Source of the DNA: Oscillospiraceae bacterium
Lineage (GTDB): Bacteria; Bacillota; Clostridia; Oscillospirales; Ruminococcaceae
Direction of reading: 5' to 3'
Assembly (NCBI GenBank): GCA_021200565.1
Contig: JAJQGJ010000017.1
Location: 92,382-156,381 of the forward strand
DNA: 64,000 nt
The notes under the pieces: generated by a model
What the model saw: only the letters and a program-made list of their open reading frames with translations
The model's database searches: none
What the model was told of the DNA's origin: nothing
Shown here: positions 1-64,000 of the stretch, one piece after another
Layout of the letters: the number at the start of each line of letters is the position of its first letter
Numbering within the stretch: position 1 is the first letter of the stretch
Position numbers and translations under genes: made by a program

Positions 1-157
1 GTTGACTGAGAGGGCTCTGGGAGGTGGATGCGCCGCAGGCGCAGACGGAGAGGGTCTGCAAATCTCGGCTCTCCCTCTGGGAGAGCTGGCAACCCCGTAG
101 GGGTTGACTGAGAGGGCTCTGGGAGGTGGATGCGCCGCAGGCGCAGACGGAGAGGGT
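1..157 (+). repeat. Hairpin-rich repeat block, left side of the DUF559 gene
   Basis: Two identical 55-bp copies lie at 1-55 and 103-157. Between and overlapping them, 62-116 carries a second unit. The units are chains of small hairpins: CTCTCCC-TCT-GGGAGAG near 70-86, AACCCC-GTA-GGGGTT near 91-105, and GCGCC-GCA-GGCGC around 31-43 and 133-145. The 62-116 unit recurs inverted at 618-672, and the unit ending in GGAGAGGGT recurs at 731-761. This resembles REP/MITE-like intergenic repeats; the family name is unknown to me. Confidence 0.85.
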
Positions 158-182
158 TCGCAAAAAGAAAGGACAACACGCC

Positions 183-587
183 ATGTCCAAATATGCACCT
201 GTTTTGAAGAATAACGATATGCTACCGAGGGCAAGGGAGCTCCGCAGAAACATGACGCCGCAGGAGAGAAAGTTGTGGTATACGTTTCTGAGGACATATC
301 CGGTGAAGATATATCGGCAGAGAATCATAGAATCTTTCATTGTCGACTTCTATTGTGCTTCCGCAAGACTCGTTATCGAGATAGACGGTTTGCAGCACTA
401 CACAGAAGACGGTGTTGCACGTGACCATGACCGAAGTGTCATCATCAGGAATAATCATTTAAAGGTGCTCAGGTTCACCAACGTCCAGATCGATTATCAA
501 TTCGAATCTGTATGCAAAACCATCGACCATACCATAAAGCGAAGAATTGAAATGCTGAAAGGCGATGAGTACGATTGGGATGATTGA
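183..587 (+). CDS. DUF559 / Vsr-like endonuclease-domain protein
   Basis: Small protein (134 aa) matching the DUF559 family, which has a very-short-patch-repair-like PD-(D/E)xK nuclease fold. Visible family signs are the N-terminal RARELRRNMTPQERKLW segment, then FIVDFYC, then LVIEIDGLQHY, where the Asp and Glu-x-Asp acids fit a metal site, and a C-terminal VLRFTN strand. I chose ATG 183 because an AAAGGA ribosome site lies just upstream; the longer frame from 126 would begin inside the repeat. The gene stands alone between repeats in inverted orientation (62-116 and 618-672). The nuclease fold is family knowledge; any role in repeat movement is inference. No partner methylase is seen. Confidence 0.8.
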   Translation: MSKYAPVLKNNDMLPRARELRRNMTPQERKLWYTFLRTYPVKIYRQRIIESFIVDFYCASARLVIEIDGLQHYTEDGVARDHDRSVIIRNNHLKVLRFTNVQIDYQFESVCKTIDHTIKRRIEMLKGDEYDWDD

Positions 588-617
588 GAGTGTATGCACG
601 GACTATCTCTGTATGGA

Positions 618-672
618 CCCTCTCAGTCAACCCCTGCGGGGTTGCCAGCTCTCCCAGAGGGAGAGCCGAGAT
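618..672 (-). repeat. Inverted copy of the left repeat
   Basis: The reverse complement of 618-672 matches 62-116 over 55 bases with one difference, which falls in a hairpin loop (GTA versus GCA). Together they form long inverted repeats around the DUF559 gene. Confidence 0.9.
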
Positions 673-710
673 CTGTGGTCGAGCAGACTTTTGCGAGATC
701 CGCAATTCTA

Positions 711-761
711 GCCTCCCCCTCTGGGGGAGGTGGATGCGCCGCAGGCGCAGACGGAGAGGGT
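711..761 (+). repeat. Second-type hairpin repeat, direct copy
   Basis: A hairpin CCTCCCC-CTCT-GGGGAGG (around 712-730) is followed by a 31-base tail at 731-761 that is identical to 25-55 and 127-157. The rest of 588-829 holds only these repeats and the sortase ribosome site. Confidence 0.85.
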
Positions 762-829
762 GCGAAGCTTACGGAGAGGGCGCGTGGGAGATCAATCTGC
801 GAATGTCAAATAACAAAAGGAGTGAAGCC

Positions 830-1783
830 ATGCAAAATCAGAATAATAACGACTTCACTCCCAAAATCATGACCGTCGAAGATGTCCGTTACCGGAAAAG
901 AAACCGTCGTCGGGCTGAGCGACGGGCTGAGAGCAAGAAGCGGTCATTTGTTACGCCCTTGCTTTTTCTGACTTTGCTTGTTGGAGTCGCTATTGTCATC
1001 TATCCCTCTTTCGCAAGCTGGTGGAATTCCAAGGTTCAGTCGAGGGCAGTGGCGAGCTATGACGATGCGGTTTCTTCTCTCAGTGAGACCGACTATTCGG
1101 AGTATTTCGAGGCGGCTTATGCTTATAATGAGGAGATCAACAAGCTCGGCTCTGCAACGGCTCTCACCAATCCGGAGCTGCTGGAGGGGTATGATAGCAT
1201 ACTGAACGTTTCCGGAACAGGAATCATGGGGTATATCACTATCGAGAAGATCAATGTCCTGCTTCCAATCTATCACGGTACTTCGGCGAGCGTTCTGCAG
1301 GTCGGTGCCGGGCATCTTGAGGGGACAAGCCTGCCTGTCGGCGGCGAGAGCACACATGCGGTCATCTCCGCTCACAGAGGACTTCCGAGCGCAACGCTCT
1401 TCACACATCTTGATCAGATGGAGGTGGGGGACACCTTCACCATAACAATTCTTAATGAGATTCTCACCTATGAGGTCGACCAGATTTCGATTGTCTATCC
1501 ATATGAAATTGAGAATGTCTATGTCGAGGAGGGTCAGGACTATGTGACGCTTCTCACATGCACTCCATATGGAATCAACACCCAGCGCCTGATGGTCAGG
1601 GGTCACCGGATAGAAACGGAAGCTGCAAAAAAGACGATAAGGGTCACAGCCGAGGCGTATAAGATTGACACTATCGTTGTGTCAGTCCTGGTGGCTGTTC
1701 CGATGGTGATAGTGCTGTTCGTTGTTGTGTCCCTCCCGAAAAAGAAGAGACATTACGATGACAGAGGAAGATACGACCTTTGA
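830..1783 (+). CDS. Class C (pilus-type) sortase, orphan
   Basis: Membrane transpeptidase of 317 aa that would join LPXTG-type pilins. It has a basic N-terminus, a transmembrane segment around residues 44-62, the catalytic His182 in ISAHRG, Cys244 in the class C signature TLLTCTPYG, and Arg257 in LMVRG, then a C-terminal membrane anchor followed by KKKRH, as in class C enzymes. Start at ATG 830 is set by AAAGGAG at 816-822; the longer frame from 584 runs through repeats. It is closely similar to the sortase at 11954 but has no pilin next to it, being followed by radC. It may serve the pilus locus at 4076-14159 or be a leftover of a second locus; the sequence does not decide. Confidence 0.9.
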   Translation: MQNQNNNDFTPKIMTVEDVRYRKRNRRRAERRAESKKRSFVTPLLFLTLLVGVAIVIYPSFASWWNSKVQSRAVASYDDAVSSLSETDYSEYFEAAYAYNEEINKLGSATALTNPELLEGYDSILNVSGTGIMGYITIEKINVLLPIYHGTSASVLQVGAGHLEGTSLPVGGESTHAVISAHRGLPSATLFTHLDQMEVGDTFTITILNEILTYEVDQISIVYPYEIENVYVEEGQDYVTLLTCTPYGINTQRLMVRGHRIETEAAKKTIRVTAEAYKIDTIVVSVLVAVPMVIVLFVVVSLPKKKRHYDDRGRYDL

Positions 1784-1807
1784 ATGAGCTGAATACGTTA
1801 GTTACTC

Positions 1808-1836
1808 TTGAATTATCATTTGGCTTATGCTACAAT
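1808..1836 (+). promoter_or_regulatory. Sigma-70-type promoter of the radC-family gene
   Basis: TTGAAT (1808-1813), a 17-base spacer, and TACAAT (1831-1836), 34 bases before the gene start. Confidence 0.65.
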
Positions 1837-1870
1837 AATCGGGATTCTGACTGAGGAAAGGTGAAGTAGC

Positions 1871-2599
1871 ATGGCTAAACGCCCTGAAAAAAGCGAATCT
1901 AACGATGGAAATGTTCATAAAGGTCACCGAAATCGTTTGAGGGATCAGTTTTTGAAGAACGGCTTGGAAGGCTTTTATGAGCATCAGGCTCTTGAGCTTC
2001 TGCTCTATTATTCCAATCCACGCTGTGACACGAATCCCACAGCACATTTCTTGTTGAACCGCTTCGGGAGTATCTCGGAAATTCTCAATGCATCCTATGA
2101 GGATCTGCTGACAGTAGAAGGAGTCGGCAAGAACACTGCGTGTCTTTTGAAATTCCTTCCTGAATTCTTCGCAAAATACATGCTGTCCAGCATCGAAAGG
2201 GAGAGGCTCGATTCCACTCCCGCACTCTGCCGGTACTTTTTGTATAAGCTTGCAACTGTGGGAAGCGAACAGCTCTGGCTGACATGCCTTGATGACAATT
2301 TCGGCGTGGTGTCAAATGTCAAAATATCCGAAGGCAACAGTTCCTCGGTCATGCTGAACATGGGCAAAATTGCAGCAGAGGTTGTCAGGAGCAAGTGTAC
2401 AAACTGCGTTCTGGCTCACAACCATCCGTTAGGAGATGCGAATCCATCCGAGGACGACATCAAACTGACAGAGCTTGTAGTGTCAAGCTTTACGGGCTTG
2501 GGGATCACGCTCGTTGATCACATCATAGTTTCGAGGACGGAAGCACGTTCAATGGTCAGCAATGAAGTTGTGGTTCTCGTGGACGACATGAATGGCTGA
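1871..2599 (+). CDS. radC: RadC-family JAB-domain protein
   Basis: 242-aa member of the RadC (UPF0758) family. An N-terminal helix-hairpin-helix-like part contains LLTVEGVGKNTACLL (about residues 78-92). The C-terminal JAB/MPN domain carries the metal-site motif HNHPLGDANPSEDD. The family was named for a supposed repair role, since withdrawn for E. coli; its biochemical function is still uncertain. Start ATG 1871 follows GAGGAAAGGTG. It has its own promoter and is monocistronic, sitting between an orphan sortase and the pilus locus. The JAMM-type His-x-His...Asp residues are intact, so the domain could be an active metallo-isopeptidase, but that is inference. Confidence 0.85.
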   Translation: MAKRPEKSESNDGNVHKGHRNRLRDQFLKNGLEGFYEHQALELLLYYSNPRCDTNPTAHFLLNRFGSISEILNASYEDLLTVEGVGKNTACLLKFLPEFFAKYMLSSIERERLDSTPALCRYFLYKLATVGSEQLWLTCLDDNFGVVSNVKISEGNSSSVMLNMGKIAAEVVRSKCTNCVLAHNHPLGDANPSEDDIKLTELVVSSFTGLGITLVDHIIVSRTEARSMVSNEVVVLVDDMNG

Positions 2600-2726
2600 G
2601 TCAAAACGGGTGATTCCAGGTGACAGGGAATTGATATTGTTCTCTTAAAGCTAATTTTCTGTTACCAGGAATTCACTTTGCAAGCCTGAGCTTTCAAATT
2701 TCGTTACATTTTCTTTGCACTTCCTG

Positions 2727-2755
2727 TTGACAAACTCGACAGAAAGTGATAAGAT
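2727..2755 (+). promoter_or_regulatory. Promoter of the pilus-locus front genes
   Basis: Consensus TTGACA (2727-2732), a 17-base spacer, and TAAGAT (2750-2755). It lies over 200 bases before the first gene at 2970, implying a long leader. Confidence 0.7.
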
Positions 2756-2761
2756 GACTAC

Positions 2762-2969
2762 TGATGGATTTAATATTGCTAAAAGTACAAAATGACGTGG
2801 GGGGGGTAGTGCCTCCGGCACTGGATTTAATATAGTGCCATGCATTTGCCTGCTCATGCTCTCCGAATATGTTATTGCTCGGAGGCTTTGTGTTCGTGAC
2901 CTCCTGCGTGCGATTGCGGGAGGTTCTTGTTTAGTAAGTAGGAAGTTATTTAATCTTGGAGGGCAATCC
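2762..2969 (+). promoter_or_regulatory. Long structured 5' leader with G8 tract
   Basis: About 208 bases of untranslated leader fill the stretch between promoter and gene. They hold: TGGATTTAATAT twice (2765-2776 and 2822-2833); a run of eight G (2799-2806); AGTGCC (2808-2813), GGCACT (2817-2822) and AGTGCC again (2834-2839), so the middle block can pair with either neighbour; a hairpin CTCCGA...TCGGAG (about 2860-2883); and ACCTCC...GGAGGT around 2900-2925. The ribosome site TTGGAGGG ends the leader. I recognise no known riboswitch class. The remaining part of the 2600-2969 gap (2600-2726) shows nothing clear. Confidence 0.6.
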
Positions 2970-3416
2970 ATGGGACTTTTCAAGTCAAAGCAGTCCGGTG
3001 TGAAGCTTAAGAAGCTCAGCCGAGAGGAGCTTGTCGAAATAATATATGCTCTGCAAAAGAGCGAGAAATCGCTGAAAGAGGAAAACGAAGCGCTCAAGAA
3101 ACGCATTTACGAGAACGAACAGGTAATAAGCCATTTCGGAACTGTCGCAGATGCTTCGCAGAGCCTAAATGTTATTTTCTCCGAAGCTCAGAAGGCGTTG
3201 GAGCAGTATTTATTGGCAATAAGAGTTACCGCCGGCGGAGAATACTTAAGCAATGCTGACGTTCAGCTTGCCCAGTATAAAGCCGAGGAAATTGTTGCTG
3301 AGGCAAATCGTCAGGCGGATGAAATTCTTGCTGAAGCCCGCAAGGAAGTAGATAATGCTCTTGAACTTGTCCGTCAGGCAGGAAGCTTCTACTCGGTGGC
3401 ACAGACGGAAGAATAA
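2970..3416 (+). CDS. Coiled-coil protein of unknown function
   Basis: 148-aa, charged, largely helical protein. Residues about 16-50 (Ser-Arg-Glu-Glu-Leu... Leu-Lys-Lys-Arg) and about 95-135 (YKAEEIVAEANRQADEILAE and onward) look like coiled coils with many Ala/Glu, somewhat like DivIVA or ATP-synthase b-subunit helices. No membrane segment or signal peptide is seen. ATG 2970 is chosen because TTGGAGGG precedes it; the longer frame from 2835 lies in the structured leader. The signal peptidase gene starts 12 bases later, so the two are likely co-transcribed and this protein may help position the secretion or pilus machinery. That role is inferred from context only. Confidence 0.7.
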   Translation: MGLFKSKQSGVKLKKLSREELVEIIYALQKSEKSLKEENEALKKRIYENEQVISHFGTVADASQSLNVIFSEAQKALEQYLLAIRVTAGGEYLSNADVQLAQYKAEEIVAEANRQADEILAEARKEVDNALELVRQAGSFYSVAQTEE

Positions 3417-3428
3417 GGAGAGCTTACA

Positions 3429-4022
3429 TTGTCAGATCATAAAAAGAAACGTGAGTTGGTTCTCCCAACCGAAGAAGAAGTTCAGGCTGAACGCAGGCGT
3501 CTTAAATTCCGGAGAAGATTTATAGCTACGCTGAGAACGACGGTTTATGCCTTGATTGTAGTCGCTGCTGTGGCGGTGCTTCTGGCAACGCTGTTTTTGC
3601 CCGTCCTTCAGGTTTCCGGTTCGAGCATGGAGCCAACCCTCTCAAACAACGATATTATACTTCTTTTCAAAACAGATAAACTTGAAACTGGCGATCTCAT
3701 CGGCTTCTACTATCAAAACAAGCTTCTTCTGAAGCGGGTCATCGGAGTCGCCGGGGATACAATCGACATCGACGAAGAAGGGAACGTCACCGTCAACGGT
3801 GAACTCATCGATGAGCCGTATGTGACAAACAAATCAATCGGCGAGTGCGACATAGATTTGCCTTACCAGGTTCCCGAAAACCGTGTTTTCGTTATGGGCG
3901 ACAACCGTACAACATCAATAGATTCCCGAAGCAGTGCCATTGGCTGCATCGAGGAAGACCAGATAGTAGGAAAGGTTCTCATGAGAATCTATCCGTTCAA
4001 CAAGATTACAATTATCGACTGA
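3429..4022 (+). CDS. lepB: Type I signal peptidase, pilus-locus associated
   Basis: 197-aa membrane protease that would remove signal peptides outside the cell. One N-terminal transmembrane segment (about residues 37-58) is followed by the catalytic serine motif SGSSMEPTL, the catalytic lysine in LLKRVIGVAGD, and the C-terminal box MGDNR...SRS. The start is TTG 3429 with AAGGAG eight bases upstream. Sortase loci often carry a dedicated SipA-like signal peptidase, and in some such paralogs the catalytic residues are lost; here Ser and Lys are present, so an active enzyme is expected. It is followed after about 50 bases by the giant adhesin, its probable substrate. Confidence 0.92.
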   Translation: MSDHKKKRELVLPTEEEVQAERRRLKFRRRFIATLRTTVYALIVVAAVAVLLATLFLPVLQVSGSSMEPTLSNNDIILLFKTDKLETGDLIGFYYQNKLLLKRVIGVAGDTIDIDEEGNVTVNGELIDEPYVTNKSIGECDIDLPYQVPENRVFVMGDNRTTSIDSRSSAIGCIEEDQIVGKVLMRIYPFNKITIID

Positions 4023-4075
4023 TAAGTACCATTTTCCAGCTAAGTGATTCCAAATCTAAAGAAAGAAGACTAAAT

Positions 4076-7000
4076 GTGAAAAACACAGTTCTGAATTGCA
4101 TAGACAGATTCAGGCATGATCGCCATGAGCGATTGATGCTTGGGTCGGTCTTGCTTGTTTTAGCTGTCGTTGTTACACTTTTAGTTTACTGGCAGCTCCG
4201 CTACACCGGTATAACCATGACAAACGTCACCTATTGTGGCTGTGAAGAGCATGTCCACACTGAAGAGTGCTACGAATACACACTGATTTGCGGCTTCGAG
4301 GTGTCTGAGGGTCACACTCACGCCGATGAATGCTATGAATCGGTAGAGGTTCTCACTTGCGGCTTGGAAGAATCTGACGAGCACACCCATGATGAATTCT
4401 GCTACGAAACCCAGCTTGCGTTGATTTGCGGTCTGAAAGAATTCGATGGTCACACCCACACCGATGAATGCTATGAGAAAACCCTTATCTGCGGATTAGA
4501 GGAGCATACTCACACTGTTGAGTGCCTCATAGACTTAACCGCCGATGTTGAGGATGAATCGGTCTGGACTCTGACTCTTCCGACACTTTCCGGCAACCTG
4601 AGAGCAGACGTTGTCAACGTTGCCTGCTCGCAGCTTGGCTATACAGAATCCACCGCTAACTATTCTGTCGGCGAAGACGGTGTCACCCATTATGGTTACA
4701 CCCGCTATGGTGCCTGGTATGGAAACGAATATGGCAGCTGGAATGCGATGTTTGCAGCGTTCTGCCTGCATTATTCCGGGGTTGACGAAACCGAATTCCC
4801 TGTGAATTCCGGTGCCTATTCCTGGGCAGTTCAGCTGAGTGAACTCGATTTGTATGCTTCAGCATCTGAATACAGTCCAGAGCTTGGTGACCTTATCTTC
4901 TTTGATACAGACCTTGACGAAAGAATATTGACCGAGTCGGCATTGTCTATGCTATGGATGAATCCACCATCACTGTCATCGAGGGTGACTATACCTTAGA
5001 TAATCTCGACACCGTCGCAATTAACACTTATAGTCTAACAGATGCGATTATTTCCGGCTATGGTATTCTTCCTGCTTCAGAAGAAATCTCCTCTGAAGCT
5101 GAGGCATCAACAGAAGAAACCGAAACCGGTCCAGATACAAATACAGAAACCGAAGAGACTGAGCTAGTCATTGAATCGACTTACTACACTGCCTCCGATG
5201 GAGGCGTGACTGTCACGGTAGTCGCTCCGTCGGGAGCCCTTCCGGACAATGCGGTGCTTTCAGTTAATCTTCTGGATGAAGAAAGCGACGAATATGCCTC
5301 AGCTGCCGAAGCGGTTGGCTATGATTCCGCAAGTGAAGAGTCCGGCATGGCAGCTCTTGACATTGCCTTCTATGATCAATACGGCAACGAAGTTGAGCCT
5401 TCTGTCGCCGTCACCGTCTCAGTTGACATCGCTTCGATTATCCCGGACGGCACCACAGCAGAAACTCTCGAAGTCAGCCATATCACCGAGACGGAAGTTG
5501 GTACCGAAACAGTAACCACCGTCACAGCAGTAGAAACCATCACCGAAACCGTCACCGATAGCACCGATGAAACAGCTGTGGTAGTCTTTGAAACTGAGAG
5601 CTTCTCAACGTTTACGCTGACTTGGAGTGTTACTATACTGTTCACACACACTGAGACCATTGATGTTAATGTTTATGACGTAGATACTGGTGATCTGATT
5701 CCGGCTACATCTATCTCAAATATTTCAAATACTTTTGACTCTGGCGTTGATGCTTACTTAGACAGCATATGCACTGTTGACGGCTATGAATACCAGTATG
5801 CAACAGTTACCTATACGGCTGATGGACAGAGTTATACAGTTCAGCTGGATACAATAGTATGTTCTTATAACTGGCTGTTCGGAACCTGGTCTTACGAGAT
5901 CGACGGTTCTAATATCAATGGAAGAAATGTAAGCATAAGCAACATCAACTTATACTTCAAACAATCCGCAGTGGTAACTACTGCTGAGTTGATTGTCAAT
6001 AAGTACGCAACCGGAGGAAGCACTCAGCTTTCAGGCGCAGTGTTTGAGCTGACAAGCCTGAGCTCCGTGTCGTTAACTGACGTAACCGTTGGAAATGGCG
6101 TTGATGTTTCCTACAGCAGTGACGGATATACTGTCACATTCACGACAGATGGCAGTGCAATAACCCTCACCGGGTTGCCAGCTGGAAGCTATACACTCAA
6201 AGAAACAACGGCACCAACCAATTACTATGTAGCGACGGACTTTGAATTCACTGTTTCAGGCGGAGCTATCACTGATTACGACAGCAGATATGACTCCACA
6301 ACTAACGCCGTCACCATCTATGACACAGAAAAGACCGCCGGGCTCACTATCTACAAATACGAAACAGGCGGAAGCACTCAGCTTGAGGACGCAACTTTCA
6401 AGCTAGTGAGTGATGTTTCACTTTCAAATGTCACATCGAGCACCGGCTATATCCGAAATACTGATGAATATACTATCACATTCACAACTACAGATACCGC
6501 CCTTACTTTCGACAATCTGCCGAACGGAAGCTACACCTTGACAGAAACCTGGGCGCCGACTGGTTATGATACGGCTGATCCAATCACCTTCACGGTTTCC
6601 GAAGGAGAGGTTTATCTCGACGGCAGCACCGTAGCGACAGATTCGATAATCGTCTATGATGAGATGTTGACATATGAGCTCAACGTTTCCAAGAGCTACG
6701 CAAGCTCCAACGGCAATGCAATCACGGTTGGAGTCGATGACCTGGAGGCTGAATTCACCCTCAAGTCAGTAGACAACACTAACACTCCCGACTATGAGGA
6801 AACCATAGTCATCACCGGCGCAAGCACAGGCGTCTTCGAGGGTCTTGCCTACAACGGCACCTATACTCTCTCAGAGACCACTGTACCCACCGGCTACACT
6901 ACGCCAGCTGATATAACCATCACGGTTGTAAACGGAGTCATCTATGTAGACGACGCCGAAATCGACACAGCCTATGTGACCAACGTTGACACTAATCACA

Positions 7001-10000
7001 CCCTGAACGGCATGAGCTATGCGATAGCGAATCTGAATTCTGCTCGTGATTATGCTTTGACAGCGGAAGTCATTTCTACTGGTGGTATGAACGCAGATTC
7101 TGTCACGGTTGTTGGAACGGATACTGATGGGACGACTATCATATATGGTACCGATACTATCTGGACGTTTGAAGCTGTTTCAGGTAAGGATGATGTTTAC
7201 TATGTGTATACTACCGTTGGAGATACTACGTATTACTTGAATATAACCCGAAACTCCACAGTCAAGTCTGGACTTTCTGTAAGCACAACTGCGCAAGAAA
7301 TCTCAGTAATAGAGGGCACTGGAACTTATGAGGGACAATATAGATTATCTTACGATAGTTCAAGCTACAGCTCTTGTGTTAACTGGTATGGTGGAAGCAA
7401 TGCCAGCAATCTGATTTTCGGTGCGTGGAATGCATATGAAAACAACGATTACCAATACCTCTGTAGGGTTGTCGACACTAATGGTTCTTTGCTGCTTTAT
7501 GATCTGAACCTTGGTGGGGATGTTTCTTTGGATACTACATCCGGAAGCGGATGGTATACAAGTAGCTATGATTCAACCACCGATTCCTGGACCTGGACGG
7601 CTACGAGCGGGACGGATTATAATCCTCCGGACACTTCGACTATTCAGGTGGCTTCCACAGGCTCCACACTTTACGAGGTTCTCGGAAAAGGCGAAAACGG
7701 ATATTATACCTACGTTTCCGGACAACGATTGTCCATCGCACAGCAGCTGATTGCAGACGGTAAATCTCCTGGCAAGGAATTCCGGTTTGATGGATGGACG
7801 GCAACCGTCGACAATGTCACCTATACCTTCGCTGCAGGAGCTGAGATCGTAGATATTGACTCCAATGGTTATATCTATATCTATGATACGAGTGGCAATC
7901 TGGTGGCTCTTCCTAGCGGCACAAAACTCACCGCTCAGTGGACGGAGATTTCCGACATAGTCATGTTCTTCGTCAACTACTCAGGAACGGTTCTGGATGT
8001 TGAGGGCGACGTAACCGGACGAAACCAGAAGGAATTCACCGGCATCATCTCCATCGGTCATGTTTACTTCGGCACAACAAGAGTCGGAAGCGATAGTACA
8101 TTCGCATCCGATGCAGATGCTACTATCCGAGAAGACTTCGCTTATACAGTCAATTACAATGACGAAATTGTCCAGATTGTAATTGAGTACGTAACCATAA
8201 ACGGACAGGGAATCTACAACCTTGCAGAAGGTATCAACGACAGTATTCTTGATGATTATCTGCTCGAATACATACGTGAAAGCGGTATAACAATTAAGAT
8301 TAGTGCCGCTGACGGAACCAATCCTGCAATCGAAAACGAAAACGCCACGACAGATAACTACACCGTCCGTTGGTACGTCTTAAAAGAACAGGTTGATGGA
8401 TGGCACGTCGACGGCGTTATGGTTGCAATCACTGCCGAAATGACCATCACAAAGACCTTCAGCGGTCTCAGTGATTCAGAGGTTGAATCGATTCTTGAGG
8501 TCTACAATATGCCTCTGACAGTCGGCGTGGATTCAAAGACCGGTGAAAGACAGGAATACGTCACCATCTATGCTGCAGACCCGGTAAGCACCGACAATGT
8601 AACTGCAAACGGCGTCTATGAATACGAAGGTCAGGTGGGTTCAACTCAGAGCTATCGTTGGGTGCTGAATGCGATAACCAACGAGGAATACACCCTGACA
8701 GAGGAGGATTATGAGCTTTCCGGCTATAACGTCGCAACCCTTGCTGTTCTCTACTATACCGACGAATACGGCAACGAGCAGTATGTTTCCGGCTGGACAA
8801 CCACCTCTGATGACCTTTCAGAAGTAATCACCGGCGGAACCACGACGGCGTTCAGCTTCAACAACTTCTACACTCCGATTGAGACGGGAATACTTGCCAT
8901 CATCAAAACCGATGAAAACGGCTCAACGCTCAGCGGTGCGGAATTTACATTGACCGATTCGGGCGGCAATGAGACAACGGTCTCATCAAACGTAAATGGT
9001 CTTGCACTCTTCAACGATCTCTCGCCAGGAACCTACACTCTCGTTGAAACATTGGCTCCTGACGGCTATCAGCTCAACGACACTGTCTGGAGAGTTGTAG
9101 TCGCTGAGGACAGCAGCAGTAATGTCACCGTTACCGTATATGCTTCAACCGACGGCGGCTTGACCTACGATACCGGCGCTGTCTACTACGACAGCTCAAC
9201 CGAGTCGATGCAGTATCTCACGGTCACTGATGAAGTGGCGAACGAAACCGTTGTCATCACAAAGAACTTCGGCGGCGAGCTCACATATGCGCAGATGCAG
9301 GTAATATATGATGCAAGTACGTCTTCTAACGACTATGCGACAAATGCAAACAGCACCTACACCCGTCTGCCATACTATATCGAGCTTGAGGATAGCAACG
9401 GCAACACCCAGATTCTCTATCTTGAAAGTGCCACCCGCTCCCAGACCGGCTTCACCTACACATGGACCCTTTCCGGCATTGATGCTGGGGACTGGACCAT
9501 TGCCGAATACAACTACATCTACGATGTCTACATTGACACCACGGTTACCGCCACGGTTGACGGAGCTGATGGCACGGTGAGCGTTAACGGCACCGGGATG
9601 TCAAGAATTGCTTCCTTCGGTGCGGAGTTCACGGACAGCGAAAGCAATTCAGTTGTCATCTCGAACGTCTACACAAACTACTTCACCCTTAGCATTCTAA
9701 AGGTTGACAGCATCAGTGGCGAAGTCCTCGACGGTGCCACCTTCGATGTCTACGGTTCCTATGCGGAATCAACTGATGTCGATAACAACTTCACCTACAC
9801 TGACGGCAATGGCATTGATCGAACGGTCTACTATATAGGCACCATCACAACTGACACAAACGGCATTGCCACCATCTCCGGCTTGAAGCTCTCAAACGAC
9901 GACAATTCCTATGAATACGTCCTTGTGGAAACAGAAGCCCCGACTGGCTACACGGCATCGACGGAGCAGACGTACATAACAGTCTACGTTGACTCAAGCG

Positions 10001-10185
10001 GCTACAACACCGGCGTCTACACCATCGAAATTGCCAACGTCCCCGACAGCATCATTGTGATGCCCCAGACCGGCGACAGGGGAACAAAACTGTATACAAT
10101 GGCAGGCTTACTGCTCATCTGCAGTGCAGGCTACCTTATGTATAGAAAACAAAAGCGAAAATGCAAGTGGAGGTGGAATATCTGA
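4076..10185 (+). pseudogene. Giant multi-SpaA adhesin/pilus tip protein, frameshifted
   Basis: Read as one gene of about 2,036 codons. Order: N-terminal membrane segment (about residues 22-40); five repeats of the type C-G-x-E...H-T-H-x-x-E-C-Y-E (4226-4535); a CHAP/NlpC-like domain (about 4600-5060); a Glu/Thr-rich stretch; then at least five SpaA/Cna_B-like domains with Lys...E-box pairs such as YTLKETTAP, YTLTETWAP, YTLSETTVP, YTLVETLAP and VLVETEAP; and an MPQTG anchor, hydrophobic helix and basic tail. Two frames meet near 4922-4932: the first runs on to 4999, while the second continues with RVGIVYAMDES. Restoring one base (or removing two) rejoins them. The usual catalytic His of the DHVGIV motif reads Arg, so the enzyme domain is probably inactive. 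GTG 4076 is the likely start (weak ribosome site). As assembled, the full protein cannot be made. A sequencing error is possible. Confidence 0.8.
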
Positions 10186-10261
10186 CAATTTCATCTCTCA
10201 GAAAAAATGTGGATTCCACAGGACAAATGCAAAAAAATTATATAATAAGGAGTAAATCATT

Positions 10262-11817
10262 ATGAAAAAACTAAAAAGATTTGTTAGTCTGCTGTTAGCT
10301 ATGGCAATGGTAATGAGTCTGACCTTGTGTGGGGGGTAGTGCACGCTGCCACGGAGACGCAAGAGGTTGACACCAACTTGGGTGGCGAAGGCTCCATCAC
10401 CATTACAGATGCAGTCGTCGGTGAAACTTACACTGTATACAGAATGCTCGATGTTACTTATAACGCTCAGTCTGGTGCATATTCCTACACGGTTAATTCT
10501 GATTGGGCAAGCTTCTTTGCACAAAATTCAATAAGTGGAACTGGTGGATATGTAGTCATTGACACCAACGGACACGTATCGTGGAACGGCGTAACTACGA
10601 GTTCTGGCACTATTGCTGCTCAATTCGCTTCACTCGCACTTGCATATGCAGAAGAGAACAATATTAGCTATACATACCAGACAGTGGCAACAACTACTGG
10701 CAATGAGACTGCAGTTGACTTGACATTTACTGAGCTTCCTTATGGCTACTATCTCGTAGATTCATCCTTAGGTGCTCTTTGCGCACTCGATTCTACCACA
10801 CCATCTGCTAGTGTTGCTGATAAAAACACATCATATGTACCTACAGTTGAAAAGGAAGTAAAGGAAGATAATGGCGGTAACTTTGGTCAAAGTAATGTTG
10901 CTAACTTTGAGGAAGATGTCGAATTTGAAATCGTAATTACATATCCCTACAATATGAGCAACTTAATCCTTCATGATACATTGCCCTCTGGCTTTACTCT
11001 TAATGCTGATAGCTTTAGTCTTTACTATGGTACTGTTTCCGGTGACTACACGATAGATAGTACTTACTACACAATAACAACTGGTACTGCATATACATCA
11101 TGTGGCTGTTCATTTGAAGTTGCATTTGATGAGGACTGGCTTGCAACACTTGCTCAAGCAAACAAAATCTATGTTTACTATACTGCACATGTTGAAGAAA
11201 CTGCTTCAGTTGGCTATACAACACCTAATGTAAATACTACATGGGTTACATATGGTAATAGTAACACAGAATCTGAGCCATCCACTACTAATACTTATAT
11301 CTACGATTTGTATGTTTATAAGTATGCATCAGTAACTGATAATACTCAGAATCCTCCGGTTACTACTGAGACAGCACTTGCTGGCGCATCATTCATCCTT
11401 TCGGTCAGCACTGGAGAGTATGCTACATTCGATTCGAACGGAAACTTCACTGGTTGGACGTCTAATTCAGCAAGCGCAACGGCTTTGACTTCTGACAGTG
11501 ATGGTCTTATTCACTTTACTGGATTGGATTCAGGTACTTACTATCTGACTGAGACAGAAGCACCTGCTGGTTACACAAAGGCTGCATCATACGCTACAAT
11601 CACTATAAGTGACAATGGTGATGTAGATGCATATGTATCTTGTTCTGCTTCTCCGACCGGTTATGCTGTAACCGTTGAGAACAGTACTTCGAGTAAGATG
11701 CCTTCAACCGGTGGTATCGGTACTACTATCTTCTACATCGTCGGTGGCGTACTGGTGGTTGGGGCTGTTGTGCTGCTGATTACTAAGAAGAGAATGAAGA
11801 GCGACAACGATAAATAA
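10262..11817 (+). CDS. Backbone pilin, off-frame at a G6 tract in the signal peptide
   Basis: Major pilin-like protein. ATG 10262 follows AAGGAG and opens a typical signal peptide (MKKLKRFVSLLLAMAM...), but after LTLCGG the frame hits TAG at once. The run of six G at 10331-10336 is the break: four or seven G would continue into VVHAATETQEVD with an Ala-x-Ala-like cleavage site. The mature part (to 11817) has a Lys-rich TVEKEVKE segment, two Ig-like pilin domains, an E-box YYLTETEAPAGY, an MPSTG anchor, a hydrophobic helix and KKRMK. Codon use here is more A/T-ending than in the adhesin, hinting at exchange. The class C sortase at 11954 is its likely polymerase. As read, the pilin is OFF; slippage or a base-calling error are both possible. 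Confidence 0.85.
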
Positions 11818-11842
11818 TTTTTAGCTTGCTTTGCGCACTGGT

Positions 11843-11886
11843 GGCTCCCCTGATAAGGGGAGCTGGCACGAAGTGCCTGAGGGGGT
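11843..11886 (+). repeat. Third copy type of the hairpin repeat
   Basis: GCTCCCC-TGATAA-GGGGAGC followed by TGGCAC-GAA-GTGCC and TGAGGGGG. It has the same layout as 68-116 (CTCCC/GGGAG, CTGGCA, small hairpin, TGAGAGGG), so it belongs to the same repeat family. It sits between pilin and sortase and could also act as a processing or partial termination hairpin. Confidence 0.7.
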
Positions 11887-11953
11887 GCTATTTTCGGCGA
11901 AGACGGAAATAGCTTTGGCAAAGCCAAGCTTACATGTGAGCGGTGGAGGGACA

Positions 11954-12832
11954 ATGAAGCAATCTTCCAAAAAGAAAAGATCCATAGCAAGCTGGCTGGG
12001 ATCTGTTGCGCTGGTTTTGGTGCTCGTGGCGGGAGTGCTTATTGTCTTGTACCCTTCAGTCAGTAACTGGTGGAATAATAATATCACTACCCATGTTGTG
12101 CAGAGCTATGAGGAGGAGATTTCTTCACTGTCAGAGGAGGACTACTCGGCATACCTCGAAGCCGCTCAGGAGTTTAATGAGATGCTCGCTGAGATGGGAT
12201 CACGCACTGCTTTTCTCTCAACCGATGAGCTTGAAGAGTATGGATATTATGACATCCTCAACATCACCGGAACCGGCATCATGGGATATGTAACGATTGA
12301 GACGATAAATGTTGAGCTCCCTATATATCATGGAACTTCAACCAGTGCCCTTGCAGCTGGTGCGGGACATCTTGAAGGTACAAGCCAGCCAGTGGGTGGG
12401 GAGAATACACATTGTGTTATCTCCGCACACAGAGGGCTTCCGAGCGCATTGATGTTTACCCGGCTTGATGAGCTCGAAATAGGGGACACCTTCACGATAA
12501 CCGTCCTGGGTGAGGTTCTGACGTATGAGGTTGATAAGATTTCGATAGTTGAGCCGGACGAGATGAGCTATCTCTATATCGAGGACGGCAAGGACTATTG
12601 CACGCTGATGACCTGCACGCCGTATGGAATCAATACCCATAGGTTGCTTGTAAGGGGAGTCAGAATCGAAACCACCGAGACAACCCATATCAAGGTCACC
12701 GCAGAGGCTTATAAAATCGATACGGTGGTCGTTGCAGTAATTGTGGCGATACCGCTGATAATAATATTGTTTATAATAGCATCGCTTCCGAGAAAGAAGC
12801 ATATTGATGAACAGGGGAGGGACGACATATGA
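11954..12832 (+). CDS. Class C (pilus-polymerising) sortase
   Basis: 292-aa membrane transpeptidase. N-terminal helix at about residues 12-32; catalytic His in ISAHRGLPS, Cys in LMTCTPYG, Arg in LLVRG; C-terminal helix VVVAVIVAIPLIIILFIIA and a basic tail, the class C layout. The GGTGGAGGG site upstream fixes ATG 11954; the longer frame enters the repeat. It lies directly after the backbone pilin and overlaps the minor pilin by 4 bases (ATGA), so it should polymerise these subunits. Much of it matches the orphan sortase at 830, including GTGIMGY, GAGHLEGTS and TAEAYKIDT. Confidence 0.93.
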   Translation: MKQSSKKKRSIASWLGSVALVLVLVAGVLIVLYPSVSNWWNNNITTHVVQSYEEEISSLSEEDYSAYLEAAQEFNEMLAEMGSRTAFLSTDELEEYGYYDILNITGTGIMGYVTIETINVELPIYHGTSTSALAAGAGHLEGTSQPVGGENTHCVISAHRGLPSALMFTRLDELEIGDTFTITVLGEVLTYEVDKISIVEPDEMSYLYIEDGKDYCTLMTCTPYGINTHRLLVRGVRIETTETTHIKVTAEAYKIDTVVVAVIVAIPLIIILFIIASLPRKKHIDEQGRDDI

Positions 12833-13554
12833 AAAAAATGAAATTTCTGTCGGTAATATTAGCTGTCGCAGTTGCAGTTTCTATGTGTATGACATGCGTC
12901 TACGCCGTGACAGGCTCGATAACCGTGACGGTGAAATATGGCGACACAATAATCACCGACGGTGTCTTCACCATCTACAGAGTCACCGATAGTAGATATA
13001 ACTTCACGAGTGACTTCGAAGGCTTTGGCTTTGATATTACAGATCTTGAGGACTCAACTCTCCCGTGGCTTCTCTGGCAGTGGGCGATACAGACCGGTGT
13101 CTCCGGCAGCCAATCGTTAGCTGTCGGCTCTGACGGAACGGTAACGTTTTCTGGACTTGAGATGGGAATATATCTCGTGGTTCCGTCGACTAATCCTGTC
13201 GGCTATGACGTGGAGCCGAGTCTGGTTTCCATACCATCGAACGGCGAGTATGACGTGACGCTCATAACGAAGATTGAGACTATAACGACTCCCACTGATG
13301 ATCCAGGCAGACCAATTCCAACGCCAACAACCACAACCGAACCGGATGTTGAAATCGAGGATGAAGACGACCCAGAAGAGCGTGGAGAATCCGAGGATGA
13401 GGTTGACCTCGGAGACGAGGATGAGCCAGAGGCAGAAGAGGAAACTCTGCCTAAAACCGGTCAGCTCAACTACCCGATCCCCATAATGGCAGGAGCCGGG
13501 GGAGTATGCATAGCTGTTGGCTTCATACTCACAAAGACGGATAAAAAGCGATGA
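12829..13554 (+). CDS. Minor/basal pilin with LPKTG anchor
   Basis: 241-aa cell-wall protein. A signal peptide (residues 1-26, ending VYAV) is followed by one SpaA-like domain with the box MGIYLVVPS, a Pro/Thr then strongly acidic spacer (about residues 150-205, rich in Glu and Asp), the sorting signal LPKTG, a hydrophobic helix and DKKR. The acidic spacer and single domain suit a base subunit that joins the fibre to the wall. It overlaps both neighbours by 4 bases, so it is translated together with the two sortases. It is the only locus protein with a canonical LPXTG; the other two have MPQTG and MPSTG. Confidence 0.85.
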   Translation: MKKMKFLSVILAVAVAVSMCMTCVYAVTGSITVTVKYGDTIITDGVFTIYRVTDSRYNFTSDFEGFGFDITDLEDSTLPWLLWQWAIQTGVSGSQSLAVGSDGTVTFSGLEMGIYLVVPSTNPVGYDVEPSLVSIPSNGEYDVTLITKIETITTPTDDPGRPIPTPTTTTEPDVEIEDEDDPEERGESEDEVDLGDEDEPEAEEETLPKTGQLNYPIPIMAGAGGVCIAVGFILTKTDKKR

Positions 13555-14159
13555 ACAGAACTGTTATTGGACGTATTCTTATTGTGATAGGCGTTCTGCT
13601 GCTGATCGGTGCGCTTTCGCTCTATCTCTATAATCGTTATGATGCTGACAGAGCGGCTACTGCGTCAACTGAAACTGAGGAGAAGCTTTCCGATGCCATG
13701 ATAAACGCAGTCGGTTCCGAGTATTCTCTTGAAGTTGAAGAGGATGAAAACGGAGAGCTCTATTCGGTCGTAACTCTCACGGTTGATGAAGAGGGCTATA
13801 TAGGCATTCTTTCGATACCGTCGTTTGGCTTGGAGCTTCCGGTTCTTTCCGAATGGAGCTATGCAGGACTTAAGAATTCTCCTGCAAGATACACTGGCAG
13901 CGCAAGCGCCGGCAATCTCGTTATCTGCGCTCACAACTACGAACGTCATTTCGGCAATATAAAGAACCTCTCAACCGGAGCTTCCATTACATTTACCGAT
14001 GTAACCGGAGCGGTTTATGAGTATGAAGTCATAGAAGTTGAAACCATACAGCCGACTGCCATCAGTGAGATGATAACCGGCGACTGGGACTTGACGCTCT
14101 TCACCTGCACCCGTTCCGGTGCGGCAAGAGTGGCGGTCAGGTGTCAACTTGTCAGCTGA
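13551..14159 (+). CDS. Second sortase, probably wall-anchoring
   Basis: 202-aa sortase with one N-terminal membrane helix (about residues 8-28) and no C-terminal anchor. Catalytic residues are visible as His in VICAHNYERHFG, Cys in LFTCTRSG and Arg in VAVRC. The lack of the C-terminal helix and the TCTRSG motif set it apart from the class C enzymes and resemble class D or other housekeeping-type sortases. It follows the minor pilin by a 4-base overlap, so it may attach the finished pilus to peptidoglycan through the LPKTG base subunit. The exact class is uncertain. Confidence 0.85.
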   Translation: MNRTVIGRILIVIGVLLLIGALSLYLYNRYDADRAATASTETEEKLSDAMINAVGSEYSLEVEEDENGELYSVVTLTVDEEGYIGILSIPSFGLELPVLSEWSYAGLKNSPARYTGSASAGNLVICAHNYERHFGNIKNLSTGASITFTDVTGAVYEYEVIEVETIQPTAISEMITGDWDLTLFTCTRSGAARVAVRCQLVS

Positions 14160-14176
14160 AATTGAATATCCGAGTT

Positions 14177-14210
14177 AATCCCTGCTGTAGAGATACGGCG
14201 GGGATTTTTT
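14177..14210 (+). terminator. Terminator of the pilus operon
   Basis: ATCCC-GC arm pairs with GC-GGGAT across a short loop, followed by six T. Confidence 0.85.
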
Positions 14211-14230
14211 GAACCCAAATTCCCGCCGTC

Positions 14231-14246
14231 GGTGTCTATTACTATG
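14231..14246 (+). promoter_or_regulatory. Candidate -10 region of the lipoprotein operon
   Basis: GGTGTCTATTACTAT lies about 26-41 bases before the first lipoprotein. GGTGTCTAT also occurs in the conserved blocks at 27464 and 31320. No clear -35 is seen. Confidence 0.35.
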
Positions 14247-14271
14247 AGAGCAAAACGAAAGGCGGTTCACT

Positions 14272-15882
14272 ATGAAAAGATTACTATCCATAATTCTCAC
14301 AATCACACTCTGCCTGACGGTTTTCACTTCCTGCGGAAGCCAGTCCGAAGACCTCCCACAGGAAAGCGAAACCACAACGATGGCTACTAGAACCACTTCC
14401 ACAACCGAGCAAACCACCGGCGAAACCAGTGAGATTGACAAAGATGCCCTCTATTCTGCATTCATCCTCTATTCCTACAAAACTGCCGAAGAAATCCAAT
14501 CCGAATACCCCAATAAAACAGTTCTTGTGTGGGTCGGATTTGCTCTGACGGCTGACAGCAGTCTCGAAATTGAGATTCCTATAGATGAAATCAACGAGTA
14601 TCTTGACTCCATCGGCAAGGAATATGTCCTCTGCTACCATCCTTTGAACATGACTGCGGCAACAGTCAAGTACGATAATGGAGACTATGACTCCATGCTC
14701 GACTGCTTCACTGATTATATAGAATCCGGCGGACAAGCGGACGTTCTGACGGTTATGGTCACAAGTTCCGACGAGCCGATTATCACAGCTTATTATTACA
14801 ATGCTTTGAACGGAATCTATGAGCCGCTTGAAAGCTACTTTGAAAGTTCTGAGGAAGCGACAGAGTATTACAACTCGCTTCCGGAAGAATATTGGGAATC
14901 ATTCAAGGTGAACGGCACTCTCTATAGCTTTGGCGGCTTCAATCTCGGAGTGAGAAGGACTTCCACAAACTACTATCTCATCAACGCCGAGCTTGCCAAC
15001 AAGTACGGCTGGGACTACGATAAATCGCTGTTTGAACAGCTTGATCTCATAGAGACCATTATGACGGAAGAAAACTGCCGTGGAGTCAAGCTCAATTATT
15101 CGAGCCTTTACAAGGAGTTTGTTTTTGCCGGAATAATCGGCGCTTCCTATGATGACGGAATCGTCAGCCTCGCCTGCAGCGATAGCTTCTTCGAATGCCT
15201 TGAGTTCTGGTATGAACTCAAAGACGGCGGACTAATTTTTGACGATGCCGAAGGCTACAGTGGTATGTATCTCGCAAGCTATGGCATTTCCACCAGCACC
15301 TATTCCCTCAACTTGGGAAAGTCTTTTACAGGCGAACAGACCCAGTTTGAAACTGGCGACGACACCTATTCCGATTTCACCACCGTAGCCGATAATACAA
15401 GCTTTACCTACACCTCATCCTCCTCCGGCGGCGTGAGCATCTATTCCGGCTCGGAGCATAAAGACGAGGCTTTTGACTTCATCCTCCTAACTCAGACGGA
15501 CAGCACCCTCAATAATCTTCTCTCATTTGGTGACAGTGAAGATGCGCCGTATCTGATAAATTACCGCTTCGCTAACCCGCTGATAACCGATTTCTACGGC
15601 GATATGCCGGAAGATATGAATGAGCTGTTTGCGGATATTTTGGAAAACGCCCAACCGGCAGATGCAAGTGAAGCCGTCGGCTTCGCCTTTGAAGTTCGAG
15701 GATATGAAGAATTGTATCAGGCAGTCAAACTTGCAGTTCAAAATCACTCGTATCTGGGCTATTCATCGGTCGAAGCAGACCTCGCCGCCCTGAAATCCGA
15801 GCTTGAAGAAGCAGGCATTGATGAGCTTCTGGAAGAGATAAACAGGCAGTATTCAGAATGGAGGGCAAACAACTATGATTAA
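14272..15882 (+). CDS. Solute-binding-protein-like lipoprotein
   Basis: 536-aa lipoprotein: signal peptide with lipobox TSCG (Cys at about residue 21), a Ser/Thr linker containing LPQESETTT, then a large domain like family 1 extracellular solute-binding proteins. The C-terminus has LKSELEEAGIDELLEEINRQ, a tail common in these binding proteins. Its paralog at 18072 shares the LPQESETTT linker and the same tail. It opens an operon of overlapping genes reaching the ABC permease. No matching sugar or peptide import permease is present, so it may act as a sensor or binding accessory for the ABC-2 exporter rather than in classic uptake; that is inference. Confidence 0.75.
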   Translation: MKRLLSIILTITLCLTVFTSCGSQSEDLPQESETTTMATRTTSTTEQTTGETSEIDKDALYSAFILYSYKTAEEIQSEYPNKTVLVWVGFALTADSSLEIEIPIDEINEYLDSIGKEYVLCYHPLNMTAATVKYDNGDYDSMLDCFTDYIESGGQADVLTVMVTSSDEPIITAYYYNALNGIYEPLESYFESSEEATEYYNSLPEEYWESFKVNGTLYSFGGFNLGVRRTSTNYYLINAELANKYGWDYDKSLFEQLDLIETIMTEENCRGVKLNYSSLYKEFVFAGIIGASYDDGIVSLACSDSFFECLEFWYELKDGGLIFDDAEGYSGMYLASYGISTSTYSLNLGKSFTGEQTQFETGDDTYSDFTTVADNTSFTYTSSSSGGVSIYSGSEHKDEAFDFILLTQTDSTLNNLLSFGDSEDAPYLINYRFANPLITDFYGDMPEDMNELFADILENAQPADASEAVGFAFEVRGYEELYQAVKLAVQNHSYLGYSSVEADLAALKSELEEAGIDELLEEINRQYSEWRANNYD

Positions 15883-16996
15883 AATTTTAGCGGTATTGTT
15901 GGCAGTGCTGATGTTTACCTCCTGCGGGAGCAGGATTACAGCGGAGACTCTTGACGGATATGAGGAGTCGTCGGCGGTTTATGTCTTCTCGAATCTGTAT
16001 AACAACGGCGAGTTTTACGAGGACGGCGAGAAGCTTGCATATATAGATTTCACCACCATGGCATACACCTATATCTGCTCGAAGCCTAATTGTCTTCATA
16101 ATGACCCGGACGAATGCACAGCCTATGGCATCATCAACCATCCTGTGTCGGTGAACGGCGGTCTCTATTATTTTGCGCAGGAGACAGTCACAAACAGCGA
16201 CGGCTTGCCACAGAATAATCTCGTCGCCTATTCCGCTTCCATAGACGGCTCCAACCGCCGAAAAGTCACGACTGCCGAGAATATCGAGCTTTACCATTCG
16301 GAAAAGGCACTGTTGGTCGGAACCAGCCTCTATTTTGTCGGCACGGAGTCGGAATTTGATGCCGTCAACTTCATCGCCACCGGCAATGAGACTTTCTGGC
16401 TCTATAGGTTTGACTATTCCACCGAGAGCTTTTACTGCTTGGGAGAACTCGACTCCGGCTATGACGGCGGGGTAACAATCTACGGCGAATATAACGGCAA
16501 AATCTACCTGACCGAAAACGCCCTTGATGAGCCTTGGGATGAGAAATGGGAGGACCTCGACTATATGATGGAGCACTGGGACGAGTTCACGGCTCTTTAT
16601 GAGAATCACTATTGTTGCTATGACATCGCTTCGGAAAGCTTTGCAGACTGGGATATGCCCGGCTCCGACGACAGCTATGACAGCTTCGTTGTCGGTAATG
16701 GCTACTTCATCACCATTAGCGGCACAACAGTGACCGTTTTCGATTCCAAAGGCAACGAGAGCGTTTACGAAAACTTCACCCCGCTTGGAATGTCAACCTA
16801 TAGCGTGGTGAACGACATGCTCTTCTCCGGCGGCTCGGATTGTGAGTGCATCAACCTCAAAACCGGCAAGAGATACAGCGTCAGCGACTATGACGGCTGG
16901 GTCGTCTGGTATCTTGACGGAAGCTATATCATCAGGCAGGATGATGGGTATATGAAGATTGCCGAAGATGAACTTATAGGAGGCGAGATAGTATGA
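15875..16996 (+). CDS. Lipoprotein with C-x(4)-C-x-H...C motif, paralog 1
   Basis: 373-aa lipoprotein with lipobox TSCG. Near residue 65 it carries YICSKPNCLHNDPDEC, which matches CPYPNCTHADSSTC and CPYPNCTHTDSDTC in the paralogs at 16993 and 19706. The remainder is rich in Tyr, Gly and Asp with blade-like repeats (NGGLYYF, DGSNRRKV, YNGKIYL), suggesting a beta-propeller of the DUF5050 kind. The start overlaps the previous gene by 8 bases. The function is unknown to me. The conserved Cys/His set could bind metal or form disulfides. Confidence 0.7.
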   Translation: MIKILAVLLAVLMFTSCGSRITAETLDGYEESSAVYVFSNLYNNGEFYEDGEKLAYIDFTTMAYTYICSKPNCLHNDPDECTAYGIINHPVSVNGGLYYFAQETVTNSDGLPQNNLVAYSASIDGSNRRKVTTAENIELYHSEKALLVGTSLYFVGTESEFDAVNFIATGNETFWLYRFDYSTESFYCLGELDSGYDGGVTIYGEYNGKIYLTENALDEPWDEKWEDLDYMMEHWDEFTALYENHYCCYDIASESFADWDMPGSDDSYDSFVVGNGYFITISGTTVTVFDSKGNESVYENFTPLGMSTYSVVNDMLFSGGSDCECINLKTGKRYSVSDYDGWVVWYLDGSYIIRQDDGYMKIAEDELIGGEIV

Positions 16997-18075
16997 AAAG
17001 ATTATTTGTATTGGTTCTGGTGTTTGTAATTATGCTCTGCGGTTGCAAAAGCTCATCAATCGACGAATATCCCGTTTCCCATATGGTAAGCCTTGAAACC
17101 AATATCTATAACGATGGCGAGTTCTACTATGATTCTTATACGAGGCTGAACTACTGCGATTTCACGGCAATGCAATCAGCCATCGTCTGCCCTTATCCAA
17201 ACTGCACTCATGCTGACAGTAGCACCTGCTCGTCCTATGGGCTCTCCTGTTATCCGACTGTATTTGATGGTAAGATGTACTACTTCTCAGATGATATAAA
17301 ATACACAAATGGCACTTATGCCGAGACAATTATTGCCTATCGTTGCGACATTGACGGCACAAACCGTATAGCACTTGAAACCTTTTCCGGCTGGGAAATC
17401 GCAGACTATAATCCGGCTCTCGTTGTTGGAAGCAGGATATATATGACCGCAAAGCAGACGACCTTCAATGATTACGGCACTACTGAAGATTATGTAGGCG
17501 TTTCTTTGATTTCATACGACTTTGAAACGGGTAAATTTAGCGAGATAGTAAAAATAGGCGAAGGCTACAACGCAGGCGCGAGTATCAAGGGCAAAGCGAA
17601 CGGCATCGTCTATATAGGCTATTCTTACTATGACCACGAACTGGCCGCTGAAGAACTTGGCGCACTGTATAATGACTATATATTCCCTGAATCAGTTGCG
17701 GAATATTACAAATTCGACCTGTCCACAGGAGAACTTGCCGAGAATGACGAAGCGGTCTGGAAAGTAGTTGACGGCTACCTTATAGTCTATAACGATGACC
17801 TGACAGAAGCTATAATCAGAACTCCAAGTAGGGAAGAGTATGACATCGGAAACAAAGTCGCACTTCAAGTGTGCAACGGCTACGCTTTCCATCTATATTA
17901 TGGACTGATAGTTGACCTTGAAACAGGCATTTATTACGAGTCAAGGCTTCCGCTTGAAACCGGATACAATGTCGAGTATTATCTTGACGGAGCATATATT
18001 CTGAAAGATTCATTGAACAACGAATTTATCAAGCTTGAAGCAAGTGAACTTATCGGAGAGGAGATTACATCATGA
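16993..18075 (+). CDS. Lipoprotein with C-x(4)-C-x-H...C motif, paralog 2
   Basis: 360-aa paralog of the neighbouring genes at 15875 and 19706. Its lipobox reads MLCGC, followed by MVSLETNIYNDGEFYYD, the CPYPNCTHADSSTC motif and propeller-like strands (FDGKMYYF, IDGTNRIAL). The C-terminus ASELIGEE matches DELIGGE and VELIGDE in its paralogs, so the three were made by tandem duplication with the binding proteins interleaved. ATGA overlaps on both sides indicate one transcript. No function recognised. Confidence 0.7.
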   Translation: MKRLFVLVLVFVIMLCGCKSSSIDEYPVSHMVSLETNIYNDGEFYYDSYTRLNYCDFTAMQSAIVCPYPNCTHADSSTCSSYGLSCYPTVFDGKMYYFSDDIKYTNGTYAETIIAYRCDIDGTNRIALETFSGWEIADYNPALVVGSRIYMTAKQTTFNDYGTTEDYVGVSLISYDFETGKFSEIVKIGEGYNAGASIKGKANGIVYIGYSYYDHELAAEELGALYNDYIFPESVAEYYKFDLSTGELAENDEAVWKVVDGYLIVYNDDLTEAIIRTPSREEYDIGNKVALQVCNGYAFHLYYGLIVDLETGIYYESRLPLETGYNVEYYLDGAYILKDSLNNEFIKLEASELIGEEITS

Positions 18076-19709
18076 AAAAACTCTTATCACTTATCTTAGC
18101 GGTATCTTTGGCATTTTCACTCTGCGGTTGCGGAAGCTCGACCGAAGCCCTCCCGCAGGAAAGCGAAACCACAACAGCGGCTACGACTACAGCCGTCACG
18201 ATCACCACCGAAGCCACAACTCACGAGTATTACATCACCTCGTGGATGGACGATGACGGTTACATACAGTACTACGAAGAATTTGAAGACGGAAGCACCA
18301 TGCAATACTCAAAATCGCCGGACATTCAGACATATGAGGAAATTCAGGCGGCATACCCGGACAAAACCGTGCTTGTTATAGCGTGTATCGGTAGCAACAG
18401 ATATTGCTATATAACCGAAGCGGTCAACGAATACCTTAATGAACTTGGCAAGGACTATGTTGTTTATTTTCGCTTGATAGATATGAATGTCATATATAGC
18501 GATTATTGCAGTTATTCCGGAAGCGTAGATTACTATAGCGGGCTTTGGGCACTGATTGAAAGCGGAGAACAGGTAGACATAATAAGCACCGATAAATATT
18601 ATTACTGCATAAGAGACGATTTGCTCGTGTCACTTGACGACTATCTTGAGAACACTGAAGTCGGACAAACTTTGTATTCGATGATGCCTGATAACCTGTG
18701 GAAATCGCTCAGATATAATGGCACTGTCTACGGCATTAACTGTAATAGTTCAATCAACTATCAGAAGTGTTTCTACATAAATGTGGATTTAGCTGATAAA
18801 TACGGGTATGATTTAAACAAGGATCTGACAGAACAGCTCGACTTACTTGAGATAATAAATGCTGATGAGTCGGTGTCGGCAATTGTTTCCGGCTCGACTT
18901 TCTATACTTCGTATTACCTTGATTCTCAGGTGTTGACAAGAGGCGTTTATTGGGATGACGAAGAAAAGACCGCAAAGAGTTGGCTTGATAACAATGATTT
19001 TATAACTTTTCTTAAAACCATGTTTAAGCTTAATCAGGAAGGATTGGTAAGTTCACGCTCCGATTCAAGCTTCTTTGCATATGAAATACCAGTGTATTTG
19101 CCACCTGTTGATGGCGACACGTTTGCTCTCCCGTATGGTAATGACCCTGTTACCTATGAACGGGAATATGTGTCTGTATATGCTTCTTATGACGAAAGTA
19201 TTTCTCTTATCAGAAATGACTATGCTTTAGGAATCAGTAAAACGAGCGAATATCAGGACATGGCTTTTGATTTCATAGCAACTATGCTTACCGATGAAGA
19301 ACTCAATAATCGTATGTGCTATGCTTACTGGGAAGACAATATCCTTGAAAGCGATAAGATGAATAAGGATTTATATTTTTATGCCAAGGCTCAATTTGCA
19401 AACCTGCTATTGTGTATTCCTACAGAATATGAAACTTTATATATCGGAGAAACATATCTGAATTCTCTTGAGAGTGCTTACATAAGTGAAGACTTTGACT
19501 TTGTGTTTGATGATTCATCGGTATATCAGCAATGTATCGATGTAGGTGCTGTAACAATACAATATGGGGACAATATGTATGGTTATAGTGACATGACTTT
19601 TGAAGAATATCTGGCTGAATATCGTGCAACGCTCGAAGAAGCCGGCATAGAAGACATAATTGCCGAGGCAAACAGGCAGTATGCTGAATGGAAGGAGAGC
19701 CAATCATGA
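18072..19709 (+). CDS. Solute-binding-protein-like lipoprotein, second copy
   Basis: 545-aa paralog of the protein at 14272, with lipobox CGCG, the LPQESETTT linker, a Thr-rich tether, a binding-protein-like domain including LPYGNDPVTYEREYVSVYAS, and a C-terminal LEEAGIEDIIAEANRQYAEW. It lies between two Cys/His-motif lipoproteins, overlapping each by 4 bases. The repeated pair (binding protein, then Cys/His lipoprotein) suggests that the two kinds work together at the cell surface. Confidence 0.75.
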   Translation: MKKLLSLILAVSLAFSLCGCGSSTEALPQESETTTAATTTAVTITTEATTHEYYITSWMDDDGYIQYYEEFEDGSTMQYSKSPDIQTYEEIQAAYPDKTVLVIACIGSNRYCYITEAVNEYLNELGKDYVVYFRLIDMNVIYSDYCSYSGSVDYYSGLWALIESGEQVDIISTDKYYYCIRDDLLVSLDDYLENTEVGQTLYSMMPDNLWKSLRYNGTVYGINCNSSINYQKCFYINVDLADKYGYDLNKDLTEQLDLLEIINADESVSAIVSGSTFYTSYYLDSQVLTRGVYWDDEEKTAKSWLDNNDFITFLKTMFKLNQEGLVSSRSDSSFFAYEIPVYLPPVDGDTFALPYGNDPVTYEREYVSVYASYDESISLIRNDYALGISKTSEYQDMAFDFIATMLTDEELNNRMCYAYWEDNILESDKMNKDLYFYAKAQFANLLLCIPTEYETLYIGETYLNSLESAYISEDFDFVFDDSSVYQQCIDVGAVTIQYGDNMYGYSDMTFEEYLAEYRATLEEAGIEDIIAEANRQYAEWKESQS

Positions 19710-20791
19710 AAAAGCTGTTATCAGTAATTCTTGCAATAACACTTTGCCTATCCCTGTTCACTTCTTGCGGAGACAGCGGCACAGAGGAAGCCGAATCTAC
19801 TTCAAGGGTCATCAGCCAGTATACGGATGTCGGCGAGGGCGGGGAGCTGTTTGTCGACTCCTTGTCAAGGCTTCACTTTGTGGACTTTGAGAGCATGGTG
19901 TCGGTCATTGTCTGCCCTTATCCGAACTGCACACATACCGATTCGGACACTTGCCCATCATTCGGAATGTATAACCACCCGTTTTTGTATGATGGCAAGC
20001 TCTACTATTTCGTGACCGGCGTTTCAATGGGCGATGACGGCTATGAAAATTACTTCTCGATTTACAGCGCAGAGACCGACGGAACTTCACGCGTGAAGCT
20101 CAGAACAGTCTCCAACAGAACTGTAAACGTCTATGAAAGAATAGTTCTTATCGGCGACACAATCTATTTCTGTTCCGAAGAAAGCGTTTATGATGCCTAC
20201 GGCACGAGCACCAATCAGAGGACGATATATTTCAGCAGTTACTCCCTTTCCTCCGGCGAGTATGCCGAAATAGCGGAGGTGGGCTCGTATGACGGTGGCG
20301 AAGACTGGGTCTATGGCGAATATAACGGCAAAATTTATCTTCAGTATAGCTATCTGAAAGGCGACGAGCCGACGATAGAAGACATCATGCAGGACGACTA
20401 CAAGAATACCGACTGGTATAACTACGACTACTATATGTATGGCATCGAGACCGGCGAGTTCAGTGAAAGCGACATAGCAAACATCTCCGAATGGTCAAAC
20501 GGCTATCTTATTCTGAACGGTGATAACGGCAAAATCGTCCTCACTCCGAACGGCGAAGAGATAGAAGTCGGCTCCGGCTCCTATGAAGTCTGCGGCGGCT
20601 ATATCTTCGACACATGGTCGGGGGTTGCAATCGAGATTTCTACCGGAAAGCAGTATAGCCTTAATCTCGACGACAATTATTCATATTCGGTTGTTTATCA
20701 CGCCGACGACGGCTTTGTTCTTAAGTATCTTGACGGTGATTATTGCTATGTGAAGATTGCGGAGGTTGAACTTATAGGAGACGAAATATGA
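19706..20791 (+). CDS. Lipoprotein with C-x(4)-C-x-H...C motif, paralog 3
   Basis: 361-aa lipoprotein; ATG 19706 (preceded by GAAGGAGAG) overlaps the previous stop as ATGA. Lipobox TSCG, then CPYPNCTHTDSDTC and propeller-like strands such as YDGKLYYF and YNGKIYL. It overlaps the ABC ATPase gene by 4 bases, tying these lipoproteins to the transporter. No function recognised; shielding from, or sensing of, a surface-active compound is one possibility given the ABC-2 transporter and regulator that follow. Confidence 0.7.
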   Translation: MKKLLSVILAITLCLSLFTSCGDSGTEEAESTSRVISQYTDVGEGGELFVDSLSRLHFVDFESMVSVIVCPYPNCTHTDSDTCPSFGMYNHPFLYDGKLYYFVTGVSMGDDGYENYFSIYSAETDGTSRVKLRTVSNRTVNVYERIVLIGDTIYFCSEESVYDAYGTSTNQRTIYFSSYSLSSGEYAEIAEVGSYDGGEDWVYGEYNGKIYLQYSYLKGDEPTIEDIMQDDYKNTDWYNYDYYMYGIETGEFSESDIANISEWSNGYLILNGDNGKIVLTPNGEEIEVGSGSYEVCGGYIFDTWSGVAIEISTGKQYSLNLDDNYSYSVVYHADDGFVLKYLDGDYCYVKIAEVELIGDEI

Positions 20792-21516
20792 ACACCCTGA
20801 AAATCTCAGATCTCAATAAGCACTACGGCACCAAGCACGCCTTGAAAGACTTCTCCTTCGACTTCTCCGACGGCATCTATGGGCTTCTGGGACCGAACGG
20901 TGCGGGAAAGTCAACACTCATGAATATCCTGACCCAGAATCTTGAGCCCGACAAAGGTTCGGAGGTTCTCTGGAACGGCAAAAATATCCGTGACCTCGGC
21001 TCAAAATATCGCTCCGAAATCGGCTTCATGCCCCAACAGCAGGAGCTTTATCCGTCGTTCACCCTGAAACGCTTTATGGGCTACATAGCGGCGCTCAAGG
21101 GAATCGAAAAGTCTGAGATTGACGGCGAAATCGCAAGGGTTCTTGAGCTTGTTGAGCTTTCGGACGTTGCCAACAAGAAAATAGGCGGCTTTTCCGGCGG
21201 AATGAAACAGCGTGCGCTTATCGCCCAGTCGCTTCTCGGAAGCCCGCATCTCCTAATTTTAGATGAGCCGACAGCCGGTCTTGACCCGAAGCAAAGGGTC
21301 TTAACGAGAAATCTCATTTCCTCGCTCTCGAAAGACATGATTGTTATCATCTCAACCCACATAGTTTCGGACATTGAGACCATCGCCGACTGCATCCTGC
21401 TCTTAAAATCGGGTGAACTCATCGACAGCGGAACGGTGGACGAGCTGACGGCACAGGTCACAGACGGCGAGAAAACCCTTGAGGGGCTGTATATGCAGTT
21501 GTACGGTGATATGTGA
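20788..21516 (+). CDS. ABC-2-type transporter ATP-binding protein
   Basis: 242-aa ATPase with Walker A GPNGAGKST (about residues 35-43), Q-loop FMPQQQ, signature FSGGMKQR, Walker B LLILDEP and the switch His in ISTHIV. The short single-domain form and the partner at 21516 resemble BcrA-type or antimicrobial-peptide resistance exporters (family knowledge). Translation is coupled to both neighbours by overlaps. It would power the permease encoded next. Confidence 0.9.
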   Translation: MNTLKISDLNKHYGTKHALKDFSFDFSDGIYGLLGPNGAGKSTLMNILTQNLEPDKGSEVLWNGKNIRDLGSKYRSEIGFMPQQQELYPSFTLKRFMGYIAALKGIEKSEIDGEIARVLELVELSDVANKKIGGFSGGMKQRALIAQSLLGSPHLLILDEPTAGLDPKQRVLTRNLISSLSKDMIVIISTHIVSDIETIADCILLLKSGELIDSGTVDELTAQVTDGEKTLEGLYMQLYGDM

Positions 21517-23597
21517 TGAGAATTTTTCAGAACGAGCTCTACAAGCTCTTTCACAACAAGGCTTTCCTCTTAGTGACTGCGGCGGCAATTCTTTTGAATG
21601 TCTATATCGCCTCAACCAAGAGCTTCGGCAACTTCTCGGATAGTGAGTATAAAGCCTACTTGGAAGACGTAAGCGGCATGACCGCCGAGGAAGCTCTCGA
21701 ATATGACGAAGAACTCTACGAGACCGTCCGGCAGACGGGCGAGCCGGTATGCTGCGAATATTACTGGCAGGATATGTCTATTCTGAGCGGTGAAATCTCC
21801 CGGCTTGAGGAAATACTCGGCTATCAGGACTACCTCGCCGAAATCAATACTACCGCCGAGACGATGACTTCGGTCTCAATTTTCGCCGACACCGACAGCT
21901 TTTCATACCGGAATATCGTGAAAACTCCGTCGGCGTATGAAGCCGTCCGGGATGTCGCGCCGACCTATGCACCGTCGAACGGCGTTCTTCTGGCGACCGA
22001 CAACGTGGCTACCGGTATACTCGTGATGTTCTCGCTTCTTGCCTGCGTTACAGCCGTCTTCTATAAAGACAGAGAATCCGGCGTCGTGGCTCTCATAAAG
22101 CCTCTGAAATACGGCAGAGCAAGGCTTGCACTCGCAAAATCTGCGGCAGTCTTCACTGTATGCTTCGCAACCTTCGGAATCATGTACCTGAGCGATCTGG
22201 CTGTAGGTGCATATCGTTGCGGACTGGGAGACCTGAGCCGTGCGGTGCAGTCTCTTGAAGGCTACTTGGGCTGTAATCTCGCCATAACCGTCGGCGATTT
22301 GCTGGTTTACAGCTTCATAATAAAGCTTTTCGCCCTGACCCTCTGCGCCCTGATAGTCTCCGCCCTGTTCATAAGGCTTTCAAACATCATGGCGTATCTT
22401 GTGACGATTGCTATAGCCGCAGTCGAGACGGCTCTCTATGCCTTCATTTCCGGCAACTCGATTTTCTCTCCGCTGAAATATATAAACCTGGTCGCACTCA
22501 CTCAGCCAAAGAACTTCTTCAAAACCTACACAAACATCAACTTCTTCGGCTACCCCGTGAACCTGTTCGTCTGCACTATGATTTGCATAGTAATCGGTCT
22601 TGTGATAGTTACAGTAGTGGTTTGCAATCTCTATTCATCAATCAGCATTTCGGAGATAAAGAGAAGCTCCGCCTCGGCATTCTCAAAGCGAGTCCCCAAA
22701 AGCCTTTTCAGCTATACCGCCTATAAGGCTCTCGTCATGCACAAGGGCGCAGTGATAATAGCGGCAGTTCTGGTGATTCAGCTCTATACGGCGTTCAACT
22801 ACTCAAAGCCCTACAATCCCGACGACAACTATTATCTCTATTACTGCACCCGGATTTCCGAGATGAGCGACGACGAAGCAGGGGAGTTTCTTGCTACTGA
22901 ACCCAGTAATTTCGACTCCGATTATGCCGAGAAAGGCTTTGAAAAGGCAAAGAATCAGTATGAGTATCTTGTTTCTATAGGCAAGGGTACCGACGACATG
23001 TTCTACCAGACAGGCTACCGCCTCATCTTCGGACTTGATACCCTCCGACAGGACTACATTCTCGGGCTGATCGCCATCGCCGCACTCTGCCTGATGCTCT
23101 CGCCGATTGTCGCCTATGACAACCGCTGTCGGATCGGCTATGTCCTCTACACGACAAAAGCCGGCAGGAAGACCTACTACCGGCATAACTGTATTATTGC
23201 GATTTTGTTCGCAATCGTTGTGAGCCTCGGCGTGAATATCCCGTACTTTGCTCAGATTCTTTCTGCATACGGCTTGGGCGGCATCACATCCGGAGTGAAC
23301 TGCATAAGCGATATGTTCGCTCTCGGAGAACTGCCTGTCTGGGGCTATCTCGTGATACTCCTTGCTTACAGAACGGCGGTGCTGATTCTCTTCTCGCTCC
23401 TGCTACTCTGGATTTCGTCGAAATGCCAGAGCCCGACAACAGCGATGGTCGTAACCCTCGCACTATTCTGCTTGCCAATAGTAATCTACCTCGCCGGTGC
23501 GGATGCGGCAAAGTATCTCTGTGTGCCAATAAGCGGGAACAGGGAATTACAGGGATTATTGACACATTTTAAGCTTTGTGATATTATAAAGAAGTGA
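21516..23597 (+). CDS. ABC-2-type transporter permease
   Basis: 693-aa membrane protein with an N-terminal helix (FLLVTAAAILLNVYIAS), an extracellular stretch of roughly 110 residues, then several groups of helices (TGILVMFSLLACVTAVFY, NIMAYLVTIAIAAVETALY, VIGLVIVTVVVC, YILGLIAIAALCLMLSPIVAY and others). This fits an ABC-2 permease of two similar halves. ATG 21516 shares a base with the ATPase stop (TGATG); a GTG three bases earlier is possible. Its last codons contain the promoter of the regulator that follows. Confidence 0.8.
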   Translation: MRIFQNELYKLFHNKAFLLVTAAAILLNVYIASTKSFGNFSDSEYKAYLEDVSGMTAEEALEYDEELYETVRQTGEPVCCEYYWQDMSILSGEISRLEEILGYQDYLAEINTTAETMTSVSIFADTDSFSYRNIVKTPSAYEAVRDVAPTYAPSNGVLLATDNVATGILVMFSLLACVTAVFYKDRESGVVALIKPLKYGRARLALAKSAAVFTVCFATFGIMYLSDLAVGAYRCGLGDLSRAVQSLEGYLGCNLAITVGDLLVYSFIIKLFALTLCALIVSALFIRLSNIMAYLVTIAIAAVETALYAFISGNSIFSPLKYINLVALTQPKNFFKTYTNINFFGYPVNLFVCTMICIVIGLVIVTVVVCNLYSSISISEIKRSSASAFSKRVPKSLFSYTAYKALVMHKGAVIIAAVLVIQLYTAFNYSKPYNPDDNYYLYYCTRISEMSDDEAGEFLATEPSNFDSDYAEKGFEKAKNQYEYLVSIGKGTDDMFYQTGYRLIFGLDTLRQDYILGLIAIAALCLMLSPIVAYDNRCRIGYVLYTTKAGRKTYYRHNCIIAILFAIVVSLGVNIPYFAQILSAYGLGGITSGVNCISDMFALGELPVWGYLVILLAYRTAVLILFSLLLLWISSKCQSPTTAMVVTLALFCLPIVIYLAGADAAKYLCVPISGNRELQGLLTHFKLCDIIKK
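23559..23587 (+). promoter_or_regulatory. Promoter of the Rgg-like regulator
   Basis: Consensus TTGACA (23559-23564), 17-base spacer, TATTAT (23582-23587), inside the end of the permease gene. The regulator can therefore be expressed apart from the operon. Confidence 0.75.
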
Positions 23598-23623
23598 TTA
23601 TAATACCACTGGAGGATGTTGGT

Positions 23624-24562
23624 ATGGACAAAATAGCTATTGGCAAGATCATAAGCGACCGTCGCAAAGCCGAAAACTGCACTCAGGAAGGCCTCTGCCT
23701 CGGCATCTGTAGCATCGCCACTCTTTCAAGAATCGAAAACGGCAAGGCGGGAAACCATGACAGAAGCTACATCCCAAGTCTTCTTGAAAGACTCGGCATG
23801 TCAAGCGACTCCATCAACGATATTATCAGCGAGGACGACTACACCGTCCGTCAGATGATTCGCCAGGCGAATCAGGCAAACATCCTTGAAGGCACTGAGG
23901 AAGCCTGGAAAATCGTGCAGGAAACCCGTGCCAGAATCAATGATGACCACCGCAATATCTCTCTTGCAAACGAGCAAAGGCTTATCGTTTTGGAAACTGA
24001 ATTTTCTTGGCAAGAAGGCAGAATGTCTGTCGAAGAGGAACTCAAGAGGCTCGAAAAAGCACTTCGTATGACTGCCGTAAATTATAGCCCAGAAAATCTT
24101 CCACCATATATGACTAACATGGAGTGCCAGATTCTTGGAGATATTGCTATTGCATATCACAAGCTTGGACATACGGATAATGCAATCTCAATCGATTATC
24201 ATGTCAAAGACTTTATGGAACATTACATTGAGGACAAGATTTTAGCAGCAGATAACCTGACAGTTCTTTGTTATAATCTTTCGAAGTTCCTTGGACTTGC
24301 AGGAAGGTGTAGCGACCGCATCGCTGTAGCCCGTGACGGCATCAGTTGGCACAAGCTCACCGACATAAAGGGAACATTGCCACTGACAATGTATAACTGT
24401 GCTTGGTCTTTGGCGAGGCGAAACGAAGATGGAGATATAGCGGAAGCGAGAAAACTTGCCTATGAATCTCTTGAAATTGCAAACTTTTTGTCAAAGTATG
24501 ACCGAGTTCCGCCGACGCTTGCGGGAAGCATTCAAAGACTGATTGACGAATATCACCTTTAG
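23624..24562 (+). CDS. Rgg/PlcR-like transcriptional regulator (HTH + TPR)
   Basis: 312-aa cytoplasmic regulator. Residues 1-60 form an Xre-type helix-turn-helix (IGKIISDRRKAE...SIATLSRIENGKAG). The rest (about 75-310) is all-helical and TPR-like, as in RRNPP regulators that bind short exported peptides (Rgg, PlcR, Rap family knowledge). ATG 23624 follows GGAGG. It sits between an ABC-2 exporter operon and the lipoprotein/ABC-exporter half of the cluster, and ends in its own terminator, so it is well placed to control both. No conventional pheromone precursor with signal peptide was found beside it. Peptide sensing is inference from fold and place. Confidence 0.8.
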   Translation: MDKIAIGKIISDRRKAENCTQEGLCLGICSIATLSRIENGKAGNHDRSYIPSLLERLGMSSDSINDIISEDDYTVRQMIRQANQANILEGTEEAWKIVQETRARINDDHRNISLANEQRLIVLETEFSWQEGRMSVEEELKRLEKALRMTAVNYSPENLPPYMTNMECQILGDIAIAYHKLGHTDNAISIDYHVKDFMEHYIEDKILAADNLTVLCYNLSKFLGLAGRCSDRIAVARDGISWHKLTDIKGTLPLTMYNCAWSLARRNEDGDIAEARKLAYESLEIANFLSKYDRVPPTLAGSIQRLIDEYHL

Positions 24563-24586
24563 GCACTAACCTGAAGGTGATTTTTT
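24552..24586 (+). terminator. Terminator overlapping the regulator stop codon
   Basis: ATCACCTT (24552-24559) pairs with AAGGTGAT (24574-24581), followed by a run of T. The left arm lies in the coding end of the regulator. Confidence 0.85.
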
Positions 24587-24604
24587 GCAGTTCGTGAAAA
24601 TCGG

Positions 24605-24632
24605 TTGACAAACAAATTTCGGGGGGTATAAT
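24605..24632 (+). promoter_or_regulatory. G6-spacer promoter 1
   Basis: TTGACA (24605-24610), 16-base spacer ending in six G (24621-24626), TATAAT (24627-24632). The same design recurs at 29326 and 31266. Drives the lipoproteins from 24666. Confidence 0.85.
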
Positions 24633-24665
24633 GTGAATCAGAAAACAAAAAAAGGAGAAACACTT

Positions 24666-25973
24666 ATGAAAAAACTAATTGCGCTAGCTTTGGCTCTTGT
24701 GCTTTTGGCATCCTGCGGAATGATGCCGAACGATGAGCCGATTGAAACGGGTCAGGCAGAAGCTCAGATTAGTGTGGATACTGACAGCACCGAAACTACT
24801 GATGAGGTTATTGTGTTTGTAGAGCCTGAGGCGCCTGTTTTGAGCTCCACAAAGTATGTAAGCTTAAGCCTTGATGATGCTCAGCCTATAGACACATCAT
24901 CCCTTTACTATACCTATGTACTTGGTGTCCGCAAAAGCTATCCTGACTATCTCCCGGATATAGTCCATTTTGATTATCCGTACATTTACTATACCAGAAT
25001 GACAGCTACCGTTGACGGAGCTGACGATGACGATCCGAATTACTATATCGGCAGATATTCAGTCGAAACCCTGGAAAGAGTAGAATTTGCATTTGATGAT
25101 TGGCACGCTCAATCTGATGTTACCGAGAGTACAGTATATGTTGACAAGGATCTGGTGTTTTATGTATATTCCCCACTCAGCGAAGAGTTCAGCATACGCA
25201 TTGAAATGTTTGATTTCAGTGATGAGTCCAGAAAAACTATAGCAGAATACTCCGCTCACAATGTTATTGGATACATAAAAAAGCTCAATGACAGTGAGAT
25301 AGTATTCCTGATATATGAGCAAGTTGGTGAAGATACGGAGCAGGTATTGATGAAGTATAACTTTGTAGACGATTCACTTTGTGAGATATACAGAGGAGAT
25401 AACGTTAATGTAAAAGAAGGCACGAAAGACATCTGGGCGCTTGATACCGAAGATGACAATATAGTTCTTCTGATGCAACAATATATCAACGATACCATGA
25501 CTTTCTACATTCGGATAATAGACGATGAGGGTAATATAGTAAGTGATGAAAAAGTAGATGCTCTTTCGGAGTATGATTCTTACGGTGATACGGCTGAAAG
25601 TTTAGTGGTTGTAAATGATTATGTGTTCATCGGTTTTTCAAGATTCACAAGAGATGTGGATAATCAGAAGCCTCTCTTTGTAATTCTCAAAAAAGCAGGT
25701 TCAGAGTACCGGCTTGTAGAAGCGGAAGCCGACGAGGAGCCAAGATATTTGTGTTCGTCTACGCAAAGCGATTGTGTATACTTTACTGCCAGAGATAATA
25801 GTAACAAGCTGTTTGCAGTTGATACAGCTACGGATGAGTCTTGTGTGGTTACTATTGAGGATGAGAACATCCAGAACGTTATATCCGATTCTGATGGTAA
25901 TATATTGGTCGAAGAAAGAACGGACGATATAAGCAGATGGTATATAATTTTAGCGGAGGAGAAATCAAAATGA
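24666..25973 (+). CDS. Lipoprotein, large, unknown function
   Basis: 435-aa lipoprotein with signal MKKLIALALALVLLASCG (lipobox ASCG), an acidic linker, then a domain with repeated beta-rich segments (IVHFDYPYIYYT, DLVFYVY, DSVYF-like strands, ESLVVVNDYVFIGF) that suggests a propeller. ATG 24666 has AAAGGAG; an in-frame GTG at 24633 lies directly after the -10 but would spoil the signal peptide start. It overlaps the next gene by 4 bases. Its signal region is almost the same as in the two following lipoproteins. Confidence 0.7.
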   Translation: MKKLIALALALVLLASCGMMPNDEPIETGQAEAQISVDTDSTETTDEVIVFVEPEAPVLSSTKYVSLSLDDAQPIDTSSLYYTYVLGVRKSYPDYLPDIVHFDYPYIYYTRMTATVDGADDDDPNYYIGRYSVETLERVEFAFDDWHAQSDVTESTVYVDKDLVFYVYSPLSEEFSIRIEMFDFSDESRKTIAEYSAHNVIGYIKKLNDSEIVFLIYEQVGEDTEQVLMKYNFVDDSLCEIYRGDNVNVKEGTKDIWALDTEDDNIVLLMQQYINDTMTFYIRIIDDEGNIVSDEKVDALSEYDSYGDTAESLVVVNDYVFIGFSRFTRDVDNQKPLFVILKKAGSEYRLVEAEADEEPRYLCSSTQSDCVYFTARDNSNKLFAVDTATDESCVVTIEDENIQNVISDSDGNILVEERTDDISRWYIILAEEKSK

Positions 25974-26563
25974 AAAAACTAATTGCAATAGCACTTGCTC
26001 TTTTGCTCTTGGCGTCGTGTGGAAAAGCAACGAATGAGGAACTAATCGAATATAGCCAAGAAGAAAGTCAGATTAGCGTGAACAATAGTGGTAACGAGTC
26101 AATGGAATCACTTTCTGACTATCAGATTTCTGATGATGAAATCAAAACCCTCCTTGATTCCTATATTGAATATCGACACTTTACTCGAGGAGGTCCTCCA
26201 CACACTGATAGCGAAGATTTCATTGAGCTTAACGGAAACGTATACTACAGAGTTGATGACGAAAACTATGATACATGGGCAGAATGGGAAGCGTTTATAC
26301 GTTCTTTCTACTGTGGCAGTCTGGCGGAGGATGCTCTGTTTAACGAATACTATACCGATGTTGATGGGGCATTGTATTGCGCTAATTTTGCCGGACAATA
26401 CTCGCTCTCTGATGATTACATATATGAAGTACTCAGAAACGGAGATGGTGAAGCTATTATAAGAGTCACCCTCCAAGACTATATGTCACCGCTGAATGCT
26501 TCCGTGTACACAATGACATTTTCCTTAACCGGCAACGGTTGGCGCATCGGGTACGACTTTTAA
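25970..26563 (+). CDS. Small lipoprotein, possibly IseA-like
   Basis: 197-aa lipoprotein, lipobox ASCG, with a C-terminal domain containing FIELNGNVYYRV, AFIRSFYCGSLAEDALFNEYY, DGALYC and GNGWRIGYDF. The pattern loosely recalls IseA/YoeB-type inhibitors of peptidoglycan endopeptidases, but the likeness is weak and only by eye. ATGA overlap with the gene before it and a gap of 14 bases to the one after indicate one operon. Confidence 0.55.
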   Translation: MKKLIAIALALLLLASCGKATNEELIEYSQEESQISVNNSGNESMESLSDYQISDDEIKTLLDSYIEYRHFTRGGPPHTDSEDFIELNGNVYYRVDDENYDTWAEWEAFIRSFYCGSLAEDALFNEYYTDVDGALYCANFAGQYSLSDDYIYEVLRNGDGEAIIRVTLQDYMSPLNASVYTMTFSLTGNGWRIGYDF

Positions 26564-26577
26564 GAGGAGAAATACTT

Positions 26578-27390
26578 ATGAAAAAACTAATCGTGCTAAC
26601 TTTAGCTCTTGCACTTTTGGTTTCATGTAGTAAACCCGATCCAACAACCTCTCAGGAGCTTCCAGACTACGACGAATACTATGGGAGCGTCAACAGTCAA
26701 TCGCTGATTCTGCCGGAGGATGTCGAAATAGTCGAGGCTGACACGGATGAGTGGTTTCACAGCTTCATGAAATACGGCTTCACTGTCAGCGATATAAGCG
26801 GCAACTATGCTTATGGGACATACTCGGATGTCGAGAAGGAGAAGAGGTATTCGGCGGTTTACGACATTACGATGGGAGAGTTCACCGAGCTTACAGAGCT
26901 TGAAGAGACCAATATGTCATATCCTTTAGAGGAAGATGACGTGGACGTATCAGATATTGTCGGGCTCGACAAAATCGTCAGTCTTTCTGCGATGTACAAT
27001 GTAGAGCGTGTCGGCAACTACATTGCTTTCAGAGCTGGCAATACTTTGACAGCATATGTCTGCGAAATTGGAGATTACAGCGTAAATGTGATTGCCAAGG
27101 GCTCATCTGTGGGCTTTGGTGTCACAGACAACTGTATCTTCTTTATGAACTATCCCGATCTCTCTTCGTCTGAGATGAAGCTTTATGTTCTTAAGATAGA
27201 AACTGGAGAAATCGTTGAAGCCGACTTTTCTATGCCCTTTGAAGAGACTCATGTATCTGGCTTGAAGTCAACCTCTGAGGGAGGAATAATGGTCAGGCTT
27301 AACGAGGGAGAATCGAGCTATTCGCTTGAAGAGTATGTTTACTATATGACTCCGGAAGACATTTCCAGAGTGGAAACGGAGCACTTCTGA
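26578..27390 (+). CDS. Lipoprotein, unknown function
   Basis: 270-aa lipoprotein, signal MKKLIVLTLALALLVSCS with lipobox VSCS. The mature part is acidic with beta-rich segments (YGTYSDVEKEKRYSAVYDI, IETGEIVEADF) like the protein at 24666, of which it may be a shortened relative. The start context AGGAGAAATACTTATGAAAAAACTAA is shared almost base for base with the ABC exporter start at 27506. No function recognised. Confidence 0.65.
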   Translation: MKKLIVLTLALALLVSCSKPDPTTSQELPDYDEYYGSVNSQSLILPEDVEIVEADTDEWFHSFMKYGFTVSDISGNYAYGTYSDVEKEKRYSAVYDITMGEFTELTELEETNMSYPLEEDDVDVSDIVGLDKIVSLSAMYNVERVGNYIAFRAGNTLTAYVCEIGDYSVNVIAKGSSVGFGVTDNCIFFMNYPDLSSSEMKLYVLKIETGEIVEADFSMPFEETHVSGLKSTSEGGIMVRLNEGESSYSLEEYVYYMTPEDISRVETEHF

Positions 27391-27408
27391 TTGTTTGTGC
27401 CAAAACTC

Positions 27409-27476
27409 TTGAAAAAATTTTTCGAAAATTATAATAAAAAGTGAAACCTTTTCGCCATTTTTGGTGTCTATATAAT
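27409..27476 (+). promoter_or_regulatory. Promoter with conserved 35-base start block (copy 1)
   Basis: TTGAAA (27409-27414), 15-base spacer (GAAAAT in place of G6), TATAAT (27430-27435). The block 27441-27475, starting about where transcription should begin, matches 31298-31332 in 31 of 35 bases and ends TATATAA. That end could be the -10 of a second start; no -35 fits it. Confidence 0.65.
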
Positions 27477-27505
27477 AGGGAGAATACCCGAAAGGAAAAA
27501 TACTT

Positions 27506-29329
27506 ATGAAAAAACTAACCGACTTATCAGCCATGAAAGACCTCCGCCGAAGCTGGGACAGCATTGTCTACTTGATGAAATACTTCAAGGGTCAGAAGCA
27601 CAGTGCGCTCTATATCTTCCTGCAGATACTTCTTACCGTGTTAGATGCCTTGGTGCCGGTGGTCTATATGATAATCCCCGGTCTTATCATCAACGAACTG
27701 TCTGCTGACAGGGATATTAAAGTGATTGTATCGCTTGCATCTGTTTTGGTGGCGGTTCCTCTTTTGAACCACCTGAAAGAAATGACTTTGCGTGTAAAGG
27801 CGAGTGAACTTTACCGTGAGCTTCGCCGTGCTTTTCAGGGAGAGCTTCAGTCATATGTTGCTGACATGGAGTATGCTTCGCTCGAAGACCCGAAGGTTGC
27901 GGTTCAGCTCAACAGAATCAGTATGCACGCACCGAACGCCCCGCTTGAAATGTTCAGCTATATTCTCAGGCTCATCAACTCGTTTGTAAAGATTCTTGCG
28001 GTAACTTCAATAATCGTATATCTGAATCCGGCAGTAATCATAGTTCTCTTGGCTATAATCGCTATCAACGCAGTTGTCACAAAGAAAATTAATGTTGCGA
28101 ACTACAACTTCGGCTTGGAACTCAGCAAGCTCGACAATGAATATTGGAATGAATTTTATAACCTCACAGATCACTCAAGAGGAAAGGAAGTCCGTATATT
28201 CAGACTAAAAGATTTCTTCGTCAACCGTTATACCGGCATCGGCAAGAAGCAGGATGATGTGTCGAAGAAACAGGATAAATTCGGTGCAAGGTGGAGAATG
28301 GTTCACGCAGTCACAAGTGCCGTTCAGGAAGCAGTTTTGTATCTTGTTGCAATACTCAAGGTCCTGTTTGACGACCTTGCACTTGGTTCCATGACAATCT
28401 TTATGTCTGCGGCAAGCCAGTTCTCAAGTGCTGTAAGCGGAATCTTCAACGCTTATCTCGAAATATCCTCATACTCGATGAATGTTGATGAAATGAAAGC
28501 GTTTCGCTCTCAGCCCACCATGCTTGAAAACAACGGTAACAAGATGCCTCTGTATGATAAACATTCCGTTATTGAGTTCAGAGACGTGTCCTTCAAATAT
28601 CCGGGAAGCGAACGCTACGCATTAAGACATCTCAGCGTTAAGATTCCCTGCGACCAGAAGCTTTGCATAGTTGGTGAGAACGGCTCCGGCAAAACAACGT
28701 TCGTCAAGCTTCTGACCCGTTTGTATGTTCCCACCGAGGGTGAGATTCTCCTTGATGGCATCAACATAATGGATTATGATTACGTCAAGTATCAGAGATT
28801 GTTCGCTCCCGTATTTCAGGATTTCTGCCGTTTCAATATGCCTCTTTCGCTCGGCATAGCCTGTGAAGAAAACTATGACACTGACAAGCTGAATAATGCA
28901 ATAGAAAGAGCCGGAATAAAGCCTTTGGTTGACAGTTTGGAAAAGGGCGTGGATACATATGTCGGAAAGAATATCGACCCCACCGGCTTTGAGCCCTCCG
29001 GCGGTGAAGACCAGAAGATAGCGATAGCAAGAGCGATATATCACGATGCGCCTATCTATATCTTGGACGAACCCACAGCTGCATTAGACCCGTTTGCCGA
29101 GTATGAAATCTACACCAAGTTCACCGAGATGATTACAGACAGAACGGCAGTCCTGATAACTCACAGAATGGCGGCAGTCCAGTTAGCCGAGAAAATCCTC
29201 GTCTTCCAGGACGGCAACATAGTAGAATCCGGCACGCATAAGGAGCTTTATGCCCAGGGCGGTCTATACACTGAAATGTTTGATAAACAGGCAGAGTTTT
29301 ATGTTAAGGCGAATGAAGATAATGCTTGA
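27506..29329 (+). CDS. ABC exporter, fused membrane and ATPase domains (1)
   Basis: 607-aa type IV ABC exporter half-transporter. Six helices fall in residues about 30-330; the ATPase has Walker A GENGSGKTT, signature PSGGEDQ (non-standard first residue), Walker B IYILDEP with catalytic Glu, and H-loop ITHR. There is no C39 peptidase domain, so it would not trim leader peptides. The paralog at 29383 shares TEGEILLDGIN/KGEILLNGIN, KYQRLF and the C-terminal KELYAQGGLYTEMFDKQ; the two may form a heterodimer. The ribosome site and start match those of the lipoprotein genes. Substrate unknown. Confidence 0.88.
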   Translation: MKKLTDLSAMKDLRRSWDSIVYLMKYFKGQKHSALYIFLQILLTVLDALVPVVYMIIPGLIINELSADRDIKVIVSLASVLVAVPLLNHLKEMTLRVKASELYRELRRAFQGELQSYVADMEYASLEDPKVAVQLNRISMHAPNAPLEMFSYILRLINSFVKILAVTSIIVYLNPAVIIVLLAIIAINAVVTKKINVANYNFGLELSKLDNEYWNEFYNLTDHSRGKEVRIFRLKDFFVNRYTGIGKKQDDVSKKQDKFGARWRMVHAVTSAVQEAVLYLVAILKVLFDDLALGSMTIFMSAASQFSSAVSGIFNAYLEISSYSMNVDEMKAFRSQPTMLENNGNKMPLYDKHSVIEFRDVSFKYPGSERYALRHLSVKIPCDQKLCIVGENGSGKTTFVKLLTRLYVPTEGEILLDGINIMDYDYVKYQRLFAPVFQDFCRFNMPLSLGIACEENYDTDKLNNAIERAGIKPLVDSLEKGVDTYVGKNIDPTGFEPSGGEDQKIAIARAIYHDAPIYILDEPTAALDPFAEYEIYTKFTEMITDRTAVLITHRMAAVQLAEKILVFQDGNIVESGTHKELYAQGGLYTEMFDKQAEFYVKANEDNA

Positions 29330-29352
29330 CAAAATTTTTCGGGGGGTATAAT
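29326..29352 (+). promoter_or_regulatory. G6-spacer promoter 2
   Basis: TTGACA (29326-29331, overlapping the previous stop codon), 15-base spacer ending in G6 (29341-29346), TATAAT (29347-29352). At 15 bases the spacer is two short of the optimum. Confidence 0.85.
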
Positions 29353-29382
29353 GATAGATGGCGTTCAGAAAGGAGAAACAAT

Positions 29383-31227
29383 ATGTTCAAAAAGAAAGAA
29401 AAGAAAGAGAAAAAAGACCAGCAGGGATTCCTGCATACCGTCAAATCCACATGGTACATACTGTCATTCATATGGCACAAAGACGGCGGGAAGCAGTATA
29501 TCTCGATTTACTACTTCACAAGCATACTCAATGCCCTTGTGTGGAATATAACAATCATATTCCCCGGCTTGATTATCAACGAGCTTACCGGCGAGTGCAG
29601 GATGAGTGTTATCATCACCTATGTTGCGCTGATGGTACTGTTGCCGCTTGCAAATACCGGAATCAACAGTCTTCTGAGTTATCAAAGGGAAAAAGCAAAT
29701 CAGCGGCTTGATTTCAGTACAAACGAGTATCTATATAATCACATCGCAAGAATGGACTATGAAACGCTCGAAAGCCCTGAAATTCAGAACTTGCAGGAAA
29801 GAGCAGAGGAAACTCTTGGTTCAATCGTAAGCGTTGTTGACCGCTTCGGCAATTTCCTGTCGGCACTTGTCAGCATCGTCACGCTGTCCGCTATTATCAG
29901 CACCCTGAACCCGTTGATTATCGTTGTAATCGCAGTTATCATCTGGATAAATTCGAGGATGACCAAGCACGCAAATGGAATAGCTTTTGAACTCAGCAAG
30001 ATAATGCATAAGTTTGACAGAATCCAGTGGCTCTATCCTTTCATGCTTGCAAACTTTACCAATGCCAAGGAAATGCGCCTTTTTGACCTTAAAGATTACT
30101 TCATGGGACTTTGGAAAGAGAGCAAGGGTGAATCAAACAAAGTCGAGCTGAAGATGAGAAAAAATTCACAGACGCTGAGATTCTTGCAGGGAATAACTGC
30201 TCTGATTCAGAAAACGCTTCTGTATGCTTACTTTATCTTCAATGTACTTTTCAGAGGCTTGTCTGTAGGTTCAATGACTATCTACATAACGACAACCGAG
30301 TCTTATGCTTCTGCGCTTACAAACGTCTTCTCGACCTATCTCGAACTTTCCCGCAAGAGCCTTAATATCGACGAGATGATAGCCTTCTTCAACCTTGAGC
30401 CAAAGCAGTATATGACCGGCACAAAGGAGCCTGTTTTCACAAAGGATTCCACAATAGAGTTCAGAAACGTCTGGTTCAGGTATCCCGGCAGTGAAAACTA
30501 TGTTATCAAGGATCTCAGCCTCAAGTTCAAGGGCAGTGACAGAATCTGCATAGTCGGTGAAAACGGAAGCGGAAAGACCACGTTTATCAAGCTTCTCACA
30601 AGACTTTACTTCCCTGACAAGGGCGAAATACTCCTGAACGGCATCAACATCAACGAGTACGACTACAAGAAGTATCAGAGACTATTCTCGCCGGTATTTC
30701 AGGACTTCATCACTTATTCTCTCAGCCTGAAAGCAAACATCATTCTGGGGCATGAGGAAGACCCGAAGCTTCTTGACGAAGTCTGCAACAAGACAGGAAT
30801 CATCGACTTGGTAAGAAAGCTCCCGAAAGGCTATGACACTCAGGTCAACAAGTATGTTGACGAGTCTGGAATCGACCTTTCCGGCGGCGAGGGTCAGAGA
30901 GTTGCTATCTCAAGAGCCTTGTACCACGGTGGCGAGATTTACCTTCTTGACGAACCCACAGCGGCATTAGACCCGAATATTGAGTATGAAATCTATTCAC
31001 AGTTCAACTCGATGATTCAGGACAAGTGTGCCGTCCTGATAACCCACCGCCTGTCCGCAGTTCAGCTCGCCGACAAGGTTGCAGTATTCCAGGACGGACA
31101 TATCGTTGGCTACGGAACACATAAGGAGCTTTACGCTCAGGGTGGTCTTTACACTGAAATGTTCGACAAGCAGTCGGAGTTTTATGTCAAGGCTGCGAAT
31201 GAAGAGGCTGAGAGCGAAAAAATATAA
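29383..31227 (+). CDS. ABC exporter, fused membrane and ATPase domains (2)
   Basis: 614-aa paralog of the exporter at 27506, with a Lys-rich start (FKKKEKKEKKDQQ), six-helix membrane domain and a canonical ATPase: GENGSGKTT, LSGGEGQ, IYLLDEP, ITHR. ATG 29383 follows AAAGGAG; the longer frame from 29326 lies over the promoter. Having its own promoter, it can be expressed apart from the gene before. Pairing with 27506 is inferred from similarity and adjacency. Confidence 0.88.
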   Translation: MFKKKEKKEKKDQQGFLHTVKSTWYILSFIWHKDGGKQYISIYYFTSILNALVWNITIIFPGLIINELTGECRMSVIITYVALMVLLPLANTGINSLLSYQREKANQRLDFSTNEYLYNHIARMDYETLESPEIQNLQERAEETLGSIVSVVDRFGNFLSALVSIVTLSAIISTLNPLIIVVIAVIIWINSRMTKHANGIAFELSKIMHKFDRIQWLYPFMLANFTNAKEMRLFDLKDYFMGLWKESKGESNKVELKMRKNSQTLRFLQGITALIQKTLLYAYFIFNVLFRGLSVGSMTIYITTTESYASALTNVFSTYLELSRKSLNIDEMIAFFNLEPKQYMTGTKEPVFTKDSTIEFRNVWFRYPGSENYVIKDLSLKFKGSDRICIVGENGSGKTTFIKLLTRLYFPDKGEILLNGININEYDYKKYQRLFSPVFQDFITYSLSLKANIILGHEEDPKLLDEVCNKTGIIDLVRKLPKGYDTQVNKYVDESGIDLSGGEGQRVAISRALYHGGEIYLLDEPTAALDPNIEYEIYSQFNSMIQDKCAVLITHRLSAVQLADKVAVFQDGHIVGYGTHKELYAQGGLYTEMFDKQSEFYVKAANEEAESEKI

Positions 31228-31265
31228 GGAATTGGATTACCCCTTGCAAAAATTTGTAGAAATAC

Positions 31266-31332
31266 TTGACAAATTTTGGCGGGGGGTAAAATGTTATGTG
31301 AACCCTTTTCGCTCATTTTGGTGTCTATATAA
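31266..31332 (+). promoter_or_regulatory. G6-spacer promoter 3 with conserved start block (copy 2)
   Basis: TTGACA (31266-31271), 15-base spacer ending in G6 (31281-31286), TAAAAT (31287-31292). The 35-base block at 31298-31332 follows at the expected transcript start, matching 27441-27475 with four differences. Confidence 0.75.
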
Positions 31333-31366
31333 GTGTAGCGATTAAGTTGAAAGGAAAAATAAAAAC

Positions 31367-31756
31367 ATGCCCAAAATTAAAGTATTGTTTATTCAGGAAA
31401 AGAAGCTCAAAAAGGGAGCGATAAGCTTAAGCGACCTGATTGAGAACGAGGTGCCGGACACATATGAGTTTGAGCATGTCAGTGCGAAAGAGAATATTAT
31501 GGGCAAGGTGGCGGAGTCCCATCCGCAGATTGTTTTTATCTCTAACAGTAAGGCTTATGGTATCTTTGAACTGGTACAGAAAATAAAAGAGCTCAACTCC
31601 GAGATTGTGATTCTGGCGATGATATTCACTGATTTCGGCTCCGAGCGTGAAATGATGGACAGGCTTACCGGGATGGGAGTTTACAAATGCTATACATCTC
31701 AGCTTTCGGTAGATTCGCTGATTCACGATATGTTTGTATCTCTTAATATGGAATAA
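31367..31756 (+). CDS. Degenerate receiver-domain protein
   Basis: 129-aa protein with the alternating strand/helix order of a CheY-like receiver (KIKVLFIQE, PQIVFISN, EIVILAMIF, GVYKCYTS). The phosphorylation Asp would fall at Ser59, the acidic pair near residue 10 is reduced to one Glu, and the Lys of the KPF motif is missing. It should not be phosphorylated and more likely works as a binding module. It stands alone in front of a decayed ABC exporter, after promoter 3. The receiver assignment is by pattern only. No DNA-binding domain is attached. Confidence 0.55.
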   Translation: MPKIKVLFIQEKKLKKGAISLSDLIENEVPDTYEFEHVSAKENIMGKVAESHPQIVFISNSKAYGIFELVQKIKELNSEIVILAMIFTDFGSEREMMDRLTGMGVYKCYTSQLSVDSLIHDMFVSLNME

Positions 31757-31768
31757 GCGAGGTGTCGT

Positions 31769-33092
31769 ATGAAAGAGAAAAGACGAGTACAGTTAGATGA
31801 TATGATAAGCTCGTTCCGGGAAATATGGAAGTATGATATCGGTTTTGCAAATCATAAGGCAGAAATACAATCTGCAGTTTCAGAATGACTCATCAAGGGA
31901 ACAGCGAAGGCTCGGCTATGTGTCTCAGATTCCGAAAAACATACCCGCAAAGAAAGACATTGATATGTTCGATCTTCGGAGCTATGTTTTCAGTAAAATT
32001 GAGCATTTTCAGAAGAATATACTGAGCCTCAATCTGCACCGGATCAAGAAAGACGGTGTAGTAAATCTTGCTACTTTCCTCCTCACCACGATATTCCAGA
32101 TTTCAGCCTATCTGCTGATTGGAATAGATGCGTTGAAAGGCACAATCTCAGTCGGTGAGTTCACGATGGGCGTGGCGTCGCTTATCAGCTTTATGTCGGC
32201 ATTCTCATATGTGGCGACAAATATGCTGAACTTCAACAACAGCCTGAGCTATATCCATATGTATAAATCCTTCCTTACATATGAAAGCAAGTTTGACGAT
32301 GACAAGGGACTGACGCTCGAAGACCTCAATCTTGATGATATTGAAATCGAGTTTAAGAATGTGTCGTTCCGCTATCCAAACAGCACTTCTTATGTTCTCC
32401 AAAACATCAATCTGAAGCTCAGCAGTAAGGAAAAGCTTGCAGTTGTCGGCTATAACGGAGCAGGAAAAACGACTTTCACGCTGCTCCTGACCAGAATGTA
32501 TGAACCGACAGAGGGCGAAATCCTCCTCAACGGAATCAACATCCAGAAGATAAACTACAGGGATTACCTGAAAATCTTCTCGGCAGTGAATCAGGATTTC
32601 TTCCTGTTCCCATTCACCATTCTTGAAAACGTCGCCGGAAAGAGCGAGGTTACGGACGAGGAAAAAGAAAAGCTCATGGAGCTGTGCGGGAGCGTTGGAA
32701 TGGAAGAAAGAATAGGGAGGATGTATCGTGGCTTAGACACGCCTATCACGAAAGAGTTGTTTGCCGCAGGGATAGACTTGTCAGGCGGAGAAAGGCAGAA
32801 GATTGCTATATTGCGCTCACTTTATAAGGATTCTCCCGTCCTTATCCTTGACGAACCGACCGCCGCTCTCGACCCGATTGCAGAATGTGAGATATACCGC
32901 AACTTCGCCGACATATCCGACGGAAAGCTCACGGTGTATATCTCCCACAGAATCAACAGCACTCGCTTCTGCGACAAGATAGCCGTGTTCGACCACGGTC
33001 AGATAAAGGAGTATGGGACGTTCGAGGAACTCATGGACCTGCATGGGCTGTATTATACCTTCTTTGAGACGCAGGCGGAGATGTATAAATGA
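31769..33092 (+). pseudogene. Decayed ABC exporter
   Basis: ATG 31769 opens a normal N-terminus (39 codons, FREIWKYDIGFANHK) that ends at TGA 31886-31888. A second frame then gives only the last part of the membrane domain (from about LGYVSQIPKNIP) and a complete ATPase (GYNGAGKTT, LSGGERQ, LILDEP, ISHR). Compared with its neighbours about 170 residues, roughly four helices, are missing near 31840-31890. This looks like an internal deletion with frameshift. The 3' part has an in-frame ATG at 31833 but no convincing ribosome site. Confidence 0.75.
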
Positions 33093-33124
33093 GCTTCAAA
33101 TTATAATAGAAAGGACAAAATACT

Positions 33125-34903
33125 ATGAAAAAACTAAAAACCTTCTTAGAAACCAACAAGCTATTCTTTGAAATCGCTTGGAAGAAGCACAAGTCTTACT
33201 TCTTCATTTACATCATAACGACCTTGTATGGATTTATCAGCAATATGCTTCTGATTTACCTGCCGAAGATGTCGTTGAACGCTTTTCTTTATAAGGAAGA
33301 CTTGTGGCTCGGTGTCGGGTATATTTGCGGGTATATCCTGATTATTTCGGTGTGGGCGTATGTCGAGCGGAGGCTGACGCTTAAGCAAAACCTGAACACT
33401 GAGTATATAAGCGTCGAGCTTCGGGAGCATATCTACAGAAAGATGAACGAAAACAGTATGCTGGCGTTCGAGGACAGCAGTGAGTATGATGCTTTGCAGA
33501 AGGCTCTGAACTATACATATGTCGGTGCGGATGAGGTAATAAACATACTGTCGCAGATGATTACCTGCATTCTGACTTTGATAGGCGTTTCGTATATCGT
33601 CGGTCAGGTCAGCGTTATAATCGTGATTATAATCTTTGCAACGCTGATTTTGTCCCATCTCTGCATGAACAAGGTTAACGATTTGTGGTTCAAGTATCAG
33701 AATACCGAGCGTCTGCCGAAGGTCAGACTTTTGCAGTATTTGCAGAGGCTCTTCAACGAAAAGGACTATGTTTCCACCGTCAAGCTGAATGAGGCTTTTG
33801 ACTATTCGATTGAGACGGTCAACGAAAAGGGCATGGCTATTGCTATTGAGGGCAACAAAAAGAGCAGGCAGAGATTCAGGTGGAATTACCTCGCAATACT
33901 CCTCGGCAATGTTCAGCTACTTTCGGCGTATCTCTACTTTGGATATATGCTGTTTGCGGGACAGCTTGATGTCGCCACCTATTCGGCACTGTTTGTAGCT
34001 GTTCAGCAGTTCACACAGAACTTCAACAGCTTCTTAGGACTGCTCATAAACCTCAAGAACAACGTCAACGAGGCGTCGTTCTATATGGATTATATCAAGG
34101 ATGAGAAGTACGTCCAGAACGGCACTGAGAAGATTGACAACTGCGAGGAGATAACTCTTGAAAACGTCAGCTTCAAATATCCGAATCAGGAGCAGAATGC
34201 GCTGAACGACGTTTCATTCACGATTCACGCCGGTTCAAGAATCGCCATTGTCGGCGAGAACGGCGCAGGAAAGACGACGCTTCTGAAACTGATTCTGGCT
34301 CTCTATCCTCCGACGAGCGGAAAGATTCTCATCAACGGCGAGACCGATATAAACGATGTGGATTTATCCTCGTGGTACGACCAGTTGTCGGTAGTACTTC
34401 AGAACTCGGTGAATATTCCGTTGACACTTGAGGAAAATATCGCTTTCCGTGGCGAGAAAGATATTGATTCCGGCAAGATTGAAGACAGTATCAGGTTCTC
34501 CGGTTTGGAAGATAAGATAGATTCTCTTCCGAAGAAGGAGAAGAGCGTCTTCTCCACGAGATTTGATAAAGAAGGCGTCGACTTCTCTGGCGGTGAGAAG
34601 CAAAAAATCTCTATTGCAAGAGCTTACTATAGGGATGCAAATATCCTGGTCTTCGATGAGCCTTCGAGCGCTTTAGATCCGAATGCCGAGTACGAGTTCT
34701 TCAAGAAGATCTACGAGCTTGGCAGAGATAAAACGGTTATTTTCGTGTCGCACAGACTCTCGACAGTCGTCAAAGCCGACCAGATTATCGTCATTGACAA
34801 GGGACAGGTTGCCGAAATGGGAACGCATGACGAGCTGATGGCACGGAATGGCATTTACTGCGAGATGTTTACCAAGCAGGCGGAGAATTACATAGGGGAT
34901 TAA
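33125..34903 (+). CDS. ABC exporter, fused membrane and ATPase domains (3)
   Basis: 592-aa ABC exporter, more distant from the other three. Six helices in residues about 25-310; GENGAGKTT, FSGGEKQ, ILVFDEP and VSHR are all intact, as is the final KQAENYIGD. AAAGGAC precedes ATG 33125, which again begins MKKLK. It ends the cluster, with a strong terminator after it. No peptidase domain; substrate unknown. Confidence 0.88.
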   Translation: MKKLKTFLETNKLFFEIAWKKHKSYFFIYIITTLYGFISNMLLIYLPKMSLNAFLYKEDLWLGVGYICGYILIISVWAYVERRLTLKQNLNTEYISVELREHIYRKMNENSMLAFEDSSEYDALQKALNYTYVGADEVINILSQMITCILTLIGVSYIVGQVSVIIVIIIFATLILSHLCMNKVNDLWFKYQNTERLPKVRLLQYLQRLFNEKDYVSTVKLNEAFDYSIETVNEKGMAIAIEGNKKSRQRFRWNYLAILLGNVQLLSAYLYFGYMLFAGQLDVATYSALFVAVQQFTQNFNSFLGLLINLKNNVNEASFYMDYIKDEKYVQNGTEKIDNCEEITLENVSFKYPNQEQNALNDVSFTIHAGSRIAIVGENGAGKTTLLKLILALYPPTSGKILINGETDINDVDLSSWYDQLSVVLQNSVNIPLTLEENIAFRGEKDIDSGKIEDSIRFSGLEDKIDSLPKKEKSVFSTRFDKEGVDFSGGEKQKISIARAYYRDANILVFDEPSSALDPNAEYEFFKKIYELGRDKTVIFVSHRLSTVVKADQIIVIDKGQVAEMGTHDELMARNGIYCEMFTKQAENYIGD

Positions 34904-34913
34904 GTATAATGAG

Positions 34914-34940
34914 AGCCCGGAAGTTTACGCTTCCGGGCTT
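34914..34940 (+). terminator. Terminator closing the ABC cluster
   Basis: GCCCGGAAG and CTTCCGGGC form a 9-base stem with a 6-base loop followed by TTTATAG. It lies between convergent genes and may act in both directions. Confidence 0.8.
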
Positions 34941-34948
34941 TATAGTTT

Positions 34949-35404
34949 CTATGGATTGCACGTCCCGCAAGGTGAATAACCGTCGGTGATAAGATCATCT
35001 CTTGAGCCGGTGTATTCCTTCTTGTTTTCATCCTTGATTGAGCTTACATGGCGACAGTCAGGATAGTGAAACTTCCTGGTGCTGGTGTTGAGAATGTAAT
35101 CGGTCTCTGATTCTGAGCTTTCAGCAGACGAAGTCTCGCTTGTTGTAGCCTCTGTTGAAGTTGCCACTGTGGAAGCCACTGTTGTTGCTTCACTGGTTGT
35201 TTCTGTCACTTCCGGAATTGCCGTAGTGACCGCATCTTCTGCATAAACGTCAGTGGAGATAGCCGGCAGGTCGTTTACAGACATTTCGTCATCCTGGTTC
35301 AAAAATGACACTCCAAAGAAAAGGATAAAAAACGATATGACTCCGGCGACAATAGCCGCACAGTTCCTATGCTTCATTCTATCTTTGTTTTCCGGATTTT
35401 CCAA
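34949..35404 (-). CDS. Membrane-anchored protein with small Cys-rich Ada-like domain
   Basis: About 151 aa: a short cytoplasmic start, one membrane helix (IVAGVISFFILFFGVSFL), a long Thr/Ser/Glu linker (TTSEATTVASTV...), and a C-terminal domain with HYPDCRHVSSI and SPCGTC. The last domain resembles Ada-type zinc-binding modules found at the end of nuclease and surface proteins. TTG 35404 is preferred because GGAGGT sits six bases upstream; GTG 35413 overlaps that site, and ATG 35377 has none. Probably exposed outside the cell. Function unknown. Confidence 0.65.
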   Translation of the reverse strand: MENPENKDRMKHRNCAAIVAGVISFFILFFGVSFLNQDDEMSVNDLPAISTDVYAEDAVTTAIPEVTETTSEATTVASTVATSTEATTSETSSAESSESETDYILNTSTRKFHYPDCRHVSSIKDENKKEYTGSRDDLITDGYSPCGTCNP

Positions 35405-35454
35405 ACGTGCCACCTCCGGATTTCAAGTGTTCCTGCAGCTGTCAGAACGCTTCT

Positions 35455-35982
35455 TTACTGATGAGTAGAGGCAGAAGCTACACCGATTTTCAAAACGTTA
35501 GTTTTTGCAAGCTCAACGATCTTGGCAATAAACTCCGAATTTGTCGGCTTTCCTGTAGTTTCAGCGAGGGTGGCTTTGAAGGTTTCCACAAGAAAATCGT
35601 AATTTCCTCTGTCACATACAACGCTGATAGCATGACGGATGGATCTTTCAACAGAAGCTGGCTTTGTATGGAATAGCGAAGCAACCTCGGGATAAAGCTC
35701 CACGGTAACCTTGCGCCTGAGACTATCAGGGCTGGCAAGAACGATATTGACCACCGACATCAGGTAGCTATATCCGTTGAGATTTGCGGGCATACCCAGC
35801 TTAGCGAAATAGTCGGAGACGTACGATGTTACCGCCAATTTTTCTGATTCTGAAATAGAATTATCAAAAGATCTAATATTAAGCTCAGCTTCGTATTGAG
35901 CTCCAATCTCCTCTATAGCGGCTTGAAATGCCTTGATATGCTCATCTTCGATTTTTGCGGATATATGTACATCCTTCTTCAT
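35455..35982 (-). CDS. Orphan Spo0A DNA-binding-domain protein
   Basis: 175-aa protein whose residues about 55-165 match the Spo0A effector domain: YFAKLGMPANLNGYSYLMSVV, YPEVASLFHTKPASVERSIRHAI and GKPTNSEFIAKIVEL, including the recognition-helix Ser-Val-Glu-Arg-x-Ile-Arg-His stretch. The N-terminal receiver of true Spo0A is replaced by about 50 unrelated residues with no phosphorylation site. It should bind 0A boxes without phosphorelay control, as a competitor or constitutive regulator (inference). ATG 35982 has GGAGGG; a 0A box lies upstream at 36071-36077, so autoregulation is possible. Confidence 0.8.
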   Translation of the reverse strand: MKKDVHISAKIEDEHIKAFQAAIEEIGAQYEAELNIRSFDNSISESEKLAVTSYVSDYFAKLGMPANLNGYSYLMSVVNIVLASPDSLRRKVTVELYPEVASLFHTKPASVERSIRHAISVVCDRGNYDFLVETFKATLAETTGKPTNSEFIAKIVELAKTNVLKIGVASASTHQ

Positions 35983-36033
35983 AGTGTTTTCCCTCCTGAT
36001 ATATTTAGGCGATTACGGTCACCTGATATTGAC

Positions 36034-36077
36034 ATTATACCACAAAGTCTTCGATATAAATGTCTAACTTTGTCGAA
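36034..36077 (-). promoter_or_regulatory. Promoter region with 0A box for the Spo0A-like gene
   Basis: A perfect -10, TATAAT on the minus strand (36034-36039); the -35 is weak. TGTCGAA (plus strand, 36071-36077), a consensus Spo0A box, lies about 35 bases upstream of it. Confidence 0.55.
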
Positions 36078-36133
36078 TTTCAGATTTTTTTTGACAAAAA
36101 ACTTTTTAAATACTAACCGGAACATAAGAGAAT

Positions 36134-36283
36134 TTATTTAAAAACATCCTCATCCACTTCGGTGGCGGCATTTTCGTAAACTTTAATGTCGTTAGCTCTT
36201 GCTGTTCCTGATACTACAGCCACCCAACAGCTATCTTCAAATAATGTAACTTCCATTTCGTGGTTCTCATATTTTTTGCTCAT
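36134..36283 (-). CDS. 49-aa small protein with strong promoter
   Basis: Open frame of 49 codons starting MSKKYENHEMEVTLFED, with a central SCWVAVVSGTARAND and acidic end DEDVFK. ATG 36283 has GAGG eight bases before it and a consensus promoter at 36326-36354, which argues that it is a real gene. No signal peptide or membrane helix; one Cys and one Trp side by side. I recognise no family. It could be a small regulatory protein or a modified-peptide precursor, but no maturation enzyme is beside it. Confidence 0.6.
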   Translation of the reverse strand: MSKKYENHEMEVTLFEDSCWVAVVSGTARANDIKVYENAATEVDEDVFK

Positions 36284-36325
36284 TGTCAACGCCTCAATTT
36301 AAGAATATTTTTAATTGATAAAGGT

Positions 36326-36354
36326 ATTATACAACATCATTAGCACATTGTCAA
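36326..36354 (-). promoter_or_regulatory. Promoter of the 49-aa gene
   Basis: On the minus strand: TTGACA (36349-36354), 17-base spacer, TATAAT (36326-36331). Both boxes are exact consensus. Confidence 0.8.
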
Positions 36355-36436
36355 GTGGTTTTTATTAAATTTGGGCAAATTTGTTGAAATTCGAACGCAT
36401 GTAATTACAGATAGCCTTATTTTGAGCTAAAGCCTC

Positions 36437-36464
36437 TTGACTTTCTTGAAATTTATGCTAAAAT
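36437..36464 (+). promoter_or_regulatory. Promoter of the DUF1292-GH8 genes
   Basis: TTGACT (36437-36442), 16-base spacer, TAAAAT (36459-36464). Confidence 0.6.
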
Positions 36465-36500
36465 TATCCCTAATGCGTTTTGATAAAGGAGGCTTCCATA

Positions 36501-36779
36501 ATGGCTGACAGAGCTATTATAACCGCACTTGGTGAAAATGATGAAATCATCGATTGCGATGTTCTGTTCACATTCAAGAACACCGCTACCGATCGTTGCT
36601 ACATCGTTTACACCGAGAATACTTATGACGAAAACGGAGACATAGAAGTCTTCGCTTCAATCTTTGACCCAGATGACAAGACTCTTACTTTCCACCCGAT
36701 TGAAACCGAGGAGGAATGGGCTCTTCTTGAGTCAAAGCTGAGGGAATACGAGAGAAGCAAGGAGCAATCGGAGTCCTGA
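36501..36779 (+). CDS. DUF1292 protein
   Basis: 92-aa acidic protein of the DUF1292 family common in Firmicutes, with the pattern ITALGENDEIIDCDVLFTFK, YIVYTEN and EVFASIFDPDD. ATG 36501 follows AAAGGAGG. The usual neighbour in other Firmicutes is the yrrK/udk region; here it precedes a GH8 enzyme by 24 bases and may share its transcript. Function unknown. Confidence 0.8.
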   Translation: MADRAIITALGENDEIIDCDVLFTFKNTATDRCYIVYTENTYDENGDIEVFASIFDPDDKTLTFHPIETEEEWALLESKLREYERSKEQSES

Positions 36780-36803
36780 TTGCAGATCTGAAAGGAACAT
36801 TAT

Positions 36804-37964
36804 ATGAAGAAATACCGCAATATCTTATCGGAACTCGGAATCTCCGATGCTGAAATCGACAAGAGAATCAACGAGACGTTTGAAACAATGTTTTTTGCGC
36901 CTCATGATGTGAGCATCTACCGTGAGACGACAGATGGCATGGGCTATATCGAGGATACCGGCAATATCGATGCCAGAACTGAGGGCATGTCTTACGGAAT
37001 GATGATGGCTGTTCAGATGGACCGCAAGGATATATTTGACCGCATCTGGAAGTGGACAATGACAAACATGTATCTGACTGAAGGCAGATGCCAGGGATAT
37101 TTTGCTTGGTCATGTGCTCCCGACGGCAGCAAAAATGCTCACGGTCCTGCACCTGATGGCGAGGAATATTTCGCAATGGCACTTATATTTGCCTCCCATC
37201 GTTGGTCAGACGGGGAGGGGATCTATAACTATTCCTTCTGGGCTCGCCAGATTCTCAGAGACTGCATTCATCGTAACGGCGATGGCGACAAGCTGGGTCA
37301 GACCATGTGGGATTTAGACAATCATCTCATCAAGTTTATTGTCGAAGTCGATTTCACCGACCCGTCCTATCATCTGCCACATTACTACGATCTTTTCGCA
37401 GAGAACTGTGACGAGCGCGACAGCGAATTCTGGAAGCAAGCTGCTTCTTCGTCAAGGGAATATCTCCACCATGCCTGCCATCCGGTAACTGGTCTTTGCG
37501 CCGACTATTCGTCATACTCGGGCGAGCCTGTGGTGTTTCCGGATGATAAACCATTCTGGAATCCCCAGGCATTTTATCGCTACTATTCTGATTCCTACAG
37601 AACTGTTATGAACATGGCGCTTGATACATCATGGAATCATGTTGACTCGTGGCAGTGTGAAAATGCTGCTAAAGTTCAGGCTTACTTTGAAAGCCTTGGC
37701 GATAATTGGAACAAGGTTCCTCTAAGAGACGGCACACTACTTGATGAGACAGCTTTGCACCCTGTTGCAATTATTGCTTCAAATGCCGCCGCATCTTTGG
37801 CTTCATGGCAGGAAGGAGCTTCCGAAGAGGTTATAGAGCGTGCAAAGAAATGTGTTCTTAAGCTTTGGAACACGCCGCTAAGAACTGGCAATCGCCGTTA
37901 CTATGATAATTGCCTCTATTTCTTTGCATTACTCATGCTCAGCGGACGTTATCGTCAATGGTAA
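36804..37964 (+). CDS. GH8 reducing-end xylose-releasing exo-oligoxylanase
   Basis: 386-aa enzyme without signal peptide that would cut xylose from the reducing end of short xylan fragments inside the cell (EC 3.2.1.156, by family likeness). The GH8 core is clear: NIDARTEGMSYGMMMAVQMD holds the presumed acid Glu, YFAWSCAPDG and GPAPDGEEYFAMAL follow, and SDSYRTVMNMALD holds a likely catalytic Asp. The size matches the known Rex enzymes. It is followed by a terminator. Together with the GH130 enzyme at 62190 it points to intracellular use of plant hemicellulose fragments. Confidence 0.85.
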   Translation: MKKYRNILSELGISDAEIDKRINETFETMFFAPHDVSIYRETTDGMGYIEDTGNIDARTEGMSYGMMMAVQMDRKDIFDRIWKWTMTNMYLTEGRCQGYFAWSCAPDGSKNAHGPAPDGEEYFAMALIFASHRWSDGEGIYNYSFWARQILRDCIHRNGDGDKLGQTMWDLDNHLIKFIVEVDFTDPSYHLPHYYDLFAENCDERDSEFWKQAASSSREYLHHACHPVTGLCADYSSYSGEPVVFPDDKPFWNPQAFYRYYSDSYRTVMNMALDTSWNHVDSWQCENAAKVQAYFESLGDNWNKVPLRDGTLLDETALHPVAIIASNAAASLASWQEGASEEVIERAKKCVLKLWNTPLRTGNRRYYDNCLYFFALLMLSGRYRQW

Positions 37965-37969
37965 ATTCT

Positions 37970-38003
37970 ATCGGTGGGATTTTGAATTTCCCACCGAATT
38001 TTT
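37970..38003 (+). terminator. Terminator after GH8
   Basis: TCGGTGGGA pairs with TCCCACCGA, followed by ATTTTT. Confidence 0.85.
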
Positions 38004-38026
38004 ATGCTTTTTTCAGCGAATAACTG

Positions 38027-38055
38027 TTGATTACGCAAGAAAAAGAGTGTATAAT
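38027..38055 (+). promoter_or_regulatory. Promoter of the alcohol dehydrogenase
   Basis: TTGATT (38027-38032), 17-base spacer, TATAAT (38050-38055). Confidence 0.75.
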
Positions 38056-38117
38056 TATAATGTATGATGAGATGTGATTCTCATCGAAAATGAAATTTTC
38101 AAGGAGTGTTTATAATT

Positions 38118-39266
38118 ATGGCAGATCGTATTGTATTGAATTCCGTTTCCTATCATGGACATGAAGCAATCGAAAACATCTTGGGTGAGCTCAAGTCTCA
38201 CGGCTGCACCAAGGCTTTGGTTTGCAGTGACCCAGATTTAATCAAGTTTGGCGTTACCGGCAAGGTAACTGCTCTTCTTGATGCTGCAGGATTCCCTTAT
38301 GATGTTTACAGCGACATCAAGGCTAATCCTACCATCGAAAACGTTCAGCACGGTGTAAGCGTCTTCAATGCTTCAGGTGCAGACAGCATCATTGCTATCG
38401 GCGGTGGCTCCGCAATGGACACCTCTAAGGCTATCGGAATTATAGCAAAGAATCCCGAATTTGCAGATGTAAGAAGCCTTGAGGGAGTTGCTCCCACCAA
38501 GAATCATGCAGTATTCACCATTGCCGTTCCAACAACCGCTGGAACTGCTGCAGAGGTCACAATCAACTATGTCATCACCGATGTTGAGAAGAAGCGTAAG
38601 TTCGTTTGCGTTGACACCAACGATATTCCGGAGGTTGCAGTCGTCGATCCTGACATGATGTCCACCATGCCCAAGGGTCTTACAGCAGCTACTGGTATGG
38701 ATGCTCTTACTCATGCAATCGAGGGCTACATCACCAAGGCTCATTGCACCATCAGCGATATGTTCCATCTCGAAGCAATCAGACTCATTTCTGCTAACCT
38801 GAGAGGTGCCGTTCAGAACACCCCCGAGGGAAGGGAAGGCATGGCCCTCGGTCAGTACATCGCTGGCATGGGCTTCTCGAACGTAGGATTGGGCGTTGTC
38901 CACAGCATGGCTCACGGTCTTTCGGCTCTTTATGACACACCTCATGGTGTTGCTTGTGCCATCATTCTTCCCACAGGTCTTGAGTACAATCTTCCTGTAG
39001 CTGGAAAGAGATACCGTGCTATCGGTAAGGCTATGTGCGTTGCTGGCATTGACGCTATGGAGGATGAAGAAGCCGCTCTCGCAACCATCGCAGAGGTCAA
39101 GAAGCTCTCTCACGATGTCGGAATTCCTGAGAACCTCAAGGGCATCCTCAAGGAAGAGGATGTTCAGTTCCTCGCAGAGTCTGCATATGCAGATGCTTGC
39201 CGTCCCGGAAATCCGAGAGACACAAGTGTCGAGGAAATCACCGAGCTCTACAAGAGCCTCATGTAA
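38118..39266 (+). CDS. Iron-containing alcohol dehydrogenase (FucO/ADH type)
   Basis: 382-aa NAD(P)-dependent group III dehydrogenase of fermentation, reducing an aldehyde to an alcohol (such as lactaldehyde, butyraldehyde or acetaldehyde). Nucleotide-binding loop GGGSAMDTSKA; metal ligands Asp and His in MDALTHAIEGY and two His in VHSMAHGLSALYDTPHG, the standard Asp-His-His-His set. ATG 38118 fits AAGGAG; the GTG at 38106 overlaps that site. Monocistronic with its own promoter and terminator. High use of common codons suggests strong expression. The substrate cannot be told from sequence. Confidence 0.9.
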   Translation: MADRIVLNSVSYHGHEAIENILGELKSHGCTKALVCSDPDLIKFGVTGKVTALLDAAGFPYDVYSDIKANPTIENVQHGVSVFNASGADSIIAIGGGSAMDTSKAIGIIAKNPEFADVRSLEGVAPTKNHAVFTIAVPTTAGTAAEVTINYVITDVEKKRKFVCVDTNDIPEVAVVDPDMMSTMPKGLTAATGMDALTHAIEGYITKAHCTISDMFHLEAIRLISANLRGAVQNTPEGREGMALGQYIAGMGFSNVGLGVVHSMAHGLSALYDTPHGVACAIILPTGLEYNLPVAGKRYRAIGKAMCVAGIDAMEDEEAALATIAEVKKLSHDVGIPENLKGILKEEDVQFLAESAYADACRPGNPRDTSVEEITELYKSLM

Positions 39267-39283
39267 TCCATTCGAGAATAACA

Positions 39284-39317
39284 AAACCGGCGGAGAAGTC
39301 TTCGCCGGTTTATTTTT
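39284..39317 (+). terminator. Terminator after alcohol dehydrogenase
   Basis: AACCGGCG...CGCCGGTT stem followed by TATTTTT, seven bases before the convergent gene end. Confidence 0.85.
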
Positions 39318-39323
39318 ATGAAC

Positions 39324-42035
39324 TTAGCTCTCAGTATTCAGCATATCCATAATATGAAGCTTATTGAGCCCAAGCTTTGATATGATGCAAATTAGGAATA
39401 TCACCAGGAACAGCGCTATCAAGATAAGTGCAATCACTGGTGCAGTCAATCCATAAACTGCAAGTGTGTCGAATAGCGTTCTGATGAGAGTTATCGGACT
39501 TGTACCTTCAGCCAATTCGGAGGCGTTGATAATCAGGTAATATGCGAGGTAGCAAACAACAGATGCCACCACAGACACAATTCCTCTTACTGCCGATTTT
39601 CTCATAATTTCAAGATTTCTCTGTCTCTTCGACATTCCTAGCACTTGCAGGATTCCATAGTGCCGCCTTTCACTTTCGGCTTCCAGCCTGAGTGTTGTCA
39701 GCAGTATCAGCAGTACTACTAAAGCTATGCAGATTCCGCTCACAAGCAGTGTTATAACCGTTTGGAGATAAACCTGTGTGTTAGATGAGATGTATTCCCG
39801 ACGGTTGACCATTGAAAGGTCTTCATCGGCTTTTACTATGTTGGTGATAGCGGCATCGGTAGCATAGAAATTAGCATTGGCATCCGTAAATACATATGCA
39901 AATAAGTACTCAACATCTGAGTCATTTTTTAATTTAACGTCTGATATTACTCTTGATAGCTCCCATCCCGTGCCATCAGGAAGCTTGTCGACAATACTTT
40001 GAAGAAATGCTTTTGAGCATAGAACAAGTGGGCTGTCGTAGTTGATAAACGAGTAATCACTGCTGCTATAGGAGTATACAGAATAACCTTCCTCTGTAGT
40101 TGAGTATGTATAGTTCCTTGATGCGAGTACATCAGGAAGCTTGTAAATCTTCTGACCAGGTTCAATCTCTTCAATATTTCCAATTATTGCACTGATATTT
40201 ATAGCACTTTCGCTTTCCGGGTCAACACTATCAGGAAGGCTGCTATAGAAGCTATCACGATAGTTAATGGAAACAGTCACAGTTTCACCGGCTTCAAAGC
40301 GATCATCTGCATTGTAGCCACTAAGTGAGATTTCCGGAAATTCAATACTGGAGTAATAATTTGCCTGGTAATATCGCTTTGCCTTTTCAACATCCATATA
40401 CTGAATAATGATTGTTTCGCCATTGTCATATGACTCGGTATCTATCTTTGAGAGGTCGGCATAATTGCCGAGCTCGTCCGAATCAATAACAAATACAGAC
40501 ATATACTCTGATTCTCCGCTGTCAGAGGTTATCTGCGCATAGAAGTTTGCTAATCCATCTACGTCGCTGATTCCTTCAACCAAGCCCACCGATGACATCA
40601 ACTCTTCGGTTATTTGTCCTTCCGTAGAAAGCCAGTTACTGCTCCAGATGAAGTATGACCACTTTGAAGCCCAGTCGTTGTAACTGTAAAGCGGCTTGGC
40701 AAGGCTGAACGCCGTGAACACAACTGACACGCAGAGAACTATTGACATGAGCATTACAAGGGCATGCCTGAATTTCAGATAGAATTTCGACTTGCGTCTC
40801 TGCATCACCATTCTTCCGGTGAGGGGAGTAGAAAGGGCTATCTGGAAGGTTATCATCCTTATGATAAGCACTCCCGCAATCCACAAGCCTGCTGAAATAA
40901 GAAGATAATTCCATGGGATATTTATGATTATCGAAGCCGAGCCGGTGTAGGAACTGATTCTGAGAAGTCCCCACAGCCCAAGGCATCCGAGAGCAACTCC
41001 TGCAATCATGGCTGGAATGCAGAGGAGCATCGTTTCAACTAATATCAGTAGCCTAAGCTGTCCTTTTGAGCCACCCAGGCTTCTCATTCTGACAATCCGT
41101 TTGACCTCAGTTTGCATCTGCAGAACATAGATGATTACAACCGCCAGCAGAGTTGCAGCCAAAATGAGCCAGACATAGAAGCCATTGACCTCAGCGTTTT
41201 CTTCGTCAAGCGCAACTGCAGTGTTGACAGAAAGCCTGCGTGTTCTCGTTGATGAATGGTTGGACACCAGATAGGAGCTCACCTTACTCTGAACGTTTTT
41301 CTCCATTCCTTCGTTGACAGAAAAGAACATTGTAATATCAGTAGTTCTTTCCAAGCTGTCACGGTATGCTTCATACACGCTTGAAGTTGCGTCTTCCCAA
41401 AGCTCCTCGATGAAATCTTCGGTTACTATCACATTGTTTAGCGTTCCGCTTACGCTCCATATGCTTGAGTAAGAGCTGATAACCCCGACAAGAGTGAATT
41501 CCTTGACGGTTTCGAATTGGTGCTCGTTTGCGGTAAATTTAACTATAAGCTGTACCTTCTGACCAAGGCTTGAACCGAGTCCAAGGGTTGAGAGCATTGA
41601 CGATTCAACTGCAATTTCGCCACTTTTTTCCGGCATGCGACCACTTTGCATCTGTATCCCCATGCCGATGAGCGATTCGTCAACAGTTCCGAGGCTCAGG
41701 GAAGCACCTGAAAAAGAAAGATTATCATAAAGTCCTTCAAATTCAGAGACTTTGCTAATGTAGCCATAATTCACGCTCACGCCAATGTCGTCAAGCCAAT
41801 CGTTTGATTCAAGATACTCTCTGTCAGAAGCTTCATCTTCTGAAATGAATGATGCGTACCAGGTTCCGAAAGTGTCTGAATAGAGCTGAGAATTAGTAGA
41901 TGAAATACTGCTCGAATAGCTCAAAAGCATGATAGCAAACGCAAACGAGATTGTAAGTACAGCGAAAATCAGAAGTGATTGCCTTTTTCTTCGCTTCATA
42001 CCTTGAATTGCAAGTGAAAACATGTTTTTGATCAT
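39324..42035 (-). CDS. FtsX-type ABC transporter permease without ATPase neighbour
   Basis: 903-aa permease with an N-terminal helix (LLIFAVLTISFAFAIMLLSY), a large outer domain (about residues 45-265), a first FtsX-like module containing RMRSLGGSKGQLRLL, a second outer domain (about 420-740), and a C-terminal module containing GILQVLGMSKRQRNLEIM. The two matching modules and large outer domains are typical of MacB/LolC-like or peptide-resistance permeases. ATG 42035 has AGAGGT; a longer frame starts 81 bases earlier. The usual ATPase gene is absent on both sides, so it must use one encoded elsewhere. Confidence 0.8.
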   Translation of the reverse strand: MIKNMFSLAIQGMKRRKRQSLLIFAVLTISFAFAIMLLSYSSSISSTNSQLYSDTFGTWYASFISEDEASDREYLESNDWLDDIGVSVNYGYISKVSEFEGLYDNLSFSGASLSLGTVDESLIGMGIQMQSGRMPEKSGEIAVESSMLSTLGLGSSLGQKVQLIVKFTANEHQFETVKEFTLVGVISSYSSIWSVSGTLNNVIVTEDFIEELWEDATSSVYEAYRDSLERTTDITMFFSVNEGMEKNVQSKVSSYLVSNHSSTRTRRLSVNTAVALDEENAEVNGFYVWLILAATLLAVVIIYVLQMQTEVKRIVRMRSLGGSKGQLRLLILVETMLLCIPAMIAGVALGCLGLWGLLRISSYTGSASIIINIPWNYLLISAGLWIAGVLIIRMITFQIALSTPLTGRMVMQRRKSKFYLKFRHALVMLMSIVLCVSVVFTAFSLAKPLYSYNDWASKWSYFIWSSNWLSTEGQITEELMSSVGLVEGISDVDGLANFYAQITSDSGESEYMSVFVIDSDELGNYADLSKIDTESYDNGETIIIQYMDVEKAKRYYQANYYSSIEFPEISLSGYNADDRFEAGETVTVSINYRDSFYSSLPDSVDPESESAINISAIIGNIEEIEPGQKIYKLPDVLASRNYTYSTTEEGYSVYSYSSSDYSFINYDSPLVLCSKAFLQSIVDKLPDGTGWELSRVISDVKLKNDSDVEYLFAYVFTDANANFYATDAAITNIVKADEDLSMVNRREYISSNTQVYLQTVITLLVSGICIALVVLLILLTTLRLEAESERRHYGILQVLGMSKRQRNLEIMRKSAVRGIVSVVASVVCYLAYYLIINASELAEGTSPITLIRTLFDTLAVYGLTAPVIALILIALFLVIFLICIISKLGLNKLHIMDMLNTES

Positions 42036-42072
42036 AATTTTTACCTCTCGTATAATTTTCTTTCCAGTTATC

Positions 42073-42101
42073 ATAATACCACATTTTTCAAGTGATGTCA
42101 A
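42073..42101 (-). promoter_or_regulatory. Promoter of the FtsX permease
   Basis: On the minus strand: TTGACA (42096-42101), 17-base spacer, TATTAT (42073-42078). Confidence 0.75.
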
Positions 42102-42134
42102 GAATAGTTCTGACATATTCAGAATTTATTCTAC

Positions 42135-42169
42135 AAAAAATCTCCCCAAAGCTAAAAGCCTTGGGGGAG
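42135..42169 (-). terminator. Terminator of the membrane-protein gene
   Basis: On the minus strand: CTCCCCCAAGGC, TTTTA loop, GCTTTGGGGAG, then ATTTTTT. Confidence 0.85.
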
Positions 42170-42181
42170 CAATTATCAGTA

Positions 42182-43045
42182 TCAGTCCACATTCAGGAAT
42201 GTTAGATAGTTCTTCTTCGTCGGGATATTGATGGTTGAGGTCTTCCATTCGGCGTTTTCTCCGAAGCGATACCTCAGCTTATACGAAGCTGCTGTCGTTT
42301 CACCGGATTCGTCGTAATCTTCATTGACAACCCATTCGATGTCAGGAGTTACACCACGGGTGGAGTATTTCGCAATTCTGACCGAATAGCCTTCCTCAAC
42401 GAGAGTGAAGAAACGGTAATTGACATCCATGTCGTTCGGCTCGACGACTATTATCACTTTGCCTCGGTCATTGTCCTGAACGTCAATGATGTAATAGCGG
42501 CATTTGCCGTCAGGGGAGACGCTATTTGCATTGAGCTCGGCAATCTTATCCATATCATATTCGTCGGTTACAGCTGTATCGGTGACTGTGGAGTCAAGAA
42601 TAGTCTCAATCGCAGAGCCGCCGAAAAGTGTGCTCATAATGTAGAATACCACAATTCCAACGACGAAGAGAATGAGGTAAAATGAACCCCAGATTATCTT
42701 GGAGGTATCTCCTGCGCCACAGATGAAGAACATGAGAACTCCAACGATAAACGGCGGGATAAACAGCGCCGGCGCTGAAGAACTGAACAGTACGAGAATA
42801 AAGACCGGGATCAGAAGCAACAGGGAAATTATCCTCGTGAAGAGTTGATTTCTCGTCATCATCATGAGAATGAAGAAGATCACATTCAAAGCAATGTAGA
42901 CGACATAAAACGTCGTTTCATTCTTAAGCTCTATCGTGTAGAGAAAAGTCCACATTGCCAGGACGCTTATGAGGAGAAGATATAGAAGGTTAAAGCAGGA
43001 AATGCCAAACCGTACGTATTTGTTTGAGATAGTGAGTTTGTCCAA
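42182..43045 (-). CDS. Membrane protein of unknown function
   Basis: About 287 aa from TTG 43045, chosen because AAAGGAG lies ten bases before it; the open frame reaches back to 43123. About five hydrophobic helices fill residues 10-150 (LLYLLLISVLAMWTFLY, FYVVYIALNVIFFILMMM, IISLLLLIPVFILVLF, FIVGVLMFFICG, FYLILFVVGIVVFYIM). The C-terminal 130 residues form a soluble beta-rich part (CRYYIIDVQDNDRGKVIIVVE...LRYRFGENAEWKTS). I do not recognise it. Downstream of lepA in the same direction, but with its own ribosome site. Confidence 0.65.
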   Translation of the reverse strand: MDKLTISNKYVRFGISCFNLLYLLLISVLAMWTFLYTIELKNETTFYVVYIALNVIFFILMMMTRNQLFTRIISLLLLIPVFILVLFSSSAPALFIPPFIVGVLMFFICGAGDTSKIIWGSFYLILFVVGIVVFYIMSTLFGGSAIETILDSTVTDTAVTDEYDMDKIAELNANSVSPDGKCRYYIIDVQDNDRGKVIIVVEPNDMDVNYRFFTLVEEGYSVRIAKYSTRGVTPDIEWVVNEDYDESGETTAASYKLRYRFGENAEWKTSTINIPTKKNYLTFLNVD

Positions 43046-43152
43046 GCTGTCATCGCTCCTTTCAGAACAGTTGCCAGGAAAATTATACATGGAAAAAGTC
43101 AGAATTGCAACCCACTTATGCAATTTGTATTTGAATTGTAATCACTTTTGGC

Positions 43153-44967
<1,815 letters not shown>

Positions 44968-45012
44968 TGCCGCCCACACCTTTCTTTCTTTTATCATTAT
45001 TCATAGACATCT

Positions 45013-45041
45013 ATTATAGCATATTTTCCCCTCTGTGTAAA
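45013..45041 (-). promoter_or_regulatory. lepA promoter
   Basis: On the minus strand: TTTACA (45036-45041), 17-base spacer, TATAAT (45013-45018). Confidence 0.75.
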
Positions 45042-45152
45042 CCTTGTTACCTGCAATTTTTTCTAAGCATCAGAAATTGATGAAGCCTTAGCGCAAATGT
45101 CGACTTCATTTTGCATATTCGGTGAAATCGAAATGAAAGTTTATCAATTCGT

Positions 45153-45180
45153 TTGCATTCTCAAAAAAACGTGTTATACT
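45153..45180 (+). promoter_or_regulatory. Promoter of the zinc-ribbon/DUF2628 gene
   Basis: TTGCAT (45153-45158), 16-base spacer, TATACT (45175-45180), 34 bases before the gene. Confidence 0.65.
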
Positions 45181-45213
45181 TAGATTAGTACGAATGTAGA
45201 AAGGAGAGAGCCA

Positions 45214-46260
45214 ATGCCAATTTATGTAGGTCAGCCCTGCTCATCATGTGGCAGAATATTAACTAAAACAGACGATATTGTAGTTTGTCCGGAATGCGGT
45301 TCTCCGTATCATAGAGATTGTTATATAAGCGAAGGAAAGTGCACCAATACTCATCTCCACGAAACAGGAGAAAGCTGGCAGCCGACAATAAAGCAGGAGG
45401 AGAAAAAGCCCGAAAAGCTTGTCTGTCCAAACTGTGGCGCAGAAAACAGTCCAGATGCGGCATTTTGCTGTAACTGTGGCTCGCCTGTCAATATGGAGAA
45501 GGCTTCAGGTGGTTACCAGAGGACTAATACCGGCTACAACAATCAGAATCCATACGGCAATGGCGGCTATCAGAACGGAAGCTATCAGAATCAAAACGGC
45601 AATTATCAGAATCAGAACCAAAACGGCTATGGCAGACCTTATGGAAACCCTTATATGGGTGGTATGGGAGGCGGATTCCCGTTCTTCGGAGGCAGTGCAT
45701 ACAGTGCCGATTTTGCTATAGGGAATCACACAGTAGCGGAGTATTCCGATTACGTGGGCTCAAACAGTCCATATTTTATTCCAAAGTTCATTCGCTTTGA
45801 AAATGGCAAGAAGTGGTCCTTCAACTTCTCAGCATTTTTCTTTCCACACATTTATTTCTTCTACCGTAAGATGCTTCGTGAGGGTATCATAGCTTTGCTT
45901 CTGACAGCAGTAACTTCGATTCCGACACTTATCTATTATCTTTACTTGTACGGCTTTTTAGGCGAAGCTATCGTCAGTACCGCATCATTTGCAGTAATTT
46001 ATAATATCTGTTCAATTCTGTCATATGTCATAAGCATTTTTGCGGGTTTGTTTGCGAATTATCTGTACTTCAGGAAAGCTAAAACAGATCTTGATGAGAT
46101 AAAGACAGAAGTTGTAGAATACGGCTCTCAGAGAGAAGCTCTTATGACTAAGGGCGGAACCTCGATGGCATATGCAATAGGCTCAGTTGTAGCATTGACA
46201 GTAATCTTCCTTGCGGTCATGATGATTGTGATGGGAGTAAGCAGCGGAACATCGTCATAG
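45214..46260 (+). CDS. Zinc-ribbon/RING-like DUF2628 membrane protein
   Basis: 348-aa protein. An N-terminal RING-like Cys/His cluster (CSSCGRIL, CPECGSPYHRDCY) and a zinc ribbon (CPNCGAENSPDAAFCCNCG) are followed by a low-complexity Asn/Gln/Gly/Tyr stretch (about residues 100-150: GYNNQNPYGNGGYQNGSYQ...), then a DUF2628-like part (WSFNFSAFFFPHIYFFYRKM) and about three helices. Prokaryotic RING finger family 1 plus DUF2628 is a known Firmicutes arrangement of unknown function. The Asn/Gln/Tyr/Gly stretch is prion-like and may vary in length among strains. ATG 45214 follows GAAAGGAGAG. Confidence 0.75.
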   Translation: MPIYVGQPCSSCGRILTKTDDIVVCPECGSPYHRDCYISEGKCTNTHLHETGESWQPTIKQEEKKPEKLVCPNCGAENSPDAAFCCNCGSPVNMEKASGGYQRTNTGYNNQNPYGNGGYQNGSYQNQNGNYQNQNQNGYGRPYGNPYMGGMGGGFPFFGGSAYSADFAIGNHTVAEYSDYVGSNSPYFIPKFIRFENGKKWSFNFSAFFFPHIYFFYRKMLREGIIALLLTAVTSIPTLIYYLYLYGFLGEAIVSTASFAVIYNICSILSYVISIFAGLFANYLYFRKAKTDLDEIKTEVVEYGSQREALMTKGGTSMAYAIGSVVALTVIFLAVMMIVMGVSSGTSS

Positions 46261-46274
46261 CATTAAAAATATTT

Positions 46275-46324
46275 CGGATTTGCCGGAAGTTTTACTTGAC
46301 AAATCCGATTTGTTTTGGTATACT
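46275..46324 (+). promoter_or_regulatory. rpsF promoter overlapping a terminator-like hairpin
   Basis: TTGACA (46296-46301), 17-base spacer, TATACT (46319-46324). CGGATTTG (46275-46282) and CAAATCCG (46300-46307) pair around it, followed by TTTGTTTT, so the end of the upstream transcript overlaps the next promoter. Confidence 0.7.
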
Positions 46325-46333
46325 ATTTTAGTT

Positions 46334-46375
46334 ATCCTTGTCCGTCGTAAGTGGCGGGCGGAATCCAGAAGGAGG
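46334..46375 (+). ncRNA. Possible S6:S18-binding leader of rpsF
   Basis: The short leader has TCCG...CGGA arms around a G/C-rich core (GTGGCGGGCGG), in the place where many bacteria have the S6:S18-binding autoregulatory RNA. The match is by position and composition; the full motif was not verified. Confidence 0.4.
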
Positions 46376-46382
46376 TGCAATT

Positions 46383-46679
46383 ATGGCAAAATTATCTGAG
46401 AACTACGAAGCTATGGTGGTTTTCTCAACCAAAGCGGGCGACGAGGCAGTAGCTGAGCTTGTCGCTAAATTCAAGGACATGATTGAAGCAAACGGAACTC
46501 TTGCCGAAGTTGACGAATGGGGAAAGCGCAAGCTTGCCTATGCCATCAACTACGAGACTGAGGGCTACTATGTTGTTTACACATTTGAGTCCAAGCCCGA
46601 CTTCCCAGCCGAGTTTGACCGTGTCCTCAACATTACCGACGGCGTTCTTCGTTCCTTAGTCATCGCTAAGAACAGCTGA
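46383..46679 (+). CDS. rpsF: Ribosomal protein bS6
   Basis: 98-aa small-subunit protein that binds 16S rRNA together with bS18. The sequence KLSENYEAMVVFSTKAGDEAV, WGKRKLAYAINYETEGYYVVYTFES matches bS6 throughout. ATG 46383 follows GAAGGAGG. First of the classic rpsF-ssb-rpsR operon. Confidence 0.97.
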   Translation: MAKLSENYEAMVVFSTKAGDEAVAELVAKFKDMIEANGTLAEVDEWGKRKLAYAINYETEGYYVVYTFESKPDFPAEFDRVLNITDGVLRSLVIAKNS

Positions 46680-46694
46680 TTGGAGGAATGAGTT

Positions 46695-47174
46695 ATGCTT
46701 AACAGAGTAATTTTGATGGGTAGAATAACGAACGACCTTGAGATCAGACAGTCTCAAAGCGGGACATCAGTTTTGAGATTTGGAATTGCTGTTGACAGAA
46801 GTTATACGAAGCAAGGCGAAGAACGTCAGACTGATTTTATCAACTGCGTTGCTTTTAATCAACGTGCTGAGTTTATAAGCAAATACTTCAGAAAAGGCAG
46901 CATGATTGCTGTTGAGGGATCTATTCGCACTGGTTCGTATCAGGATCAGAACGGTAACAAGAGAACGTCATTTGATATTAATATCGATAATGTCTCATTC
47001 ACCGGCGAAAGAGCATCAGATCGTGATAACAGCGGTTCATCTTCATATCAGTCGAACTATCGTCAGCCTACCCAGCAACAACCCGCTTATAATGAGCCGG
47101 CGTCGAGTCCTATCGCCATCGGAGATATGGACGATTTCGAAGAGATTTTGAGTGACGACGGCGTTCCGTTCTGA
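46695..47174 (+). CDS. ssb: Single-stranded DNA-binding protein
   Basis: 159-aa SSB. The OB fold takes residues 1-110 (LNRVILMGRITNDLEIRQSQSG, FINCVAFNQRAEFISKYFRKGS), then a Gln/Ser/Asn linker, then the acidic tip ending DDGVPF that recruits repair and replication partners. Located between rpsF and rpsR as usual. Confidence 0.97.
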   Translation: MLNRVILMGRITNDLEIRQSQSGTSVLRFGIAVDRSYTKQGEERQTDFINCVAFNQRAEFISKYFRKGSMIAVEGSIRTGSYQDQNGNKRTSFDINIDNVSFTGERASDRDNSGSSSYQSNYRQPTQQQPAYNEPASSPIAIGDMDDFEEILSDDGVPF

Positions 47175-47215
47175 CTTTGTCAGAGCGTGATAATCTTTGA
47201 AAGGAGAATTTCACC

Positions 47216-47461
47216 ATGGAAAGAAATACTGTCGGTGCAAGACCGACAAAGAGACCCAGAAAAAAGGTTTGCATGTTCTGTGCTGACAGAGCAGAGACCA
47301 TTGACTACAAAGACACTGCAAAGCTTCGTAAGTGCCTCACCGAGCGTTCCAAGATATTGCCCAGACGCGTAACCGGAACCTGTGCATATCATCAGCGTGA
47401 ACTCACAAAGGCTGTAAAGAGAGCAAGATACGTTGCACTCCTGCCTTATTCTTCCGACTGA
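47216..47461 (+). CDS. rpsR: Ribosomal protein bS18
   Basis: 81-aa protein; [47 protein letters not shown] is diagnostic. Four Cys/His positions (Cys-x-x-Cys, Cys and Cys-x-x-His) are kept, so it is the likely zinc-binding form. AAAGGAG precedes the start. Confidence 0.97.
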
Positions 47462-47481
47462 TTGGAATAGTCAAGTATTAT

Positions 47482-47513
47482 GAAAGCCGAAGGATTAATC
47501 CTCCGGCTTTTTT
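47482..47513 (+). terminator. Terminator of the rpsF-ssb-rpsR operon
   Basis: AAGCCGAAGGATTAATCCTCCGGCTT forms a near-perfect hairpin followed by TTTT. Confidence 0.85.
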
Positions 47514-47527
47514 ATGTGTCTCAGTTT

Positions 47528-48574
47528 TCAGATATTCAGGTAACCTTTCAGTACCTTCAGAGTGTTCATTATACCGTCGACGTGGCTTCTTTCGTAGCCA
47601 TGGCTTGCATAAACGCCAGCGCCGATAAGACCGTGGCGGATGTCATAACCAGCTCTTAAAGTTGCCTCAACATCGGAGCCATAGTGTGGATAGACATCGA
47701 CTGCGTAGTCTGCGCCTTCTTTTTTAGCGGCAGCTATGAGCTTTGAAACCACCTGATAGTTGTAAGGACCGCCAGAATCCTTGGCACATATTGAGACCTG
47801 TCTTTCTGTGCAGGTAAGACCATTTCCGACACACCCCATATCTACGCTGATGGCTTCCGTAACACCTTCAGGAACGGAACCGGAGCCTCCGTGACCGACT
47901 TCCTCATATACAGTAACGTGGACATAGGTCCTTCTGGGAAGCTTGATATTGTTGTCGGCGATATATTTTGCAAATCCAAGAAGAATTCCGACAGAAAGCT
48001 TGTCATCTAAGAATCTTGACTTGATATATCCAGACTGAGTTGTCCTTGTCCTTGGCTCAAAGCAAACAATATCACCGACAGAAATGCCGAGCTTTTTAAC
48101 GTCTTCAGCGGAATTCACATTCTCATCAATGACAACCTCCATTGTGTCAAAGCTTCTGCTGGTGCTGTGATAGTCTCCGTTGACGTGAACGCTTGCGTTG
48201 CAAAGCTGAAGCGTTCCCTCATAAACAAACTGCTCACGAGTGTAAATTCTGACGTTTTCGGCTTCGGCGTTGTTGGCTTCCATTCCGCCGATGTTGGTTA
48301 TCTTGAGCCGACCTGAACCGGTAATTTCACAAACCATTCCTCCAAGGGTGTCGGTGTGAGCCTCAAGAAGCAGAGCATTGTCCTTTGTAACTCCACCCAG
48401 ATCAGCAATGACTCCGCCTTTTTCGGTGATAGATGCTTTGAAGCCTAAACCCTCAAACTCATCCTTTACCCAGGTTGCGGCTCTCTCGGTATATCCGGAA
48501 GGGCTGTCGATTGCAAGAAGCTCACAGGCTTTATTTCTTGCAAATTCACGATATTTGATGTCCATTTCGGGCAT
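47528..48574 (-). CDS. M42-family aminopeptidase
   Basis: 348-aa cytoplasmic metallo-aminopeptidase of the M42 (glutamyl/leucyl aminopeptidase, FrvX) family. Two-metal site residues are visible: His in LEAHTDTLGG, Asp in SRFLDDKLSVG, the Glu pair in YEEVGHGGS, Asp in SVDMGCVG and His in GYERSHVDGI. AAGGAGATG precedes ATG 48574. It follows the lipid glycosyltransferase in the same direction after 17 bases and may share its transcript. Substrate specificity cannot be told. Confidence 0.9.
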   Translation of the reverse strand: MPEMDIKYREFARNKACELLAIDSPSGYTERAATWVKDEFEGLGFKASITEKGGVIADLGGVTKDNALLLEAHTDTLGGMVCEITGSGRLKITNIGGMEANNAEAENVRIYTREQFVYEGTLQLCNASVHVNGDYHSTSRSFDTMEVVIDENVNSAEDVKKLGISVGDIVCFEPRTRTTQSGYIKSRFLDDKLSVGILLGFAKYIADNNIKLPRRTYVHVTVYEEVGHGGSGSVPEGVTEAISVDMGCVGNGLTCTERQVSICAKDSGGPYNYQVVSKLIAAAKKEGADYAVDVYPHYGSDVEATLRAGYDIRHGLIGAGVYASHGYERSHVDGIMNTLKVLKGYLNI

Positions 48575-48591
48575 ATTAACATCTCCTTAAG

Positions 48592-49725
48592 TTATTTTTT
48601 CTCTGTAGAACCGGACAAAACAAGTGCTTCTGCAAGATTGCAAATGTCCGATGCTGCTTTTGGATTTATCGTGTCGTGTTGTCGCTTTATCATGTCAAGG
48701 CGGTGCTGTCGGTCACCGAAATACTCTAAAGTCTTGTATATGCTGTTTTTATTAGGCTTTACCTTCAGACTCATGCCTCTATCTGAAAAGTAGTTCATGT
48801 TTATTGTCTCACATCCGGGAATTGGTGTGATATGAGCTATTGGGATACCAACTGCAGCTGCCTCGGTAGACGAGAGCCCACCTGGTTTTGTGAAGCAAAC
48901 CTCACTAAGATTGAAAAGCTCCGGCATTTTGTCTGTGAAGCGATATAATATAATATCGTTCCCATAAATCGCAAAAAGTTGCTCAAAGAGCTTATTGTTA
49001 TTGCCACAGACTACAATGAGCTTCGTGTGACCTTCTTGATGGCACCATTCTTCAAGAATTCTGACTATTTTCTTGAGCTTTCCGGCGCCCATGCTTCCAC
49101 CGCAGACTAAAAGATACTTATATCCGGGATCGAGCTCAAGAGCCTTTTTTAAATCCTCCTTAGAAGCTTTATCGGAGAATTTCGCACTTGTTGGAATGCC
49201 ATAGCCGTATATGTTGTGTAGCGAAATGCCTTTTTGAGCAAATTCTGATTTATGCTCCTCAGTGGGGGCAATAAAAGCATCAGTCTTTACCTCGTTCTCA
49301 AATGGAATGCATGTGTAATCAGTAGCGATGAAAATCGTTTTTGGAAGATCAACGCCGCCATCCTTGAGCGATGTCAGCATCTCACCGGCAAACAGGTGAG
49401 TGGTAATGATGATGTCGTAATGATATTCCTCCAGATGCTTTTTCAGAGCCTTCGCTGGCTTACGGTTGGCAAAATATATTGGCGAACGACATGGGAGCTT
49501 TGCCACAGCATCGCCGATTTTATAAACTAGCCCAAACAGTTTTGGCGTGGATGTAACGGTTTTGATATAAGCATTATCAACAAACCTAGCCAAAAAACTA
49601 CTTTCAAGTGTATATGGGTTCATAAATTTTGTTTGGTGTCCACGTCTTTCTAACTCTTCCTTGACGGCATTTGCGGCGGCGTTATGCCCACCGCCGGTTC
49701 CCATAGAAAGTATCAATGCTTCCAT
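48592..49725 (-). CDS. GT28 diacylglycerol/processive lipid glycosyltransferase
   Basis: 377-aa membrane-associated enzyme of the MGDG-synthase/UgtP group, which adds sugars to diacylglycerol for membrane glycolipid and lipoteichoic acid anchors. Signs: N-terminal GTGGGHNAAANAV, LVCGGSMGAGKLKK in the middle, and the nucleotide-binding FTKPGGLSSTEAAAVGIPI near the end. Its start overlaps the end of plsY by 13 bases, linking phosphatidic acid synthesis to glycolipid synthesis. Confidence 0.88.
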   Translation of the reverse strand: MEALILSMGTGGGHNAAANAVKEELERRGHQTKFMNPYTLESSFLARFVDNAYIKTVTSTPKLFGLVYKIGDAVAKLPCRSPIYFANRKPAKALKKHLEEYHYDIIITTHLFAGEMLTSLKDGGVDLPKTIFIATDYTCIPFENEVKTDAFIAPTEEHKSEFAQKGISLHNIYGYGIPTSAKFSDKASKEDLKKALELDPGYKYLLVCGGSMGAGKLKKIVRILEEWCHQEGHTKLIVVCGNNNKLFEQLFAIYGNDIILYRFTDKMPELFNLSEVCFTKPGGLSSTEAAAVGIPIAHITPIPGCETINMNYFSDRGMSLKVKPNKNSIYKTLEYFGDRQHRLDMIKRQHDTINPKAASDICNLAEALVLSGSTEKK

Positions 49726-50354
49726 GCTAAATTAACCTCAATTTCTTCCCACTCTTCCGGACTTTTATGTAGCCTGAACATCACTGCAACCGTTATGAAT
49801 ACAAATCCAACCGGCAATGAAATCATACCCGTCTTCATGCCGAAAATTGTGATTGCAATCAGTGTAGTCAAATATGATACAGCTGTTCTGTATATGTGGG
49901 GTGATATTTTCAAGATAATGGAGAAGAAGATAAAGGAAATTGCTATGAAAAAGACAGGCTGATAAACTGGAATCAATCCGAGAAGACAGCCAAATGTGGT
50001 TGCAATTCCTTTGCCTCCATTGAAGCTATTGAATATTGAAAAAGCATGCCCGATGACAGGAGCGGCAAGAACGAATGCAAATGCAATATCTGTGCACGGA
50101 GTTGCATCTGAATATGTACCAAACATAAAGAACAGTCTTATCGGAATTGCTCCTTTGAGAATGTCGCAGATAAGCGTAAGAAAGCCGCACCAGAAGCCTC
50201 CATATGTGAAAGCGTTCGACGCCCCTGGATTGTGGTCTTTAGCTTTTTCGATTATATCGCCCTTACGGAAAACTTTTGCCCATATCTGAGCAAATAAAAC
50301 GCTGCCCGATAGATACCCCAATATGACAAATGGCAGTATTGTCAACGGAAACAT
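49713..50354 (-). CDS. plsY: Acyl-phosphate glycerol-3-phosphate acyltransferase
   Basis: 213-aa polytopic enzyme making lysophosphatidic acid. PlsY motifs: GYLSGSVLFAQIWAK, KAKDHNPGASNAF and GHAFSIFNSFNGGKGIAT. It is longer than many PlsY by a soluble C-terminal tail (FRLHKSPEEWEEIEVN). ATG 50354 with AAGGGTG is chosen over ATG 50381. Promoter at 50397-50425. Confidence 0.9.
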   Translation of the reverse strand: MFPLTILPFVILGYLSGSVLFAQIWAKVFRKGDIIEKAKDHNPGASNAFTYGGFWCGFLTLICDILKGAIPIRLFFMFGTYSDATPCTDIAFAFVLAAPVIGHAFSIFNSFNGGKGIATTFGCLLGLIPVYQPVFFIAISFIFFSIILKISPHIYRTAVSYLTTLIAITIFGMKTGMISLPVGFVFITVAVMFRLHKSPEEWEEIEVNLAWKH

Positions 50355-50396
50355 CAAATCACACCCTTGATTAGCTTGCATTCTGCTTTTTTGTTA

Positions 50397-50425
50397 AGTA
50401 TAACAGATATTTCATCAGTTTTCAA
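50397..50425 (-). promoter_or_regulatory. plsY promoter
   Basis: On the minus strand: TTGAAA (50420-50425), 17-base spacer, TATACT (50397-50402). Confidence 0.7.
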
Positions 50426-50462
50426 GCCTTTTGTCCCAAAAAGGGAAATATGGGTGAACGAT

Positions 50463-50528
50463 TATTAAGAAATCGGTCGAAATCTTAATATCTTTTGTAT
50501 GGCATCTTAATGTCTTTTGTGATACAAT
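50463..50528 (+). promoter_or_regulatory. Direct-repeat operator and promoter of the two-component genes
   Basis: TCTTAATATCTTTTGT (50483-50498) and TCTTAATGTCTTTTGT (50505-50520) repeat at a 22-base period, two helical turns, ending just before TACAAT (50523-50528). An inverted TTAAGA lies at 50464. No -35 consensus is present. This is the layout of an OmpR/PhoB-type activator site, likely bound by the regulator encoded next. Confidence 0.7.
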
Positions 50529-50563
50529 ATATATCAAGAAGGAAAAGAAAAGAGGAGAAATTC

Positions 50564-51265
50564 ATGGGTAGCTATAATGTACTTATCTGTGACGATGAAC
50601 CGGACATTGTGAATGCTCTGAAAATATATCTTAAAAACGAAGGATACGACTTCTTCACAGCCTATAACGGGCGGGAGGCTTTGAGAATCCTTCGGGATGA
50701 GAAAATAGATGTATGTGTCATGGATATAATGATGCCGGAAATGGATGGAATTGCAACATTGAATGAGCTGAGAAGCTTTTCGAATGTGCCAGTTATATTT
50801 CTGACAGCAAAATCCGAGGATACAGATAAAGTTCTTGGACTGAATCTCGGTGCCGATGACTATGTCACAAAGCCATTCAATGCCGTTGAACTCACTGCAA
50901 GAATCCGTTCACAAATCAGAAGATACACCCTTCTTGGAAGCGCTCCAGCTAGTCCCGACACTCTCAAAATCGGCGGAATCCAGATAAGATATGAGGACAA
51001 GCAGGTAACCGTTGACGGGGAGGTTGCTTCTCTCACTCCAAAGGAATACAACATCTTAAGATTTCTTATGGAGCATCCTGGAGAGTGCTTCTCGCCGCCT
51101 GAAATTTATCGCACCGTTTGGGGAGATGTCCCGATAGGTGTCAATAACGCTGTCGCCGTACATATGCGACACTTAAGGGAGAAGATAGAGATTGACCCGA
51201 CGGCTCCGAGATACTTGAAAGTTGTATGGGGAAAAGGCTATAAGTTTGAAAGACCAAAGAACTAA
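50564..51265 (+). CDS. OmpR-family response regulator
   Basis: 233-aa regulator: receiver domain (acidic pair Asp10-Asp11, phosphorylation Asp54 in VMDIMMPEMDG, Lys in VTKPF) and winged-helix DNA-binding domain (LTPKEYNILRFLMEHPGECFSPPEIYRTVWG, VHMRHLREKIE, VWGKGYKF). ATG 50564 follows AGAGGAG. The kinase at 51350 is its partner. The signal is unknown. Confidence 0.93.
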   Translation: MGSYNVLICDDEPDIVNALKIYLKNEGYDFFTAYNGREALRILRDEKIDVCVMDIMMPEMDGIATLNELRSFSNVPVIFLTAKSEDTDKVLGLNLGADDYVTKPFNAVELTARIRSQIRRYTLLGSAPASPDTLKIGGIQIRYEDKQVTVDGEVASLTPKEYNILRFLMEHPGECFSPPEIYRTVWGDVPIGVNNAVAVHMRHLREKIEIDPTAPRYLKVVWGKGYKFERPKN

Positions 51266-51304
51266 CTGTAGGGGGACTGGATATACAGTTAGCTTTGCTA
51301 ACTG
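51262..51304 (+). promoter_or_regulatory. Alternative hairpins between regulator and kinase genes
   Basis: CTAACTGTA (51262-51270, including the stop codon), TACAGTTAG (51284-51292) and GCTAACTG (51297-51304) are arranged so the middle block can pair with the first, or as CAGTTAGC (51286-51293) with the third, across three T. This could set the ratio of regulator to kinase. Confidence 0.55.
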
Positions 51305-51349
51305 CCTGCCTGTCGATTGTGCCAAAAACGAAGAATGGAGGGCTGAACA

Positions 51350-53740
51350 GTGAACAGTGGAACAAGAAAGCGGGGAAGGCTCTGGATAAAAGTAACTGCT
51401 TTTGTCTGCCTTGTTTTGGCGGCGATGATATTTGCTGGAAGTGCACTCGCTACGATTATCCTTTACTATTACGATGCCTATTATCTGGATAACTATGTTA
51501 TCATGGATGACTATATCTCCAATGAAACCGAGCTCAAGAAGAATCTTACTGGGGTATATCTTTCGTGGTATGAGCCCTACGGCTATTCTGCTGAGGCATT
51601 GGATGATGTGGTTTTCTACGATTCGTATGACTACGAGACATCAACCTATGATGCCACTGTTGGCTATAGCTATCTTCTTGATGATGAACTTGTCGAATAC
51701 TACGCCATCAACTATGACGATTACGAGGATATTTCTCCACTGTTCGGATTCTACTATTACGACGGTGAAACGCCTATAGAGTGGCTCGAAGAAATTTTCA
51801 ATGTTTCATATGCGGAATCTGAAACTCTGATTACCGAAGAAGACCTCGAAAGCTTCGGTGATTATATCGAGATTTACTATCCCGAAGAAAGAAGCAATTT
51901 CCGGATTGATGTGAGCAATTCAGCCAATGAGACACTTTATTCTAATTATGCTTTTACAGATGGCGAGGATACTGACCTGACATCTTCATCAGAAGATTGC
52001 ACCGTCACCGTAATGGGTGAGCCGATGGTTACCGAGGTGATTACCTACACTTATGAAGAAGCCGTAAGCTGTCTTAGCGTGTTTTCAGAACTTGACGACC
52101 TGGTAAAAGTTCTTGGCTTTGAGATTTCCATTGATCAGGAGGACGGCGAGACAATCTATTGCACTCACATCGTGCTTTCGCAGATTTTGTCCGAAACGCT
52201 GACGGTTACAGCAAGTCTGCCGTCAAATCTCACCGATTTCACAGTTAGTGACGACGTTTATATCAAGCTTACGAGAATCAACACGCTTCTCAGCAATAAA
52301 GATAACTTCATAGCCTTGATGGTTATAACTGCAATAGTGGCACTGATTTGCTTCATAGTTCTGATAACGACTGCAGGACATTTTCCTGAATATGATGGCA
52401 TTCACCTCACGCTTGCGGACAAGATTCCTTTTGAACTGTATCTGTTTCCGGTTGGTGCTGTGTTGTACGGCTCTTTGTATATAGTCTCTCAAATTACCTA
52501 TATCGACCTTGAAGCAAGGCTTCTTCAGTATTTTGTCATTGCACTTTGTGCGGGAGCATGTGCAGCAGCGGTTATGCTCGTTATGATGACCAGCTCTGCT
52601 AGGATCAAGGCGCGGCGGTTCTTCAGGAATACAATCATTTTTGGCTCGCTGATATGGCTGTTCGGATTTTTCAGGAAGCTTATCAAAAACCGCAAATATG
52701 CAACGAAGCTCAAATTTATCGTCGTTGGCATTCTGATATATGATTTTCTATGTCTGCTGCTTCTGTTTGTGGATGCTTTCCTGGGACTTCTGACATTCAC
52801 TATAGGAAATCTCGCAGTTTTGATTGCAGCTCTCGTATATGCTATGGGTGTCAGAAAGCTTGAAGAAGCGGCTAAGGCTATATCCGAAGGAAAAACAGAA
52901 ACTGTTGTCGACAATGACGGGCTCTATTTCGGGCTTGGCGGATTTGCCGGCTACTTAAACAATATCAATGATGGTATTCAGGCGGCTGTCGACGAGAGCC
53001 TTCGCTCTGAAAGACTGAAAACCGAACTTATAACCAACGTCTCTCATGACCTGAAAACGCCACTGACTTCTATAGTCAACTATGTCGATATTCTCTCAAA
53101 AGAGGAGATCCAACCAGACACTGCGAGAGAATATGTAGATGTGCTTGTCCGACAGTCTCAGAGGATGAAAAAGCTGATTGATGACCTGGTGGAGGCTTCA
53201 AAGGCTCAGGCTGGAGCGATTCCTGTAGCTCTTGAAAAGACTGATATGTCGATTCTCCTGACTCAGGCAACAGCCGAGTATGAGGACAGACTCGAAGCAA
53301 ATGGATTAAAACTTGTCGTTACGACTCCTGAAAAGCCCTTGATGGCACTTGTAGATGGAAGGCTCATGTGGCGAGTGTTCGATAATCTTATGGGGAATAT
53401 CGTGAAATATGCTCAGCCTGGCACACGGGTTTATGTTTCTGCCGAGGAGGTTGACGGTGAACTTCAGATAATTTTCAAGAACATCTCGAAATACGAGCTG
53501 AATATTTCAAGCGATGAGCTCATGGAAAGATTCGTCAGGGGAGATTCCTCACGTTCAACCGAGGGTAGCGGATTAGGACTTTCAATAGCAAAGAGCCTGT
53601 GCACACTCAATAACGTCGATTTCAATATCGTCATTGACGGTGACCTCTATAAGGCTGAGCTCACTATGGATGAACTACGATCTGAGCTGGAACCGCCAAG
53701 CGAAGAAACACTTCCGGCAGTTGTAGTTGAAACTGAATAA
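51350..53740 (+). CDS. Sensor histidine kinase with large Tyr/Asp-rich outer domain
   Basis: 796-aa membrane kinase. Helix 1 at about residues 15-38; an outer domain of about 280 residues unusually rich in Tyr, Asp and Glu (YYYDAYYLDNY, FYDSYDYETSTYDATVGYSY); then about six helices between residues 325 and 510; phosphoacceptor His566 in NVSHDLKTPLTS; ATP-binding boxes NLMGNIVKYA and STEGSGLGLSIAKSL. The DNG-type G1 box is poorly kept (IIFKNISKYE). Start is GTG 51350 with GGAGGG seven bases upstream. Paired with the regulator before it. Confidence 0.88.
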   Translation: MNSGTRKRGRLWIKVTAFVCLVLAAMIFAGSALATIILYYYDAYYLDNYVIMDDYISNETELKKNLTGVYLSWYEPYGYSAEALDDVVFYDSYDYETSTYDATVGYSYLLDDELVEYYAINYDDYEDISPLFGFYYYDGETPIEWLEEIFNVSYAESETLITEEDLESFGDYIEIYYPEERSNFRIDVSNSANETLYSNYAFTDGEDTDLTSSSEDCTVTVMGEPMVTEVITYTYEEAVSCLSVFSELDDLVKVLGFEISIDQEDGETIYCTHIVLSQILSETLTVTASLPSNLTDFTVSDDVYIKLTRINTLLSNKDNFIALMVITAIVALICFIVLITTAGHFPEYDGIHLTLADKIPFELYLFPVGAVLYGSLYIVSQITYIDLEARLLQYFVIALCAGACAAAVMLVMMTSSARIKARRFFRNTIIFGSLIWLFGFFRKLIKNRKYATKLKFIVVGILIYDFLCLLLLFVDAFLGLLTFTIGNLAVLIAALVYAMGVRKLEEAAKAISEGKTETVVDNDGLYFGLGGFAGYLNNINDGIQAAVDESLRSERLKTELITNVSHDLKTPLTSIVNYVDILSKEEIQPDTAREYVDVLVRQSQRMKKLIDDLVEASKAQAGAIPVALEKTDMSILLTQATAEYEDRLEANGLKLVVTTPEKPLMALVDGRLMWRVFDNLMGNIVKYAQPGTRVYVSAEEVDGELQIIFKNISKYELNISSDELMERFVRGDSSRSTEGSGLGLSIAKSLCTLNNVDFNIVIDGDLYKAELTMDELRSELEPPSEETLPAVVVETE

Positions 53741-53744
53741 AATT

Positions 53745-53782
53745 AAATCCCGTTTCTCAGGAAAAGAGAAACGGGATTTTTA
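53745..53782 (+). terminator. Terminator after the kinase
   Basis: AAATCCCGTTTCTC pairs with GAGAAACGGGATTT, followed by T. Confidence 0.9.
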
Positions 53783-53784
53783 TG

Positions 53785-53819
53785 AAAAAATGCACCGCAC
53801 TGAATTAACAGGCGGTGCA
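53785..53819 (-). terminator. gapA terminator
   Basis: On the minus strand: TGCACCGC...GCGGTGCA stem, then TTTTTT. Confidence 0.85.
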
Positions 53820-53839
53820 TTGCGCACAAAAAACTCAAA

Positions 53840-54916
53840 TTATGCGAGCTCAGCGAAGTACTTGATGGTTCTGACCATCTGGCTGGTGTAGGAGTTCTCG
53901 TTGTCATACCAAGAAACTACCTGTACCTGATAGAGGTCATCAGCAAGCTTAGCAACCATTGTCTGAGTAGCATCAAAGAGAGAGCCGTATCTCATACCGA
54001 CAACATCGGAAGAAACGATAGGATCTTCGTTGTAACCGAAGGACTCAGAAGAAGCAGCCTTCATAGCAGCGTTGATGCCTTCCTTGGTGATGTTCTCGCC
54101 CTTGACAACAGCGGTGAGGATGGTGGTGGAACCGGTGGTAACAGGAACTCTCTGAGCGGAGCCGATGAGCTTGCCGTTGAGTTCAGGGATTACCAAGCCG
54201 ATAGCCTTTGCAGCACCAGTGGAGTTAGGAACGATGTTAGCAGCACCAGCTCTTGCACGACGGAGGTCGCCCTTGCGGTGAGGACCATCGAGGATCATCT
54301 GGTCGCCAGTGTAAGCGTGGATGGTCGACATGATACCGCTCTGGATAGGAGCATAGTCGTTGAGAGCCTTAGCCATAGGAGCCAAGCAGTTGGTGGTGCA
54401 GGAAGCTGCAGAGATGATGGTATCCTCAGAAGTGAGGGTCTTCTCGTTAACGCTGTAAACAACAGTGGGGAGATCGTTTCCTGCAGGAGCAGAGATAACA
54501 ACCTTCTTAGCGCCAGCGTCGATGTGAGCCTGGCTCTTAGCCTTTGAGCAGTAGAAGCCGGTACACTCGAGAACTACGTCAACTCCAAGCTCTCTCCAAG
54601 GAAGCTCAGAAGCATTGGGCTTTGCATAAATGGTGATTTCCTTACCGTCAACGATGATAGCACCGGGAACTGTAACGGTCTTGCCGTCCTCAGCATAAAC
54701 AGCGGGCTTAACGTCAACAGTGTGAGCGTTCTCGCCAATTCTTCCACAGTAGCCGCCCTGAGCGGTATCGTACTTGAGAAGATGAGCGAGCATCTCAGGC
54801 TTTGTGAGATCATTGATTGCTACGATTTCGTATCCTTCAGCACCGAACATCTGGCGGAAAGCAAGACGTCCGATTCTACCAAATCCGTTAATCGCAACTT
54901 TTACAGACTTAGACAT
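53840..54916 (-). CDS. gapA: Glyceraldehyde-3-phosphate dehydrogenase
   Basis: 358-aa glycolytic enzyme forming 1,3-bisphosphoglycerate. INGFGRIGR binds [15 protein letters not shown] holds the catalytic Cys; [14 protein letters not shown] is the family end. Slightly longer than the usual 335 aa because of inserts near residues 70-100 ([20 protein letters not shown]). Codon use is strongly biased, as expected for a highly expressed gene. GGAGG precedes ATG 54916. Confidence 0.97.
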
Positions 54917-54954
54917 AATATAAAAACCTCCAATAGTGTTTTTTATGCTCTTAT

Positions 54955-54983
54955 ATTCTACACCATTTTCCCGATATTTGCAA
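54955..54983 (-). promoter_or_regulatory. gapA promoter
   Basis: On the minus strand: TTGCAA (54978-54983), 17-base spacer, TAGAAT (54955-54960). Confidence 0.7.
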
Positions 54984-55166
54984 GACCTTTGTCCGAAAAA
55001 TGATGATGTTTGCAGGAAAATTTTTCGTTAAGAGTTTCATAAGCGAGCATCGAAGTCAGATTGGGTAGCCTTATTATCGAAATATTGCGTTTTGACCGCT
55101 TTATGCTTCTATTTTTCTTCGGCTCGTAATATACATTACTAAAACGCATTAGGAGAGAGTGAGCTT

Positions 55167-55436
55167 ATGACGGAAATACCGAGGGATAGAGAACGTCCTG
55201 TGATTTTAGGCGAATACATAGTCGAAAACAGGGCTACCGTCCGACAGGCGGCAAAAGAGTTCGGGATCAGTAAGTCGACAGTCCACAAGGATGTGTCGGA
55301 CAGATTGCAAAAAGTAGAGCCGTCACTCTATAAAGAAGTCAAGGTTATTCTCGACATCAACAAGAAGGAAAGACACATAAGAGGCGGAGAAGCCACCAAA
55401 AGAAAATACGAGATGGCAGCAATGCATAACCACTGA
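55167..55436 (+). CDS. spoIIID: Sporulation transcription factor SpoIIID
   Basis: 89-aa DNA-binding protein of the mother-cell line during sporulation. The sequence RVRQAAK-type helix (TVRQAAKEFGISKSTVHKDVSDRL) and the end ERHIRGGEATKRKYE match SpoIIID closely. ATG 55167 follows AGGAGAG. It marks the organism as belonging to a spore-forming lineage. A sigma-E promoter would be expected; ATACATT about 40 bases upstream is a weak -10 candidate, without a clear -35. Confidence 0.95.
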   Translation: MTEIPRDRERPVILGEYIVENRATVRQAAKEFGISKSTVHKDVSDRLQKVEPSLYKEVKVILDINKKERHIRGGEATKRKYEMAAMHNH

Positions 55437-55443
55437 AGTCAAT

Positions 55444-55473
55444 AAAAAAGCCGCCCATCTGGACGGCTTTTTT
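55444..55473. terminator. Bidirectional terminator between spoIIID and the Feo operon
   Basis: AAAAAGCCG-CCCATCTGGA-CGGCTTTTT, with A and T runs on both sides, between convergent genes. Confidence 0.85.
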
Positions 55474-55475
55474 AA

Positions 55476-55724
55476 TTATTTCGAGAAAAGACCTTTTTTG
55501 ACGTATGGATGGCTGTCAACAGACAAGACCTTATATCCGGTCGCACCTATTGCTTTGGAAAGCTCATCGGCAGATAAGCTCGATTCGGATACTATAACGG
55601 TCTCACCTTTTTTATGGGAGGAACTGACTTTCTTAACGTTGAATTTGCTTCTGACGACATCGTTGACATGCGACTCGCACATAGGGCAACTCATGCCGTC
55701 AATCTTAAGAACAGTTTCCGTCAT
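55476..55724 (-). CDS. Heavy-metal-associated (HMA) domain protein
   Basis: 82-aa protein with the metal-binding GMSCPMCESHV loop and a ferredoxin-like fold. Start ATG 55724 overlaps the previous stop (ATGA), placing it last in the Feo operon. The C-terminus HPYVKKGLFSK is basic. HMA domains usually bind Cu(I) or other soft metals; why one sits in an iron operon is unclear, though this arrangement fits other Clostridia from memory. Confidence 0.85.
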   Translation of the reverse strand: MTETVLKIDGMSCPMCESHVNDVVRSKFNVKKVSSSHKKGETVIVSESSLSADELSKAIGATGYKVLSVDSHPYVKKGLFSK

Positions 55725-55921
55725 TGCAAATTTCCTTTCTTCTGACTGAACGAGCAGGATGCCGAATGAGAACAGGCTCCACAGCTGCCGCAATTTCCAC
55801 CGCAGCTGAGCTTGCCACTTTTCTTATCCCTGCGCATAGCCAGAACTATTCCGACGACAAGCGAAATGAGAACTATAAGCACTACTATTGTACCGATATT
55901 TTCAGCAAGCCATGTTGCCAT
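55721..55921 (-). CDS. FeoB-associated Cys-rich membrane protein
   Basis: 66-aa protein: one membrane helix (TIVVLIVLISLVVGIVLAM), a basic stretch, then CGGNCGSCGACSHSASC with five Cys and one His. This is the FeoB-associated Cys-rich family, thought to act in place of FeoC. ATG 55921 has AAAGGGGTG; the longer start 55930 lacks spacing. It lies 20 bases after feoB. Confidence 0.85.
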   Translation of the reverse strand: MATWLAENIGTIVVLIVLISLVVGIVLAMRRDKKSGKLSCGGNCGSCGACSHSASCSFSQKKGNLQ

Positions 55922-55941
55922 TACAAACACCCCTTTTGTAA

Positions 55942-58452
55942 TTACTTTGTGCCAACAGTGAGCTTCTCAGCTGGCTTATAGGGCTTAGCGAGCATATAGA
56001 CCATGAGGACAATAAGAGCTATTGCAACGATAAGTGAAATTACATTCACAACGCTCATAACTACACTGTCAACGATAAGAGCACCGGTAAAGAGGTTTCC
56101 AAGCTGATTTACGATAAGTGCGATAGCATATGCGAATCCACACTCATATCCGATTGCAAACCAGAACCATTTGGTGTTGTTCATCTCACGCTTGATAGCA
56201 CCCATGGCTGCGAAGCAAGGAGCACAGAGAAGGTTGAAGACGAGGAACGAAAGTCCGGAAACTGTGGTGAAGGCTGCTGCGATGGAGGCGTATGCAGAAG
56301 ACTCTCCAGCATAGAGGATGCCCATGGTAGCAACAATATTTTCCTTTGCAACGAGACCGGTAACAGCCGCAACAGCTGCCTGCCAGTTGCCCCAGCCGAG
56401 AGGAGCAAATATCCATGCAACGAGTGAACCAATCTTAGCTAATATGCTGTATTCCATCTCTTCCTCAGCGAGCATTCTGAAGCCGTCGGGAGCCCAACCG
56501 AAGAATGATGTGAACCAGACAAAGATTGTGGAGAGAAGGATGATTGTGCCAGCCTTCTTGATGAATGACCAGCCACGCTCCCACATTGATCTCAATACAT
56601 TTCCGAGAGTCGGCATATGGTAAGCGGGGAGTTCCATAACGAACGGAGCCGGATCTCCAGCGAACATCTTTGTCTTCTTGAGCATGATACCAGAAACGAT
56701 TATTGCAGCCATGCCAAGGAAGTAAGAACCAACTGCAATTACCGCAGAGCCGCCAAAGATAGCACCAGCAATCATTGAGATAAACGGCATCTTGGCACCA
56801 CAGGGAATGAATGTTGTGGTCATTATGGTCATACGTCTGTCACGTTCGTTTTCAATCGTTCGTGAAGCCATGATTCCGGGAATTCCGCAACCAGTACCGA
56901 TAAGAATCGGGATGAATGATTTTCCGGAAAGACCAAATCTACGGAAAATTCTATCAAGAACGAATGCGATTCTCGCCATATATCCGCAAGCTTCAAGGAA
57001 AGCAAGCAGGAAGAAGAGAACAAGCATCTGAGGAACGAAGCCTAAGACCGCTCCGACGCCGGCGACAATACCGTCGAGGATAAGTCCCTTGAGCCAGTCG
57101 GCGCAGTTGATAGCGTCAAGCCCACTTTCGATGAGAACTGGAATACCAGGAACCCAGATTCCGTAGTCAGCAGGGTCAGGCTCTGCGTATTCATACTTTT
57201 CAAGTATCTCGGCAGCAGCAACCAGGTCATCGTAGGTGGCGACTTCTGTTTCTACAGCAAGGGTTTCTTCGTCTTCTACTTCATATTCAGCGGTAGCTGA
57301 TGAGTCTACGGAAGCAATGAGCTCATTGACTGTGGCTTTTGCAACAGCAGCGTTGAAGTCTTCACTCTCGGTGTCGAGGACGTCCTCCAAACCGCTGTCT
57401 TCATCAGCAAATGCCAGAACGATGTCGGGCGAGCTTCCATATTCTTCAGCGTCGTCGTTATAAGCTGAGCTTCCGATTCCAAACAGATGCCAGCCATCTC
57501 CGAATAAGCCATCGTTAGCCCAATCGGTAGCCGCTGCACCGATGGTAACCATGGAGATATAGTAAACCAGGAACATGATAACAGCAAATATCGGAAGACC
57601 GAGCCAACGGTTGGTGACAACCTTATCAATCTTATCAGATATGGTAAGGCTTCCAGCGTTTTTCTTGACATGACAGGACTTGATGATGGATCCGATATAA
57701 ACATATCTTTCATTAGTGATTATAGATTCAGCATCATCATCGAGCTCTTTTTCAGCAGCGACTATGTCTGCTTCGATATGGGAAAGAACTCCCGGGTCGA
57801 GCTTGAGCTGCTCCAAAACCTTTTCGTCTCTTTCGAAAATCTTTATTGCATACCAACGCTGCTGCTCTTCGGGGAGATTATGTACAGCTGCTTCTTCGAT
57901 GTGGGCGATAGCGTGCTCAACAGGTCCTGAGAATGTGTGCATAGGAACTGTCTTAGAGTTCTTTGCAGCATCAAGAGCCGCTTCTGCCGCTTCCATTACG
58001 CCGTCTCCCTTAAGGGCGGACATCTCCATAACCTTGCATCCGAGCTGCTTTGAAAGCTCGTTGAGATTGATCTTGTCGCCGTTCTTTTTGACAATATCCA
58101 TCATGTTGACCGCAACGACAACTGGAATTCCGAGTTCTGTTAACTGTGTCGTGAGGTAGAGATTTCTCTCAAGGTTAGTTCCATCAACCAGGTTCAGAAT
58201 GGCATCCGGGCGTTCACCGATAAGGTAGTTTCTCGCAACGACCTCTTCAAGCGTATAAGGAGAAAGTGAATAGATACCGGGAAGGTCGGTGATGATAACT
58301 CCATCATGCTTTTTAAGCTTGCCTTCCTTCTTTTCAACAGTTACTCCCGGCCAGTTTCCAACAAATTGGTTTGAACCCGTCAGAGCGTTGAACAGCGTAG
58401 TTTTACCGCAGTTCGGATTACCCGCAAGGGCAATTCTAATTTCCTTATCCAT
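55942..58452 (-). CDS. feoB: Ferrous iron transporter FeoB with acidic insert
   Basis: 836-aa Fe(II) transporter. N-terminal GTPase: G1 GNPNCGKTT, G3 DLPGIYSLS, G4 NMMD; then a helical regulator domain and the membrane core with the Gate motifs (GFVPQMLVLFFLLAFLEACGYMAR, PILIGTGCGIPGI, CGAKMPFISMIAGAIFG). Residues of about 330-430 (57150-57470) are an extra acidic stretch (EDSGLEDVLDTESED, EYEVEDEETLAVETEVATYDD) not usual in FeoB, placed after the first membrane helix on the outer side. An operator-like palindrome lies in the 110-base gap between feoA and this gene. Confidence 0.95.
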   Translation of the reverse strand: MDKEIRIALAGNPNCGKTTLFNALTGSNQFVGNWPGVTVEKKEGKLKKHDGVIITDLPGIYSLSPYTLEEVVARNYLIGERPDAILNLVDGTNLERNLYLTTQLTELGIPVVVAVNMMDIVKKNGDKINLNELSKQLGCKVMEMSALKGDGVMEAAEAALDAAKNSKTVPMHTFSGPVEHAIAHIEEAAVHNLPEEQQRWYAIKIFERDEKVLEQLKLDPGVLSHIEADIVAAEKELDDDAESIITNERYVYIGSIIKSCHVKKNAGSLTISDKIDKVVTNRWLGLPIFAVIMFLVYYISMVTIGAAATDWANDGLFGDGWHLFGIGSSAYNDDAEEYGSSPDIVLAFADEDSGLEDVLDTESEDFNAAVAKATVNELIASVDSSATAEYEVEDEETLAVETEVATYDDLVAAAEILEKYEYAEPDPADYGIWVPGIPVLIESGLDAINCADWLKGLILDGIVAGVGAVLGFVPQMLVLFFLLAFLEACGYMARIAFVLDRIFRRFGLSGKSFIPILIGTGCGIPGIMASRTIENERDRRMTIMTTTFIPCGAKMPFISMIAGAIFGGSAVIAVGSYFLGMAAIIVSGIMLKKTKMFAGDPAPFVMELPAYHMPTLGNVLRSMWERGWSFIKKAGTIILLSTIFVWFTSFFGWAPDGFRMLAEEEMEYSILAKIGSLVAWIFAPLGWGNWQAAVAAVTGLVAKENIVATMGILYAGESSAYASIAAAFTTVSGLSFLVFNLLCAPCFAAMGAIKREMNNTKWFWFAIGYECGFAYAIALIVNQLGNLFTGALIVDSVVMSVVNVISLIVAIALIVLMVYMLAKPYKPAEKLTVGTK

Positions 58453-58496
58453 AATAGTTATTCCTCTTCTCTGATTAGCGCATCTTCAGCCTGATA

Positions 58497-58526
58497 GTTA
58501 GCTCAGGCTTATTAGCGTAGGCTAAT
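58497..58526. promoter_or_regulatory. DtxR-type operator in front of feoB
   Basis: ATTAG-N6-CTAAT (58511-58526), with a partial copy GTTAG-N6-CTTAT overlapping at 58497-58512. The spacing matches the operators at 59082 and 59182. A small hairpin GGGGA-AGTAA-TCCCC lies at 58544-58558. Confidence 0.65.
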
Positions 58527-58565
58527 CGAATGATTTAAATAATGGGGAAGTAATCCCCAAATGTT

Positions 58566-58787
58566 TTACTGAACTTCGATGGTTTCAGCATCGGCTTTTC
58601 TTATCGAAAGCTCATAGCCTCTGACGGTTATCTCTACCGGATCACCGAGTGGAGCAACCTTGCGGACATAAATCTGAACACCCTTTGTAATCCCCATGTC
58701 CATTATGCGGTGCTTGATAGCACCTTCACCATGAAGCTTTACAACTGTGCAGGTTTCGCCGATTTTCACTTCTCTTAGCGTTTTCAC
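58566..58787 (-). CDS. feoA: FeoA-family protein (second copy)
   Basis: 73-aa SH3-like protein that regulates FeoB: TLREVKIGETCTVVKLHGEGAIKHRIMDMGITKGVQIYVRKVAPLGDPVEITVRGYELSIR-type sequence with the usual LGDPVEI turn. Second of two FeoA genes; the first, at 58822, is quite different in sequence. Confidence 0.93.
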   Translation of the reverse strand: MKTLREVKIGETCTVVKLHGEGAIKHRIMDMGITKGVQIYVRKVAPLGDPVEITVRGYELSIRKADAETIEVQ

Positions 58788-58821
58788 CTGACATACCTCC
58801 TTTATATATTTGAATTTAATT

Positions 58822-59043
58822 TCAAACCATGATTTTTCTTGCCGACTCTTCGCTTATTGCAATTCTTGAGTCTTTGACGTTGACTATAACGTTGCCACCC
58901 ATGACGGTTACGATAGATATTACTGCGCCTGGAACAAAGCCTAAATCCTCAAGATGGGATTTCACGTCCGGAACGCCGTTTATCTTCTTTATTACACATT
59001 CTTCCCCGACATCTGCCATCGGCAAAGGAATCATATATGTCAC
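58822..59043 (-). CDS. feoA: FeoA-family protein (first copy)
   Basis: 73-aa SH3-like protein with ADVGEECVIKKINGVPDVKSHLEDLGFVPGAVISIV. First gene of the Feo operon; GAGGTGACAT precedes ATG 59043. The promoter and operator lie at 59081-59137. The two FeoA may form different contacts with FeoB or its Cys-rich partner. Confidence 0.92.
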   Translation of the reverse strand: MTYMIPLPMADVGEECVIKKINGVPDVKSHLEDLGFVPGAVISIVTVMGGNVIVNVKDSRIAISEESARKIMV

Positions 59044-59080
59044 CTCTTGTAATTTCCTGAGTAAGTGTGCTCCACATAGA

Positions 59081-59137
59081 GGTTAGCTCACGCTAACCGT
59101 ACAGATATAGAATAGCTTATTTTCGAGCTTTTGTCAA
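59081..59137 (-). promoter_or_regulatory. Feo promoter with DtxR-type operator
   Basis: On the minus strand: TTGACA (59132-59137), 17-base spacer, TATTCT (59109-59114). GGTTAGC-TCAC-GCTAACC (59081-59098), a perfect palindrome, covers the start of transcription, so binding would repress. Confidence 0.85.
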
Positions 59138-59181
59138 TATCTTTTTCTTGATTTTTTCACATTCGTCAGGTTTCACAATGA

Positions 59182-59197
59182 GTTAGTCGCCGCTAAC
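59182..59197. promoter_or_regulatory. Second DtxR-type operator in the divergent region
   Basis: GTTAG-TCGCCG-CTAAC, upstream of both divergent promoters. Confidence 0.7.
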
Positions 59198-59243
59198 AGC
59201 AAAATTGTGCAAAATTTTTAAGGTGCAAATAGTCATCTTTTGC

Positions 59244-59272
59244 TTGCATTTTTTGCTCTGTGATGTTATTAT
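59244..59272 (+). promoter_or_regulatory. Promoter of the DtxR-like regulator
   Basis: TTGCAT (59244-59249), 17-base spacer, TATTAT (59267-59272). Confidence 0.7.
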
Positions 59273-59321
59273 AAATGTATGGACTGTATCGATAACAATT
59301 TTCACAAAGGAGGAGTCTAAT

Positions 59322-59708
59322 ATGCATCTTACAGAGTCAGGTGAAATGTATCTTGAGACTATATATATACTCTCGCATCAGAAAGGATATGTCCGTTCTT
59401 TGGATGTTGCTGAATATATGGGTTTCTCAAAACCCAGTGTGAGCCGTGCTGTCGGGCTTCTCAAAAACGGGATGTATATAACTGTCGATAAGGATGGTTA
59501 TCTTTCACTTACAGATGCCGGTCTTGAGGTTGCAGAGAAAATCTATGAACGGCACACCGTTCTTACAAAGATTCTCGTAAAACTCGGCGTTGATGAGGAA
59601 ACTGCTCAGAATGATGCCTGCAAGGTGGAGCATGACATCAGCGATACTTCTTTTACGGCAATTAAAAATTTCGCTGCCGGATACGGTATTACGGGCATTG
59701 AGTGGTAA
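59322..59708 (+). CDS. DtxR/IdeR-like iron-dependent repressor
   Basis: 128-aa, two-domain repressor: winged helix (SLDVAEYMGFSKPSVSRAVGLLKNGMYI) and dimer/metal domain, without the SH3-like third domain of DtxR. The ligand pattern is iron-type: Met at the TESGEMYLETIY position (DtxR Met10; MntR has Asp there), and Cys, Glu, His in NDACKVEHDIS (DtxR Cys102, Glu105, His106), plus His in ERHTVL. It should repress the divergent Feo operon when Fe(II) is plentiful. ATG 59322 follows AAGGAGGAG; a longer frame from 59205 covers the promoter. Confidence 0.9.
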   Translation: MHLTESGEMYLETIYILSHQKGYVRSLDVAEYMGFSKPSVSRAVGLLKNGMYITVDKDGYLSLTDAGLEVAEKIYERHTVLTKILVKLGVDEETAQNDACKVEHDISDTSFTAIKNFAAGYGITGIEW

Positions 59709-59734
59709 TTCTGCTTAAATTCAAAATCAACAAA

Positions 59735-59760
59735 AAATGTCCCGCTTCAGAACGGGACAT
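59735..59760. terminator. Terminator-like hairpin
   Basis: TGTCCCG-CTTCAGAA-CGGGACA. The T run is on the minus-strand side (ATTTTTTG); on the plus side it is weak (TAACTTT). Confidence 0.6.
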
Positions 59761-59791
59761 AACTTTGCAAAAATATAAATAGGGGATTTTT

Positions 59792-60988
59792 ATGAAACTT
59801 AGCTACAAAAATACAATTTACTGTTCATATGTTGGATACATAACTCAGGCGGTGGTAAATCTGTTTGCGCCGCTTCTTTTTGTGACCTTCAGCAGTGAAT
59901 TCGGAATATCCGTCAGCCAGATAACGCTAATCACTACACTGAACTTTCTCACACAGCTTATAGTTGATTTGCTGAGTACTAAGATTATCGACAAGCTTGG
60001 CTATAGGGTCTGTATAGTTGCTGCGCATATCTTCTCAGCTGGTGGACTGGTGATGCTTGCGATTTTGCCGACAATTCTTCCAGGTGCCTATGTAGGACTT
60101 CTCATATCTGTCATAGTTTATGCCATCGGCGGTGGTCTTATAGAAGTTCTGATAAGCCCGATTGTCGAGGCTTGTCCGACAGACGACAAGGCATCTGCAA
60201 TGAGTATGCTTCACTCGTTCTACTGCTGGGGAGCTGTTTTAGTTATACTCGTTTCAACCGTGTTCTTCAGCGTATTCGGAATAGAAAACTGGCGGATAAT
60301 GAGCTGCATCTGGGCTGTTCTTCCTGCTATAAATGCTATCCTATTCACTCAGGTGCCGATTGAAACATTGACTGAAGACGGAAGCTCGATGAAAATCCGG
60401 GATTTGTTCTCGTCAAAGATTTTCATACTATTCATAATTATGATACTTTGTGCTGGGGCAAGCGAGCTTGCTATGAGCCAGTGGTCATCTGCGTTTGCGG
60501 AAAGCGGACTTGGAGTTTCGAAGGCAATGGGTGACTTAGCTGGACCCTGTCTCTTTGCAGTACTGATGGGAATCGCAAGAGTTGCAAACTCAAAAATTTC
60601 TCATAAGATTGATATTCTTCCGGCTATGATTGTAAGTGCGGCTTTATGCGTAATTTCATATCTTATTGCAGTGCTTTCTCCAGTACCGCTTATGTCTCTT
60701 TTGGGGTGTGCACTTTGTGGATTGTCAGTAGGAGTGATGTGGCCCGGAGTTTTCAGCCTTGCTTCAGCCAAATTTCCAAAAGGCGGAACCGCACTCTTTG
60801 CGCTCCTGGCATTTGCAGGAGATGTCGGATGCACAAGTGGACCAACGCTCGTTGGCTTCGTCTCCGGGCTCAACGGCGATAGTCTGAAATCTGGTCTTTC
60901 TGCTGCAATGATATTCCCGATAGTGCTGATAATTTGCTGCCTTGCGCTCATAAAACTTCGCAAAAAGCCTGAAAAATCTAACAGTTGA
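59792..60988 (+). CDS. MFS transporter
   Basis: 398-aa permease with about twelve helices, N-terminal half containing DLLSTKIIDKLGYR (MFS loop 2-3-like) and C-terminal GVMWPGVFSLASAKFPKGGTALFALLAFAGDVG, as in FucP/sugar-type members. Weak ribosome site (AGGGGATT). Its end overlaps the convergent hydrolase by 11 bases. Substrate unknown. Confidence 0.85.
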   Translation: MKLSYKNTIYCSYVGYITQAVVNLFAPLLFVTFSSEFGISVSQITLITTLNFLTQLIVDLLSTKIIDKLGYRVCIVAAHIFSAGGLVMLAILPTILPGAYVGLLISVIVYAIGGGLIEVLISPIVEACPTDDKASAMSMLHSFYCWGAVLVILVSTVFFSVFGIENWRIMSCIWAVLPAINAILFTQVPIETLTEDGSSMKIRDLFSSKIFILFIIMILCAGASELAMSQWSSAFAESGLGVSKAMGDLAGPCLFAVLMGIARVANSKISHKIDILPAMIVSAALCVISYLIAVLSPVPLMSLLGCALCGLSVGVMWPGVFSLASAKFPKGGTALFALLAFAGDVGCTSGPTLVGFVSGLNGDSLKSGLSAAMIFPIVLIICCLALIKLRKKPEKSNS

Positions 60989-61970
60989 CAGTTATCTTCT
61001 CAGAGAGGAAGTTCATCCCTTCTTCCATGAGATATTGCATGGCTTCTCCACTCGGCATGTGTCCGGAGTTCGGAATTACTTTGAATCTGATATTTTCGTT
61101 TGGACATTCGCTGAGATATTCTCTTATCGTATTTGTTGATGTCACAAGATCTGAGCTTCCCTGCACGATGAGGTAGGGAAGCTTGATTTTTGCTAACGTT
61201 TCCCTCATATCGACATCCATAAGCTGGCGGATTATGATTGGCTTGCGGTGGGTGCCATTGTCAAATACAGCCTTGAAATCCTTCAGGTGATAGTCGGGGC
61301 TTGTAAGCATTCCTACAACGAACTTCCCGACAGGAGTTTTGCCACCGTTCGGGTTGTGATAACCGTCGGTACATTTCTTTATAAGATTTCCCATGTCGGC
61401 AATGTCTGAATCGGTTCTGGGAATAGTACTTTTCTTTACTCTTTCATATGCCTCAAGCTCACTTTTGCTCATACCTGACTCATTCTTCTCAAGAGCTGAG
61501 AAAACTTCATTATTGAAAAACAGCTCTTTGGTGATCTGACCATATACCATCACCTTATCCAAAAGCTCCGGAACTTCCACAGCGCATCTTGCTGCTAAAA
61601 CGGAGCCCCATGAAACTCCGAAAAGGCAGATTTTGTTGTTTGGGTAATCTTTGTGAAGAGCTTTTATCAGATCCAAAGTCATACTGACATAGCTTTCAAT
61701 GCATATTGAGTCGTCAAGCTCAGTATCATTGATTCCGCAGCCGAGCTGATCCCAATATACCATCGTGCATTTTTCCTCAAGGTCTGGAAAAAGACCGCTG
61801 CAGCCTTCGCCGAACGGAATCGGGTTTCCTGGACCGCCGTGTAGATATATAACAAGTGGATTACTCGCTTTTCTTCCTTCGATCAATACCTTTTGCTCAT
61901 AGCCGCCGAGCATATAAGTTTTATGCTCAACCGTTTCACAGCTCTCGATGAATTTCTTTCGACTGCTCAT
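60978..61970 (-). CDS. Alpha/beta hydrolase, proline-iminopeptidase-like
   Basis: 330-aa hydrolase with the oxyanion motif HGGPGNPI, nucleophile elbow GVSWGSVLA and late His in NSGHMPSGEA; the Asp lies probably in VQGSSDLV. HGGPG is typical of proline iminopeptidases and relatives (S33). No signal peptide. ATG 61970 is preferred because GGAG lies ten bases upstream; the frame reaches 62030. Promoter at 62021-62049. Confidence 0.85.
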   Translation of the reverse strand: MSSRKKFIESCETVEHKTYMLGGYEQKVLIEGRKASNPLVIYLHGGPGNPIPFGEGCSGLFPDLEEKCTMVYWDQLGCGINDTELDDSICIESYVSMTLDLIKALHKDYPNNKICLFGVSWGSVLAARCAVEVPELLDKVMVYGQITKELFFNNEVFSALEKNESGMSKSELEAYERVKKSTIPRTDSDIADMGNLIKKCTDGYHNPNGGKTPVGKFVVGMLTSPDYHLKDFKAVFDNGTHRKPIIIRQLMDVDMRETLAKIKLPYLIVQGSSDLVTSTNTIREYLSECPNENIRFKVIPNSGHMPSGEAMQYLMEEGMNFLSEKITVNC

Positions 61971-62020
61971 CTCAGCAGAACTCCCTTCGAAAATTGACGT
62001 TATTTGCGTTGCCGTTATCA

Positions 62021-62049
62021 AATTTAACATACATCGACCTCAAAGTCAA
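62021..62049 (-). promoter_or_regulatory. Promoter of the hydrolase
   Basis: On the minus strand: TTGACT (62044-62049), 17-base spacer, TAAATT (62021-62026). Confidence 0.5.
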
Positions 62050-62098
62050 GTCTTTCGGTGTGCTATCTGACAATTCAAAAGAAAATAACAATCACCCC

Positions 62099-62127
62099 TT
62101 GCAATGTTAAAAGGGCTGTGATATAAT
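62099..62127 (+). promoter_or_regulatory. Promoter of the GH130 gene
   Basis: TTGCAA (62099-62104), 17-base spacer, TATAAT (62122-62127). Confidence 0.75.
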
Positions 62128-62189
62128 AATTTTGCAGAAGCCCGAAGGGGATATAAATTCTGAAATCAGACCGAAAGGACAGACTAAAA

Positions 62190-63215
62190 ATGGACAAGGT
62201 AAAGATCATAAACGGCGAAAATCTTCCCAATATTCCTTGGCAGGACAAGCCGGAAAACTACAATCTCCCTGTATGGAGATACACTGAAAACCCCATCATC
62301 GGTAGAAATCCGATTGAGGGAATTGCAAGAATATTCAACAGCTCAGTAGTTACCTACGGCGGACGTTTTGTCGGCGTATTCAGAGCTGAATCAATCAACG
62401 GTGTTCCGTTCCTTTATCTCGGCTACAGCGACGATGCTATTCACTGGGAATTTGAGAAGGACAGAATCAACTTCGTAGATGAGGAAGGCAAGCCTTTCAT
62501 GCCTGCGTACATGTATGATCCGAGACTTCTCAAGATTGAGGACACATTCTACATGATCTGGTGCCAGGACGGCTATGGCGCAACGCTCGGCATTGCTAAG
62601 ACTACTGACTTCAAGAAGTTCGTAAGAATTGAGAATCCTTTCCTTCCGTTCAACAGAAACGGTGTTCTCTTCCCGAGAAAGATCAATGGCAAGTATATGC
62701 TTCTTTCACGCCCGAGCGACTCCGGTCATACTCCTTTCGGCGACATCTTCCTGTCTGAGAGCTATGACATGGAATATTGGGGACATCACCGCCATGTGAT
62801 GGGCATCTCCTACAACAACTGGTGGGAGGGAACCAAGATCGGTGCAGGTGCAGTTCCGATTGAAACTTCCGAGGGCTGGCTCCTTATCTATCACGGAGTT
62901 GCCAACACTTGCAACGGCTTTGTTTACTCCATCGGCGGAGCAATCCTCGACATCAACGAGCCTTCCAAGGTTCTTCACCGCTGCTCTACTTATCTTCTCA
63001 CTCCCGAGGAGTGGTATGAAGAGAGAGGCTTCGTTCCGAATGTTGCTTTCCCATGCGCTACACTTCAGGATGCTGAAACCGGCAAGATGGCTATCTACTA
63101 CGGCTGCGCTGACAGCTACGTAGGTCTTGCTTTCACTCAGGTTGACGATTTGGTCAAGTACATCATCGACCACGACAACGCTGGTCCTGCTGAGCTTGAA
63201 ATCGGTAGAAGATAA
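62190..63215 (+). CDS. GH130 beta-1,4-mannoside phosphorylase
   Basis: 341-aa cytoplasmic enzyme that splits beta-mannosides with phosphate, giving mannose 1-phosphate. GH130 signs: NPIEGIARIFNSSVV, FRAES, the catalytic-Asp region AYMYDPRLLKIED, LSRPSDSGHTPFGDI and GAGAVPIETSEGWLLIYHGV. The length is nearer to the mannooligosaccharide phosphorylase (RaMP2-like) than to the longer mannosylglucose phosphorylase (RaMP1-like) of Ruminococcus albus, so the former is more likely. Monocistronic, with promoter and terminator. No mannan transporter or epimerase is next to it. Confidence 0.88.
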   Translation: MDKVKIINGENLPNIPWQDKPENYNLPVWRYTENPIIGRNPIEGIARIFNSSVVTYGGRFVGVFRAESINGVPFLYLGYSDDAIHWEFEKDRINFVDEEGKPFMPAYMYDPRLLKIEDTFYMIWCQDGYGATLGIAKTTDFKKFVRIENPFLPFNRNGVLFPRKINGKYMLLSRPSDSGHTPFGDIFLSESYDMEYWGHHRHVMGISYNNWWEGTKIGAGAVPIETSEGWLLIYHGVANTCNGFVYSIGGAILDINEPSKVLHRCSTYLLTPEEWYEERGFVPNVAFPCATLQDAETGKMAIYYGCADSYVGLAFTQVDDLVKYIIDHDNAGPAELEIGRR

Positions 63216-63238
63216 TTCAAAATTTTATCAAGCGAAAA

Positions 63239-63267
63239 TGCCGTCTTCTTTATGAAGGCGGCTTTTT
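63239..63267 (+). terminator. Terminator after GH130
   Basis: GCCGTCTTC-TTTAT-GAAGGCGGC then TTTTT. Confidence 0.85.
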
Positions 63268-63360
63268 GCAAAATATTATCTTTGCAGTGGTATATGCGAG
63301 ATGTGTGGACATACTACTTATGTGCACTGAACGTTCTTTTAAGAAACTATTCTATTCGGA

Positions 63361-63413
63361 TGTCGAGAATTGTCGAAAATAATCTTTACAAACGAGAATA
63401 TATATGATATAAT
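63361..63413 (+). promoter_or_regulatory. Tandem 0A boxes and promoter
   Basis: TGTCGAG (63361-63367) and TGTCGAA (63371-63377) stand exactly 10 bases apart, the arrangement at Spo0A-activated promoters. TATAAT follows at 63408-63413; no -35 consensus is seen, as expected when Spo0A supplies contact. Confidence 0.7.
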
Positions 63414-63467
63414 ATGAATTACATCGGATAGTGCTTCAAGTGCGGATATTTTACGGACGGTGTCGCT

Positions 63468-64000
63468 ATGGAAGAACTTTTGAAACTTAATAAGCACGAA
63501 TGTACAGTCATAAGAAGCAACCTTATGGAGATTGTTTCTTGTGCTGAACGTCTGGAGCTTGCCCTTGAAGATGCCGATGTTCACGAAGAAATCGGAACAG
63601 CAAAGAGAATTGTGTCTTCCTGCTATAAAGTCCTTTCAGCAGTAATTAACGCCGAGGAATTAGCTAAGCTTGACGAGTACAATCGTGTTCCTTTCTGCCT
63701 GTCGGATCTGGTTGAGGATATGATTAATGTATGCCGATCCAAGCTCAGAAAATCAAATATTGAGATTATCACTGAAATCGAAAGAACTATTTATGTCAGT
63801 TCTGACCCGGATAGGCTTACTTCGTGCCTTATGAATCTTATTATCAACGCTGTCAAGAACGTAGACAATGATTTCGGAAAAATTACTGTGAATGTTTCAA
63901 GGCTCAATAACAAAGCTTCTATAACTATTTCTGATAACGGCTATGGTGCAAACTTAGATGATATTGAAGAACGTCTCAGAAATGAAAAATCCAACACAGG
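63468..64000 (+). CDS. Histidine-kinase-like protein, cut by the window end
   Basis: 177 codons are visible. Residues 1-60 look like a helical dimerisation region (EELLKLNKHECTVIRSNLMEIVSCAERLEL); His9 is a possible phosphoacceptor. The ATPase part has N box LMNLIINAVKNV and G1 box DNGYGAN. No membrane helix is seen, so it is probably cytosolic. Preceded by two 0A boxes, it may belong to the sporulation phosphorelay or its feedback. The ribosome site is weak (GGACGG). The 3' end lies outside. Confidence 0.75.
   Translation, partial: MEELLKLNKHECTVIRSNLMEIVSCAERLELALEDADVHEEIGTAKRIVSSCYKVLSAVINAEELAKLDEYNRVPFCLSDLVEDMINVCRSKLRKSNIEIITEIERTIYVSSDPDRLTSCLMNLIINAVKNVDNDFGKITVNVSRLNNKASITISDNGYGANLDDIEERLRNEKSNT

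What the first reader, a model, noticed from the sequence alone, without database searches (positions are those of the whole stretch)
10325..10345. Run of six G switches the backbone pilin off inside its signal peptide
From ATG 10262 a good signal peptide is read until the G6 tract at 10331-10336, which is followed at once by TAG. With seven (or four) G the frame joins the rest of the pilin, which is intact to its MPSTG anchor. A homopolymer at this spot is the usual design of slipped-strand phase variation of surface structures. Slippage is inferred; a base-calling error in a homopolymer is the main alternative.
Basis: partly seen in the sequence, partly recalled or inferred. Interest (0 to 1): 0.78.

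Follow-up and report, generated by a model that had tools for sequence, protein, structure and literature searches.

The report
Slippable G-run inside a pilin gene
A run of six G's breaks the reading frame of a surface-fibre (pilus) gene in a bacterium whose genome carries dozens of look-alike G-runs in front of, or inside, surface genes, so it is most likely one switch in a genome-wide set that lets cells turn surface parts on and off at random.

Summary
In detail: G6 at 10331-10336 ends the signal-peptide frame of a sortase-type pilin (ATG 10262) at an immediate TAG; the rest is open to its MPSTG anchor in one other frame. A G6 run alone is not unusual here; its context is. In this genome 35 of 53 runs of six or more G are followed by TA (about 5% after G3-4); 28 of the 35 are preceded by G[T/C]; the reversed pattern occurs 0 times. 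These tracts lie between promoter boxes, inside exopolysaccharide genes, and in leaders of surface-protein and pilin genes. Across eleven congeneric genomes, 11 of 16 groups of orthologous tracts differ in length although their flanks align without gaps, including two coding tracts with opposite frame states. I favour slipped-strand phase variation over a base-calling error. Weaknesses: no read-level data; six G is short; none of 18 other LPxTG frames examined has such a tract; the adhesin of the same operon is also frame-split. The principle is known (Bifidobacterium pili). New is the shared element and, in leaders, evidence that the tract pairs with the terminator's CCTCC arm: a possible slippage-tuned RNA attenuator.

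The parts
10331..10336 (+). G6 tract
10327..10342 (+). 16-base tract core with the conserved flanks (TGT before, TA after); identical to the core in the leader of another pilin of this genome (L057)
10262..10339 (+). Start and signal-peptide half of the pilin, ended by TAG directly after the tract
10342..11817 (+). Rest of the pilin in another frame: SpaA domain, MPSTG anchor
2799..2806 (+). G8 tract of the same motif upstream of the pilus operon (the orthologous operon in G009 has G7 at L252:518)
2727..2755 (+). Promoter-like site TTGACA-17-TAAGAT upstream of that tract (consensus match only)
2807..2823 (+). Hairpin directly after the G8 tract
3845..4999 (+). ORF holding the N-terminal piece of the tip adhesin (homology begins near 4076)
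4954..10185 (+). Remaining piece of the adhesin in another frame; five SpaA stretches
11954..12832 (+). Sortase
12829..13554 (+). Second, small LPxTG pilin (LPKTG)
13551..14159 (+). Second sortase
24621..24626 (+). G6 tract between TTGACA and TATAAT
29341..29346 (+). G6 tract between TTGACA and TATAAT
31281..31286 (+). G6 tract between TTGACA and TAAAAT

Best explanation
The G6 tract is a contingency (phase-variation) tract. During replication the tract gains or loses G at a low rate, which moves the pilin between a dead frame (the assembled state: signal peptide, then stop) and a productive one. It belongs to a family of G[T/C]-G(6-9)-TA elements that this bacterium uses at three levels: length of the promoter spacer, reading frame of surface genes, and leader attenuators. 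The pilus operon would thus be controlled twice, by a G8 tract in its leader (2799) and by the G6 tract in the pilin. Shown: the broken frame, the element, its enrichment, length differences between orthologous tracts of different species, and a mixture of open and broken coding tracts. Inferred: that the change is slippage, that it is reversible, that it happens within populations, and the three readouts.
For: Frame break exactly at the tract with one productive frame behind it. 35 of 53 G>=6 runs in the genome are followed by TA against 5.5% after G3-4 (p 1.5e-31); the reversed pattern occurs 0 times. Of the 35 tracts, 34 have T or C at -1, 28 have G[T/C], 18 have TG[T/C]. Many of the genes concerned are, by eye, surface, pilin or exopolysaccharide genes. 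Coding tracts of this genome: broken frame at L043, L052 (the pilin), L064, L066, L067 and the first tract of L068; open at L038, L039 and the second tract of L068; L041 and L042 run on to an ATGA overlap with the next gene; L040 and L065 unclear; L044, L048, L049 and L061 not assessed (L066 judged from the protein, since a chance frame is open across it). Two orthologous coding tracts (L067/L139 and L068/L137) differ by one G, with no other gap in the aligned overlap, and have opposite frame states. 11 of 16 orthologous groups vary in length. Precedent with experiment: Bifidobacterium breve pilus G-tracts (PMC9187656; abstract and sections 3, 12, 15, 18, 21 read).
Against: No read-level or within-strain data. 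G6 is shorter than the 8-13 G of the Bifidobacterium table, so the switching rate may be very low; MutS is present. None of the 18 other LPxTG frames printed has a G run of 5 or more in its first 120 nt (two of them start inside a protein; some loci, such as L005, L010 and L014, gave none). The adhesin of the same operon is also split into two frames near 4930, not at a homopolymer, which fits a decaying operon. 5 of 16 orthologous groups show no length change; the flanks were chosen ungapped, so no rate relative to other indels follows. G>=6 runs as such are not enriched in the window. The conserved flanks are unexplained for coding sites.
Confidence: 0.78

Rival explanations
1. The pilus operon is decaying: the G6 is just the place of one of several inactivating indels and will not revert.
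For: The adhesin of the same operon is split into two frames near 4930, while the orthologous adhesin of G009 is one 1812-aa frame and the paralogue upstream in this genome is open across the corresponding place. No other pilin examined has the tract (18 frames).
Against: The break lies exactly at a tract with the genome-wide conserved flanks; the rest of the pilin, both sortases and the second pilin are open.
Confidence: 0.12
2. The assembly is wrong at the homopolymer (base-calling or assembly error) and the gene is simply intact.
For: Only one assembly was seen; homopolymers are error-prone; the adhesin is split too.
Against: G6 is short for a sequencing error (recalled); errors would not choose G>=6 runs with shared flanks; orthologous tracts differ in length in the assemblies of other species.
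Confidence: 0.06
3. The frame is corrected in expression: ribosomal frameshifting or RNA polymerase slippage at the G-run makes a low level of full pilin from the G6 gene.
For: G-runs are known slippery sites (recalled); a stop directly follows the tract.
Against: No unusual RNA fold around the tract (z 0.17); six G is short for transcriptional slippage (recalled).
Confidence: 0.04

Closest known systems
G-tract replication-slippage switch of sortase pili in Bifidobacterium breve (bbr_0113, bbr_1889; PMC9187656)
   Same: Homopolymeric G-tract near the 5' end of a pilin gene separates signal peptide and LPxTG part into two frames; several species and strains with different lengths.
   Different: There 8-13 G and the first gene of the cluster, here 6 G and the gene after the adhesin; no common flanking element or leader attenuators are described in the sections I read; slippage was measured there, not here.
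Pil1 phase variation by attenuation in Streptococcus gallolyticus (PMC3894217; passages read)
   Same: Repeat-length change in a leader with a terminator in front of a sortase-pilus operon.
   Different: There GCAGA repeats change a translated leader peptide; here, in leaders, the tract itself can pair with the terminator arm, and the few leaders I looked at by eye show no convincing leader peptide.
RepG / tlpB variable G-repeat in Helicobacter pylori (PMC8295292; passages read)
   Same: Length of a G-repeat in an mRNA leader sets expression through base pairing with a C/U-rich partner.
   Different: The partner there is a small RNA in trans; here the CCTCC partner is in cis in the terminator.
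Promoter poly-G tract of Neisseria meningitidis porA (PMC3639595; start of abstract in a search listing)
   Same: A variable G tract in a promoter.
   Different: Here promoter tracts are another class (24621, 29341, 31281); the pilin tract is coding.

Membership tests
Slipped-strand (simple-sequence-repeat) phase variation | Repeat tract positioned so that unit gain or loss changes frame or promoter spacing | tested here: met
Slipped-strand (simple-sequence-repeat) phase variation | Tract length differs between strains or cells at the same site | tested here: inconclusive
   Met between species for other tracts of the family, 11 of 16 groups; no orthologue of this tract found; no strains or reads at hand
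Slipped-strand (simple-sequence-repeat) phase variation | Reversible ON/OFF expression in a population | not testable with these tools
   Needs reads, colonies or staining
Sortase-dependent pilus locus | LPxTG pilins with signal peptides plus dedicated sortase | tested here: met
   Pfam SpaA, Gram_pos_anchor, Sortase; signal peptide and LPKTG read by eye
[quoted passage not shown]
   Signal and anchor halves are separated by a G-tract, but the gene follows the adhesin; works alike, not filed as a member
S. gallolyticus-type leader-peptide attenuation (for the leaders, not the pilin tract) | Translated leader peptide running through the repeat | tested here: inconclusive
   No systematic test; a few leaders read by eye show no convincing start with ribosome site
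LoaP/RfaH-type antitermination (considered for the leaders) | Specialised NusG paralogue | tested here: not met
   One NusG-family hit (PF02357) in the genome
Any Rfam RNA family (leaders) | Match at the gathering score | tested here: not met
   0 matches in 8 sources; permissive search of 4 loci with leaders gave 2 hits, both far below their gathering scores

The most novel reading that the evidence does not exclude
The tract belongs to a genus-wide element in which G-tract length is read out as RNA structure. In the leaders the tract pairs with the CCTCC arm of a terminator while its last G's close a neighbouring hairpin, so each G gained or lost adds or removes an antiterminator pair: a slippage-tuned transcription attenuator in cis. 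The same element has been placed inside coding genes such as this pilin, where the readout is the reading frame.
Probability: 0.42. Interest if true: 0.82.

Novelty: new variant of a known kind. Interest (0 to 1): 0.64.

Why it matters
If right, this genus has a contingency-gene repertoire on the scale known from mucosal pathogens (recalled), controlling pili, surface proteins and exopolysaccharide, with a shared, searchable motif. That makes surface heterogeneity directly measurable from existing reads. The leader class would be a new way to turn repeat length into transcription without a leader peptide or a trans-acting RNA.

Tried and rejected
LoaP/RfaH-like antitermination as the reason for the shared motif: rejected, only one NusG-family hit (papers seen as a search listing only). 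Known RNA family: none. The pilin tract as an RNA structure: no unusual fold (z 0.17). The pilin tract as a promoter: rejected by eye, no -10 box after it. Insertion of a mobile repeat as the source of the tracts: considered because flanks recur in unrelated genes; not tested beyond flank tables. Transcription-pause consensus (TGYG) as the reason for the flanks: recalled only, not tested. TGT-G7-TA outside the genus: of 119 genomes of the family (two of them from this genus), 7 have a match, this genome 5 and the six others one each.

Results that came out weaker than hoped: in the second set of leaders the covariation holds in 29 of 29, Fisher 2e-4 by rows, but is not significant after coarse clustering (11 clusters, p 0.36), and 4 of the 29 (L223, L225, L237, L248) had flanks already present in the first set, so 25 are new. 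RNAalifold of 43 leaders recovers only the tract:CCTCC helix, not the hairpin after TA, whose arms vary; a shuffle test was used for that (38 of 42 leaders, 4 dropped for lack of CCC). The classes are mechanical: the pilin tract itself and some clear promoter tracts (L047, L063, L122, L127) fell into 'other', and some 'coding' sites of distant genomes may be chance. One search's first table was recounted place by place, with the same numbers.

Full report
Observation. The frame from ATG 10262 is a 25-residue signal-peptide half that ends there; the pilin continues in one other frame to MPSTG and a charged tail. Searched alone, the downstream half matches SpaA (3e-15) and Gram_pos_anchor. The operon runs: leader with a G8 tract (2799), signal peptidase (3429-4022), tip adhesin in two frames, pilin, sortase, small pilin, second sortase.

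Is the tract more than chance? Length alone is not: the window has 5 G/C runs of six or more, and 50 Markov-1 copies of it have 6.9 on average. The context is. All five are on the + strand and followed by TA, against 0.34 expected. Genome-wide there are 53 runs of six or more G and 35 of them are followed by TA, while the pattern read backwards occurs 0 times. In the DNA of this genome that I hold, TA follows G3 in 92 of 1699, G4 in 17 of 298 and G5 in 1 of 35 runs (these loci were fetched partly by the motif, so the unbiased figure for G>=6 is 35 of 53, p 1.5e-31). Counted place by place, 34 of the 35 tracts have T or C before the tract, 28 have G[T/C] and 18 have TG[T/C]; lengths are 6 in 18, 7 in 14, 8 in 2 and 9 in 1. 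In 31 genomes of the genus the motif occurs 712 times against 148 for the reversed control; in this genome and G006-G015 297 against 21, in G001-G005 20 against 12, in G016-G030 395 against 115 (sums made).

Where the tracts are. I classified 139 distinct sites mechanically: 33 of this genome, 29 from loci given one per genome, 77 from G006-G010 (not all sites of those genomes were fetched). 12 lie between TTGAC-like and TAnAAT boxes with 6-10 G (three in this window); 18 lie in open frames on both sides; 44 are leaders with a CCTCC-type motif downstream; 65 were left as 'other', among them the pilin tract, further promoter tracts and tracts at gene junctions of exopolysaccharide operons. Leaders of this genome stand, by eye, mostly before secreted proteins and pilins.

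Coding tracts behave like switches. In this genome L043, L052 (the pilin), L064, L066, L067 and the first tract of L068 have a broken frame; L038, L039 and the second tract of L068 an open one; L040 and L065 are unclear; L041 and L042 end in an ATGA overlap with the next gene; L044, L048, L049 and L061 were not assessed. Two pairs of orthologous coding tracts in this genome and G006, L067/L139 and L068/L137, have 6 and 7 G with no other gap in the aligned overlap, and their frame states are opposite. Over 150 distinct sites in eleven genomes (G000, G006-G015), 28 between-genome pairs have ungapped flanks of at least 80% mean identity; the tract length differs in 17 pairs, and in 11 of 16 groups; of the seven groups with a member in this genome, six vary. 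The flanks were chosen to be ungapped, so this gives no rate relative to other indels.

The pilin tract itself has no orthologue in what I saw. Of 18 other LPxTG frames printed from the genus loci (two of them in this genome, two starting inside a protein), none has a G run of 5 or more in its first 120 nt; some loci gave no frame by the rule used. A search of the genus with the downstream half found matches in 12 of 31 genomes. The orthologous operon of G009 has an uninterrupted pilin and adhesin and a single G7 tract, in the leader. So intact relatives exist, and the tract inside the pilin was seen only in this genome while the leader tract is shared.

Leader element. RNAalifold on a MAFFT alignment of 43 leaders gives a single consensus helix, the G-tract with CCTCC. 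The base before the tract and the base after CCTCC covary: C-G 19, T-A 14, T-G 7, C-A 0, with 2 A-G mismatches, in 42 leaders (Fisher 5.5e-6; 15 clusters, p 0.003). As a second test I searched G011-G015 with a pattern that leaves both bases free: 31 matches, control 0; of 29 distinct leaders read, 15 are C-G, 9 T-A, 5 T-G and none a mismatch (Fisher 2e-4 by rows, but p 0.36 over 11 coarse clusters). Four of the 29 had flanks already in the first set, so 25 are new. In many leaders the same CCTCC is, by eye, the 5' arm of a GGAGG/GGGGG hairpin followed by T's (sequences). The four bases after TA pair with those before CCC: summed score 130 against a shuffle mean of 94.5, maximum 113 in 2000 shuffles (38 leaders). 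Inference: the tract is shared between a hairpin (last G's with CCC) and an antiterminator helix (first G's with CCTCC), so its length sets the balance. This concerns the leaders; the pilin region shows no unusual fold (z 0.17), and the G8 leader at 2799 has a hairpin but no ACCTCC soon after the tract and only z -1.19.

How it most likely works. Replication slippage changes the tract length; in the pilin this moves the frame. Steps shown: broken frame, shared element, length differences between species. Steps inferred: slippage as the cause, reversibility, expression of pili in the other state. Rivals are decay of the operon (the adhesin is also split near 4930, not at a homopolymer), assembly error, and recoding during expression.

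Known relatives. Bifidobacterium pili use a G-tract between signal and anchor frames, with measured slippage and tracts of 8-13 G (PMC9187656; abstract and sections 3, 12, 15, 18, 21 read). Streptococcus gallolyticus Pil1 couples repeat number to a terminator through a leader peptide (PMC3894217, passages). Helicobacter RepG binds a variable G-repeat in trans (PMC8295292, passages). Searches for slippage-based phase variation in Ruminococcus-like or other gut bacteria and for homopolymer attenuators listed no report of this element (openly licensed PMC papers only; only the listed rows were seen, not all hits, and no paper was opened apart from the three named).

Noticed in passing
window 4900-5000: The tip adhesin of the pilus operon is split into two frames near 4930, not at a homopolymer; the orthologue in G009 is uninterrupted.
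   Followed up: partly
window 24621, 29341, 31281: Three promoter-like sites with a G6 tract directly before the -10 box, upstream of a lipoprotein-like gene and of ABC-transporter ORFs (names by eye); candidate phase-variable promoters.
   Followed up: partly
L222-L251, L045, L046, L057-L060, L062, L069 and others: A family of leader RNAs (GY-G6-9-TA, hairpin, CCC, ACCTCC, terminator-like hairpin) before surface-protein genes; no Rfam match in those searched.
   Followed up: partly
L041, L042, L160, L174, L208, L209: Tracts near the 3' ends of genes or between genes of exopolysaccharide-like operons, followed by the next start codon; in L041 and L042 the longer frame overlaps the next ATG (ATGA), suggesting switchable translational coupling.
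   Followed up: no
L122, L127, L128: More distant genomes of the genus have tracts of 10-11 G directly before TA-rich -10-like boxes.
   Followed up: no
L126: G9 tract inside an ORF that by eye (recalled NPPY motif) looks like a DNA methyltransferase; possible phase-variable modification.
   Followed up: no
window 31833-33092: ABC-transporter-like ORF of 419 aa, shorter than its neighbours of 607, 633 and 592 aa; possibly truncated.
   Followed up: no
L222-L251 and other tract sites: The G at -2 (29 of 29 leaders) is not explained by the pairing; it recalls the RNA polymerase pause consensus (recalled, untested).
   Followed up: no
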